DNA of 38,709 nucleotides, taken from Gammaproteobacteria bacterium TMED226. Its GTDB lineage: Bacteria > Pseudomonadota > Gammaproteobacteria > Magnimaribacterales > D2472. Numbering within the stretch: position 1 is the first letter of the stretch; the number at the start of each line of letters is the position of its first letter. The DNA lies in the NCBI GenBank assembly GCA_002169105.1, contig NHJX01000023.1, positions 8,284-46,992 of the forward strand, given 5' to 3'. The translations under genes were made by a program, and so were the position numbers. Below are positions 1 to 38,709 of this stretch, piece by piece. Under the pieces are notes generated by a model that was given only the letters and a program-made list of their open reading frames with translations, was not told the DNA's origin and ran no database searches.

Positions 1-58
1 CATAAATATAATTTTGTAACTAAATTGTAATCAATAAGCATTATAATGCTCTTGCACT

Positions 59-892
59 ATGAAATCACTAAGACATATTTTTTTAATTTTAATTATCTCA
101 ATAAGTAATAATATTAATGGTTCAGAAGATGATAAATCTTTTCAAGAACAATCAATGCTTGCTGTTTTATATTCACAAACATCTGCAGAGTTTTCAGCTA
201 ATAATATCCAGACTTATAACAATGCAAGATTAGCTCTTGATTCAGCCTTGCTTGATAAGTCCTGGTCTGCAGCATTAGAGCAAAAAGACAACTATAAAAA
301 TAAAATGCCAGCAATAATCTTAGATGTAGATGAAACTGTTCTTGATAACTCAGCCTTTCAAGCAAGAACAATCTTAGAAGGCATCTCTTATCCAAACGGT
401 TGGGTTGAGTTTGTAAATGAAGAAAATTCTGAGCTTGTTTCAGGTGTTAAAGAATTTTTGCTATATGCCAAAGATAAAGGGGTTAAAGTTTTCTATGTAA
501 CAAATAGAATTCATATTTTAGAAGAAGCAACTAAAAATAATCTTAAAGCACTTGGACTTCCATTTGATGAAGATATTGATGTCCTATTAATGCGTGATGA
601 GAATGGTTGGACTAGAGATAAAACCTCAAGAAGAAATCTTGTAGCAAAAGATTATAGAATTCTTCTTTTGGTAGGTGATCAGCTAACAGATTTTATTAGC
701 TCTGAAGAATCTTATGTCCTCCATTCCGAAAGAAAAAAGCTTGCTGATAAGTACTCAAGTTTTTGGGGAACAAAATGGTTTGTAATAACCAATCCAATGT
801 ATGGAAGATGGGAATATTCAATTTATGATAACAAAACTCCAGAATCTGAAGCTAAAGCTGAAGAAATAAGGAAAGATTCTCTTCGCCCATAA
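59..892 (+). CDS. Exported acid phosphatase / 5'-nucleotidase, e(P4)-type HAD family
   Basis: The 277-residue protein is a class B/C acid phosphatase-like HAD hydrolase, probably periplasmic, which would release phosphate from nucleoside monophosphates or other organic monophosphates. Residues 1-21 form a signal peptide (K/R followed by a hydrophobic stretch); there is no lipobox cysteine, unlike Haemophilus e(P4), so it is probably soluble. HAD motif I is I-L-D-V-D-E-T-V-L-D-N with nucleophile Asp89 and Asp91. A V-T-N-R motif II, a Lys in the R-D-K-T-S-R-R segment and V-G-D-Q-L-T-D-F motif IV complete the set. It lies four bases upstream of the PhoA-type gene, so the two are probably cotranscribed. 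A TATAAT at 42-47 could be the -10 box, which would leave a very short leader. Family confident; substrate unknown. Confidence 0.88.
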   Translation: MKSLRHIFLILIISISNNINGSEDDKSFQEQSMLAVLYSQTSAEFSANNIQTYNNARLALDSALLDKSWSAALEQKDNYKNKMPAIILDVDETVLDNSAFQARTILEGISYPNGWVEFVNEENSELVSGVKEFLLYAKDKGVKVFYVTNRIHILEEATKNNLKALGLPFDEDIDVLLMRDENGWTRDKTSRRNLVAKDYRILLLVGDQLTDFISSEESYVLHSERKKLADKYSSFWGTKWFVITNPMYGRWEYSIYDNKTPESEAKAEEIRKDSLRP

Positions 893-896
893 CTTA

Positions 897-2039
897 ATGA
901 AACGATTATCCTGTTTATATATTTGTTTTTTCATTCTGGTCTCATGCTCAAATGAGAAGACTGAAACAGTTCAGATTGGTAATAAAAAGACCGAAATACT
1001 AGAAATAAAATCTTTTGATGATTCAGAGATACCTAAAAATATAATTTTAGTTGTCGGTGATGGAACAGGTTTAAATCAAATTATGATATCAAGGATTGCA
1101 GAAGGCGGCCTTGACTATAAGTTGGCAATTGATCAATTGCCACATCAGGGATTAGTTTTAACACATGCTAATGAAAATATCATTACTGATTCTGCAGCTG
1201 CTGCAACTGCATGGGCAACGGGATTTAAAACAAAGAATAGGTACTTATCACTTACTCCTGAGAATAAAATCTTAAAAACAATACCAGAAATGCTATCTAA
1301 AAAAGGCTATTCATCTGGTCTTGTTGCTACCTCTTCTATAACACATGCTACGCCAGCAGCATTTTATGCACATATTGATTCAAGATATAAAGAAGTTGAA
1401 ATTGCATCTCAATTACTTAATTCTCCAATTGATGTCGCTTTGGGAGGAGGGCAAGAATTCTTTGAAATAGGGAAGGTAACAGAATCTTATAATCTTCTAA
1501 CTGAAAAAAGTTCTTTAAATGATGATTTTAGTAATTCAAATAAAATTTTAGGATTATTTGATAAAGACGGTATCGTAAGATCGTCTGAGAAACCTTCGCA
1601 AAGAGACATGACTAACTTTGCATTAACACGCCTTTTAAATAATACGGTTCAATGTGAGGGGTTTTTCTTAATGACCGAGGGAAGCCAGATCGATTGGGCT
1701 GCTCATGACAATAATGTCACAATGATGATAGAAGAATTCAAAGATTTTGATTTAACAATTAAAGACTTAGTTAATTTTACTTCTGAGAATGAGCAAACTT
1801 TGTTAATAATAACAGCTGACCATGAGACAGGTGGATTACAGATTCTTAAACAACAAGACGACTCAGTTATTATACAGTGGGGAACGGGTAGGCATACTGC
1901 AATTCCTGTAGGAGTTTATGCTTATGGACCTGGAGCTCATTTATTTAATGGCGTCATGGATAATACAGAAATACATTATAAAATACTTGAAGCAATCAAT
2001 TTTACAAACCTAGAAGAATCAACTTGTGATCTAAAATAA
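897..2039 (+). CDS. phoA: PhoA-type alkaline phosphatase, lipoprotein
   Basis: This 380-residue protein is an alkaline phosphatase of the PhoA superfamily, hydrolysing phosphomonoesters outside the cytoplasm. The N-terminus has a lipobox (L-V-S-C, Cys17), so it is predicted to be membrane-anchored. The first metal site is V-V-G-D-G-T-G near residue 52. The catalytic serine is Ser99 in T-D-S-A-A-A-A-T-A. Further metal-binding motifs are M-T-E-G-S-Q-I-D-W-A-A-H and I-T-A-D-H-E-T-G-G, and the late His lies in G-R-H-T-A. The whole active site is present. It is shorter than E. coli PhoA (about 470 residues). The gene shares one base with the next gene (TAATG), indicating translational coupling. 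With the upstream acid phosphatase it suggests organic-phosphate scavenging. I see no Pho box, but the operon's regulatory region may lie before the window. Confidence 0.9.
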   Translation: MKRLSCLYICFFILVSCSNEKTETVQIGNKKTEILEIKSFDDSEIPKNIILVVGDGTGLNQIMISRIAEGGLDYKLAIDQLPHQGLVLTHANENIITDSAAAATAWATGFKTKNRYLSLTPENKILKTIPEMLSKKGYSSGLVATSSITHATPAAFYAHIDSRYKEVEIASQLLNSPIDVALGGGQEFFEIGKVTESYNLLTEKSSLNDDFSNSNKILGLFDKDGIVRSSEKPSQRDMTNFALTRLLNNTVQCEGFFLMTEGSQIDWAAHDNNVTMMIEEFKDFDLTIKDLVNFTSENEQTLLIITADHETGGLQILKQQDDSVIIQWGTGRHTAIPVGVYAYGPGAHLFNGVMDNTEIHYKILEAINFTNLEESTCDLK

Positions 2040-2854
2040 TGAAAATAGATCAATCGTTTATTAAAAAACATTTACCTGCATTAAAAGAGTGTGTAAATAA
2101 TGCGTCTAGGGAAATTATAAATATTTATAGTTCAAATAATTTTGGCGAAATAAGTAAATCAGATGGCTCACCCCTGACTATTGCAGATCAAAAAGCGAAT
2201 GAAGTTATTATGTGCAACTTGAAAGATATATCTCCAGATATCCCAATAGTTTCTGAAGAAACCTTTGATAAAGCCTCTCTTAATGAAATTAAAAGTCTAT
2301 ATTGGTTAGTTGATCCCCTCGATGGAACAAGAGAATTTATTAATAAAACTGATGAATTCACTGTAAATATTGCATTGATATATGATAAAAAAGCAGTATT
2401 TGGAATTGTAGCTTCCCCAGTTAAAGAAAAAATATGGCATGGTTCCATCTTTGACGATAACCAAAGGGAAGAATCATCACCGGATTGCCTGAGGTTGGTT
2501 ATGAGTAAAAGTCATAAAAGCATAAATGACGAAGCATTTCTAGAGTTTCTAGATGATAGAAATGTTAAATATCAAATTATTGAGAAGGGAAGCTCGCTTA
2601 AACTGTGTGGACTTGCAGATAATGATGCAGACATTTACCCAAGATTTGGACCTACCTCTGAGTGGGATATAGCTGCAGCTCACGCAGTTCTTGCTAGTTA
2701 TGGAGGAAGCGTCATTAGCATTCCAGATGAGACGGAGTTAAGTTATTCAAAAAAGTCCTCAATACTTAATTCTTACTTTATTGCATTTAGAAATAATGAA
2801 ATAAAAAGTGAATATTTGCCATTATTAAGAGATTTTTTTAAAAAATTGGTATAA
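2039..2854 (+). CDS. cysQ: 3'(2'),5'-bisphosphate nucleotidase, CysQ/inositol monophosphatase family
   Basis: The 271-residue protein belongs to the Mg-dependent, Li-sensitive inositol monophosphatase superfamily and most resembles CysQ, which converts 3'-phosphoadenosine 5'-phosphate (PAP) to AMP during sulfate assimilation and coenzyme A recycling. Visible motifs are K-S-D-G-S-P-L-T-I-A-D, I-V-S-E-E, the metal site V-D-P-L-D-G-T-R-E-F and the C-terminal E-W-D-I-A-A-A-H-A. It has no signal peptide and should be cytoplasmic. Its start overlaps the stop of the alkaline phosphatase gene by one base, placing it in a phosphatase operon. A general inositol- or fructose-bisphosphatase role is less likely, because the segment between the metal sites reads like CysQ. 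Confidence 0.85.
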   Translation: MKIDQSFIKKHLPALKECVNNASREIINIYSSNNFGEISKSDGSPLTIADQKANEVIMCNLKDISPDIPIVSEETFDKASLNEIKSLYWLVDPLDGTREFINKTDEFTVNIALIYDKKAVFGIVASPVKEKIWHGSIFDDNQREESSPDCLRLVMSKSHKSINDEAFLEFLDDRNVKYQIIEKGSSLKLCGLADNDADIYPRFGPTSEWDIAAAHAVLASYGGSVISIPDETELSYSKKSSILNSYFIAFRNNEIKSEYLPLLRDFFKKLV

Positions 2855-2866
2855 TTTCTATAATAC

Positions 2867-2891
2867 ATAATTAATTAGTATAATTAATTAT
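2867..2891 (+). promoter_or_regulatory. AT-only inverted repeat and -10 boxes upstream of rpoH
   Basis: The gap between cysQ and rpoH holds two TATAAT hexamers (2859-2864 and 2879-2884). A perfect 11-base inverted repeat (arms 2867-2877 and 2881-2891, spacer GTA) overlaps the second box. Neither hexamer has a good -35 at 17 bases. The repeat ends 16 bases before the rpoH start, and no Shine-Dalgarno sequence is present. It could be an operator, a weak RNA hairpin in the leader, or chance in AT-only DNA. Confidence 0.35.
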
Positions 2892-2907
2892 AAATTTTTA
2901 ATATAAA

Positions 2908-3768
2908 ATGGGTACACAACTTCAACCAACACAGCTTAATACTCCAGGAAAGGATATAGAATCATACCTTTCTTCAGTCCATGCAATACCGATTCTTACA
3001 AAAGAACAAGAGCAAGAGCTTGCTCTCAAGCTTTATGAAGAAGATGACTTAGACGCAGCAAGACAATTAGTTATTCACCATTTGAGATTTGTTGTACATA
3101 TATCTAGATCTTATCAAGGCTATGGGTTGCCTTTAGGTGACATTATTCAAGAGGGCAATGTTGGGTTAATGAAGGCAGTGGATAAATATGATCCACATAG
3201 AGGGGTAAAGTTAGTTTCATTTGCAGTCCATTGGATTAAAGCAGAGATTCATGAATATATTCTTAGAAACTGGAGACAGGTAAAAATAGCTACAACAAAA
3301 GCACAAAGGAAGTTATTTTTTAACTTAAGAAGTAAAAAGAAATCCTTAGATTGGCTTACAAAAGAGGAAGCTGAGAAAATTGCATCCGATCTAAATGTTG
3401 AAGTAAAAGATGTTTTGCATATGGAGAATAGACTTTCTTCAAATGATTCTTCATTCGATTCGCCCGTTTCAACTGGAGATGATGGTGAAACAATGTCGCC
3501 ATCACAATACTTAGAAGATAAAAGATATGATCCAGAGGTCATTGTTGCGAAAGAACAAGCTGAGCAATTAAATAGCAATGATTTAATTAATGCTTTGAAA
3601 ATATTGGATGATAGAAGTAAGGATATTCTTCAAAGACGATACTTAGCTGATAAGAAAGCAACTCTCCATGATCTTGCAGTTGAATATAGTGTTTCTGCAG
3701 AAAGGATTAGACAGATTGAAAATAGTGCTCTAAAAAAACTAAAATCTGTAATGGTAGATTTCGCTTAA
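2908..3768 (+). CDS. rpoH: RNA polymerase heat-shock sigma factor sigma-32
   Basis: RpoH directs RNA polymerase to heat-shock promoters. The 286-residue length matches the E. coli protein (284). Region 1.2/2.1 begins near residue 18 (Y-L-S-S-V). Region 2 contains H-L-R-F-V-V-H-I-S-R, D-I-I-Q-E-G-N-V-G-L-M-K-A-V and F-A-V-H-W-I-K-A-E-I. The RpoH box Q-R-K-L-F-F-N-L-R follows and separates RpoH from RpoD and RpoS. Region 4 ends with the helix-turn-helix at A-V-E-Y-S-V-S-A-E-R-I-R-Q-I-E. The start has no clear Shine-Dalgarno and lies just after an AT-only inverted repeat. trmB follows after 15 bases, so the two may be cotranscribed. The usual ftsEX neighbours of gammaproteobacterial rpoH are absent here. 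Confidence 0.97.
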   Translation: MGTQLQPTQLNTPGKDIESYLSSVHAIPILTKEQEQELALKLYEEDDLDAARQLVIHHLRFVVHISRSYQGYGLPLGDIIQEGNVGLMKAVDKYDPHRGVKLVSFAVHWIKAEIHEYILRNWRQVKIATTKAQRKLFFNLRSKKKSLDWLTKEEAEKIASDLNVEVKDVLHMENRLSSNDSSFDSPVSTGDDGETMSPSQYLEDKRYDPEVIVAKEQAEQLNSNDLINALKILDDRSKDILQRRYLADKKATLHDLAVEYSVSAERIRQIENSALKKLKSVMVDFA

Positions 3769-3783
3769 AACTTTTTGCTATAG

Positions 3784-4443
3784 ATGCGCCTAAAATTTTT
3801 ACCTTCTTTTGCTAAGAGAAGGGGTCGCATTACAAAGAGCCAAGAAGAAAATTTAAAACTTTTACCAAATTTTTCAATAAAGACTCTTGTTGATATCCAG
3901 AAAGCAGCATTGGATTTTAAATATTGTTGTTTAGAAGTTGGTTTTGGTAATGCTGATAGTATTGGTCACGATGCTCTCAATAATCCTGAGATTTTATTTG
4001 TTGGATCAGAGGTATATATGTCTGGGATTGGCTCTCTTTTGAGGATCATTAAAGATAATAATATAAATAATGTGAAAATTTTCTCAGATGATATTAGGCT
4101 TTTGCTTGATACCAAAAATCCTATAGAGACTTTTGATGCAATTAAAATTATTTGTCCCGATCCATGGCCCAAAGAAAGGCATCATAAGAGAAGATTAATT
4201 AATAACAGCTTCTTAGAATTACTTCATCGCTCAATGAAACAAAAAGCAAATTTATATATTTCCACTGATTGGGAAAACTATGCTGATAGTATTAATGAGA
4301 CTCTTCATAAAAGTAGTCTTTTTGATGAATCTAAGAGTATTTTTTTAGAAAAGAAGGGCTTAACAAAGTTTGAAGAAAGAGGTCAGAATGAGGGTAGGGA
4401 TATATTTAAATTTAATTTTCAAAAAGGGAATCATCCTTCATAG
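3784..4443 (+). CDS. trmB: tRNA (guanine-N7)-methyltransferase
   Basis: TrmB uses S-adenosylmethionine to methylate G46 in the variable loop of tRNAs. The 219-residue protein begins with the family's S-F-x-x-R-x-G-R-x-T-K-x-Q segment near residue 8. It then shows the SAM-binding E-V-G-F-G-N-A-D and the diagnostic P-D-P-W-P-K-E-R-H-H-K-R-R-L. The C-terminal T-K-F-E-E-R-G motif matches the usual T-x-F-E-x-K/R-G. TrmB is often a neighbour of rdgB or metW, and here it meets rdgB tail to tail with a 13-base overlap of coding ends. Confidence 0.96.
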   Translation: MRLKFLPSFAKRRGRITKSQEENLKLLPNFSIKTLVDIQKAALDFKYCCLEVGFGNADSIGHDALNNPEILFVGSEVYMSGIGSLLRIIKDNNINNVKIFSDDIRLLLDTKNPIETFDAIKIICPDPWPKERHHKRRLINNSFLELLHRSMKQKANLYISTDWENYADSINETLHKSSLFDESKSIFLEKKGLTKFEERGQNEGRDIFKFNFQKGNHPS

Positions 4444-5024
4444 ATTTTCATAAATTTTTCGCACGCAATCCCTCTATGACTAATCTTATTTTTGATCTCT
4501 GAATCTATAGAAGCCATCGAAGAATCATGATTTAAAGGATAAAAGATCTTGTCATATCCAAACCCTCCATTGCCAGAAGAATTTATTGACACCTTGCCAT
4601 GAACCTCTCCTTGAGTGATTATTGGCATTGGGTCATCACAACCTCTTAAACCAACTAGAACGCAAACATAGTAAGCATCTAAACTTTCTACATTGAGCTC
4701 ATTAAGCTTTTTCACTATTTTCTCTCTATTCTTTTTGTCACTAGAATCATCTCCAGCATAACGAGCAGAATAAATACCAGGTTCAAAATTTAGCGCAGGC
4801 ACAACAAGACCAGAATCATCAGCGATAGTATATTTATTTGATTTTTTTGCTCCGTGTTTAGCTTTAATAAGAGCATTTTCAAGAAAAGAATCACCATCTT
4901 CTATAGGATCATTGATCTTAAGATCAGTTAGAGAAAATAATTTATGATCTTTAAATAACTTCTTGAATTCTTCTACCTTTCCAGCATTAGAAGTTGCTAT
5001 TAAAATTTCTTTACTGTTTTTCAA
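4431..5024 (-). CDS. rdgB: dITP/XTP pyrophosphatase (RdgB/HAM1)
   Basis: RdgB hydrolyses dITP, ITP and XTP to monophosphates and keeps deaminated purines out of DNA and RNA. The N-terminal I-A-T-S-N-A-G-K-V-E-E-F matches the family's A-T-x-N-x-G-K-x-x-E-F. The core has A-D-D-S-G-L-V-V-P-A-L and G-I-Y-S-A-R-Y-A-G, and the C-terminus has G-F-G-Y-D-K-I-F-Y-P and S-H-R-G. The start chosen is a TTG at 5022-5024. It sits nine bases after a strong AAGGAG (5034-5039) inside the end of metW and gives 197 residues, the E. coli length. A farther TTG at 5046-5048 would add eight residues but lacks such a site. It is the last gene of the long minus-strand operon. Confidence 0.94.
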   Translation of the reverse strand: MKNSKEILIATSNAGKVEEFKKLFKDHKLFSLTDLKINDPIEDGDSFLENALIKAKHGAKKSNKYTIADDSGLVVPALNFEPGIYSARYAGDDSSDKKNREKIVKKLNELNVESLDAYYVCVLVGLRGCDDPMPIITQGEVHGKVSINSSGNGGFGYDKIFYPLNHDSSMASIDSEIKNKISHRGIACEKFMKIYEG

Positions 5025-5604
5025 GTAAGTAAACTCCTTCAATTGCAAATAAATTAGGAATTAAAGAAGCTAACTTGCCATTACCACCTTTTGAATCTAA
5101 GAAAACAGAATCTTTGATCTTTATACCCTCTTTCATACAAAGTTCTTCAAAATCTTTTATCGTGCATAAATGAATATTATCTGTCTCATACCAACTTGAT
5201 GGGAGCTCTGGTGTTACTGGCATTTTGCCAGATGCCAGATTTATTCTACATTTCCAATATCCAAGATTTGGAAGTGTTACCACACATCTATTAGAAAGCT
5301 TAAGCATTCTATTCAGTGCTAGACTTGGTTCTTTTAAACATTGAATAGATCTAGCCATTATAGATATATCAAAATTTGAAGACTCAAACCCGTTAATACC
5401 TTTATCAATATCTTGTTTTATAACAGGAACTCCTTTTGAAATACATACCTCGATTTTATGATCATTTATTTCAACTCCATATCCTAAGATATTCTTCGAA
5501 TCCATCAATTCCTTTAGCAAAGATCCATCCCCACAACCAAAGTCTATAACCTTGCCCTCCGCAGGCACCCATTTATTTATTATTTTTGAAAGTTCTTTTG
5601 CCAT
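5011..5604 (-). CDS. metW: Methionine biosynthesis protein MetW
   Basis: MetW is a SAM-methyltransferase-fold protein required with MetX for homoserine O-acylation in many proteobacteria. The 197-residue protein has the class I SAM motif V-I-D-F-G-C-G-D-G-S-L-L near residues 18-29. It also has the family's G-Y-G-V-E-I segment, the I-M-A-R-S-I-Q-C-L strand and a C-terminal P-x-S-W-Y-E-T-D-N-I-H region. Its ATG shares one base with the metX stop (TAATG). The metX-metW pairing is well conserved and supports the assignment. The stop lies inside the beginning of rdgB, whose ribosome-binding site is buried in metW codons. Confidence 0.94.
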   Translation of the reverse strand: MAKELSKIINKWVPAEGKVIDFGCGDGSLLKELMDSKNILGYGVEINDHKIEVCISKGVPVIKQDIDKGINGFESSNFDISIMARSIQCLKEPSLALNRMLKLSNRCVVTLPNLGYWKCRINLASGKMPVTPELPSSWYETDNIHLCTIKDFEELCMKEGIKIKDSVFLDSKGGNGKLASLIPNLFAIEGVYLLEKQ

Positions 5605-6692
5605 TATGATTGAATAAATTTCTCTATTATTTTTGCGTATTTGTCTGATGCAAATAGAAAGCTATCATGCCCATGCTCACCTTCTAAAACAACATAAGAT
5701 GATTTAATATTATTATTCATAGCAGCAATTTGTATCTCTTTTCCTCTTTCTGGTGGATAAAGCCAATCTGAATAAAAGCCAATAATAAGAAATTGAGCAG
5801 TAACTTTTTTAAGAGATCTATCAAGCTTTCCTGAGACACCAGCAGCATCATATCCATCCATAGCCTTGGTCATTAGTATGTATGTATTAGCATCAAAGAT
5901 TTCGGAAAATTTATCCCCTTTGTATTGTAGGTAATTTTCAACTTCAAAATCTACCTCATGATCAACTTTTGAATTATCATCTTGAAATTTTCTACCGAAT
6001 CTTAAGTCCATATGTCTTTCAGATAAGTAGGTTATATGACCTAACATTCTTGCAGTCTTGATACCGTTTTTAGGGATTACATCATGCTCAATGTAATTAC
6101 CATTATGAAAATTTTGATCTTTTCTTATCGATTCACGGGCTACTTCATTCATCGCAATATTTTGTGTGCTAGACCTTGCTGCAGCTGCAAAGATTCCCAC
6201 CTTTTTAACCTTGTCTGGATAAGCAATTGACCATTGAAGAGCCTGCATCCCTCCCAAACTTCCTCCAACAACAAAAGACCAAAAAGGAATATCTAGTTTA
6301 TCTAAAAGCATCTTTTGTGAATTAACCCAATCAGAAACACTTACTAATGGAAAGTTACCACCATAAGCCTTTTTAGTAGAAGGATTAATACTTTTAGGTC
6401 CTGATGATCCAGAACATCCACCTAAATTATTACAACAGACTACATAATATTTATTTATATCTATTGCCTTGTTGGGCCCAACGATCTCATCCCACCAACC
6501 CGTTTCTCGTTCTGAGTTTTCACCAGAAACATGATGATTTCCAGAAAAGGCATGACAAACAAGAATAGCATTAGTCTTAGACTCATTGAGCTCACCATAA
6601 CTTTCTACCATTAATTCAAATGAATCTAATCTATCTCCACTATCTAAATCTAAACCCTCAGGAAAATTAATAAGCTCAGTCTTTATCTTCAC
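5604..6692 (-). CDS. metX: Homoserine O-acyltransferase (MetX family)
   Basis: MetX transfers an acetyl or succinyl group to the hydroxyl of homoserine, the committed step of methionine synthesis. The 362-residue alpha/beta hydrolase has the nucleophile elbow V-V-G-G-S-L-G-G-M-Q with Ser145. The catalytic Asp is in F-Y-S-D-W-L-Y-P-P-E and the His in E-H-G-H-D-S-F-L. The oxyanion segment is C-H-A-F-S-G-N-H-H. The start is GTG and overlaps the yggT stop by four bases (GTGA). Metabolically linked metW follows. Several gammaproteobacterial MetX proteins are in fact succinyltransferases, and I cannot choose the acyl donor from sequence alone. Confidence 0.94.
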   Translation of the reverse strand: MKIKTELINFPEGLDLDSGDRLDSFELMVESYGELNESKTNAILVCHAFSGNHHVSGENSERETGWWDEIVGPNKAIDINKYYVVCCNNLGGCSGSSGPKSINPSTKKAYGGNFPLVSVSDWVNSQKMLLDKLDIPFWSFVVGGSLGGMQALQWSIAYPDKVKKVGIFAAAARSSTQNIAMNEVARESIRKDQNFHNGNYIEHDVIPKNGIKTARMLGHITYLSERHMDLRFGRKFQDDNSKVDHEVDFEVENYLQYKGDKFSEIFDANTYILMTKAMDGYDAAGVSGKLDRSLKKVTAQFLIIGFYSDWLYPPERGKEIQIAAMNNNIKSSYVVLEGEHGHDSFLFASDKYAKIIEKFIQS

Positions 6693-7216
6693 AATATTGA
6701 TCTTAGGATGTCAGTCAATAAATTTTCAAGCAAGTTTATCAATATAAAAATAAACAATGGAGAGAAATCTAAGCCTCCAGCAGATGGTATATATTTCCTA
6801 ACAGGAGAGAGTATTTTATGTGAGATTTCTTCAACTAGTTCAAGAAAGGCATTTGATTTTTCTGGCGATATCCAACTCAAGATCACACCCCCTATGACAG
6901 CAAATAAAAATATTCTCAGCATTACCAATAGCGTCTGTATGGCTGCAACCCCAATCAAAACTATCATTTCATATTGACTCCAAAATGGTACCACCATTAA
7001 AGAAAGGAATTTAAAGATGACCGCAATAATAAATATATTAATTATTTGATTTGGCAAGAGAAAAAGAATCTTAGAGATAGGCTTATATATCTTAATTGAA
7101 ATAGCAACAATTGGATTTAGATAATTAACCTTCAAAAGGTTAAAAATTAGCAAAAGAACAAAAATATAATTAAGACTATTCAATAAAATAGCAATTATTC
7201 CACTACTAGAACTCAT
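6689..7216 (-). CDS. yggT: YggT family integral membrane protein
   Basis: This is a 175-residue inner-membrane protein of the YggT family, which has two similar halves each with two membrane segments. The first half covers roughly residues 8-35 and 55-75. The second half covers roughly residues 83-115 and 145-170. The G-G-V-I-L-S-W-I-S-P and P-V-R-K-Y-I-P motifs are typical of the repeat. The family has been linked to cell envelope and division functions and to osmotic tolerance, but no biochemical activity is established. The start overlaps the proC end by 11 bases, the conserved proC-yggT-metX order. Confidence 0.9.
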   Translation of the reverse strand: MSSSSGIIAILLNSLNYIFVLLLIFNLLKVNYLNPIVAISIKIYKPISKILFLLPNQIINIFIIAVIFKFLSLMVVPFWSQYEMIVLIGVAAIQTLLVMLRIFLFAVIGGVILSWISPEKSNAFLELVEEISHKILSPVRKYIPSAGGLDFSPLFIFILINLLENLLTDILRSIL

Positions 7217-7994
7217 TCGAAATCTCCTTTGATCGTTTTATTGCAGCACTTAAACCCTTTTCAAAAACTTTATTAAGATTACCAGATTTAAAAGATTTTA
7301 GTCCTGCTTCTGTTGTACCTTTCTTTGATGCTACCGACGCGATTAGATCATTTAAATTATCATCTTTACTTATGGACAATCCCACACCCCACATAAGATT
7401 AAGAATAATACTATTAACTTTCTTTTGATCCTGATCGCAAATAACCATTAATTTTTTCTCATAAGTCTTTAGTAAATAAAAGAAATAAGCTGGACCACTT
7501 CCAATCATTCCAGTAAAGGTATCCATATGCGACTCCTTTTTAAGTTCTACGACTTCTCCAATTCTTTCAAATAAATCAATAATCTCAAGATAATTATTTT
7601 TCTTAAAAGTTGCGTTATAAATTCCAGTAATACCCAAGCCAAATTCTGAAGATGTATTTGGCATCGCTCTAAGTAATTCAATATTTTTATTAATTTTTAA
7701 GTATCTTTTTGTTTTTATACCCGCTACAAAACTTATAATTTTAGGGTTTTTATAGTTATCTAATATGTCCTTATAAGCATTGATTGCATCCTTGGGTTTA
7801 ACAGCTAATATAAATATATCAACATGTACTGTGCTTTCATTTTTAAAATTTTTTATTTGAAGTTTCTTTAGCTTATCTTGATTCTTTTTATTTCTATCAA
7901 TATAAAAGATATTATCAGTTTCTAATGTAGAAAGCATAAAGCCCTTGGCAACTGCTTGTGCTATATTACCGCCACCATAAAAAACAATATTCAT
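7206..7994 (-). CDS. proC: Pyrroline-5-carboxylate reductase
   Basis: ProC reduces pyrroline-5-carboxylate to proline with NAD(P)H in the cytoplasm. The 262-residue protein starts with a Rossmann motif (F-Y-G-G-G-N-I-A-Q-A). It has the A-V-K-P-K-D segment, R-A-M-P-N-T-S in the middle and the family signature G-S-G-P-A-Y-F-F near residue 167. The C-terminal half carries V-A-S-K-K-G-T-T-E-A-G-L, which closely matches the conserved V-x-S-P-G-G-T-T. It overlaps yggS by four bases (ATGA), indicating coupled translation, and yggT by 11. Confidence 0.95.
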   Translation of the reverse strand: MNIVFYGGGNIAQAVAKGFMLSTLETDNIFYIDRNKKNQDKLKKLQIKNFKNESTVHVDIFILAVKPKDAINAYKDILDNYKNPKIISFVAGIKTKRYLKINKNIELLRAMPNTSSEFGLGITGIYNATFKKNNYLEIIDLFERIGEVVELKKESHMDTFTGMIGSGPAYFFYLLKTYEKKLMVICDQDQKKVNSIILNLMWGVGLSISKDDNLNDLIASVASKKGTTEAGLKSFKSGNLNKVFEKGLSAAIKRSKEISNEF

Positions 7995-8677
7995 AACCTT
8001 TTACCAAAGATAGATTCACCAATTCTAACCATTGTTGATCCATGAATAATTGCATCCTCAAAATCTGAAGTAGTTCCCAATGAAATAGCATTAGCACTTG
8101 GAAAAGAGGATTGAAGTTTCTTACTAAGGTTTAAAATTAATTTCATTGTTTCTTCTTGTTCAATCTTGGTATCAGTTAGTTTTGGAAGAGCCATTATGCC
8201 TCTTAAGTTAATATTTTTCATAGATTCTACTATTTTGGCAATATCTAAAAGGTTTTCTGGGTGACAGCCACTTTTACTTAGTTCTGATGATATATTTACT
8301 TGAATACATGCTTCAATTGTCTTATTAATATGCTCACACTCTAAGTTTAATTTCTTAATTACTTTTTCTCTATCTAAGGTATGAACCCAATTTGCATTAT
8401 TTGCAATAATTTTTATTTTATTTGACTGAATTGGACCAATAAAATGCCAAATAATTTTGTTTGATTTAATAATTGATGATTTTTCTTGAAGTTCTTGAGC
8501 GTAGTTTTCACCAAAACTAGAGACTCCACTTTCTAGAGCTGTTTCAATCATTTGAACACTTTTCTTTTTAGATACAGCTATCAAAGTGATTTCTTTTGGG
8601 TCCTTATTAATAGATGCACAAGCCCCACTTATTTTATTTTTAATATTTTCTATATTTTTAGTTATTTCTTTTTGCAT
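7991..8677 (-). CDS. yggS: PLP homeostasis protein YggS
   Basis: YggS (PLPBP family) is a single-domain TIM-barrel protein that binds pyridoxal 5'-phosphate and buffers vitamin B6 and amino-acid pools without known catalysis. The 228-residue protein has the PLP-lysine motif I-A-V-S-K-K-K near residue 34. It also has S-F-G-E-N-Y-A-Q-E, W-H-F-I-G-P-I-Q-S-N-K (usually W-H-F-I-G-x-L-Q-x-N-K) and the C-terminal R-I-G-E-S-I-F-G motif. It sits upstream of proC in the usual gammaproteobacterial order. Its ATG is inside the end of the SPOR gene (16-base overlap). Confidence 0.95.
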   Translation of the reverse strand: MQKEITKNIENIKNKISGACASINKDPKEITLIAVSKKKSVQMIETALESGVSSFGENYAQELQEKSSIIKSNKIIWHFIGPIQSNKIKIIANNANWVHTLDREKVIKKLNLECEHINKTIEACIQVNISSELSKSGCHPENLLDIAKIVESMKNINLRGIMALPKLTDTKIEQEETMKLILNLSKKLQSSFPSANAISLGTTSDFEDAIIHGSTMVRIGESIFGKRL

Positions 8678-9198
8678 AATGTTCTTAAACGAGGATCAAA
8701 ACCAGCCTTAGTAATTTTTTCTTTAACATTATTAGCAGCCGATTTATTTTCATATGGCCCAGATATAACACTATTTAATAATTTACCTGGATTAGAGGTG
8801 CTATAGACGTCATTTATTGAAATATTCTGTATATCAGACTTGAGCATATTTTCTGCCTCCATTGCATATTTTTTATTACCATAGGCCCCAATTTGGACAT
8901 AATATTGACATAAGCCGAGCGACTCATCTCCTGACTCTATCTCTATTAATATTGAATCCTCCTTAAGAGACGACGGAAAATCTATTATTACCGAGTTAGT
9001 GGTTTTTTGTGTTTTAACTGAGACAACATCTGTCTTGAAATAAAAAAAAGATATGGATGCTAATCCAGCACTAATTGCCAACATAGACATTATAGTGCTT
9101 CTTGATATCGTATTATCTGTTGATCTTCTAGATCTAAATGCCTGCTTGCTCTTATTACTTCTTTTTTTACTTATTTTTCTATTTGCAAAATCTTTCAT
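8662..9198 (-). CDS. SPOR-domain membrane protein encoded after argS
   Basis: The predicted 178-residue protein has a basic N-terminus rich in Lys, Arg and Ser (residues 1-30), one membrane segment (about 37-55) and a periplasmic C-terminal SPOR domain (about 105-178). SPOR domains bind denuded peptidoglycan at division sites. The domain shows Y-Y-V-Q-I-G-A-Y-G-N followed by A-x-x-A-E-N-M-L, and later S-G-P-Y-E-N-K-S-A-A. An FtsN-like SPOR protein beginning with a lysine-rich tail commonly follows argS in gammaproteobacteria. I therefore prefer the ATG at 9196-9198, four bases after the argS stop, over an ATG at 9244-9246 that would add 16 residues and overlap argS by 44 bases. Neither has a strong ribosome-binding site. 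Confidence 0.85.
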   Translation of the reverse strand: MKDFANRKISKKRSNKSKQAFRSRRSTDNTISRSTIMSMLAISAGLASISFFYFKTDVVSVKTQKTTNSVIIDFPSSLKEDSILIEIESGDESLGLCQYYVQIGAYGNKKYAMEAENMLKSDIQNISINDVYSTSNPGKLLNSVISGPYENKSAANNVKEKITKAGFDPRLRTLCKKK

Positions 9199-9202
9199 GA
9201 CA

Positions 9203-10945
9203 TTACATTTTTTGCATAGGCGTGATACCAAGAATCTCAAGTCCATTTGAAATGGTTTGCCTAACAGCAGACAAGCAAAATATTATTGATAACATATTTT
9301 CTTCTGATTCTGAGAGCACATGATTATCATTGTAGTAGCTATGAAACAATTGAGATAAATCTCTTAGATAAAAAATAATTAAATGAGGCTGAAGAGTTAA
9401 AGCAGATTTATTGACAATATTAGGGTATTTAGCAATTTCATGAATTAGCATATCGCATTTACTATAAGTATTATCTTCAATGCGACGCATATTTGTATCT
9501 AACTCAGGATAAGTTTCCTTAAACTTTTGCTCTAGTGAAAATATTCTGGCATGTGCATATTGAATATAATAAAAAATATTTTCCTTGCTATCTGATTTAG
9601 CTATATCTAGATCAAAGTCTAAGTGTTGATCTGACTGTTTTGATAAATAATAGAATCTAGCTGCGTCCGAACCGATTTCTTTAATTAGATCCTTTAAGGT
9701 AAAAAATTCTCCAGATCTTGTGGACATCTTTACTTTCTTTCCATCTTTAAATAAATTTGCAAATTGAACAAGTTTAACAATAAGCCTTTCTTTATTTGAT
9801 CCTATGGCTTCTATAGATGCCTGTATCCTTTTTATATAACCATGGTGATCGGCACCCCAGACGTTTATTAAATTATCAAACCCTCTATCTATTTTATTTT
9901 TATGATATGCAACATCAGAGGCAAAATACGTTGCTCTGCCATCTTCTCTTATTAAAACACGATGTTTATCATCTCCACTTGAATCAGTATTTAACCAAAT
10001 AGCACCATCTTTTTCATATGCCATGCCACCTTTTTTTAATTTATTTATAGAATTAGATATTTCTGAAGATGATTCAATCAAGCTGCCAAGAGAAGATTCT
10101 TTAAACCAATTATCAAAATTAACGTTAAAATCTTTTAAATCATCTTTTATTGATTTTATTATGCTTTCTAATGAGAAGCTTTTGACAGCATTCCATTTTT
10201 TTTCATCTAATCCCTGTAAATTTTTTATAACTTGATCAATTTCTTCTTCAGGATCAGATGGCATATTTTTAGCAAATGATTCCAAGTTGTCATATCTAAA
10301 ATCTTCTTTAGCGAGAAAATCTTCTCCTATTAATTCAATATATTTCCCTTTGTATGCATTTTGCGGAAAGAAGTTATTAATATCTTTTTGGATTATCTTT
10401 AAAATCACACTAGCAGTAAGAATATCAATCTGCCTACCGGCATCATTGATATAGTATTCTTTCTCTACAATATTTCCTGTAGCTTTTAATATCCTCCCAA
10501 GTGCATCTCCATAAGCAGCGCCTCTGCCGTGTCCAACATGAAGAGGGCCAGTTGGGTTAGCCGAAACGAATTCAATTTGCACTCTTTTATTATGGCCAAT
10601 CAAAGATTCTCCAAATTTCTCTTTAATTTTTTTTATTTTTAAAAGCACAGATACAAAATCTTTTCTTTTAAGAGTAATATTTATGAAGCCAGGTCCAGCT
10701 GCTTCAACATCTTTAAAAAGCTCAAGTCCTTTTAAATGTTTTTCAAGATCCTTAGCTAACTCCTTAGGATTAAGCTTTAATACACTTGCCGCAATCATGC
10801 AGACGTTTGTTGTTAAATGACCATTTTCAAGATTATCTGATATAGAAGTTGAGAATTTATCAAGGATCATTTGATTAGAACTTTCGTTAATACCTTTAAC
10901 AGAAGACAGGAATGCTTCAATCTCTTGATTTATAGCACTTATCAA
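9203..10945 (-). CDS. argS: Arginyl-tRNA synthetase
   Basis: ArgS charges tRNA-Arg with arginine. The 580-residue class I synthetase has an N-terminal Add1 domain and the HIGH-type motif N-P-T-G-P-L-H-V-G-H-G-R. A K-M-S-T-R-S-G segment replaces KMSKS, as usual for ArgRS. The anticodon-binding DALR domain ends at P-M-Q-K-M. It starts at TTG (10943-10945), which overlaps the efp stop as TTGA. A GGGAGAG seven bases upstream, within the last codons of efp, supports this start and implies translational coupling. Placing efp and argS together is not the E. coli order. Confidence 0.95.
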   Translation of the reverse strand: MISAINQEIEAFLSSVKGINESSNQMILDKFSTSISDNLENGHLTTNVCMIAASVLKLNPKELAKDLEKHLKGLELFKDVEAAGPGFINITLKRKDFVSVLLKIKKIKEKFGESLIGHNKRVQIEFVSANPTGPLHVGHGRGAAYGDALGRILKATGNIVEKEYYINDAGRQIDILTASVILKIIQKDINNFFPQNAYKGKYIELIGEDFLAKEDFRYDNLESFAKNMPSDPEEEIDQVIKNLQGLDEKKWNAVKSFSLESIIKSIKDDLKDFNVNFDNWFKESSLGSLIESSSEISNSINKLKKGGMAYEKDGAIWLNTDSSGDDKHRVLIREDGRATYFASDVAYHKNKIDRGFDNLINVWGADHHGYIKRIQASIEAIGSNKERLIVKLVQFANLFKDGKKVKMSTRSGEFFTLKDLIKEIGSDAARFYYLSKQSDQHLDFDLDIAKSDSKENIFYYIQYAHARIFSLEQKFKETYPELDTNMRRIEDNTYSKCDMLIHEIAKYPNIVNKSALTLQPHLIIFYLRDLSQLFHSYYNDNHVLSESEENMLSIIFCLSAVRQTISNGLEILGITPMQKM

Positions 10946-11508
10946 GATTTAACTCTCCCAACATAGGTCATATCTCTAGTATCAACTTTAATAACCTCAT
11001 TTTCATTTACAAACAAAGGGACTTGAATATTAATATTTGTTTCAAGAGTTGCATTTTTCATTGCACCGGATACTGTATCGCCTTTAATACCTGGTTCAGA
11101 GCTAATTATCTTTAACTCAACGATAACTGGCGGGCTAACTGAAATAGGTTGACCGTTCCACAAAACTATCTCACACACTTCTTGACCAACTAGCCATTTT
11201 TTAGCATCTCCCATCTGGGATGCATTTATCTCAATTTGATCATAAGTATTTGTGTTCATAAAATGCCATGTATCGTTATCATGATATAAAAACTCCATCT
11301 CTGAATGATTTATATCAGCAGCTTCAGCACTTTCTCCAGATTTAAAAGTTTTATCATTTGTATTTCCAGTTAACAGATTCTTATATTTAACTCTCATCAC
11401 GGCCTGGCCTTTGCCTGGTTTATGAAATTCGTGTTCAACTATAGAACAAGGAGCATTATCAATTATTAACTTAGTACCATTTTTAAATTGGTTTGTTGAA
11501 ATTTTCAT
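10942..11508 (-). CDS. efp: Elongation factor P
   Basis: EF-P relieves ribosome stalling at polyproline stretches. The 188-residue, three-domain protein has the N-terminal KOW-like domain with the loop F-H-K-P-G-K-G-Q-A. Lys33 of this loop corresponds to the lysine that is beta-lysylated in E. coli, so modification by EpmA/EpmB homologues would be expected; neither is in this window. The C-terminal OB domains include S-G-A-M-K-N-A-T-L-E-T and end D-T-R-D-M-T-Y-V-G-R-V. It is the first gene of a nine-gene minus-strand operon. Its promoter must lie in the 41-base gap shared with the divergent M2 peptidase gene, or inside that gene. Confidence 0.96.
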   Translation of the reverse strand: MKISTNQFKNGTKLIIDNAPCSIVEHEFHKPGKGQAVMRVKYKNLLTGNTNDKTFKSGESAEAADINHSEMEFLYHDNDTWHFMNTNTYDQIEINASQMGDAKKWLVGQEVCEIVLWNGQPISVSPPVIVELKIISSEPGIKGDTVSGAMKNATLETNINIQVPLFVNENEVIKVDTRDMTYVGRVKS

Positions 11509-11549
11509 AATAAATTTGTTTTATGTTATTTTAATAGCGAGGTATCCAA

Positions 11550-13364
11550 ATGAAAAATTTTTTATACATAAGTTTACTAATGCTAATTGTAACTTCTTGT
11601 GTTCCAGGTAGCGAACAAACTAACAAAACTCAAGATTTAGAAGATTTTCTTACTATGGTTGAAGAAGAGAATAAAAGAGATGGGCCGGTAATATATTCTG
11701 CTTCTTGGATAAGCTCAAATTTCATAACCTATGATTCTCAAAAAATAATTGCAGATTATGGAACTAGATATACGTTAAAGTCATTAGAAAGAGCAAGACA
11801 AGCATCAAGCTTTGATAATCTTATAAAAACACCTGAAAACCAGAGGATGATAAATATTCTTAAAAGTTCTTTTGTAATGCCGCCTCCTTTAGACCAAGAT
11901 TTAGCTTCAGAACTTTCAGATATATCTACAAGCTTAGAGGCTATGTACGGAACTGGGGAACACTGTTATGAAGATGGAAGCTGCTATGACTTAGAAGCTT
12001 TTGAATCAATAATTGATTCTTCAAGGGATTCAGATGAATTACTAAAAGCTTGGAAGGGGTGGCATGAAATTGGCAAGCCTATGAAACCAATGTATTTGCG
12101 TATGGTTGAGATTGGAAATCAAGGATCTAAGGACCTTGGTTATGACGGGTTAAGTGATTTATGGTTTAGTAAATATGATATGCCAGCAAATGATTTTTTA
12201 AATGAGACCGATAGAGTTTGGGAAGAGGTTAAACCTTTATATGATGCCCTGCATTGCCATGTAAGATCTAAATTAAATGATTATTACGGTGATGATGTTG
12301 TTCCAGATTCAGGACCATTACCGGTGCATATGCTAGGCAATATGTGGGGGCAATCTTGGTCAAATATATATGACTTGGTATATACAGAAGAGCTGAACTC
12401 CAATTCAGTTGATGTAACGAAAATAATTGAAGACAAAGGCATGAATGAAATCGAAATGGTTGAATATGCCGAGGATTTTTTCATATCAATTGGATTTGAA
12501 CCTCTGCCAAAAACATTTTGGGAAAGATCATTGTTTGTTAAGCCAAGAGATCGATCGGTAGTTTGCCATGCCTCAGCATGGAACTTAGATCCAACAACTA
12601 ACGATCTCAGAATAAAAATGTGCATTCAAAAGAATGAAGAAGATTTTATTACTATCCATCACGAACTTGGACATATTTTTTATTATCAAGCTTACAACCA
12701 TTTACCAACTCTTTTTCAAGGAGGGGCTAACGATGGTTTTCATGAAGCATTTGGTGATCTGTTAACACTATCCATCACCCCAGATTATCTAAATAAAATT
12801 AACTTTATTACTGTGGAAGAAGCAAATCTTGCAAAAGAGGATCCTATTGGCTTGCTAATGAAACAAGCTTTGGAAGGGGGAGTTGTTATTCCGTGGGCGC
12901 TGATGTTGGATAAATGGAGATCAGGTGTTTTTAATGGTGACATAAAAGAAGACCAATTAAATACATCATGGTGGCAATTAAGGAAAGAATACCAAGGCAT
13001 CAGCACAAGCGAAGATAGGTCAGAAGACTATTTTGATCCTGGTGCAAAGTATCATATTCCTGGTAATACTCCTTATACCAGATATTATTTGGCAAGAATT
13101 ATGCAATATCAATTTCATGAAGCCTTGTGTAACGAGATAAACTTCGATGGATATCTTCATGAATGTTCAATTTATGGAAATAAAGTTGCTGGTGAAAAGA
13201 TAATTTCTACTATGGCAATGGGTGAAAGCTTGCCATGGCAGGACGCTTTTGAAAATCTAACAGGCTCTAGAGAATTAAGTGGAAAATCAATATTAAATTA
13301 TTATGCACCTCTCAAAGAATGGTTAGATGAACAAAATAAAAATAGAACATGTGGGTGGAACTAA
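11550..13364 (+). CDS. M2 family (ACE-like) peptidyl-dipeptidase, lipoprotein
   Basis: The 604-residue protein belongs to peptidase family M2, zinc dipeptidyl carboxypeptidases related to angiotensin-converting enzyme. The N-terminus has a lipobox (V-T-S-C, Cys17), so it should be anchored in the envelope and trim peptides in the periplasm. The zinc site is H-H-E-L-G-H near residue 370, and the third ligand is in G-F-H-E-A-F-G-D about 25 residues later. The long helical N-terminal region with W-K-G-W-H-E-I-G-K and the C-terminal Y-x-L-A-R-I-M-Q-Y-Q-F-H-E-A-L region match bacterial ACE homologues. A GAGG (11539-11542) precedes the ATG at good spacing. A role in using peptides as nutrients is inferred. 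Confidence 0.93.
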   Translation: MKNFLYISLLMLIVTSCVPGSEQTNKTQDLEDFLTMVEEENKRDGPVIYSASWISSNFITYDSQKIIADYGTRYTLKSLERARQASSFDNLIKTPENQRMINILKSSFVMPPPLDQDLASELSDISTSLEAMYGTGEHCYEDGSCYDLEAFESIIDSSRDSDELLKAWKGWHEIGKPMKPMYLRMVEIGNQGSKDLGYDGLSDLWFSKYDMPANDFLNETDRVWEEVKPLYDALHCHVRSKLNDYYGDDVVPDSGPLPVHMLGNMWGQSWSNIYDLVYTEELNSNSVDVTKIIEDKGMNEIEMVEYAEDFFISIGFEPLPKTFWERSLFVKPRDRSVVCHASAWNLDPTTNDLRIKMCIQKNEEDFITIHHELGHIFYYQAYNHLPTLFQGGANDGFHEAFGDLLTLSITPDYLNKINFITVEEANLAKEDPIGLLMKQALEGGVVIPWALMLDKWRSGVFNGDIKEDQLNTSWWQLRKEYQGISTSEDRSEDYFDPGAKYHIPGNTPYTRYYLARIMQYQFHEALCNEINFDGYLHECSIYGNKVAGEKIISTMAMGESLPWQDAFENLTGSRELSGKSILNYYAPLKEWLDEQNKNRTCGWN

Positions 13365-13366
13365 AT

Positions 13367-14215
13367 ATGAAGATAGCAACTAATTTATTAATATCACTAA
13401 TAGCTTTTTTTATAGCAATTTCGATTGCCGTAGCGACTGGAATTGAGCTAGTATTTAACGCAGTTTTTTTAGCCTTTGCGATCCAGTGGATTGCATTCAT
13501 ACCTGCATATGTTTTTCAGACAGAAAAATTCTATGATCTTACTGGGAGCCTCACATATTTATCAGTAATCTGGTATTCATTGACTTCTTCTTCAGATCAA
13601 TTCAGTAATTTAAATGGTGCGAATATCGCAATTGTTTTATTAATCTCTCTTTGGGCAATAAGATTAGGCAGTTTTTTATTTATGAGAATTCATCGTGATG
13701 GTGAAGACAAAAGATTTAGATCCATCAAGCCGTCTGCTTCACAATTTTTTATGACATGGACTCTTCAGGGTTTATGGGTTTCACTTTGTTCTATGTGCGC
13801 ACTAACTGCTATTTCATCAAATACCGGTGTAGTTATGAACGCATACTTTTATATTGGCCTAGGATTATTTATCCTCGGATTTTGTGTTGAAATTATCGCG
13901 GATATGCAAAAATCAGCATTTAAGGCAATCCCAGAAAATAATGATAAGTTCATAACTTCTGGACTATGGGAAAAATCTAGACATCCTAACTATTTTGGGG
14001 AAATTGTTTTATGGACTGGTATAGCCGTGATGTCATTTTCTTCTTTAGAAGGGCTTCAATATTTAACATTAATTTCTCCAATTTTTACTTACCTGCTTCT
14101 TGTATATGTTAGTGGTGTGAGAATGCTAGAGGCAAGGGGAGATTTAAAGTGGGGCGAAGATGAAGAATATAAAAAATATAAGGAAAGAACCCCAGTGCTC
14201 TTCCCCAAGATCTGA
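13367..14215 (+). CDS. DUF1295 / steroid 5-alpha-reductase-like membrane protein
   Basis: This 282-residue protein is a multi-pass membrane enzyme of the DUF1295 family, related to steroid 5-alpha-reductase and isoprenylcysteine methyltransferase-like proteins. Six to seven hydrophobic segments are visible. The diagnostic C-terminal motif is G-L-W-E-K-S-R-H-P-N-Y-F-G-E near residues 200-213, followed by E-D-E-E-Y-K-K-Y-K-E-R-T-P. Substrate is unknown; lipid or isoprenoid reduction or methylation is possible. I prefer the ATG at 13367, just after the peptidase stop and seven bases after GGTGGA. An ATG at 13349 without such a site would add six residues and overlap the peptidase gene. Confidence 0.86.
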   Translation: MKIATNLLISLIAFFIAISIAVATGIELVFNAVFLAFAIQWIAFIPAYVFQTEKFYDLTGSLTYLSVIWYSLTSSSDQFSNLNGANIAIVLLISLWAIRLGSFLFMRIHRDGEDKRFRSIKPSASQFFMTWTLQGLWVSLCSMCALTAISSNTGVVMNAYFYIGLGLFILGFCVEIIADMQKSAFKAIPENNDKFITSGLWEKSRHPNYFGEIVLWTGIAVMSFSSLEGLQYLTLISPIFTYLLLVYVSGVRMLEARGDLKWGEDEEYKKYKERTPVLFPKI

Positions 14216-14296
14216 TAACCCTCATATATTTTAATTATTAGTACAAAAAATATACAATATTGATTCTTATGCGCATTTTTATAGAAAGAATGCCTA

Positions 14297-14334
14297 TTGA
14301 AAAAAAGAGCAATAATAATTTATTATTTGCTCTT
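14297..14334 (+). promoter_or_regulatory. Promoter with palindromic operator candidate for the TonB operon
   Basis: In the 155-base gap before the TonB operon, TTGAAA (14297-14302) and TATTAT (14321-14326) form a sigma-70-type promoter with an 18-base spacer. An inverted repeat covers the spacer and -10: left arm AAGAGCAATAATAA at 14305-14318, right arm at 14320-14334 with one extra T. This is a natural position for a repressor site, and the AT-rich centre is loosely Fur-box-like, although the match to TGATAAT-N-ATTATCA is only partial. On the minus strand the stem is followed by six T, so an intrinsic terminator is an alternative, but no minus-strand gene would use it. GGGAG precedes the first gene's ATG at seven bases. 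Confidence 0.5.
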
Positions 14335-14370
14335 AGACTGTTAACATTATGGGACTTTAGGGAGTAACCA

Positions 14371-15132
14371 ATGCTTAAATTTATAAAGAGAACATCTTTA
14401 CCAGTATTTCTATGCTTTAGTGTATTTATTTCATCAAATGAGATTGAAGTTAATATGGAAAGTGTTTTAGAAATAGGAAGAGAAAATCAAACACTTTCTG
14501 CAACGTCGCAAGACAAGATTGATCAAACAGAAAGACAAACAGACAAAATAGTTAATGAGTTCAAAGTTGTTTCAAAACAGGTTGAGGGTCTAAAACTATA
14601 TAACGCACAGAAAAGGATTCAGATACAGGCTCAGTTAGATCTTATGGATAAGCTTGATGACCAATTAGTTCAAGTTGTAGTAATGCAAAGACAAATACCA
14701 CCACTAGCTCAAAAAATGTTGGATACTTTGGAAAATTTAATTCAAATAGATACTCCTTTTAGATTAGAAGAAAGAAGAGGAAGAGTGGACTTGGTAAGAT
14801 CGTCTTTAGCAAAACCAAAAGTAACTGCATCAGAGCAAGTGAGACAAGTCTTAGAGGCATACAATATTGAAGCAGAATATGGAAGAAAGATTGATACATA
14901 TGAAGACAAATTGGCAGATGGAACTGTTGTAAATATTCTTGTGATAGGAAGAATAGGAATGTTTTATCAAACCAAAGATGAAAGATCTAGCGGTAGATGG
15001 AATAACGCATCAGGAGAGTGGGAAGAGTTATCTTCAAGTTACAGAAAACCAATAAGAGACGGAATAAGAATGGCTAAAAAACTAATCCCTACAGATATGT
15101 TACTTATGCCAGTTGTTAAAGGGGAAGCATAA
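14371..15132 (+). CDS. DUF3450 periplasmic coiled-coil protein of TonB operon
   Basis: The 253-residue protein has an N-terminal signal sequence (about residues 1-23), a long helical and coiled-coil middle (about 45-125, rich in Gln, Lys and Asp) and a compact C-terminal part with G-R-I-G-M-F-Y-Q-T-K-D and G-x-W. This is the DUF3450 family, nearly always the first gene of TtpC-containing TonB operons in marine gammaproteobacteria. It is probably periplasmic and may couple ExbB/ExbD action to TonB or to peptidoglycan, but its mechanism is not known. The TtpC gene starts within its stop codon region (one shared base), so it is the first cistron of the operon. Confidence 0.88.
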   Translation: MLKFIKRTSLPVFLCFSVFISSNEIEVNMESVLEIGRENQTLSATSQDKIDQTERQTDKIVNEFKVVSKQVEGLKLYNAQKRIQIQAQLDLMDKLDDQLVQVVVMQRQIPPLAQKMLDTLENLIQIDTPFRLEERRGRVDLVRSSLAKPKVTASEQVRQVLEAYNIEAEYGRKIDTYEDKLADGTVVNILVIGRIGMFYQTKDERSSGRWNNASGEWEELSSSYRKPIRDGIRMAKKLIPTDMLLMPVVKGEA

Positions 15133-16520
15133 TGAAAAAGTATTTACCAATATTATTTGTATTAGTTATAACCTTTAATACTTTTATCTTTGCTCAAGAA
15201 GCAGAAGATGAGACTCCAGAAGTTTCAACAGTTGAAGCATTGCTGATGTTGGTTAAAGAAGGAAAGACAAAGGAGCAATCTGAAAACTCTAAAAGAGAAG
15301 CACAATTTATGGCTGATAAGAACAAGCAAGCAGCTATTCTTGCAGCTGAAAAAAGAGAGCTTGCAAGACAAGAGAGGATTGCAGATCAACTTGAAGCTGA
15401 GTATAAAAAGAATGAAGAAATACTGAGAGTAAAAGAAGAAGCATATAAAAAAGAACTTGGTTCATTAGTTGAGTTATTTGGACATTTACAAAGCTCTGCT
15501 GGTGAAGCTGCTGTTCAATTTTCTGGATCACTTACAAGCGCACAATATGGCTTAGAAAGAGTTGATTTTCTTAATAATTTAACTTCAAAAATGTCAGAAA
15601 CAACTGAGCTACCTACTATTAGAGAAATCGAAGGCCTATGGTATGAGCTTAAAAGAGAGATGGTTGCAAGTGGTCAAGTAGTTTCATTTGAAACAACAGT
15701 TATAGATGTTGACGGTGAGTCTTCTACCTGTAGTGTTACAAGAGTAGGATTATTTAATGCTGTATGTGATGGTAAATATTTGGAATATGTATCGGCTACA
15801 GGTCAGTATGCATTTCTACCAAGACAACCTGCTGGTCGTTATACAAAGACTGCTAAAAAAGTTGGTCAAGCTGAAGTCAATGAGCAAGTTAAATTTGGGG
15901 TAGACCCAACTGGTCCTACAGGGGGCAGTCTTTTAGCCAATTTAATTCAAACACCATCCTTAGCGGAGAGAGCTGCTCAAGGTAGAGAAGTTGGTTATGC
16001 AATTATCTTTGTAGGTTTAATTGGTATTGGAATAGCTTTTTGGAAACTTTGGAGCCTATATGTTCTAGGGCGCGCTGTAAGAGCTCAAGCTAGCTCGAAA
16101 GCAGTTGATCCAAGAAATCCCCTAGGAAGAGTTTTAAAAGTTGGTGAAGAAAACTTTAAGAAAGATATAGATACATTAGAACTTAAATTAGCTGAGGCAA
16201 TCATGGCTGAAAGACCATCAATTGAAAGAGGTATTGGTGCTGTGAGAATTATTTCTGTAGTTGCGCCGCTTGCTGGTTTACTTGGGACTGTTACAGGTAT
16301 GATTGTAACTTTCCAAATGATTACTCTTTATGGAACGGGTGATCCGAAACTAATGGCTGGTGGTATTTCACAAGCACTTGTTACAACCGTATTAGGTTTG
16401 CTAGTTGCTATTCCTACAACGCTATTACATTCATTCACAGCTTCATCGGCTAAAGGAATAATTAGTGTTCTAGAAGAGCAAAGTACCGGTATTCTTGCTG
16501 AGCGTGCAGAAGGTAAGTAG
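15132..16520 (+). CDS. ttpC: TtpC-like TonB-system protein with MotA/TolQ/ExbB domain
   Basis: The 462-residue protein has a signal-like N-terminus (1-21), a long periplasmic coiled coil rich in Lys, Glu and Ala (about 38-115), a mixed region to about residue 280, and a C-terminal MotA/TolQ/ExbB proton-channel domain (about 285-455). The domain contains three membrane segments, with V-A-P-L-A-G-L-L-G-T-V-T-G-M-I and T-V-L-G-L-L-V-A-I-P. In Vibrio the orthologue TtpC is required for TonB2 function alongside ExbB2 and ExbD2. The operon order here is the same. It is followed by a standard ExbB after nine bases. Confidence 0.9.
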   Translation: MKKYLPILFVLVITFNTFIFAQEAEDETPEVSTVEALLMLVKEGKTKEQSENSKREAQFMADKNKQAAILAAEKRELARQERIADQLEAEYKKNEEILRVKEEAYKKELGSLVELFGHLQSSAGEAAVQFSGSLTSAQYGLERVDFLNNLTSKMSETTELPTIREIEGLWYELKREMVASGQVVSFETTVIDVDGESSTCSVTRVGLFNAVCDGKYLEYVSATGQYAFLPRQPAGRYTKTAKKVGQAEVNEQVKFGVDPTGPTGGSLLANLIQTPSLAERAAQGREVGYAIIFVGLIGIGIAFWKLWSLYVLGRAVRAQASSKAVDPRNPLGRVLKVGEENFKKDIDTLELKLAEAIMAERPSIERGIGAVRIISVVAPLAGLLGTVTGMIVTFQMITLYGTGDPKLMAGGISQALVTTVLGLLVAIPTTLLHSFTASSAKGIISVLEEQSTGILAERAEGK

Positions 16521-16529
16521 TAACTAATT

Positions 16530-17060
16530 ATGTTATTTGCCATCTCAGAAGCATTCTCTTCCATAAGAGATTTTATGGAAGCAGGTGGAAGTGTTTTATG
16601 GCTAATAGCAATCTTAGTATTTTTTATGTGGGCAATGATATTTGAGAGAATTTGGTATTTTTCTCATGGGCATGATTTTTATGTTCAGGACCTTGCTAGT
16701 CAATGGAATAATAGATCTGATAAAACTTCATGGCATGCATTACAAATTAGAGAAAAAATGCTTTCTCAAGCTAAGGTAGAGATCAATCGTAACTTATCAA
16801 TCATACAAACCTGTGTTGTTTTAGCGCCATTATTTGGGTTGCTTGGAACAGTAACAGGAATGATAGAAGTCTTTCAAGTTATGGCATTTAATGGTGGAGG
16901 AGATGCAAGGGCAATGGCTGGAGGAGTTTCCAAGGCAACACTTCCTACCATGGCTGGAATGGTTGTAGCTCTCTCAGGAGTTTTTGCTAGCATTTATCTT
17001 GGAAGTGCCTCAGATAGGCACACTAATGATTTAAGGGAATTAATAAAAAGAGAATTATAG
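16530..17060 (+). CDS. exbB: ExbB-type proton channel protein
   Basis: The 176-residue inner-membrane protein is a short ExbB/TolQ homologue forming, with ExbD, the proton-driven motor for TonB. Three membrane segments are visible (about 19-39, 86-110 and 130-152). The conserved A-P-L-F-G-L-L-G-T-V-T-G-M-I-E-V-F is in the second and the M-A-G-G-V-S-K-A-T-L-P-T-M-A-G-M-V loop enters the third. It is preceded by the TtpC homologue, which shares the same domain, and followed by exbD after ten bases. Confidence 0.94.
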   Translation: MLFAISEAFSSIRDFMEAGGSVLWLIAILVFFMWAMIFERIWYFSHGHDFYVQDLASQWNNRSDKTSWHALQIREKMLSQAKVEINRNLSIIQTCVVLAPLFGLLGTVTGMIEVFQVMAFNGGGDARAMAGGVSKATLPTMAGMVVALSGVFASIYLGSASDRHTNDLRELIKREL

Positions 17061-17070
17061 GAGAAACTAA

Positions 17071-17481
17071 ATGAGAAGAAATGCTATAAGCACAGCTGTA
17101 AAAGATGAAGAGAGTGAAATAAATTTAACTCCAATGCTTGATGTTGTTTTCATCATGCTTATTTTCTTTATCGTTACTGCTAATTTTATTAAAGAGCCCG
17201 GTTTAGAGATTAATAGACCTGATTCAGATACTGCTGAGACTCAAGAAAATGCTGCAATACTAATTGCAGTAGGCCCAACAGGTGAGGTTTGGATGGACGG
17301 AAGAAGGATTGATGTAAGGCAGGTTAAGGCTAACGTAGTGAAGTTGCTTGCAGATAATCCAAAAGGCTCTGTAGTCATTCAAGCAGATGAGAAAGCTGTG
17401 GCTGATACTATAATCAAAGTTATGGATGGAGCAAGGGAGGCCGGCGTAAGCGCAATTTCACTAGCATCAGAACCAAAATAA
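17071..17481 (+). CDS. exbD: ExbD-type energy transducer
   Basis: The 136-residue protein has a short cytoplasmic N-terminus, one membrane segment (about 23-42) and a periplasmic domain. The segment I-N-L-T-P-M-L-D-V-V-F carries Asp24, the proton-conducting residue of the ExbD/TolR family. The periplasmic part has the usual G-x-V-W-M-D-G-R-R strand and V-V-I-Q-A-D-E-K-A segment. AGGAG lies seven bases before the ATG. It forms the motor with ExbB and passes energy to the TonB protein encoded next. Confidence 0.95.
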   Translation: MRRNAISTAVKDEESEINLTPMLDVVFIMLIFFIVTANFIKEPGLEINRPDSDTAETQENAAILIAVGPTGEVWMDGRRIDVRQVKANVVKLLADNPKGSVVIQADEKAVADTIIKVMDGAREAGVSAISLASEPK

Positions 17482-17484
17482 TTT

Positions 17485-18186
17485 ATGAACCAAGTTTTTG
17501 CAGCAATTAATTCTTTTACAAAACCAATTCATATGGTTTATGTGAAAGCTTTCAATGCAAATAGATATGTTGCAGGTATAGGATTTTCATCTTTAATAAC
17601 ATTAGCACTTTTTTTTATAATGGTTATTTTAATTTCACTAGGTGACAGCGGCCTAAAAGAAGACAATTCAGTTAAGCTTGCTGATGTTGTAATGCCAGAA
17701 AGAGAGATTGATACGTTTATGACAGAAGTTGATAAACCAGATAAGCCTGAAGAACAACCTGAAGATATTGCTCAGCCTGAACTAGATCTAGCACCTCTAA
17801 CAGGACTAGATGTTTCTATAGCAAAACCAAAAGCCAATTTTAAAGCTGGAGGATCTTTTTTTAGAGATGGCGAATATATACCATTATTTAAAGTAGTTCC
17901 AATTTATCCTAGAAGAGCCCAAGAAAGAGGCACGATGGGATATGCCTTAGTCGAATTTACAATAACTGATACGGGCAGCGTTGAAGATGCAAAAGCGCTT
18001 GAAGGTTACTGTACAAACAGTGACCCAACTGATCCTTCTGCTGAATTTAGACCATGCACGATGTTCAATAGCGCATCCGCTAGGGCGGCAATAAAACTTA
18101 AATACAAACCTAAGATTGTCGATGGAAAAGCAGTTCCAGTCGAAGGTGTATTACATAGATTTACATATATACTAGATGAGTCATAA
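17485..18186 (+). CDS. tonB: TonB energy-transducing protein
   Basis: The 233-residue protein has a cytoplasmic N-terminus of about 28 residues, one membrane segment (about 30-53), a short Pro/Glu/Asp-rich linker (about 70-104) and a C-terminal TonB domain (about 131-231) that contacts outer-membrane receptors. Visible landmarks are V-V-P-I-Y-P-R-R-A-Q-E-R-G, V-E-F-T-I-T-D-T-G and L-K-Y-K-P-K-I-V-D-G-K. The linker is short compared with E. coli TonB. Unusually, a loop of the TonB domain carries Cys176 and Cys191, a likely disulfide. The gene begins three bases after exbD with no clear Shine-Dalgarno sequence, so coupling is likely. Confidence 0.94.
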   Translation: MNQVFAAINSFTKPIHMVYVKAFNANRYVAGIGFSSLITLALFFIMVILISLGDSGLKEDNSVKLADVVMPEREIDTFMTEVDKPDKPEEQPEDIAQPELDLAPLTGLDVSIAKPKANFKAGGSFFRDGEYIPLFKVVPIYPRRAQERGTMGYALVEFTITDTGSVEDAKALEGYCTNSDPTDPSAEFRPCTMFNSASARAAIKLKYKPKIVDGKAVPVEGVLHRFTYILDES

Positions 18187-18190
18187 AATT

Positions 18191-19594
18191 ATGAGAAAGA
18201 ATTTTTCACTATATTTATTTTCTTTACTTGCAATATCTTTTGCAATTTCTCCAATAACACTTCAAGCACAATCATCAAACAAAAAGCCAATAAAATATAA
18301 GAAAGCTAGGGCTCTACAAGGCTCAACTGCTAAAAAAATGGCAAAGGTTTATGAAGCTCTTGAGGTTGTAGATGAAAAGGGTGAGCCAGCACCTGACATG
18401 GATATTGTCCTATCAATTCTTAACGAGCTTAAAAATGATTCAGAAAATCTTAAAAGTTACGATCGTTCTGTGATGTGGAATGCATGGGCATTCGTCTATT
18501 TTAGTGAAGGCGATTATCCAAAAGCAATGGATGCCTATTACAAACTAATTAATGAACCTGAAGTAACCATAGGATTAAGAGTTGGTGCATTACTCTCTCT
18601 TGCTCAGCTAAACCTTGTTCAAGAAAAATATGAAGAGGGCATTAAGTTGATTCTTCAATGGATGAGTGAAGTAGAAACGGTAACAGCCCAATCTTACTCT
18701 TTGCTTGGACAGGCTTATTATCAGACGGGTGATTTTAAGAAATCTTTATCATCAATGGAAACAGCTGTAACTATGGCTGAAGAAGAGGGTTATAAACCAA
18801 GAGAAAACTGGTATGTCATTATGGCTGCATGCATTGGCGAACGAAAAAAAGAAATAGGCGAGAAAGTAGCATTATTAAGACAAATAGATATTTATGAAAT
18901 TTTAGTTAATCTTTATCCAAAGAAACAATATTTTATTCAATTGGGCGGATCTTATGGTCAGTTAGGAAGAGAGAAAGACTACATGATTACACTTAAAGCC
19001 GCTCACCAAAAAGACTTTCTTAACAAAGAATCTGAATATTTAGCCTTAACTCAACTACTTCTCTTAAATCAAAACCCTTATTGGGCTGCTGAAGTTTTTG
19101 AATCTGGGCAAAAGAAAATGATAACCATAGTAGATGAGAAAACTAAAGAAGAGAAAATTGTTCCCGTAATAAAAGATACTGAGAAAAATTTAAAACTCCT
19201 TGCTGATGCATGGAGAATGGCTCAAGAAATTGATAAAGCAATCCCTATTCTTGAAAGAGCAGCAGAAATGTCAAAAGATGGTGAGTCGTATGTTCTTCTT
19301 GGAAATTTATATTTATCAGAAGATAAATTAAACGAAGCTGCTGATGCAATTAATAAAGGTCTTAAAAAGGGAAAGATAAAAAAAATATCTCCAGTTTACT
19401 TAACTCTTGGACAAGTATATTTTGAACTCCAAGAATTTGATTCTGCAAAAAAGAATTTTAGAATAGCGGCAAGAGATAAAGATAAAAAAATTAAACAACA
19501 AGCAAATAACTGGATTAAGTACACTGAAAATGAAGAGATTAGAGTTAAGAATCTTGCTTTAAGAAGAGACTATATCCAGATGAATTCTACGTAA
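18191..19594 (+). CDS. TPR protein of the TonB operon
   Basis: The predicted 467-residue protein has a signal peptide (about residues 1-26, ending near L-Q-A-Q) and then repeated tetratricopeptide helices, such as Y-S-L-L-G-Q-A-Y-Y-Q-T-G-D-F-K-K-S and Y-V-L-L-G-N-L-Y-L-S-E-D-K-L-N. It is likely periplasmic. A TPR protein is the usual last gene of TtpC-type TonB operons and has been proposed to stabilise the TonB complex. I prefer the ATG at 18191, which starts directly at the signal peptide. An ATG at 18176 overlapping tonB by 11 bases would add five residues. Its stop overlaps the convergent folA end by eight bases. Confidence 0.88.
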   Translation: MRKNFSLYLFSLLAISFAISPITLQAQSSNKKPIKYKKARALQGSTAKKMAKVYEALEVVDEKGEPAPDMDIVLSILNELKNDSENLKSYDRSVMWNAWAFVYFSEGDYPKAMDAYYKLINEPEVTIGLRVGALLSLAQLNLVQEKYEEGIKLILQWMSEVETVTAQSYSLLGQAYYQTGDFKKSLSSMETAVTMAEEEGYKPRENWYVIMAACIGERKKEIGEKVALLRQIDIYEILVNLYPKKQYFIQLGGSYGQLGREKDYMITLKAAHQKDFLNKESEYLALTQLLLLNQNPYWAAEVFESGQKKMITIVDEKTKEEKIVPVIKDTEKNLKLLADAWRMAQEIDKAIPILERAAEMSKDGESYVLLGNLYLSEDKLNEAADAINKGLKKGKIKKISPVYLTLGQVYFELQEFDSAKKNFRIAARDKDKKIKQQANNWIKYTENEEIRVKNLALRRDYIQMNST

Positions 19595-20093
19595 TTCTCT
19601 CGTAGGTTGATACTATAAAATTGTAATCGTTTTCTGAGTCCTTTAAGAAGCTTTTTGAATCTAGCTCTCTCCATTCACCTAGATTAAAATCAGGATAAAA
19701 TACATCTCCATCAATATCACAATCGACTTTTGTAAGGACTAATTTGTTTGTGATAGACAAAGTATCTCTAAACAAGAAACCACCTCCAATTATTACAATT
19801 TCATCTAAGTCTTCTTTAGTACAAAGATTTTTTGCGGAATCAATAGCATCATTTGTATTTTTAAAAACTGAGGCACCTTCGATCTTATCAATAGTATTTG
19901 AAACGACGTAATTGATTCTGTTTGGAAGTGGCCTGCCTATAGACTCAAAAGTTTTACGTCCCATAATAATGATCTTGTTAGTTGTATATTCTTTAAAGTG
20001 AGACAGATCTGTTTTTAGATTCCAAGGAAGATTATTATCAACCCCAATAACCTTGTTAACTGATAGAGCAACAACATGAGAGATGGTGATCAT
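19587..20093 (-). CDS. folA: Dihydrofolate reductase
   Basis: FolA reduces dihydrofolate to tetrahydrofolate with NADPH. The 168-residue protein has G-V-D-N-N-L-P-W-N-L-K-T-D-L, with Asp29 as the substrate-binding acid corresponding to E. coli Asp27. It also has M-G-R-K-T-F-E-S-I-G-R-P-L-P near residue 44 and the I-I-G-G-G-F-L-F nucleotide loop. Its ATG follows the thyA stop directly with no spacing. Together they recycle the folate consumed by thymidylate synthase. Confidence 0.96.
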   Translation of the reverse strand: MITISHVVALSVNKVIGVDNNLPWNLKTDLSHFKEYTTNKIIIMGRKTFESIGRPLPNRINYVVSNTIDKIEGASVFKNTNDAIDSAKNLCTKEDLDEIVIIGGGFLFRDTLSITNKLVLTKVDCDIDGDVFYPDFNLGEWRELDSKSFLKDSENDYNFIVSTYERIT

Positions 20094-20957
20094 TTAAACC
20101 GCCATCTCAGCTTTTATGGGAGGATGAGGGTCATAGCCTTCCAAGACAAAGTCATTAATATTGCACTTTTTTAGATCGTTAATCGATTCAAGGCTAGGAA
20201 AAATAAGCTTTGGTAATCTTTTAGGAGTTCTTTTAAGCTGTTCCTTAACTTGATCAATAGAGTTTTTATAAATGTGAGCATCTCCAAAAGAGTGAATAAA
20301 TCTTTTTGGTTTTAGGTTCAGTACTTCGGCCAATATTGATAACAAAAGAGCATAACTCGCAATATTAAATGGAACACCTAAGAACATATCAGCACTTCTT
20401 TGATACATATGGCAGCTGATTGTACCTTTGTTTATATAAAATTGAGACATAACATGACATGGAGGTAGAGCCATTTTTTCAATTTCACCAACATTCCAAG
20501 CAGACAATATATGCCTTCTGCTATCTGGATTATTTTTTAATCCTTCTATTAAGTCATGAATCTGATCTTTACCACTCCAGTCTCTCCATTGAACTCCATA
20601 AACAGGACCAAGAATTTTCTTAGAATCATTATTCTCATAACCTAAATCCTTGCCTTGTTTGTCTGCATTATCAGTCCAAATCGTTGAATATTTATTTAAA
20701 TCTGTAAGCTCTGTCCTGTCTTTATTGAATCTAATCTCTGCCAATCTTCTTTCATCATCAGAACCTTCTAAAAACCATAAAAGCTCAGAAACAACACCTT
20801 TCCATGCAAGAGACTTGGTTGTCATAGCAGGAAAGCCTTCTTCAAGATCAAAATCTAACTGATGTCCAAATGATGATATTGTTCCAGTATTTGTACGATC
20901 ATCTTTCTCATCACCATTCTCAAGAATATATTCCAAAAGATCTAAATATGCCTTCAT
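20094..20957 (-). CDS. thyA: Thymidylate synthase
   Basis: ThyA makes dTMP from dUMP using methylenetetrahydrofolate. The 287-residue protein has the catalytic Cys167 in L-P-P-C-H-V-M-S-Q-F and the R-R-H-I-L-S-A-W-N segment. The Y-Q-R-S-A-D-M-F-L-G-V-P-F-N-I-A motif and the C-terminal P-P-I-K-A-E-M-A-V are also present. It is longer than the 264-residue E. coli enzyme because of an extra segment around residues 70-115, a feature of many ThyA proteins. The start overlaps the lgt stop as ATGA. Confidence 0.96.
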   Translation of the reverse strand: MKAYLDLLEYILENGDEKDDRTNTGTISSFGHQLDFDLEEGFPAMTTKSLAWKGVVSELLWFLEGSDDERRLAEIRFNKDRTELTDLNKYSTIWTDNADKQGKDLGYENNDSKKILGPVYGVQWRDWSGKDQIHDLIEGLKNNPDSRRHILSAWNVGEIEKMALPPCHVMSQFYINKGTISCHMYQRSADMFLGVPFNIASYALLLSILAEVLNLKPKRFIHSFGDAHIYKNSIDQVKEQLKRTPKRLPKLIFPSLESINDLKKCNINDFVLEGYDPHPPIKAEMAV

Positions 20958-21751
20958 GCGTTCTTCCTAGAATAAATCAATATAAAGAACCCTATAATAA
21001 TCATTGGAATGCATAATAGTTGACCCATACTGATTGAATCAAATGCCACATAACCAATATGGGCATCTGGTTGTCTATAAAATTCAATTATAAATCTTAT
21101 TGATCCATAAAAGATAAGAAAAGATGAGCAAACCATTCCTTTTATTCCAGTTCTCTTACTTATATAGAGAAGTATTAAAAATAAAATTATACCCTCAGCA
21201 AAACTTTCATAGAGTTGTGAAGGGTGGCGTAATACTCCAAAAGGGTCAGTAGGAAATATAAAACCCCATTCCCCATTAGTAGCTTTACCAAATAATTCTC
21301 CATTTAAGAAGTTGCCTATCCTTACAAGACCAAGTCCTATAGGCATTGCTAGTGCAACGCCATCCATTAACCTCAGAAATTCAATATTTTTTTTCTTACA
21401 GAAAACTATTAAGCTAACAATGACACCAAGGAGGCCTCCATGAAAACTAAGACCGCCTTGCCAAATATAAAATAAAGATAGCGGATCATTTATAAGTTGA
21501 TTGGTTCCATAAAAGAGCATGTAACCAATTCTGCCTCCGCACATAGCTCCAATAAAAAGCCCATATAGAAAAACCATATCATTGACTTCATCTTTATCAA
21601 GGCCTATTTCTTTAACTATTTTGCTGTCTCTAAGGAATAGATAAATTAATACAGCAGATAATAGCCAAGTAATTGCATAGTATTGAATCTTTATTGGGCC
21701 AATATCTATCAGGCTAGGGTTATTAAAAAAATCTGATAATTCAATAATCAT
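20954..21751 (-). CDS. lgt: Prolipoprotein diacylglyceryl transferase
   Basis: Lgt transfers diacylglycerol from phosphatidylglycerol to the lipobox cysteine of prelipoproteins, the first lipoprotein maturation step. The 265-residue protein has about seven membrane segments. It carries G-G-R-I-G-Y-M-L-F, the F-H-G-G-L-L-G-V segment and the Lgt signature G-R/L-x-x-x-N-F-L-N-G-E-L-F-G, read here as V-R-I-G-N-F-L-N-G-E. The H-P-S-Q-L-Y-E-S segment is also conserved. I chose the ATG at 21749-21751, which overlaps the upstream stop as ATGA; a GTG at 21787 would add 12 residues inside the TSUP gene. The order TSUP-lgt-thyA-folA is common in gammaproteobacteria. Several lipoproteins in this window would be its substrates. 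Confidence 0.95.
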   Translation of the reverse strand: MIIELSDFFNNPSLIDIGPIKIQYYAITWLLSAVLIYLFLRDSKIVKEIGLDKDEVNDMVFLYGLFIGAMCGGRIGYMLFYGTNQLINDPLSLFYIWQGGLSFHGGLLGVIVSLIVFCKKKNIEFLRLMDGVALAMPIGLGLVRIGNFLNGELFGKATNGEWGFIFPTDPFGVLRHPSQLYESFAEGIILFLILLYISKRTGIKGMVCSSFLIFYGSIRFIIEFYRQPDAHIGYVAFDSISMGQLLCIPMIIIGFFILIYSRKNA

Positions 21752-22551
21752 ACTAAAAACATATAAGTTGAAATTATAAAGAACCACATTGCCATAAGTC
21801 TTCTTAAAGTTGTTTGAGATAAATAATGAGCAAGATCAGCACCGTATTTTGCTGAAACCATGCTAGTTATCGATACACCCAATAAAGCAGGTAAGTATAC
21901 ATAACCCAAGCTAAAATTAGGCAGTCCATTAACATTTATCCCAGCAATTATATACCCAAGAGTTCCAAAGACTGCTATTGGAACACCACAAGCTGCCGAT
22001 GTACCAATGGATGTTGTTAGCCTCAAACCAGAGGCTCTAAAGTATGGAACTGAAAAAGTTCCACCTCCTATACCAAGTATTGAAGAAAGAAATCCAATAA
22101 TAGATCCAGCAAAGATCGATTCCGATTTTTTAGGGTATATTTTTTTAGAAGAAATTTTAATATCGAATAGAATTTGTATTCCTACAAGTAAAACAAATAT
22201 TGCAATAGATAATTTTAAGAATGATCCATCAATTTGAACTGCAAATAACGCTCCCGCCAAAGCCCCAAATATAATCCCAGTTGCGACAGGTTTAAAATGA
22301 TCAAAATCTATAGATTTCTTTGCTCTATGAGCATTTGCTGAAGATAAACCAGTAAAAATAATACATGAAATTGCTGTTCCTATTGCTAGATGAACAACTA
22401 TTTCACTATCAAAGCCTAGGCTGATAAATGTTCCAATGAGCACAGGAACTATTATCAATCCTCCACCAATTCCAAACATTCCAGCCAGAAGCCCAGCTAA
22501 AGTTCCAAGAGCAACAAAGATTAGTATTTCATCCAACATTATTAAATTCAT
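21748..22551 (-). CDS. TSUP (TauE/SafE) family membrane transporter
   Basis: The 267-residue protein has about eight membrane segments in two similar halves, each with a glycine-rich loop: G-M-F-G-I-G-G-G-L-I near residue 25 and S-I-L-G-I-G-G-G-T-F near residue 155. This is the TSUP family, whose members move sulfite, sulfoacetate or other small organosulfur or organic anions. Substrate cannot be read from sequence. The position between rppH and lgt is conserved in gammaproteobacteria and not informative about substrate. Two in-frame ATGs (22551 and 22539) lie inside the end of rppH. Confidence 0.9.
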   Translation of the reverse strand: MNLIMLDEILIFVALGTLAGLLAGMFGIGGGLIIVPVLIGTFISLGFDSEIVVHLAIGTAISCIIFTGLSSANAHRAKKSIDFDHFKPVATGIIFGALAGALFAVQIDGSFLKLSIAIFVLLVGIQILFDIKISSKKIYPKKSESIFAGSIIGFLSSILGIGGGTFSVPYFRASGLRLTTSIGTSAACGVPIAVFGTLGYIIAGINVNGLPNFSLGYVYLPALLGVSITSMVSAKYGADLAHYLSQTTLRRLMAMWFFIISTYMFLV

Positions 22552-23017
22552 TACAAAAAGAATATTTTAATTTATTTAATGCTTGAGAATAGACCTTTTC
22601 TTTAAATGAAATAATGACATTTAATGGATACCAATAAGAGACCCATTTATAGTCATCAAATTCGTTATCAGGATCATTTTCAAAAGATATTTTTGTGTCT
22701 TCTATAAGTTTGAATAAAAACCATTTTTGTTTTTGCCCTTTAAATCTTTTATCAACAAATCTTTTTCGACGACTTTTTTTTGGAACGTCATATTTAAGCC
22801 ATTCATCTACAGATGTAATTAGTTTAGTTGAACTCGATTGAATACCAACCTCTTCAAATAATTCTCTTTTAGCTGCCTCAAGTGGGCTTTCAGCAAAATC
22901 TATTCCTCCTTGAGGAAATTGCCAGCTATTCATACCTTTTCGCTTACATAATAATAGGCTGCCTTCTTGATTAGCAATAATCAAACCAACATTTAACCTA
23001 TAACCATCTTCTTTCAT
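22529..23017 (-). CDS. rppH: RNA pyrophosphohydrolase, Nudix family
   Basis: RppH removes pyrophosphate from the 5' end of mRNAs and triggers decay. The 162-residue protein begins G-Y-R-L-N-V-G-L-I-I and has S-W-Q-F-P-Q-G-G-I-D followed by a full Nudix box at residues 38-60, ending R-E-L-F-E-E-V-G-I. The K-Q-K-W-F-L-F-K-L segment and E-F-D-D-Y-K-W-V are typical of RppH rather than other Nudix proteins. It starts three bases after the ABC permease stop. Confidence 0.95.
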   Translation of the reverse strand: MKEDGYRLNVGLIIANQEGSLLLCKRKGMNSWQFPQGGIDFAESPLEAAKRELFEEVGIQSSSTKLITSVDEWLKYDVPKKSRRKRFVDKRFKGQKQKWFLFKLIEDTKISFENDPDNEFDDYKWVSYWYPLNVIISFKEKVYSQALNKLKYSFCNEFNNVG

Positions 23018-23020
23018 TTT

Positions 23021-24574
23021 CTACACTTTGTTATTTAAGTCTATACTTCTATTAATTAAATATACGAAAATCAAACTTAACAAGACTAATAATAGGCTCG
23101 GGCTTGCAGCCATTACCCAGTGACCCTCATAAGTAAAGTTGTAAATCTTAGTTGAGAGAGTATCAAACCCCACAGGCCTTAATAGTAGAGTAGCTGGCTG
23201 TTCTTTGATTGATTCAATAAAAACTATCATAAAGCCAAGAAATATAGCCGGTCTAATTTGAGGCAAATAAAATAAAGCAAAAGCCTTAAAGGAATTTTTA
23301 GGCTGGGTAGATAAAGCTCTCTCAGATGATTCTGAGATATTAGCTAAAGAAGATGATATGTAATTAAAGGCTGGTGTCATAAATCTAAGGCTTAAACAGA
23401 GCAATAATCCAAATACACCATATAGAGTTATAGAGGTCCCAAAAATTGCATCAAATACAAATAATAACCCTGCAGAAATAATAGAACCAGGAATAGCGTA
23501 ACCTGAGGAAGAAATTATAATCATCGATCTCAAATTTTTATTACCTCTGTAGCTCAAAGAAAGCACCATAGCAATAAATACTGTAATAAAGGCAGCACAG
23601 ATAGCAACAAATAAAGAATTTATTACCAGATTTAAATTTTTAAATAAACTAAATGTTGAATTATCAAAATGCCACAATATTAATTGCAAAAGAGGGATGC
23701 AAAAGACAATGCTAAAAATTGATACGCATAACGTTGTTAAAAGATATTGTTTTGAATTACCTAATTCTATTTTCTCAAAATTTTCAGCAGTCTTTGATGC
23801 TAAATAACTATTCTTGGTCCCAAAGTACTTACTCAAAAAAATTATGAAGAAAACAAATATTAGTAAATAAGATGCCAATCTTGCTGCAGGCAAGTAACTT
23901 TGATATCCGAACCACGCATCGTAAATTCCAACTGTAAAAGTTTCTACTCTAAGAGTCGAAACTCCACCAAAGTCTGCAACTGTCTCAAAAATGACCAAAG
24001 CCATTCCAGCAAAGATAGCTGGTTTTAATGAAGGGAGAATTACCTTATAGATAGCACTTAAATTTGTGCTTCCTAATGACTTTGCAGCTTTAAAGATTCC
24101 TACTCCTACATTAGAAAGCTGTGCTTTTGTTAATAAGAAGATATATGGAAATAATGCCATAGACATTATTATTGAGGCACCAAAAAGATTCTTTATTGAA
24201 GGCAAGTTAATATTTATTTGTCTCAAATATTCAGATAGTGGACTGGCGTATTCAAAGATCCCAACAAAAATAAAAGCATAAACATATGCTGGAAAAGCAA
24301 TTGAAAGACTCAATCCCCAACTAAAGAATTTATGTCCAGGAAATTTATAGAATGTCACTAATATAGCAAGAGGTACTGCTATTAAGGCAGACAAAATTGC
24401 TGAACTAAATGAAAGCAAGAAAGTATTAAAGAATAAGGATCTTAAATAATTATCAGAAAATAATAAAGCATCAGTCTCACTTGAAAAAGCTAAAACAAAA
24501 AAACCTATAAAAAAAGTCAATGTAAATACCAACCAAGGTAATGAAACATAACTCCATATTTTTAAGTTTTGCAT
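23021..24574 (-). CDS. Iron(III)-type ABC transporter permease, two-domain
   Basis: The 517-residue protein has about 12 membrane segments and two permease (MetI-like) domains in one chain, the architecture of FbpB/SfuB/AfuB ferric-iron and related ThiP permeases. Two EAA-type loops are visible: A-K-S-L-G-S-T-N-L-S-A-I-Y near residue 163 and A-L-S-T-Q-P-K-N-S-F-K-A-F in the second half, each followed by a P-x-x-x-P-A-I-F motif. Phe/Tyr-rich helices fit the family. The substrate-binding protein and ATPase are not adjacent, so it must work with subunits encoded elsewhere. Iron is the likely substrate by architecture; thiamine or another solute is possible. Confidence 0.88.
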   Translation of the reverse strand: MQNLKIWSYVSLPWLVFTLTFFIGFFVLAFSSETDALLFSDNYLRSLFFNTFLLSFSSAILSALIAVPLAILVTFYKFPGHKFFSWGLSLSIAFPAYVYAFIFVGIFEYASPLSEYLRQININLPSIKNLFGASIIMSMALFPYIFLLTKAQLSNVGVGIFKAAKSLGSTNLSAIYKVILPSLKPAIFAGMALVIFETVADFGGVSTLRVETFTVGIYDAWFGYQSYLPAARLASYLLIFVFFIIFLSKYFGTKNSYLASKTAENFEKIELGNSKQYLLTTLCVSIFSIVFCIPLLQLILWHFDNSTFSLFKNLNLVINSLFVAICAAFITVFIAMVLSLSYRGNKNLRSMIIISSSGYAIPGSIISAGLLFVFDAIFGTSITLYGVFGLLLCLSLRFMTPAFNYISSSLANISESSERALSTQPKNSFKAFALFYLPQIRPAIFLGFMIVFIESIKEQPATLLLRPVGFDTLSTKIYNFTYEGHWVMAASPSLLLVLLSLIFVYLINRSIDLNNKV

Positions 24575-24598
24575 TGTTTAATTCTAAAGATAATTTTT

Positions 24599-25492
24599 TT
24601 ATTCTTTTTCTAAACCTTCTTCCAAAGTTTCTGAACCCTTTTTAAGTTCTTTCCCCAGGACATTTACTCTTGTTTGGAGTTTTTGAACATCTTTTAAAGC
24701 AAGGTCTAATCTTTTGATTACATTCTCAGCACTTAAATCAAGATCAAAGAATTCCGTTTTAATTTTATTGACAACTTTATGCACGTCACGAGCCGAATCA
24801 TTCAAACTTTGGTAATGATGACCAAGATGAACGGTATCAAGGAAAGCTGCAAGTGAATTTGGTCCAAGAATTAAGGTACTTTTTTCAGAGAAGCATTCTT
24901 GCCTTAAGTTGTCTATTTGAAATGCTAAATCAACAAGCTTTTCTGAAGCAATATAAAGAATCACATAATTTGATGTCTGGTTCTGTAATATATATTTTTG
25001 GGAAATATCATCTGCATCATTCAAAATAGATCTTCTTAGATCCTTTAATACCTTTTTCCTTTCTGTATCAGTTCCAGCAGACTGATAGCTTTGGTATTTT
25101 CCAGCATAAAATTTTGAATCTATAGGTATGATCAGACCATCCGCGGTATTAATAGCACAATCTGCTCTATCGGCAGTGGCAGGATTTATTTGAGCCTGAA
25201 ACTCATAAGTATTACTTGGAAGAATATCTCGAACGATTTCTTCCATGCTCCATTCGCCAAGTCTTCCAGTTGTAACATTGCCACCAAGAAATCTATTTAA
25301 CTCGTTTATTGGAGCTGAGACTGAAGCTAAATCAAGTTCTATCTTATTGATGTCGCTCGAAACCTCATTTAATTTATTTTGAAGATTATCATTTCCTCCT
25401 TTTTCAGAGGATTCTTTGTTTTTTATAACTGAAACTAGATAGATTAAAATTCCTAAAATAAGAATAAAAGATAGTAGTATTAGCATTTCCAT
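24599..25492 (-). CDS. rmuC: RmuC-family protein, short form
   Basis: The 297-residue protein has an N-terminal membrane segment (about 3-22), a short coiled coil (about 30-65) and an RmuC domain (about 70-270) with G-R-L-G-E-W-S-M-E, Y-E-F-Q-A-Q, a central I-P-I-D-S-K-F and F-L-D-T-V-H-L-G-H-H-Y-Q-S. RmuC has been linked to limiting recombination at inverted repeats and has a nuclease-like core. E. coli RmuC is about 475 residues, so the long coiled coil is strongly reduced here. It is divergent from the aminotransferase gene with a 32-base gap. Confidence 0.88.
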   Translation of the reverse strand: MEMLILLSFILILGILIYLVSVIKNKESSEKGGNDNLQNKLNEVSSDINKIELDLASVSAPINELNRFLGGNVTTGRLGEWSMEEIVRDILPSNTYEFQAQINPATADRADCAINTADGLIIPIDSKFYAGKYQSYQSAGTDTERKKVLKDLRRSILNDADDISQKYILQNQTSNYVILYIASEKLVDLAFQIDNLRQECFSEKSTLILGPNSLAAFLDTVHLGHHYQSLNDSARDVHKVVNKIKTEFFDLDLSAENVIKRLDLALKDVQKLQTRVNVLGKELKKGSETLEEGLEKE

Positions 25493-25524
25493 AATATTAT
25501 TTAGTATAAAATGTCCTTTATATT

Positions 25525-26736
25525 ATGCACCAAGAAATCCTAACAAAGTTTAATTTCCTAAAAGAAAAGCAGTTATCAATTGATATAACACGAGGAAAAC
25601 CAGACAAAGACCAACTTGATTTATCAAATGAGCTGCTCGATATCCCTATACCAACATCTTCTGAAGATGGAGTTGATTTGCGGAATTATGGAGAACCTTT
25701 TGGTATTAAAGAAGCTCGAAGGTTAGGATCAGAATTATTAGATGCACCTATTGAAAATATTCTTGCAGGTGAACAATCGAGTCTTCTGCTCACATATCAA
25801 ACAGTACTATCTAACTTTCTTTTTGCTGAACCAACTCCTTGGAAAAGTCTAAAAAACCCTAAGTTTATTTGTCCAGTTCCAGGATTTGACAGACATTTTA
25901 TGATGCTTCAAGATTTTGGTATTGAAGCAGTTCCAATTCCCTTAAACGAAGATGGAATAGATTTAAATGCATTTGAAAGCCTTCTAAAGCAAAGTGATGA
26001 TTTTGTTGGGATATTGTGTGTACCAAAGCATTCGAACCCATCAGGAGATACATATTCAGATAACAACCTTCAGGAGATGTTTAGAATAGGATCTAATTTT
26101 TCTGATAAATTCCTTTTTCTTTTTGACCATGCTTATTTAATTCACGATTTTCTACCAACTCCTAAACAAAAACCTTTATGGGAGGTTGTTACAAATTCAA
26201 AGGTGCAAGATCAAACTGTAATAACAACGTCTTTTTCAAAAGTTACATTTGGTGGGGGAGGTATTTCATTCATGGCCACTGCAGGCCATTCATTAGAATT
26301 AATCAAGAAAGTTCGAACGACTATGATTATATGTCCTGACAAATTAAATCAAAAAAGACATGTTGAATTCTTTAAGGATGCTCAAGGAGTAAAAGATCAT
26401 ATGCAGAGACATGCAGAGCTAGTTAGGCCAAAGTTTGAAATAGCATATTCTTATCTTGAAAAATTAGATGAAGAATGTGGAAATTTCTCTCGGCCTACAG
26501 GGGGTTATTTCATTACTTATTCAACATCAAAACCAGTTGCTTCAAGGGTGGTTCAATTATGTAAAGAAATGGGAGTATTAATTACTCCTGCAGGATCTAC
26601 TTTCCCAAAAAACTATGATCCAAAAGATAGCGTTATAAGAATAGCACCTACCTATGTTTCCAAAGAAGACCTTGAAGTCGCCATGGAAGTGTTTATTACT
26701 GCTGTTGAATTAGCTCATTCAGAGATTGATATTTAA
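25525..26736 (+). CDS. Class I aminotransferase, aspartate aminotransferase-like (PF12897 type)
   Basis: The 403-residue PLP enzyme begins with I-D-I-T-R-G-K-P-D-K-D-Q-L-D-L-S, typical of the PF12897 aspartate aminotransferase group found in actinobacteria and some proteobacteria. The PLP lysine should be Lys239 in T-S-F-S-K-V-T-F-G-G-G-G. The P-K-H-S-N-P-S-G-D segment replaces the usual Y-x-N-P-T-G, which fits this subgroup. Predicted activity is transamination between aspartate and 2-oxoglutarate, but the subgroup's specificity is broad. Its stop overlaps the convergent hspQ stop (shared TTAA). Confidence 0.85.
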   Translation: MHQEILTKFNFLKEKQLSIDITRGKPDKDQLDLSNELLDIPIPTSSEDGVDLRNYGEPFGIKEARRLGSELLDAPIENILAGEQSSLLLTYQTVLSNFLFAEPTPWKSLKNPKFICPVPGFDRHFMMLQDFGIEAVPIPLNEDGIDLNAFESLLKQSDDFVGILCVPKHSNPSGDTYSDNNLQEMFRIGSNFSDKFLFLFDHAYLIHDFLPTPKQKPLWEVVTNSKVQDQTVITTSFSKVTFGGGGISFMATAGHSLELIKKVRTTMIICPDKLNQKRHVEFFKDAQGVKDHMQRHAELVRPKFEIAYSYLEKLDEECGNFSRPTGGYFITYSTSKPVASRVVQLCKEMGVLITPAGSTFPKNYDPKDSVIRIAPTYVSKEDLEVAMEVFITAVELAHSEIDI

Positions 26737-27065
26737 TTCTTTGATCTTTCATGAGGAATATAGCTTTTCCCATCAAATTTAGAGAATATCATTTTAATAT
26801 CAGGATGATTTGCTGGACCGCCCTCTAAATCATCTAACAAGTTTTGCTCAGATACATATGCGATGTAAAAGATTTCTTCATTCTCGGCAAACAAGTGATA
26901 AAAAGGCTGGTCTTTATTGGGTCTAAATTTTTTTGGAATAGCGTTATACCATTCATCAGTATTATTAAAGGCCGGATCTAAGTCAAAAATCACACCTCTA
27001 AATTTTAGAAACTTATGTTTAACTATATTTCCTATTGAAAACTTTGCTTCTACTAATTCTTGCAT
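26733..27065 (-). CDS. hspQ: Heat shock protein HspQ
   Basis: HspQ (YccV) is a small protein that in enterobacteria acts as a specificity factor for the Lon protease and affects DnaA turnover. The 110-residue protein has the family's F-S-I-G-N-I-V-K-H-K-F-L-K-F-R-G-V-I-F-D-L-D-P start in the first 30 residues. It also has W-Y-N-A-I-P near residue 39, and the Q-P-F-Y-H-L-F-A-E-N-E and A-Y-V-S-E-Q-N-L segments. A sigma-32 promoter would be expected; a CCCCA on the coding strand just upstream lacks a convincing -35 element. It is divergent from the ybjQ-like gene with 36 bases between starts. Confidence 0.93.
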   Translation of the reverse strand: MQELVEAKFSIGNIVKHKFLKFRGVIFDLDPAFNNTDEWYNAIPKKFRPNKDQPFYHLFAENEEIFYIAYVSEQNLLDDLEGGPANHPDIKMIFSKFDGKSYIPHERSKN

Positions 27066-27101
27066 TATATTTGTAACTTAAACCATTATTGGGGAAATGT
27101 C

Positions 27102-27428
27102 ATGAATGAAGATATTAAAGTTTTTACAACTTACGATATTGCTAATAGAGAAATAGTAGAGCATATTGGTCTTGTTCACGGAAGTACTGTGAGGGCAAGA
27201 AATGTTGGACAAGATATATTTGCAACTCTAAAAAATCTAATTGGTGGTGAATTAGTTGGGTATTCTAAACTTTTACAAACTTCCAGAGAACAAGCGTATT
27301 CTAGAATGTTAGAAGATGCTAAATCTAAGAATGCAGATGCTATCGTCGGTTTTAGGTATCAAACATCCACTGTTACCCAAGGGGCATCAGAAATCTTGGC
27401 ATACGGCACAGCAGTAAAAATTAAATAG
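27102..27428 (+). CDS. ybjQ: YbjQ/UPF0145 family protein
   Basis: The 108-residue protein matches the YbjQ family, homopentameric alpha/beta proteins of unknown function once called heavy-metal-binding. Visible are G-L-V-H-G-S-T-V-R-A-R-N-V-G-Q-D near residue 22, the I-G-G-E-L-V-G-Y-S-K-L loop, R-M-L-E-D-A and A-D-A-I-V-G-F-R-Y near the end. The ATG at 27102 after GGGGAA gives the E. coli length (107). An ATG at 27060 would add 14 unlikely residues and overlap hspQ. The next gene is nine bases downstream. Confidence 0.9.
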   Translation: MNEDIKVFTTYDIANREIVEHIGLVHGSTVRARNVGQDIFATLKNLIGGELVGYSKLLQTSREQAYSRMLEDAKSKNADAIVGFRYQTSTVTQGASEILAYGTAVKIK

Positions 27429-27436
27429 GAAACAAT

Positions 27437-27661
27437 ATGAATAAAACAGAAAAGGTCGCTTTACGGGAGTCGATAATAATTGTTCTTATGGGGGCAGTTA
27501 TCAATTTTCCATTACAAACATTTCTTTTGTGGTTAACAATAGATAACTGGCAGTGGTCAAATCCATTAACTATATCTGTATTTATACAGTTAATTATTAC
27601 TGTGGTAGCTCTCTTTCGAGTTTATGTAATTAGAATGAGATTCCAAAGAGGTAAGTTTTAG
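27437..27661 (+). CDS. Small two-helix membrane protein of unknown function
   Basis: The 74-residue protein has two predicted membrane segments (about residues 13-34 and 43-64) joined by a short W-Q-W-S-N-P loop, and ends in a basic tail (R-V-Y-V-I-R-M-R-F-Q-R-G-K). It loosely resembles the small DUF7220-type proteins often found in phage and plasmid sets, but I cannot confirm this by eye. A GGAA lies before the ATG. It probably forms an operon with the ybjQ-like gene. Its TAG overlaps the convergent gene's stop (shared TTAG). Confidence 0.65.
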   Translation: MNKTEKVALRESIIIVLMGAVINFPLQTFLLWLTIDNWQWSNPLTISVFIQLIITVVALFRVYVIRMRFQRGKF

Positions 27662-28032
27662 TCTTCATCCTTTTTATGCTTTTTGAAATCCTGCTTATGT
27701 TCTATTATTCTCATTTTCATTCTCTGAGCAATCATATCTTTGCAGAAAACATCATATACTTTTGAGTAATTAGCAGCCAAGTCTGCGATCAAAGCAACTT
27801 CTAACCATTTTTCTTCATTTTCTGGGTTGTTATCTATTTCTTTCCAAATTCCATCACTCAAAGCAAGCAGGCCGCCAATGCCATCCTTCATTTCTTTACA
27901 CTCTTTAAAATTCATAAGATGATTTGGATGATTTGCAAACCTATCTTTTGAAGATTTTTCTGAAGACTTATGACCATCGGCAACAATTCCTACAGATATA
28001 AAGATTCCTAAAATTAATAATAAATGTCTCAT
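27658..28032 (-). CDS. Small exported protein of unknown function
   Basis: The 124-residue protein has a clear signal peptide (about residues 1-19, ending near A-D-G) and a mature domain that is mostly helical with two cysteines (F-K-E-C-K-E and D-V-F-C-K-D), possibly disulfide-linked. The tail is very Lys-rich. I do not recognise a family; the length and helical pattern recall small periplasmic helical-bundle proteins, but there is no C-x-x-C-H haem site. AGGA lies a few bases before the ATG. A TTGAAC with a poor TACTCT 16 bases later on the minus strand (28093-28066) is a weak promoter candidate. Confidence 0.65.
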   Translation of the reverse strand: MRHLLLILGIFISVGIVADGHKSSEKSSKDRFANHPNHLMNFKECKEMKDGIGGLLALSDGIWKEIDNNPENEEKWLEVALIADLAANYSKVYDVFCKDMIAQRMKMRIIEHKQDFKKHKKDED

Positions 28033-28143
28033 ATTTTTCCTAAAATTTAACTTATATCTTTTAGAGTACAGGTTTTAAAAAAAAGTTCAAAAAAATCTTT
28101 ACTTTTAAATCTAAGTATTCATAATGCGCAAATATTTATACTA

Positions 28144-28166
28144 ATGAGCACATTCTGAGTGCTCAT
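28144..28166 (+). promoter_or_regulatory. Stem-loop directly before a small membrane-protein gene
   Basis: ATGAGCAC (28144-28151) and GTGCTCAT (28159-28166) form a perfect eight-base-pair stem with a seven-base loop. The stem ends four bases before the preferred ATG at 28171 and follows a possible TATACT box (28137-28142). In RNA it would cover the ribosome entry region; in DNA it could be an operator overlapping the transcription start. There is no T-tract, so it is not an intrinsic terminator. The rest of the 126-base gap is AT-rich with no other clear element. Confidence 0.5.
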
Positions 28167-28170
28167 CAGT

Positions 28171-28431
28171 ATGAGTATGTTAGAAGTTATCCAAATATTA
28201 AGTGTTTTTTTCGGTACTTTAGTAGCCGCACCTCTTGTTGTTTCTAAGAAAGCAAAAAAGAGATTAATTGGTTTATTGGCTGTTATCGCTGGCAGCTCTT
28301 TTGCAATAATCGTCCAGGTTTATCTTGGATTGTATTACTTTGTATTTGCTAATGCGTTTTGGTTGCTAAATGCATGTAATGGCATTAAAAAGATTAGGAA
28401 AACTCAAAGAAAGAACTCTACAATTTTTTAA
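28171..28431 (+). CDS. Small multi-pass membrane protein of unknown function
   Basis: The 86-residue protein (ATG 28171; ATG 28177 and GTG 28159 are alternatives in frame) has three predicted membrane segments (about 8-25, 35-52 and 54-70) and a basic tail (K-K-I-R-K-T-Q-R-K). The arrangement with W-L-L-N-A-C-N-G-I near the end recalls half-transporter or PnuC-like small proteins, but no family can be assigned. A strong stem-loop lies immediately before the start. Its 3' end overlaps the convergent Rossmann-protein gene by 14 bases. Confidence 0.6.
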   Translation: MSMLEVIQILSVFFGTLVAAPLVVSKKAKKRLIGLLAVIAGSSFAIIVQVYLGLYYFVFANAFWLLNACNGIKKIRKTQRKNSTIF

Positions 28432-29083
28432 AGTCATCAAAATCAAGGAAGAATATTCCATCTTCATCATTATTCATTTTTGATACAAGCGAGTTTGCAA
28501 CTTTTGATGCGCTTATATTTCTAAACTTACTAAAAGGACCGATCATTAAATAGCCGACAACATTTGTGATTTTCTCAAAAATTGATATTAATAATTTTTC
28601 ATACTTCCTTTTACCTAATAGATGGCTGGGTCGCGCAATAACTATTTTTTGGAATCCAAGCGAAATAATTTCTTTTTCTATTTCACCTTTAATCTTAAGA
28701 TAGGTATTTCTTGATTTATGATTCGCACCAATTGCAGAAACAATGCCAATAGATTTTGCTCCATTTTTTTTTGCAAATAATGCGACACTTTTTATAAAAT
28801 CAAAATCTACTTTTTTCAATCCAGATCTTTCAGATTTCCTGAGATATAAAAGTTCATAAAGTTTTAGTTGCTTGCCGATAGCGATATAAACCTCATCTAG
28901 AATGATTTTAGAATTTAATGCATCTATTTCATTGAAGTCACATATTATTTCTTCTAAATCTGAAGCAAAATGAAGTTTATTTCTAGCCAGTGATATTATT
29001 TTGACATTATTATTTCCAAGTTCTTCAAGTATCTTGCCGCCAACTAAGCCGGAGGCTCCTGCCAATAAAACTGTTTTAGTCAT
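28418..29083 (-). CDS. NAD(P)-binding Rossmann-fold protein (HTATIP2-like atypical SDR)
   Basis: The 221-residue protein starts with V-L-L-A-G-A-S-G-L-V-G-G-K-I, the dinucleotide-binding motif of atypical short-chain dehydrogenases. It has a conserved V-Y-I-A-I-G-K strand, S-I-G-I-V-S-A-I-G-A-N, a Y-L-K-I-K-G-E-I-E segment resembling the Y-x-x-x-K site, and I-A-R-P-S-H-L-L-G. These features match HTATIP2/TIP30-like NmrA-type proteins. Substrate is unknown; such proteins can be reductases or redox sensors. The start overlaps the shikimate-kinase-like gene by eight bases. Confidence 0.8.
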   Translation of the reverse strand: MTKTVLLAGASGLVGGKILEELGNNNVKIISLARNKLHFASDLEEIICDFNEIDALNSKIILDEVYIAIGKQLKLYELLYLRKSERSGLKKVDFDFIKSVALFAKKNGAKSIGIVSAIGANHKSRNTYLKIKGEIEKEIISLGFQKIVIARPSHLLGKRKYEKLLISIFEKITNVVGYLMIGPFSKFRNISASKVANSLVSKMNNDEDGIFFLDFDDFKKL

Positions 29084-29585
29084 GTATGATTTGATTTACT
29101 AACTCTATAAGCTCATCAATTGATTTAGAGCCGTTTAGTATAAATTGAGAGTGATTATCGTATAGAGGCTCTCTTTCAGAATATACCTCTGTTATAGATA
29201 ACCCATCTGGAACAGCCAAGCCTCTTTCTTGCCCAAGATCTATACGTTCGATGATGGTATTAAGTGGAGTCTTAATATAAATAACTTTAGAAAATGTTTT
29301 TAAGTGCATCATAGATTTTTCTGAATAAACAGAACTTCCACCGGTTGAAATAACGTCAGACGATGAATCTAAGCTTAGAATTACTTTTTCTTCTTGAGAT
29401 CTAACAAACATATAACCATGTTTTTTCTTAATATCCTCTAATGAACAATTAAAGTCATTCTCAATAAGAAGATCTGTATCAATAAAATTTAAATTTAATT
29501 TCTCTGAAACAGCTTTGCCTAGAGTTGATTTACCACATCCAGCCATGCCTATAAAAGAAATACTATGCATTGCTTCCATATTCAT
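29076..29585 (-). CDS. Shikimate kinase-like P-loop kinase
   Basis: The 169-residue protein has the shikimate kinase fold: Walker A G-M-A-G-C-G-K-S-T (about residues 13-21), F-I-D-T-D, a V-R-S-Q-E-E substrate Arg and a C-terminal E-R-E-P-L-Y. The usual shikimate-binding G-G-G is G-G-S (S-T-G-G-S-S-V-Y), and the lid R-P-L-L reads R-G-L-A followed by a Pro-Asp-Gly insertion. It is therefore a divergent AroK; phosphorylation of shikimate or of another small hydroxyl compound such as homoserine are both possible. There is no aroB next to it. ATG at 29585 is used; ATG at 29570 is an alternative that removes five residues. Confidence 0.75.
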   Translation of the reverse strand: MNMEAMHSISFIGMAGCGKSTLGKAVSEKLNLNFIDTDLLIENDFNCSLEDIKKKHGYMFVRSQEEKVILSLDSSSDVISTGGSSVYSEKSMMHLKTFSKVIYIKTPLNTIIERIDLGQERGLAVPDGLSITEVYSEREPLYDNHSQFILNGSKSIDELIELVNQIIHD

Positions 29586-30525
29586 TTGTTGAACTAATAA
29601 GATGATGAGTTATTTCTTTCTCAAACGCGCTATGACCAGAAGAGGGCGCAACAATCAATTCAGCCTCAGGCCAATTTTTAGATAATTCCCAAGCTGTCGC
29701 CATCGGACAAATAATGTCATATCTTCCTTGAATAATTTTTGTAGGTATATCTCTTATTTTATCAATATTTTCTCTTTTAATGAGCTGGTCTTCTGAATCA
29801 AGAAAACCTTTGTTTACAAAATAATGATTTTCAATAAGAGCAAATGCCAATGCGAATTTTGGATCAGCAAAAGAAGAGACCAGCTCAGGCGTATAACTTA
29901 ATGTGCTTGTAGAAGCCTCCCATCTAGACCAAGCAATAGCTGCTTCTAGCTTTTTTTCTTCATCAGAGCCATTAAATATTTTGTAATAAGCATCCATTAA
30001 ATTATTATGATTTTTAGGATCGATGGGCTTAAGAAATCCTTCCCATGCATCGGGAAAAATTCTGCTTGCACCATCTTGATAAAACCAATCTAGCTCTTTT
30101 TGTCTGAGCATAAATATACCTCTAAGGACCAATTCACTAACTGACTCTGGATATGTCTGAGCATAGGCAAGAGATAAAGTGCTACCCCATGATCCTCCAA
30201 AGACTAGCCATCTGTCAATCTCTAGTAAACGTTTTAGAGCTTCTATATCTTCAACTAGGTCCCAGGTAGTATTATTTTCAAGACAACCATGAGGTTTGCT
30301 TCTTCCACAGCCCCTCTGGTCAAAAACAACAATCCTATATACCTCTGGATCAAAAAATCTTCTAACTTGGGTACTGCCTCCACCACCTGGACCCCCATGT
30401 AAAAAAATTGCTGGCTTTCCATTTGGATTACCAGATTCTTCATAATAGATTTGATGGCCATCCTGTTTTAAAAAGCCATCTGAAATCGGTTCACATTGTG
30501 GATATAGATTAAATTGAGTGCTCAT
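29563..30525 (-). CDS. pip: Proline iminopeptidase
   Basis: Pip removes N-terminal proline from peptides. The 320-residue alpha/beta hydrolase of family S33 has the oxyanion H-G-G-P-G-G-G, F-D-Q-R-G-C-G-R-S, and nucleophile Ser112 in F-G-G-S-W-G-S-T-L. The acid is in Q-G-R-Y-D-I-I-C-P and the His in S-S-G-H-S-A-F-E. The Y-P-Q-C-E-P start matches typical proteobacterial Pip. It probably works on peptides with other peptidases; the M2 peptidase is elsewhere in this window. It begins 27 bases after the accessory paralogue gene ends, on the same strand. Confidence 0.94.
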   Translation of the reverse strand: MSTQFNLYPQCEPISDGFLKQDGHQIYYEESGNPNGKPAIFLHGGPGGGGSTQVRRFFDPEVYRIVVFDQRGCGRSKPHGCLENNTTWDLVEDIEALKRLLEIDRWLVFGGSWGSTLSLAYAQTYPESVSELVLRGIFMLRQKELDWFYQDGASRIFPDAWEGFLKPIDPKNHNNLMDAYYKIFNGSDEEKKLEAAIAWSRWEASTSTLSYTPELVSSFADPKFALAFALIENHYFVNKGFLDSEDQLIKRENIDKIRDIPTKIIQGRYDIICPMATAWELSKNWPEAELIVAPSSGHSAFEKEITHHLISSTNEYGSNA

Positions 30526-30552
30526 AAGATATTAAAATATTTTTTTTAGACT

Positions 30553-32748
30553 TTAATCAAAGAACTTTGTTAAAAAATTAGGAGTAGTTCCCTCACATAC
30601 ATATGTTGGTTTTAAGCAGTTACCATGCACATTGCTCAAAAAAGGCCTTATTGAAATATTTTTTTCTATATTTTCTCCACTTTCAGAGATATTCACTAGT
30701 TTAAAGCATTTATATATACCTTCTTCCATACCTCTGCTATTTGATGCTCTTGAAAACTTTGCCTCCTTTTTGCATTCAATTGGAAGAACTTTTAATATAA
30801 TCTCACCCTGATCATTAAACTTTGTGTACTCTTTATTATTATTTTTTTCGAGAAAAACTTCACCATTTTCATGAAAAACTTTATAGGGTGCAATTAATTC
30901 ACCCTCCTCAAAGACTCCTTTAATCATAAGCTGACCATTTTTGTAATACTTTTCATATGCCCCATGCAGATATCTAAAATCAGTTTTTAAGATGCTGAAA
31001 TAGTTTTTTATATTTCCTTTCTCTTCTAACTTTCCCTCTTTAGAAAAGAAAGCATATGATTTTTTTTCTCCATTTTCATTTATCCCTTCATCTTCGATTT
31101 GACCATTTTTATAGAAGAATTTGTATGGACCAGTTTTTTCTCTTGCATTAGAAATTTCTTGCTTAATGCTCGTAATATCTTTTTCATAGTTCTGAATTGT
31201 AAAGTCACTACTCCCACCTGCCATCATGCATTCCATAGAGCCACTATTGTTCCAATCATCACAATCATTCATCTTGTAATCCAACGCACTGTCTTTTTCA
31301 ATCTTAAGTTGATATTGTGCAACATTAAGCTTACTTTCAAGATTGCTTATAACTTCTTCAGATGCAGGAACGAATGTCTGAAAATTAAAAATTTCACCAG
31401 AGAGGTAATATTTTAAATCTTCAGATCTTTTTAGCTCCCCCTCTTTATAAAAATTTTTTCTAATTAAGATATTATTACCATCATACCAATCCAAATCCTT
31501 TACCTTAACAAGGGTTTCTCTACCTTGACTATAATGATCAACGATAATACCGTCATAAACTTTTAGAGCATCATTTTTTCCAACATAAACCAGTTCCTCA
31601 CCCTCTCTGATCCCATTTCTGTAATTTGTTCGCGTAGAAATCGAACCATCATTAAAATAGGTTTCTTTGACTTCATTTAGACCTGAATTAAGAATACTAA
31701 CTCTTTCTTCTGCATACCTAAGCCACTCGGCAGCCATTGATTTATCAAGGAAATACTTTATAAACTTTCCCTCATCACTTAATTCAATAAATTTTTCAAG
31801 ATTTTCTAATTCAAGCTTTCTATTTGACAATGATTCTTGTCCAGTTCTAGAGGGGGAGTAGTCTTTGCTTAATTCATAATAAGCAGGGGCAAATTCATTA
31901 TTTTTTTGGATAAACTCTCTAAGCAATTGTGTTCTTGTTGGGGAGTTATATAAAACTATTTTTAAGTATTCAATTACTATTCTATTATCATTGTTAAAAA
32001 GTGAATTATAAACTTCTCTTGCACCAGCTCTGCCTTCCTGAAGTTTTAAAAATGTCTGATATCTAAGATGAGGATCTATGTAATCAAGCTTAAAAGTAAA
32101 ATATTGGTTATACATCCTTCGAGCATTTAGATAGTCGCCCCTATCTTCGTATACTCTTGCATTGTTATAAAACTCTTCTGGTCTTTTAGGTTCTGCAATT
32201 ATGCCGCCTAGTTTAGAGATTTGCTGAAATGAATCATTGATTTCATCAAGTTTACTTGCAATTACTTCATTTGAATCTTTTATCGTTTCAGTCAATTCTT
32301 TGGTTTGTTTAATATTTTCTTTAGAATCTTCTGCTATCGACTCAACAAGCTCTTCTGTTCTCAACGTTGATTCTTTAATTTCAGCAATATCTTTTTCTAA
32401 CATACCTAAATCTTTTTGAAGATTCCCAATCGCTGGAAAGCTTGCTGCTAACACGCCTTTATTAGAATTTGACTCATCCTGTGATGAGTACAAAAAACCA
32501 CTTAGAACCATTACTGTAATAGATGCCATAAGAAATTTAGAAAACTTCTTTCTTATGTCTTTCTTAATAAAGTATAAAAGCAAGAAAAGAGCTGATAACA
32601 CTCCACTCAAAATAAGTACATAAAATGTAATATTTGCTAATGGTTGAAGGAAGTCTGAAACAAAGGATGCTACAACTGATAATCCCATAGTAAAGACAAG
32701 CTCTTTACTCATTGCAGTACGAATAAATTCAGTATTTCCAGTGCTCAT
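30553..32748 (-). CDS. Membrane/coiled-coil/TPR protein with MORN-like C-terminal repeats
   Basis: The 731-residue protein has three membrane segments (about 17-34, 38-60 and 72-88). The K-K-D-I-R-K-K loop between the second and third is positively charged, so the rest is predicted periplasmic. Then come a coiled coil (about 110-180), TPR-like helices (about 188-300, with Y-N-N-A-R-V-Y-E-D-R-G-D-Y) and a variable C-terminal half. This half carries MORN-type (YwqK-like) repeats such as F-F-Y-K-N-G-Q-I-E-D-E-G and Y-Y-K-N-G-Q-L-M-I-K-G, and Cys-containing loops (C-D-D-W-N-N, M-E-C-M-M). Residues up to about 350 are strongly similar to the protein encoded at 32831-34834; the remainder is not. 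Function is unknown. MORN-type repeats also occur in some toxin-antitoxin partners, but no toxin is recognisable. Confidence 0.82.
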   Translation of the reverse strand: MSTGNTEFIRTAMSKELVFTMGLSVVASFVSDFLQPLANITFYVLILSGVLSALFLLLYFIKKDIRKKFSKFLMASITVMVLSGFLYSSQDESNSNKGVLAASFPAIGNLQKDLGMLEKDIAEIKESTLRTEELVESIAEDSKENIKQTKELTETIKDSNEVIASKLDEINDSFQQISKLGGIIAEPKRPEEFYNNARVYEDRGDYLNARRMYNQYFTFKLDYIDPHLRYQTFLKLQEGRAGAREVYNSLFNNDNRIVIEYLKIVLYNSPTRTQLLREFIQKNNEFAPAYYELSKDYSPSRTGQESLSNRKLELENLEKFIELSDEGKFIKYFLDKSMAAEWLRYAEERVSILNSGLNEVKETYFNDGSISTRTNYRNGIREGEELVYVGKNDALKVYDGIIVDHYSQGRETLVKVKDLDWYDGNNILIRKNFYKEGELKRSEDLKYYLSGEIFNFQTFVPASEEVISNLESKLNVAQYQLKIEKDSALDYKMNDCDDWNNSGSMECMMAGGSSDFTIQNYEKDITSIKQEISNAREKTGPYKFFYKNGQIEDEGINENGEKKSYAFFSKEGKLEEKGNIKNYFSILKTDFRYLHGAYEKYYKNGQLMIKGVFEEGELIAPYKVFHENGEVFLEKNNNKEYTKFNDQGEIILKVLPIECKKEAKFSRASNSRGMEEGIYKCFKLVNISESGENIEKNISIRPFLSNVHGNCLKPTYVCEGTTPNFLTKFFD

Positions 32749-32816
32749 AAACTAATTTAAATATGATTTGATTAAATTTACAACTTTTTAATCGCCGATT
32801 CAGTACCATCCTAAAT
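32744..32816 (-). repeat. Duplicated segment: paralogue leader and relic of SDR gene 3' end
   Basis: This 73-base segment aligns without gaps to 34830-34902. The first 30 bases (32744-32773, covering the start codon and leader) are identical, and 32 of the next 43 match. In the other copy the last 39 bases are the final codons of the SDR gene (stop at 34864-34866). Here the same frame, 32816 to 32778, reads ...T-E-S-A-I-K-K-L-stop, but is interrupted by a TAG and is not attached to an ORF. It is therefore a dead copy of the SDR 3' end left by a tandem duplication. Confidence 0.75.
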
Positions 32817-32830
32817 TAGCGTTTAGACTA

Positions 32831-34834
32831 TTACTGACAAGTATAATCACAATGATCTTCTTTAAGGAATTTCTCTATCATTTCTTCATCGTCTTTAAAC
32901 TTAATCTTAATAGTTACATATTTTATATCGTTAGGTATGCTTAAGATATATTGAAGCCCACCACCAGAGTCAATTTGACATGGTTGGTCAGTATAAGATT
33001 TTGTAACGTCACCTCTGCATGGTGCAAATTGATCATCTGACATATTTTGATACTCTTCTCTTGGTTTCCCGAATACAACGAATGGGTTTTTTGGATCACA
33101 CTCAATTAATTTAATGATTTTATCTGGTGTATTATTGTCATAACCTATTTTGATTTCAGAAATTCCACATGAATGACTTTGTAAATGAGACGTATATAGT
33201 GACGTATAATTTTTTGTTATAGTCTTTTGTGGTAAGTACCTATATTTAAGGCTAGGGTTTTGTTTTAACTGATCCTTAATTGTCTCTAAAGATGATATCG
33301 GAAGCGGGCTTGAAGAGTATGGTAGATTTATAATCTCATTTCCATCTGAATCCTTTCCAATTAAATCTTCAATTTCACCATATTCATAGTAGCTTCGAGG
33401 GCTTTCATTAAAAAGAATCCAACTAGACCTTGTCATATCCAGCACGCTCTTAGCATTCGCAACATGTGCATCTTTAGCATTAAAAATTATTTCAAATGGA
33501 CCTTGCATAATATCGTTAATATCAAGATATTTGATTGATATGATTTCATCAGTGGTCTTTAAAGGCAAATCTATCCATTTCTTTATTGCACGCTCGCCAG
33601 TTTTTGGATCTATCCAACTATCTAGCCCTGTTGATTTATATTCAGATTCTTTACTCGTTTTATAAAATATCTCTTTGATATCTTCTTTAAAACCTAAGTT
33701 TAAAGAGAAGTTACGGTTACTAACTTGGGAGGTATAGGTGACTCTAGAGCCGTCTAGCTTATTGGACAATCTTTTTAGCGCCTTAAGCCTCTCTTTAGAA
33801 TCACTAATCCAAGATCCAGCTAACTCCTTATCAATGAAATATCTTAAAAAATATCCTTGATTATGAAGCTCAAGAAATAGTTCTATGAATTGAAGCTCTT
33901 TCTTTTGATCTGACAGAGTTTGAATACCTAATCTAGACTTTGAGTATTCTTTACTAAGTTCATAGTATGCAGGAGCAAAGTATTTATTCTTTTGGATATA
34001 TTGTTCTAATAACTGTATTCTTTTTTTAGAATCAAATAGTAATATTCTGGCAAGTTCTATAGTTGGACTCGCATCAATCTCATATAAAGAGTTATATATT
34101 TCAAGCGCACCAGCTCTGCCTTCCTGAACCTTTAAAAATGTCTGATATCTAAGATGAGGGTCTATATAGTCAAGCTTAAAAGTAAAATATTGGTTATACA
34201 TTCTTCTTGCATTTAGATAATCGCCTCTTAGTTCATATATTCTGGCATTATTATAAAACTCTTCAGGTCTTTCAGGATTTGCGATAAGACCTCCAAGTTG
34301 GAAAATTTCTGAAAAAGACTCATTAATATCTTCAAGCTGTTCGACTATGACGGTATTAGTTTCTTTGATAGTTTCATTAAGTTCTTTGGTTTGATTAATA
34401 CTTTCTTTTGAATCTTCTGCTAAAGATTCAATAAGCTCTTCTGTTCTCAACGTTGATTCTTTAATTTCAGCAATATCTTTTTCCAACATACCTAAATCTT
34501 GTTGAAGATTTCCAAGCGCTGGAAAGTTTGCTGCTAGTACTCCTTTTTCAGAATTTGATTCATCCTGCGCCGAATACAAAAAACCACTTAGAGCCATTAG
34601 TGTAATAGATGCCATAAGATATTTAGAGAACTTCTTTCTTATATCTTTCTTAATAAGGTATAAAAGCAAGAAAAGAGCTGACAGGGCTGCGCTCAAAATG
34701 AGTGCGTAAAAAGTAATGTTTGCCAAAGGCTGAAGAAAGTCAGAAATAAAAGATACTACAAATGAGAACCCCGCTGTAAAGATGAACTCTTTGCTCATTG
34801 CGGTGCGCACAAATTCAGTATATCTAATACTCAT
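32831..34834 (-). CDS. Membrane/coiled-coil/TPR paralogue with a different C-terminal domain
   Basis: The 667-residue protein has the same N-terminal plan as its neighbour at 30553-32748: three membrane segments, coiled coil and TPR-like helices. In residues 189-251, 57 of 63 residues are identical; in 111-140, 27 of 30. After about residue 350 the sequence is unrelated to the neighbour. The unique C-terminal half lacks MORN repeats, is rich in Ser, Asp and Lys, and ends with several cysteines (F-A-P-C-R-G, D-Q-P-C-Q, H-C-D-Y-T-C). A beta-rich segment follows K-Y-V-T-I-K-I-K-F. By charge the soluble part is periplasmic. I recognise no enzymatic motif. It sits directly after the SDR gene, which starts the run. 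Confidence 0.82.
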   Translation of the reverse strand: MSIRYTEFVRTAMSKEFIFTAGFSFVVSFISDFLQPLANITFYALILSAALSALFLLLYLIKKDIRKKFSKYLMASITLMALSGFLYSAQDESNSEKGVLAANFPALGNLQQDLGMLEKDIAEIKESTLRTEELIESLAEDSKESINQTKELNETIKETNTVIVEQLEDINESFSEIFQLGGLIANPERPEEFYNNARIYELRGDYLNARRMYNQYFTFKLDYIDPHLRYQTFLKVQEGRAGALEIYNSLYEIDASPTIELARILLFDSKKRIQLLEQYIQKNKYFAPAYYELSKEYSKSRLGIQTLSDQKKELQFIELFLELHNQGYFLRYFIDKELAGSWISDSKERLKALKRLSNKLDGSRVTYTSQVSNRNFSLNLGFKEDIKEIFYKTSKESEYKSTGLDSWIDPKTGERAIKKWIDLPLKTTDEIISIKYLDINDIMQGPFEIIFNAKDAHVANAKSVLDMTRSSWILFNESPRSYYEYGEIEDLIGKDSDGNEIINLPYSSSPLPISSLETIKDQLKQNPSLKYRYLPQKTITKNYTSLYTSHLQSHSCGISEIKIGYDNNTPDKIIKLIECDPKNPFVVFGKPREEYQNMSDDQFAPCRGDVTKSYTDQPCQIDSGGGLQYILSIPNDIKYVTIKIKFKDDEEMIEKFLKEDHCDYTCQ

Positions 34835-34863
34835 AAACTAATTTAAATATGATTTGATTGAAT

Positions 34864-35844
34864 TTACAATTTTTCAATCATTAATTCAGTAGCTTCCCAA
34901 AGTCTTGATCCTTCGTCAGTATTAACTGCCCAATCTGCTACTCCAAAATATCTCTGCATAGACTCGTCAACTTCAGACTTTCTTTTTGCAATATCACAAT
35001 CTTCACAGAAGACACCACCTAGACCCTTTAAATCAGGACTAGTTGCGCACCACAAAGCAGTTGAAGCGCCCTGGCTTGTTGATTTGAAGAAATTTTTTGC
35101 AAGTTCAGATGGAGATCCATCTTCATCCATCCAACCCAGAGCAACCATTTCTTCTTTTTCTAGATGTCTTTGAAGAGGGGTGATAATTCCTCCTGGATGA
35201 ACAGCAAATCCTTCTACACCTTTATCTTTCATTCTGGTATTGAATTCTATAGCCATTAACGAGCAAGCCGTTTTAGATTGACCATAAGCCATCCATTTAT
35301 CATATGGAGTTTTTTGAAAATGAATATCATCCCAGAGAATACCAGTTAGTGAATGAGCTGATGATGACAAACTAACAAATCTTGCTCCCTCAACATCTTC
35401 CATCATGTCCATTAACTCATTGGTAAGTAAAAAATGTCCTATGTGGTTAACAGCAAACTGACTTTCCCAATTATTTCCAATTCTCGTTTCAGGACAGGCC
35501 ATTATTCCTGCATTATTTATTAGTAGATCTAACTTGCTAAAATTTTCTTTAAAATTATCTGTAAACTCTTTTACAGAATTAAGATCGCTAAGGTCCATCT
35601 TAATAATATTATCCTGAGAGACTATCCCATTAAGATTTTTAAAAGCGATTTCAGGACGTTTTGCAGGAATGATTACTTTTGCACCAGCTAAAACTAATCC
35701 TTTAGTAGTTTCAAGACCAATGCCGGAATATCCACCAGTAACTATTGCTACTTTATCCGAAAGATTGATTTCACTAAGAATATCTGATGTTTCGGACTTT
35801 GAGTTAAAGCCAGAATTTATAGGCTTCTGATTGTCTGAAATCAT
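34864..35844 (-). CDS. Short-chain dehydrogenase/reductase
   Basis: The 326-residue protein is a classical SDR. It has the cofactor motif T-G-G-Y-S-G-I-G (36-43), N-N-A-G (110-113), S-L-S-S-S-A-H around the catalytic Ser (about 160-162) and Y-G-Q-S-K with Tyr187 and Lys191. V-N-H-I-G-H-F-L-L and the C-terminal region recall retinol dehydrogenase/WWOX-like SDRs. There is no signal peptide, so it is cytoplasmic and NAD(P)-dependent. The substrate is unknown. Its position between two accessory genes could be chance; its 3' end was copied in the tandem duplication seen at 32778-32816. Its final codons lie just upstream of the 667-residue paralogue. Confidence 0.9.
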   Translation of the reverse strand: MISDNQKPINSGFNSKSETSDILSEINLSDKVAIVTGGYSGIGLETTKGLVLAGAKVIIPAKRPEIAFKNLNGIVSQDNIIKMDLSDLNSVKEFTDNFKENFSKLDLLINNAGIMACPETRIGNNWESQFAVNHIGHFLLTNELMDMMEDVEGARFVSLSSSAHSLTGILWDDIHFQKTPYDKWMAYGQSKTACSLMAIEFNTRMKDKGVEGFAVHPGGIITPLQRHLEKEEMVALGWMDEDGSPSELAKNFFKSTSQGASTALWCATSPDLKGLGGVFCEDCDIAKRKSEVDESMQRYFGVADWAVNTDEGSRLWEATELMIEKL

Positions 35845-35867
35845 CTATTAAGATATTTTATGTATAT

Positions 35868-36851
35868 CTAGCTAGTAGGATCTTCTTCTTTAAAGATATC
35901 CTCGCAGCTAGTTTCAATGTCATAAGCCATGCTTACGCCAATTTCTGCAAAATAGCTTTCCCATATTTCTAAAAGCCCAATATCTAAATCTTGGTCATGT
36001 CTGCATTGAAGATAATATACAAAAACCTCAGGTGGATTTGTACCAAAATTTGGTTTCATATCTTCCCATAGACGTTCTGAATAATTGCTCTTTAGATCTT
36101 CATAAGAAATACATTTCTTCTTATCTCTGCATGATGATATTAAGTCCATTTTGTCAGAAAACTGCATTAAATCAGAGAAGACTATAATTTTTCTATATTG
36201 GTAATTAGAACCAAAATCTAATGTTGAATTCCTAGAAAGCTCTTTTATTTGTTCCATTATTTGAGAATAGGCACCTTTAGTATTTCCTAAATTTGAAAAC
36301 TCATCTCCAGCAGAGTTAATTAATTTCATAAACTCTCTATTTGTATTTGCCATTTTTTTAGCAGTGCTACTAGGATCTACCCATTTATCAATAGGGTACA
36401 TAGAAGTATCCTTACCGCTTCGAGGCTTACACTCATTAAAGATAGGTTTTAATTCTGTTGCTTGCATCCCTCTACCTGCAATATTCATAATGGAGATTTT
36501 GTCATAAGGACCAATAATATCTATATTTTGCTCAGCAAGCATTTGGTTTAATAATAATGAATATTGCTCTTCTTCATATCCTTCAGTACTATCAACTAAT
36601 ACAAAATTATGGCCATATTTTGCCTGAGGAGGGCACCAACTATCCCACTGATTTGCATCAGAAGTTCTATCGTTTTTTCTTGTTATTTCACTGCCTTTAC
36701 ACAAAAATTGTTTATATTTTTCATCACCCATATTTATACTGTTGCAAAATGTTGGATCAGCGGCACTGGGAAGAGGATCACTTCCACCTCCACAACCGTA
36801 TATAAACACTAAAGCAAAAAAGCTAAGAAAAAGATTGTTATATAATTTCAT
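35868..36851 (-). CDS. Lipoprotein with a VWA-like domain, function unknown
   Basis: The 327-residue protein has a lipobox (F-I-Y-G-C, Cys20) followed by G-G-G-S-D, so it should be a membrane-anchored envelope lipoprotein. The mature part looks like a von Willebrand A fold: a strand H-N-F-V-L-V-D-S-T-E near residue 81-90 ending in Asp87, and a second strand K-I-I-V-F-S-D-L-M-Q near 221-230. The metal-site motif D-x-S-x-S is not complete, so metal binding is doubtful. Several further cysteines (36, 51, 73, 141, 241, 247, 283, 316) suggest disulfides. It starts one base after the membrane protein gene's stop, with AAGGA seven bases before the ATG, so the two form an operon. Confidence 0.75.
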   Translation of the reverse strand: MKLYNNLFLSFFALVFIYGCGGGSDPLPSAADPTFCNSINMGDEKYKQFLCKGSEITRKNDRTSDANQWDSWCPPQAKYGHNFVLVDSTEGYEEEQYSLLLNQMLAEQNIDIIGPYDKISIMNIAGRGMQATELKPIFNECKPRSGKDTSMYPIDKWVDPSSTAKKMANTNREFMKLINSAGDEFSNLGNTKGAYSQIMEQIKELSRNSTLDFGSNYQYRKIIVFSDLMQFSDKMDLISSCRDKKKCISYEDLKSNYSERLWEDMKPNFGTNPPEVFVYYLQCRHDQDLDIGLLEIWESYFAEIGVSMAYDIETSCEDIFKEEDPTS

Positions 36852-36852
36852 A

Positions 36853-38451
36853 TTAAATTCCTTTATGTCTTATATCATTATCATCTAATTTTTTGATAAA
36901 TTCATCAAGAGTTAACCTTTCATCATCAAAAAATTGGCTATAAATAGAAACCATGGCTTCATATTCGGCATTTATTTTTTGCCTAAATTCTGTCTGCATT
37001 TCTCTCTTTTTAAGATCTGAAATATGATATTCAGAAATAGCTTCATAGGCCTCGTTAAAACCTTCATTAAATTGAGGCATATGCGGACTGCCAAAATATG
37101 CTGGCGCTACAGTATCTCTATATTCCATGTTTGCAGTTCTATAATTTTGTGTAGATATTTTTAAGGTCTCTTCCATTTTACCTTTGAACACCTTAAATTT
37201 TTGAGCACATCTTTGAACCACATCTATATATTTTCCCCATACGTTAACGCATAGAAGACGATATTCATGTCTTTCTTTTAAACCATCTTCATAGTTTTTT
37301 TGATTAACAGAAAATACTGAGTGTCGATGTTGTTTAAGTTTCTTGACCCTCATCTTAGCTGAAGCAAGATTATCTCCTACTTTTTGATACCCAGGAATGG
37401 GGTCATTAAAGAAGTAGCCATCAATCATAGTTATCAATGCGAAGAAAAACCCCATGAATAATAGAAAAGCACCATCGAAAGATATTTGACCAAGGTTATC
37501 AAAAGGGAATACAGAATTATAAAAGGCTTCATTTGTAAGGTTATCTGAAATTTCTCTTGTAGTCGCTTCTTGAGCTGCATTTGTTAATGATCTAAATACA
37601 CCCAACATAAAGTTAAGATAAACAAGGACAGCAGTATACAAGGTGAAGAAGAATCCATAGAAAATAATTCTAGGCTTCTTTGTTACATTTACCGGGTTAA
37701 AGAAGTGAGTTAATACGAGATAGCCAATCAAAAAGGATAAGCCAACATTAATAGCTGCTACTGTAAAACTTAAATAACTAGCCTGAGCTATACCAGTGGC
37801 ATCTTTTAAAGCACCAAAATTTAAATAAATTTCAATTGAAAATAAACTAACAGGTATTAATATCTTTATAAATTTTAAGATTTTAGATGGAGCAAAAGGC
37901 TCTCTTGTAACTGGAATACTGTTTTCTCTCTTAAATCGATTTAGATCAGAATAAGCATCCATCCTTTCAGTTATAGCTTCTTCGATCCTATTTGAAAATA
38001 AACTCTTTTTTGATTGCCAGTCTTGTTTCATTGACTCAAACATTCCCTTATAACCGTTAGCTTCGATAACTTCTTCTAAATCCTCAAACTTATCTTCTAG
38101 AGATTTATTTGAGTCCAGGATTGTAAATTCATCAATTCTAGTAAGCTCAGATTGATAATGACTGTTAATCCTGCTTTTAATGTTTTCTTCTGTTTTTGCT
38201 AAAGATGTCCTTTCAGAAGGAGGGTGATTTTGATTTCCATCGATCTGACCCTTTTCTATTGGATTGATTTCAACGTTAATTATTCCAACATCAATAGATT
38301 TCCAATATCTTGGTATAATTCCAACAACTTCACCTTTATTCATTGAAGGTCTAAGAGATTGTTGAGGACCTCTATTTTTGTAATACCAAAAAAGAATAAG
38401 CGCGACAACTAAAAGCGTCACAGCTAAAATAACATAATTTACTATTCCCAT
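36853..38451 (-). CDS. Multi-pass membrane protein with coiled coils, function unknown
   Basis: The 532-residue protein has a first membrane segment (about 4-23), a soluble region with coiled-coil character (about 45-190), four membrane segments (about 203-223, 233-259, 268-292 and 332-358) and a long helical C-terminal part (about 370-532). Basic loops put the soluble regions in the cytoplasm, with one acidic periplasmic loop between the fourth and fifth segments. I recognise no family. The ATG at 38451 is preferred: GAAGGGAG lies six bases before it, whereas the upstream ATG at 38457 would begin directly on that site. It is cotranscribed with the VWA-like lipoprotein downstream. A palindrome in its leader (38484-38503) may be an operator. 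Confidence 0.78.
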   Translation of the reverse strand: MGIVNYVILAVTLLVVALILFWYYKNRGPQQSLRPSMNKGEVVGIIPRYWKSIDVGIINVEINPIEKGQIDGNQNHPPSERTSLAKTEENIKSRINSHYQSELTRIDEFTILDSNKSLEDKFEDLEEVIEANGYKGMFESMKQDWQSKKSLFSNRIEEAITERMDAYSDLNRFKRENSIPVTREPFAPSKILKFIKILIPVSLFSIEIYLNFGALKDATGIAQASYLSFTVAAINVGLSFLIGYLVLTHFFNPVNVTKKPRIIFYGFFFTLYTAVLVYLNFMLGVFRSLTNAAQEATTREISDNLTNEAFYNSVFPFDNLGQISFDGAFLLFMGFFFALITMIDGYFFNDPIPGYQKVGDNLASAKMRVKKLKQHRHSVFSVNQKNYEDGLKERHEYRLLCVNVWGKYIDVVQRCAQKFKVFKGKMEETLKISTQNYRTANMEYRDTVAPAYFGSPHMPQFNEGFNEAYEAISEYHISDLKKREMQTEFRQKINAEYEAMVSIYSQFFDDERLTLDEFIKKLDDNDIRHKGI

Positions 38452-38483
38452 ATCCATCTCCCTTCAAGGCTGATTATCTAATA

Positions 38484-38572
38484 TTATTAGTAAATACTAA
38501 TAAATCATATAAAAAACACTCTTTAAATTTTCCGAACCTGAAATTATATACTTATATAGGGCATTAGGTCTA
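38484..38572 (-). promoter_or_regulatory. Promoter and palindromic operator candidate of the 38.4-kb membrane-protein operon
   Basis: On the minus strand a TAGACC (38572-38567) and a perfect TATAAT (38548-38543) stand 18 bases apart, giving a start near 38536 and an 85-base leader. The leader holds TTATTAGTA-AA-TACTAATAA (38484-38503), a perfect palindrome with nine-base arms and a two-base centre. It lies 33 bases before the start codon and downstream of the -10, where it could act as a repressor roadblock or an RNA hairpin. There is no T-tract. The remainder of the 155-base gap to the tRNA shows nothing else. Confidence 0.45.
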
Positions 38573-38612
38573 ATTTAAGAACATATCAAATCTTCAAATT
38601 TTTGTTAAGCAA

Positions 38613-38688
38613 TGGTGCCCAGAGGTGGGATCGAACCACCGACACAAGGATTTTCAGTCCTTTGCTCTACCAACTGAGCTATCTGGGC
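38613..38688 (-). tRNA. tRNA-Phe (anticodon GAA)
   Basis: The 76-base gene folds as a cloverleaf. The acceptor stem pairs GCCCAGA with TCTGGGC. The D arm is GCTCAGTTGGTAGAGC. The anticodon stem AAGGA/TCCTT encloses the loop CTGAAAA, with GAA at 38655-38653. The T arm carries GTTCGATCC. The discriminator base is A and CCA is genome-encoded at 38615-38613. ATAATCC at the window edge could be the end of its -10 box. Nothing that looks like an attachment-site repeat of its 3' end was found in the window. Confidence 0.97.
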
Positions 38689-38709
38689 TTAAATTGAACT
38701 TTGGATTAT

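Follow-up and report, generated by a model that had tools for sequence, protein, structure and literature searches.

Polymorphic toxins join interchangeable C-terminal domains to an N-terminal part that they have in common, and TPR cores are known to bind proteins. In Rhs proteins, according to one account, a conserved core carries unrelated C-terminal ends that are swapped by homologous recombination in the core, with the old tip moved downstream (PMC2935791). MORN repeats are described as protein-protein interaction modules (PMC7725318). Here we describe two genes whose products likewise join a common stem to different ends.

The window, which is the whole 38,709-nucleotide stretch analyzed, derives from a SAR86 contig and includes two intact ORFs, P0001 and P0002 (Table 1). 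The plus-strand reading of both intervals contains many stops. Because both ORFs are on the minus strand, P0002 is the upstream gene; 82 bases separate it from P0001, which is followed after 27 bases by the next gene. No published account of this family was found in a search that covered mostly papers available without subscription.

Table 1. Positions in the window of the two proteins, their modules, and the bordering features.
Feature	Position	Strand	Basis
P0001, 731 aa: anchor, TPR core and MORN tip	30553..32748	-	G016 orthologue 80% identical
P0001 residues 1-182, anchor module: membrane segments and coiled coil	32203..32748	-	hydropathy; profile matches G613, G823, G721, G674, G360
P0001 residues 183-352, TPR core	31693..32202	-	profiles A6/A7; OGT TPR-fold match, E 1.4e-5
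P0001 residues 353-731, MORN-type tip, six Cys	30556..31692	-	motif count; Pfam MORN_2
P0002, 667 aa: anchor, TPR core and beta tip	32831..34834	-	alignment, profiles
P0002 residues 1-182, anchor module	34289..34834	-	hydropathy, profile matches
P0002 residues 183-352, TPR core	33779..34288	-	TPR-core profiles
P0002 residues 353-667, beta tip, conserved Cys pair 556/579	32834..33778	-	beta profile
P0002 codons 1-144, apparently homogenized with MORN-type genes	34403..34834	-	site patterns, dS
P0002 codons 209-240, apparently homogenized tract	34115..34210	-	overlaps 80-base run identical to G016 gene (codons 203-229)
Decayed copy of the SDR gene's last 38 bases, before P0001	32778..32815	-	29/38 bases alike
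29-base spacer before P0001	32749..32777	-	second copy 34835-34863, before P0002
SDR-family oxidoreductase gene, bordering the insertion upstream	34864..35844	-	NCBIfam PRK06196.1, 420 bits
Peptidase gene, bordering the insertion downstream	29563..30525	-	sequence read by eye

The two proteins align without gaps over residues 1 to 352, where 249 of 352 positions are identical (71%). A preliminary description had called them nearly the same for about 350 residues. The extent of the common region agrees with this, but near-identity occurs only in patches. The identity of 57 of 63 positions reported for residues 189 to 251 was confirmed by counting six differences on the alignment. The switch to unrelated sequence coincides with the end of the TPR core at residue 352. 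Neither the anchor module nor the beta domain, both newly defined here, is covered by a model in Pfam or NCBIfam. Weak Pfam matches for the pair (DUF948, O-antigen_lig, and others) fall below cut-off, and the coil of P0001 matches PHROG 20584, a family without an assigned function (E 9.9e-5). AlphaFold2 models of P0001 and P0002, with mean pLDDT values of 37.4 (2-row alignment) and 35.0 (3-row alignment), are too poor for use.

Recent homogenization partly accounts for the high identity immediately preceding the switch. Codons 1 to 144 and 209 to 240 look as though they were homogenized by recombination with a MORN-type gene, and the remainder is an old paralogue. Synonymous divergence (dS) is 0.18 to 0.19 in the homogenized tracts versus 1.10 to 1.76 for four flanking orthologues, and the TPR parts beyond these tracts stand at 42 to 54% over residues 251 to 350. 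In site-pattern permutations, which assume even constraint along the gene, the count was 0 of 2000 for AB versus AC and for BC versus AC, whereas the AB versus BC contrasts are weak (97 and 144 of 2000).

Beyond residue 352, neither BLAST nor hhalign finds a significant match between the two ends, which bears out the original impression that they are unrelated. A forced alignment of this region leaves 68 of 288 columns identical, and a composition-unadjusted BLAST alignment that extended to residue 548 was not taken for homology. The assignment of the P0001 end to the MORN type also has support: a motif devised post hoc has 15 overlapping matches at 9 sites within residues 353 to 731, far above shuffled sequences (mean 0.37; none of 1000 equal). 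Pfam MORN_2 (PF07661; gathering cut-off 29.6) scores 28.5 bits against this end, just short of the cut-off, and 33.5 bits, above it, against that of the G016 orthologue.

The end of P0002 is a beta domain, the commonest end of the family, with two SAR86-specific inserts at about residues 477 to 538 and 592 to 628. A beta profile constructed from seven non-SAR86 proteins gives 122 bits with the P0002 end and 1.8 bits with the P0001 end (best of 400 shuffles, 10.1), and the corresponding hhalign probabilities are 99.5% and 0.5%. Gradual divergence of the two ends was looked for and is not seen, in that the non-SAR86 profile matches the end of P0002 and not that of P0001. When a TPR core plus beta tip is defined by both profiles and a Cys pair 23 residues apart, P0002 has every element; P0001 has the TPR core and lacks the beta tip. 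This spacing is present in eight of eight beta domains, a set that excludes G806 (which has no membrane part and a short end) and G1001 (whose match stops at profile position 91, at a contig end), both of which were included for their TPR core. The term "Cys-rich," previously applied to the P0002 end, proves not to be a distinguishing trait because both ends have six Cys residues and neither protein has any in residues 1 to 352.

The MORN tip looks like a later replacement of the beta tip in the SAR86 lineage, and it is treated as one event because it is represented by two related genes, P0001 and its G016 orthologue. A search for the source of this tip among 120 relatives yielded, beyond G000 and G016, just two weak matches, one 44 and the other 47 residues long (G107 and G021).

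The proposal of replaceable C-terminal parts on a common membrane anchor is strengthened by relatives, many of them outside SAR86, in which the N-terminal half is found with other ends, several end types being represented. Anchor, TPR core, and beta tip occur together in P0002, G613, G823, G721, and G674; the MORN tip takes the last position in P0001 and G016; and four G360 proteins have the anchor without TPR or beta parts. One of these four has a Pfam ankyrin match far above cut-off, one has a match below cut-off, and two have none. On its N-terminal side, the TPR core is joined to the anchor, to a class III nucleotide cyclase, to a signal-peptide-like start alone, or to a further domain. 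In G576 and G845, a cyclase (Guanylate_cyc scores of 46.0 and 45.1 bits against a cut-off of 21.9) and one membrane segment are joined to the TPR-beta unit, and Pfam detects no Guanylate_cyc domain in P0001 or P0002. Overall, the anchor, beta tip, and TPR core appear in six combinations across Proteobacteria, and such comparisons support a predicted modular exchange of stems and tips. A TPR tree, which has long branches and poorly separated outgroups, places P0002 next to P0001 and G016 (98/96) in a group that includes the beta-bearing G433 and G613. The N-terminal domain of G433 appeared CsgG/LpoB-like by eye, but later searches gave no support, and G996 and G1122 were not counted as family members, having only scattered TPR matches (E about 1e-4).

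The locus itself also points to a history of insertion. The SDR gene and the peptidase gene, the latter of which we take to be a proline iminopeptidase (PIP) from reading by eye, lie 8 to 24 bases apart in 22 of 25 genomes, and the pair interrupts them here. The decayed 38-base copy of the SDR 3′ end, whose score none of 2000 shuffles reached, is the apparent mark of the P0002 insertion, and the 29-base spacer repeated before both genes likewise speaks for insertion. A membrane-protein/vWA-like pair farther upstream (35868-38457) was considered as part of the same system and rejected, since its genes are adjacent in eight of eight loci, six of them without an anchor gene; this count leaves out a ninth genome, G034 (E 3.4e-4).

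Our preferred explanation, held with moderate confidence, is that P0001 and P0002 are a tandem pair of modular, inner-membrane-anchored periplasmic proteins that carry an exchangeable tip and act as a sensor or scaffold. Its foundations are the architecture, the other module combinations, the patchy homogenization, the scar, and the interrupted neighborhood, as these appear from sequence comparison. About three N-terminal membrane helices and a coiled coil would hold the TPR core in the periplasm, and this core would bear the exchangeable C-terminal tip. P0002 carries the usual beta tip of the family, and the MORN tip of P0001 and G016 would have replaced it in SAR86. The events probably occurred in the following order: a P0001-type gene was inserted between the adjacent SDR and peptidase genes, a P0002-type gene then arrived upstream of P0001 and left the SDR 3′-end scar, and recombination homogenized part of the common N-terminal region.

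The periplasmic location and topology of the TPR core and tip are predicted from the six Cys residues per end, their absence before residue 353, and the constant Cys spacing of the beta domains. This Cys pattern and the hydropathy agree with a tip outside the cytoplasm, with the third membrane segment above threshold only in P0001 and weak in P0002 and G016. Most tentatively, the tip might bind a ligand or partner, such that the protein would be a sensor or scaffold and a change of tip would alter recognition. A signaling role is suggested by the joining of the TPR-beta unit to cyclases and by GGDEF genes on both sides of the G613 gene.

Alternatively, the anchored TPR stem could be an envelope scaffold that tethers or controls the machinery of the cell wall or outer membrane, with the tip selecting the partner protein, which we regard as possible but rather unlikely. 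The protein-binding nature of TPR cores favors it, and a D-Ala-D-Ala carboxypeptidase gene (Peptidase_S11; 187-192 bits) adjoins the family gene in all three f220 genomes, an arrangement that would fit a function in the cell wall. The interactions described for MORN repeats (PMC7725318) are also consistent with a scaffold. However, the f220 genomes are a single genus, and the cyclase fusions and GGDEF neighbors point elsewhere; nothing comparable lies beside the SAR86 genes.

A role in phage defense, with tips sensing infection from a variable genomic spot, is improbable. Rare genes do interrupt a normally tight neighborhood, and type I restriction genes (by eye) lie about 6.5 kb off in G016, but the sole PADLOC match is weak (P0001 helices with Csx1 TM+CARF; 14.1 bits, E 0.0098), and no defense loci are visible by eye around the relatives. 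Searches returned no match for P0002 in plasmids or viral contigs, for P0001 in phages, for the TPR and anchor alignments in viral contigs, for the G433 protein and one G360 protein in plasmids or phages, or for the G823 and G613 proteins in plasmids.

The preliminary description had likened the pair to polymorphic surface or effector families. Such a reading, with the N-terminal half delivering toxic or adhesive tips, now seems very unlikely. Tip exchange at a fixed joint on a recombining stem does resemble Rhs tip displacement (PMC2935791), and the MORN end has a weak match to LIC20035 adhesins, at 16.3 bits far below the cut-off of 250. However, neither protein has a convincing match to a toxin or secretion family in Pfam, PADLOC, NCBIfam, or PHROGs, and the short distances between and after the genes leave no space for an immunity gene. 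Furthermore, the stem has membrane segments, and the beta tip is kept across distant genomes. The source genome (63% complete) yields no further copy, and, of 203 genomes of the order, 2 have the N-terminal part, a number too small for polymorphism within SAR86 to be assessed. Of the "delivery or anchoring part," anchoring is supported, with several ends on the anchor, and delivery is not supported.

Two further possibilities are highly improbable. That both ends are one domain diverged past recognition accords with the low TPR values outside the homogenized tracts, but profiles made with members of other classes and of the phylum still find the P0002 end and miss that of P0001, which consists of MORN repeats. 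That two alleles of one gene were joined in assembly accords with an incomplete genome in 23 contigs and an arrangement seen once only, but estimated contamination is 0.03 and allele joining would not yield a decayed SDR end before P0001.

Returning to the anchored sensor or scaffold, one tip replacement appears to have been caught in SAR86, an ocean group with streamlined genomes and few cultured members, along with its recombination tracts and the scar of an insertion. Should specificity reside in the tips, the two genes would offer a natural experiment in how membrane receptors acquire new specificities through whole-domain replacement. A bolder version, which we consider doubtful, is a receptor-like family with whole-tip exchange at the end of the TPR core, in which homologous recombination in the anchor and TPR core would keep stems similar and so let SAR86 lineages trade tips; in full, Rhs-like tip displacement would serve periplasmic sensing or partner choice, not killing, in a streamlined genome.

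As in the Rhs account (PMC2935791), the SAR86 family has a conserved core with unrelated, exchanged ends. Unlike Rhs loci, both SAR86 genes are complete, lack a toxin or Rhs domain, and have a stem made of a membrane anchor and TPR; no string of orphan tips is seen beside the pair in the incomplete source genome. The constant N-terminal part and swappable ends also recall polymorphic toxins, although no toxin, delivery, or immunity component was found for the pair. With MORN_2 proteins, P0001 and the G016 gene share such repeats in their ends, but in P0001 these make up a six-Cys tip on an anchored TPR stem and are not stand-alone. Finally, the cyclase-bearing relatives, presumably TPR-containing nucleotidyl cyclases of class III, carry the same TPR-beta unit as P0002, whereas the SAR86 proteins have, in place of a cyclase, a multi-helix anchor and coiled coil as their N-terminal module.

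P0001 and P0002, encoded by genes separated by 82 bases, align without gaps over residues 1 to 352 (249 of 352 identical) and have unrelated ends past residue 352. The shared part consists of an anchor (membrane segments and a coiled coil, residues 1–182) followed by a TPR core (183–352), to which P0001 adds a MORN tip and P0002 a beta tip. The source genome comprises 775,625 bases in 23 contigs and is 63% complete. G016, a relative of the same genus, carries a single gene of this kind, which is orthologous to P0001 (80% identity along the full length, MORN end included) and is flanked by the same oxidoreductase (SDR) and peptidase genes.

Coordinates of the gene pair and associated features
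Feature	Position	Strand	Remark
P0002	32831-34834	minus	upstream gene of pair
P0001	30553-32748	minus	downstream gene of pair
P0002 residues 478-539	33218-33402	minus	SAR86-specific insert in beta tip, about 62 residues
Multi-helix membrane protein (534 aa) and 327-aa protein	35868-38457	minus	two-gene module
Insertion in genome G010	L019:6902-7160		third insertion type at SDR-peptidase joint, about 350 bases between protein matches
SDR-peptidase neighbourhood in genome G012	G012:C2:158592-162441 (match coordinates)		tandem duplicate

The beta tip has relatives outside SAR86. A profile built on seven non-SAR86 proteins scores the P0002 end at 122 bits and the P0001 end at 1.8 bits (best of 400 shuffles, 10.1), and hhalign with this profile gives 99.5% over 192 columns for the P0002 end versus 0.5% for the P0001 end. 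The G433 protein aligns with P0002 across both the TPR core and the beta domain (38% identity in 325 columns and 39% in a further 49) and with P0001 in coil and TPR only. In a TPR tree, whose branches are long and whose outgroups lack resolution, P0002 is sister to P0001 plus the G016 protein (support 98/96; 88/92 without everything before residue 241), and these three group with the G433, G613, and G806 proteins as six members. By parsimony, these comparisons suggest that the beta end was replaced by the MORN end within SAR86, in one event before the source genome and G016 split. The insert in the P0002 tip opens with one MORN-like motif at residue 482, a count equaled in 13 of 1000 shuffles; the motif is perhaps a trace of exchange with a MORN end.

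Among 34 genomes of the genus, 25 have orthologue-quality SDR and peptidase matches (two of the SDR matches partial), and these lie 8 to 24 bases apart in 22 of the 25. Thus, the P0001-type gene occupies a normally tight neighborhood. The three exceptions are G010 (353 bases), G016 (2255), and the window's genome (4341). A 29-base spacer directly before P0001 has a second copy after the real SDR gene, differing by 1 base, where zero chance matches of the pattern are expected. Ahead of this spacer, the final 38 bases of SDR recur in decayed form, 29 of 38 alike, with a score of 20 versus 18 for the best of 2000 shuffles. On the simplest reading, P0001 would formerly have stood directly after the SDR gene, as in G016, and P0002 would have been inserted between them by an event extending into the SDR end. 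A tandem of two alleles joined in assembly would instead bring an intact SDR end, but the copy before P0001 is decayed. Elsewhere in the genus, the G010 insertion contains, on the opposite strand, a candidate ORF for an 81-aa membrane protein, and the first peptidase copy of the G012 duplicate is matched at residues 6 to 84 only. From the G012 tandem, the spot seems prone to duplication.

The shared part is itself a mosaic. Comparing P0001 (A), P0002 (B), and the G016 gene (C) over codons 1 to 352, we found that two-against-one sites favor AC at 162 of 294, BC at 75, and AB at 57. The AC/BC/AB counts are 21/38/26 in codons 1–144, 39/11/12 in codons 145–208, 0/8/2 in codons 209–240, and 102/18/17 in codons 241–352, so the AC sites, which match the gene tree, are concentrated in codons 145–208 and 241–352. 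An equally strong segment arose in none of 2000 permutations, either for AB versus AC or for BC versus AC; the AB versus BC contrast is weak (97 and 144 of 2000). At silent sites, dS is 0.19 for B-C at codons 1–50 and 0.18 for A-B at codons 101–150, but codons 151–200 and 251–350 give saturation or values of at least 1.6 in either pair. The flanking orthologues PIP (the peptidase), SDR, AroK, and FbpB have dS of 1.10 to 1.76, the last third of SDR 0.88, and the aminotransferase is saturated. P0002 and the G016 gene also share an identical 80-base run (codons 203–229), and the near-identical stretch singled out in the preliminary description (57 of 63, residues 189–251) overlaps the second tract, codons 209–240. 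The permutation test leaves uneven constraint unmodeled, and protein constraint alone would not bring silent sites into agreement. Within-genome conversion and between-lineage recombination are both possible causes.

Of 203 genomes of the order, 2 have the N-terminal part, as do 4 of 369 in the class sample (the same two plus G360 and G433). The TPR core occurs in 8 of 398 genomes of the phylum sample, the window's genome included, in 1 of 48 of a second sample (only G613 itself), and in 4 of 385 of a third (G576 itself, G1001, and two others that were set aside as generic TPR matches). The resulting 12 proteins from 11 genomes differ in what precedes the core: seven have anchor plus coiled coil (P0001, P0002, G016, G613, G823, G721, G674), G576 and G845 a class III cyclase (46.0 and 45.1 bits against a cut-off of 21.9), G433 an uncharacterized domain some 190 residues long, G806 just a coil, and G1001, by eye, a signal-peptide-like start alone. 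Eight carry the beta end (P0002, G433, G613, G823, G721, G674, G576, G845), P0001 and G016 the MORN end, and G806 a short end; G1001 is cut off. Four G360 proteins have the anchor but neither the TPR core nor the beta domain (30.4–61.5 bits; best of 500 shuffles, 4.2); the anchor match survives removal of the coil, though weakly in two of them (14.2 and 15.1 bits versus 5.5 for the best shuffle). Their ends match ankyrin repeats in one (79.9 bits), ankyrin below cut-off in another, and no ankyrin in two. These paralogues (L025–L028) lie in one genome, and three have a common NPRKELANMG after the coil and diverge from there on. They offer a second place for the study of tip exchange.

Hydropathy places segments near residues 16–34 and 40–61 in all three SAR86 proteins, with segment 69–87 over threshold in P0001 only; alignment suggests a third helix in the other two. 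The positive-inside rule would put the basic loop that precedes residue 69 inside and all beyond about residue 90 outside. Both P0001 and P0002 lack cysteine in residues 1–352 and have six in each end, and a beta-domain pair is spaced by 23 in all eight. The cyclase proteins carry hydrophobic segments between cyclase and TPR, and GGDEF genes flank the G613 gene on both sides (64.9 and 59.9 bits). Together, the two cyclase fusions and these neighbors would link the family to nucleotide signaling. Counted against this link is a D-Ala-D-Ala carboxypeptidase gene that adjoins the family gene in all three f220 genomes, which are of one genus. We favor a putative sensor or scaffold whose tip can be exchanged, the two roles being nearly equally probable.

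The 534-aa and 327-aa genes are adjacent in all eight loci examined, and the latter encodes a secreted or lipoprotein-like product, possibly vWA-like by eye. Relative to the G016 pair, the proteins are 36% and 40% identical beside an SDR at 84%, which suggests a fast-changing or replaced pair. Neither has an above-cut-off family in Pfam, PADLOC, or NCBIfam.

Family profile searches in Pfam, PADLOC, NCBIfam, and PHROGs gave no convincing match of P0001 and P0002 to toxin, secretion, or defense families, and there is no room beside them for an immunity gene. The anchor and beta domain have no Pfam or NCBIfam model above cut-off. Against solved structures, the TPR core matches the general TPR fold only (OGT, E 1.4e-5) and the anchor coiled coils only (E 0.04 or worse); the beta domain has no match with E of 1 or below. 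Domain exchange in itself is well known. P0001 and P0002 are not of the Rhs family, and Rhs tip displacement, as described in PMC2935791, is the closest published process found.
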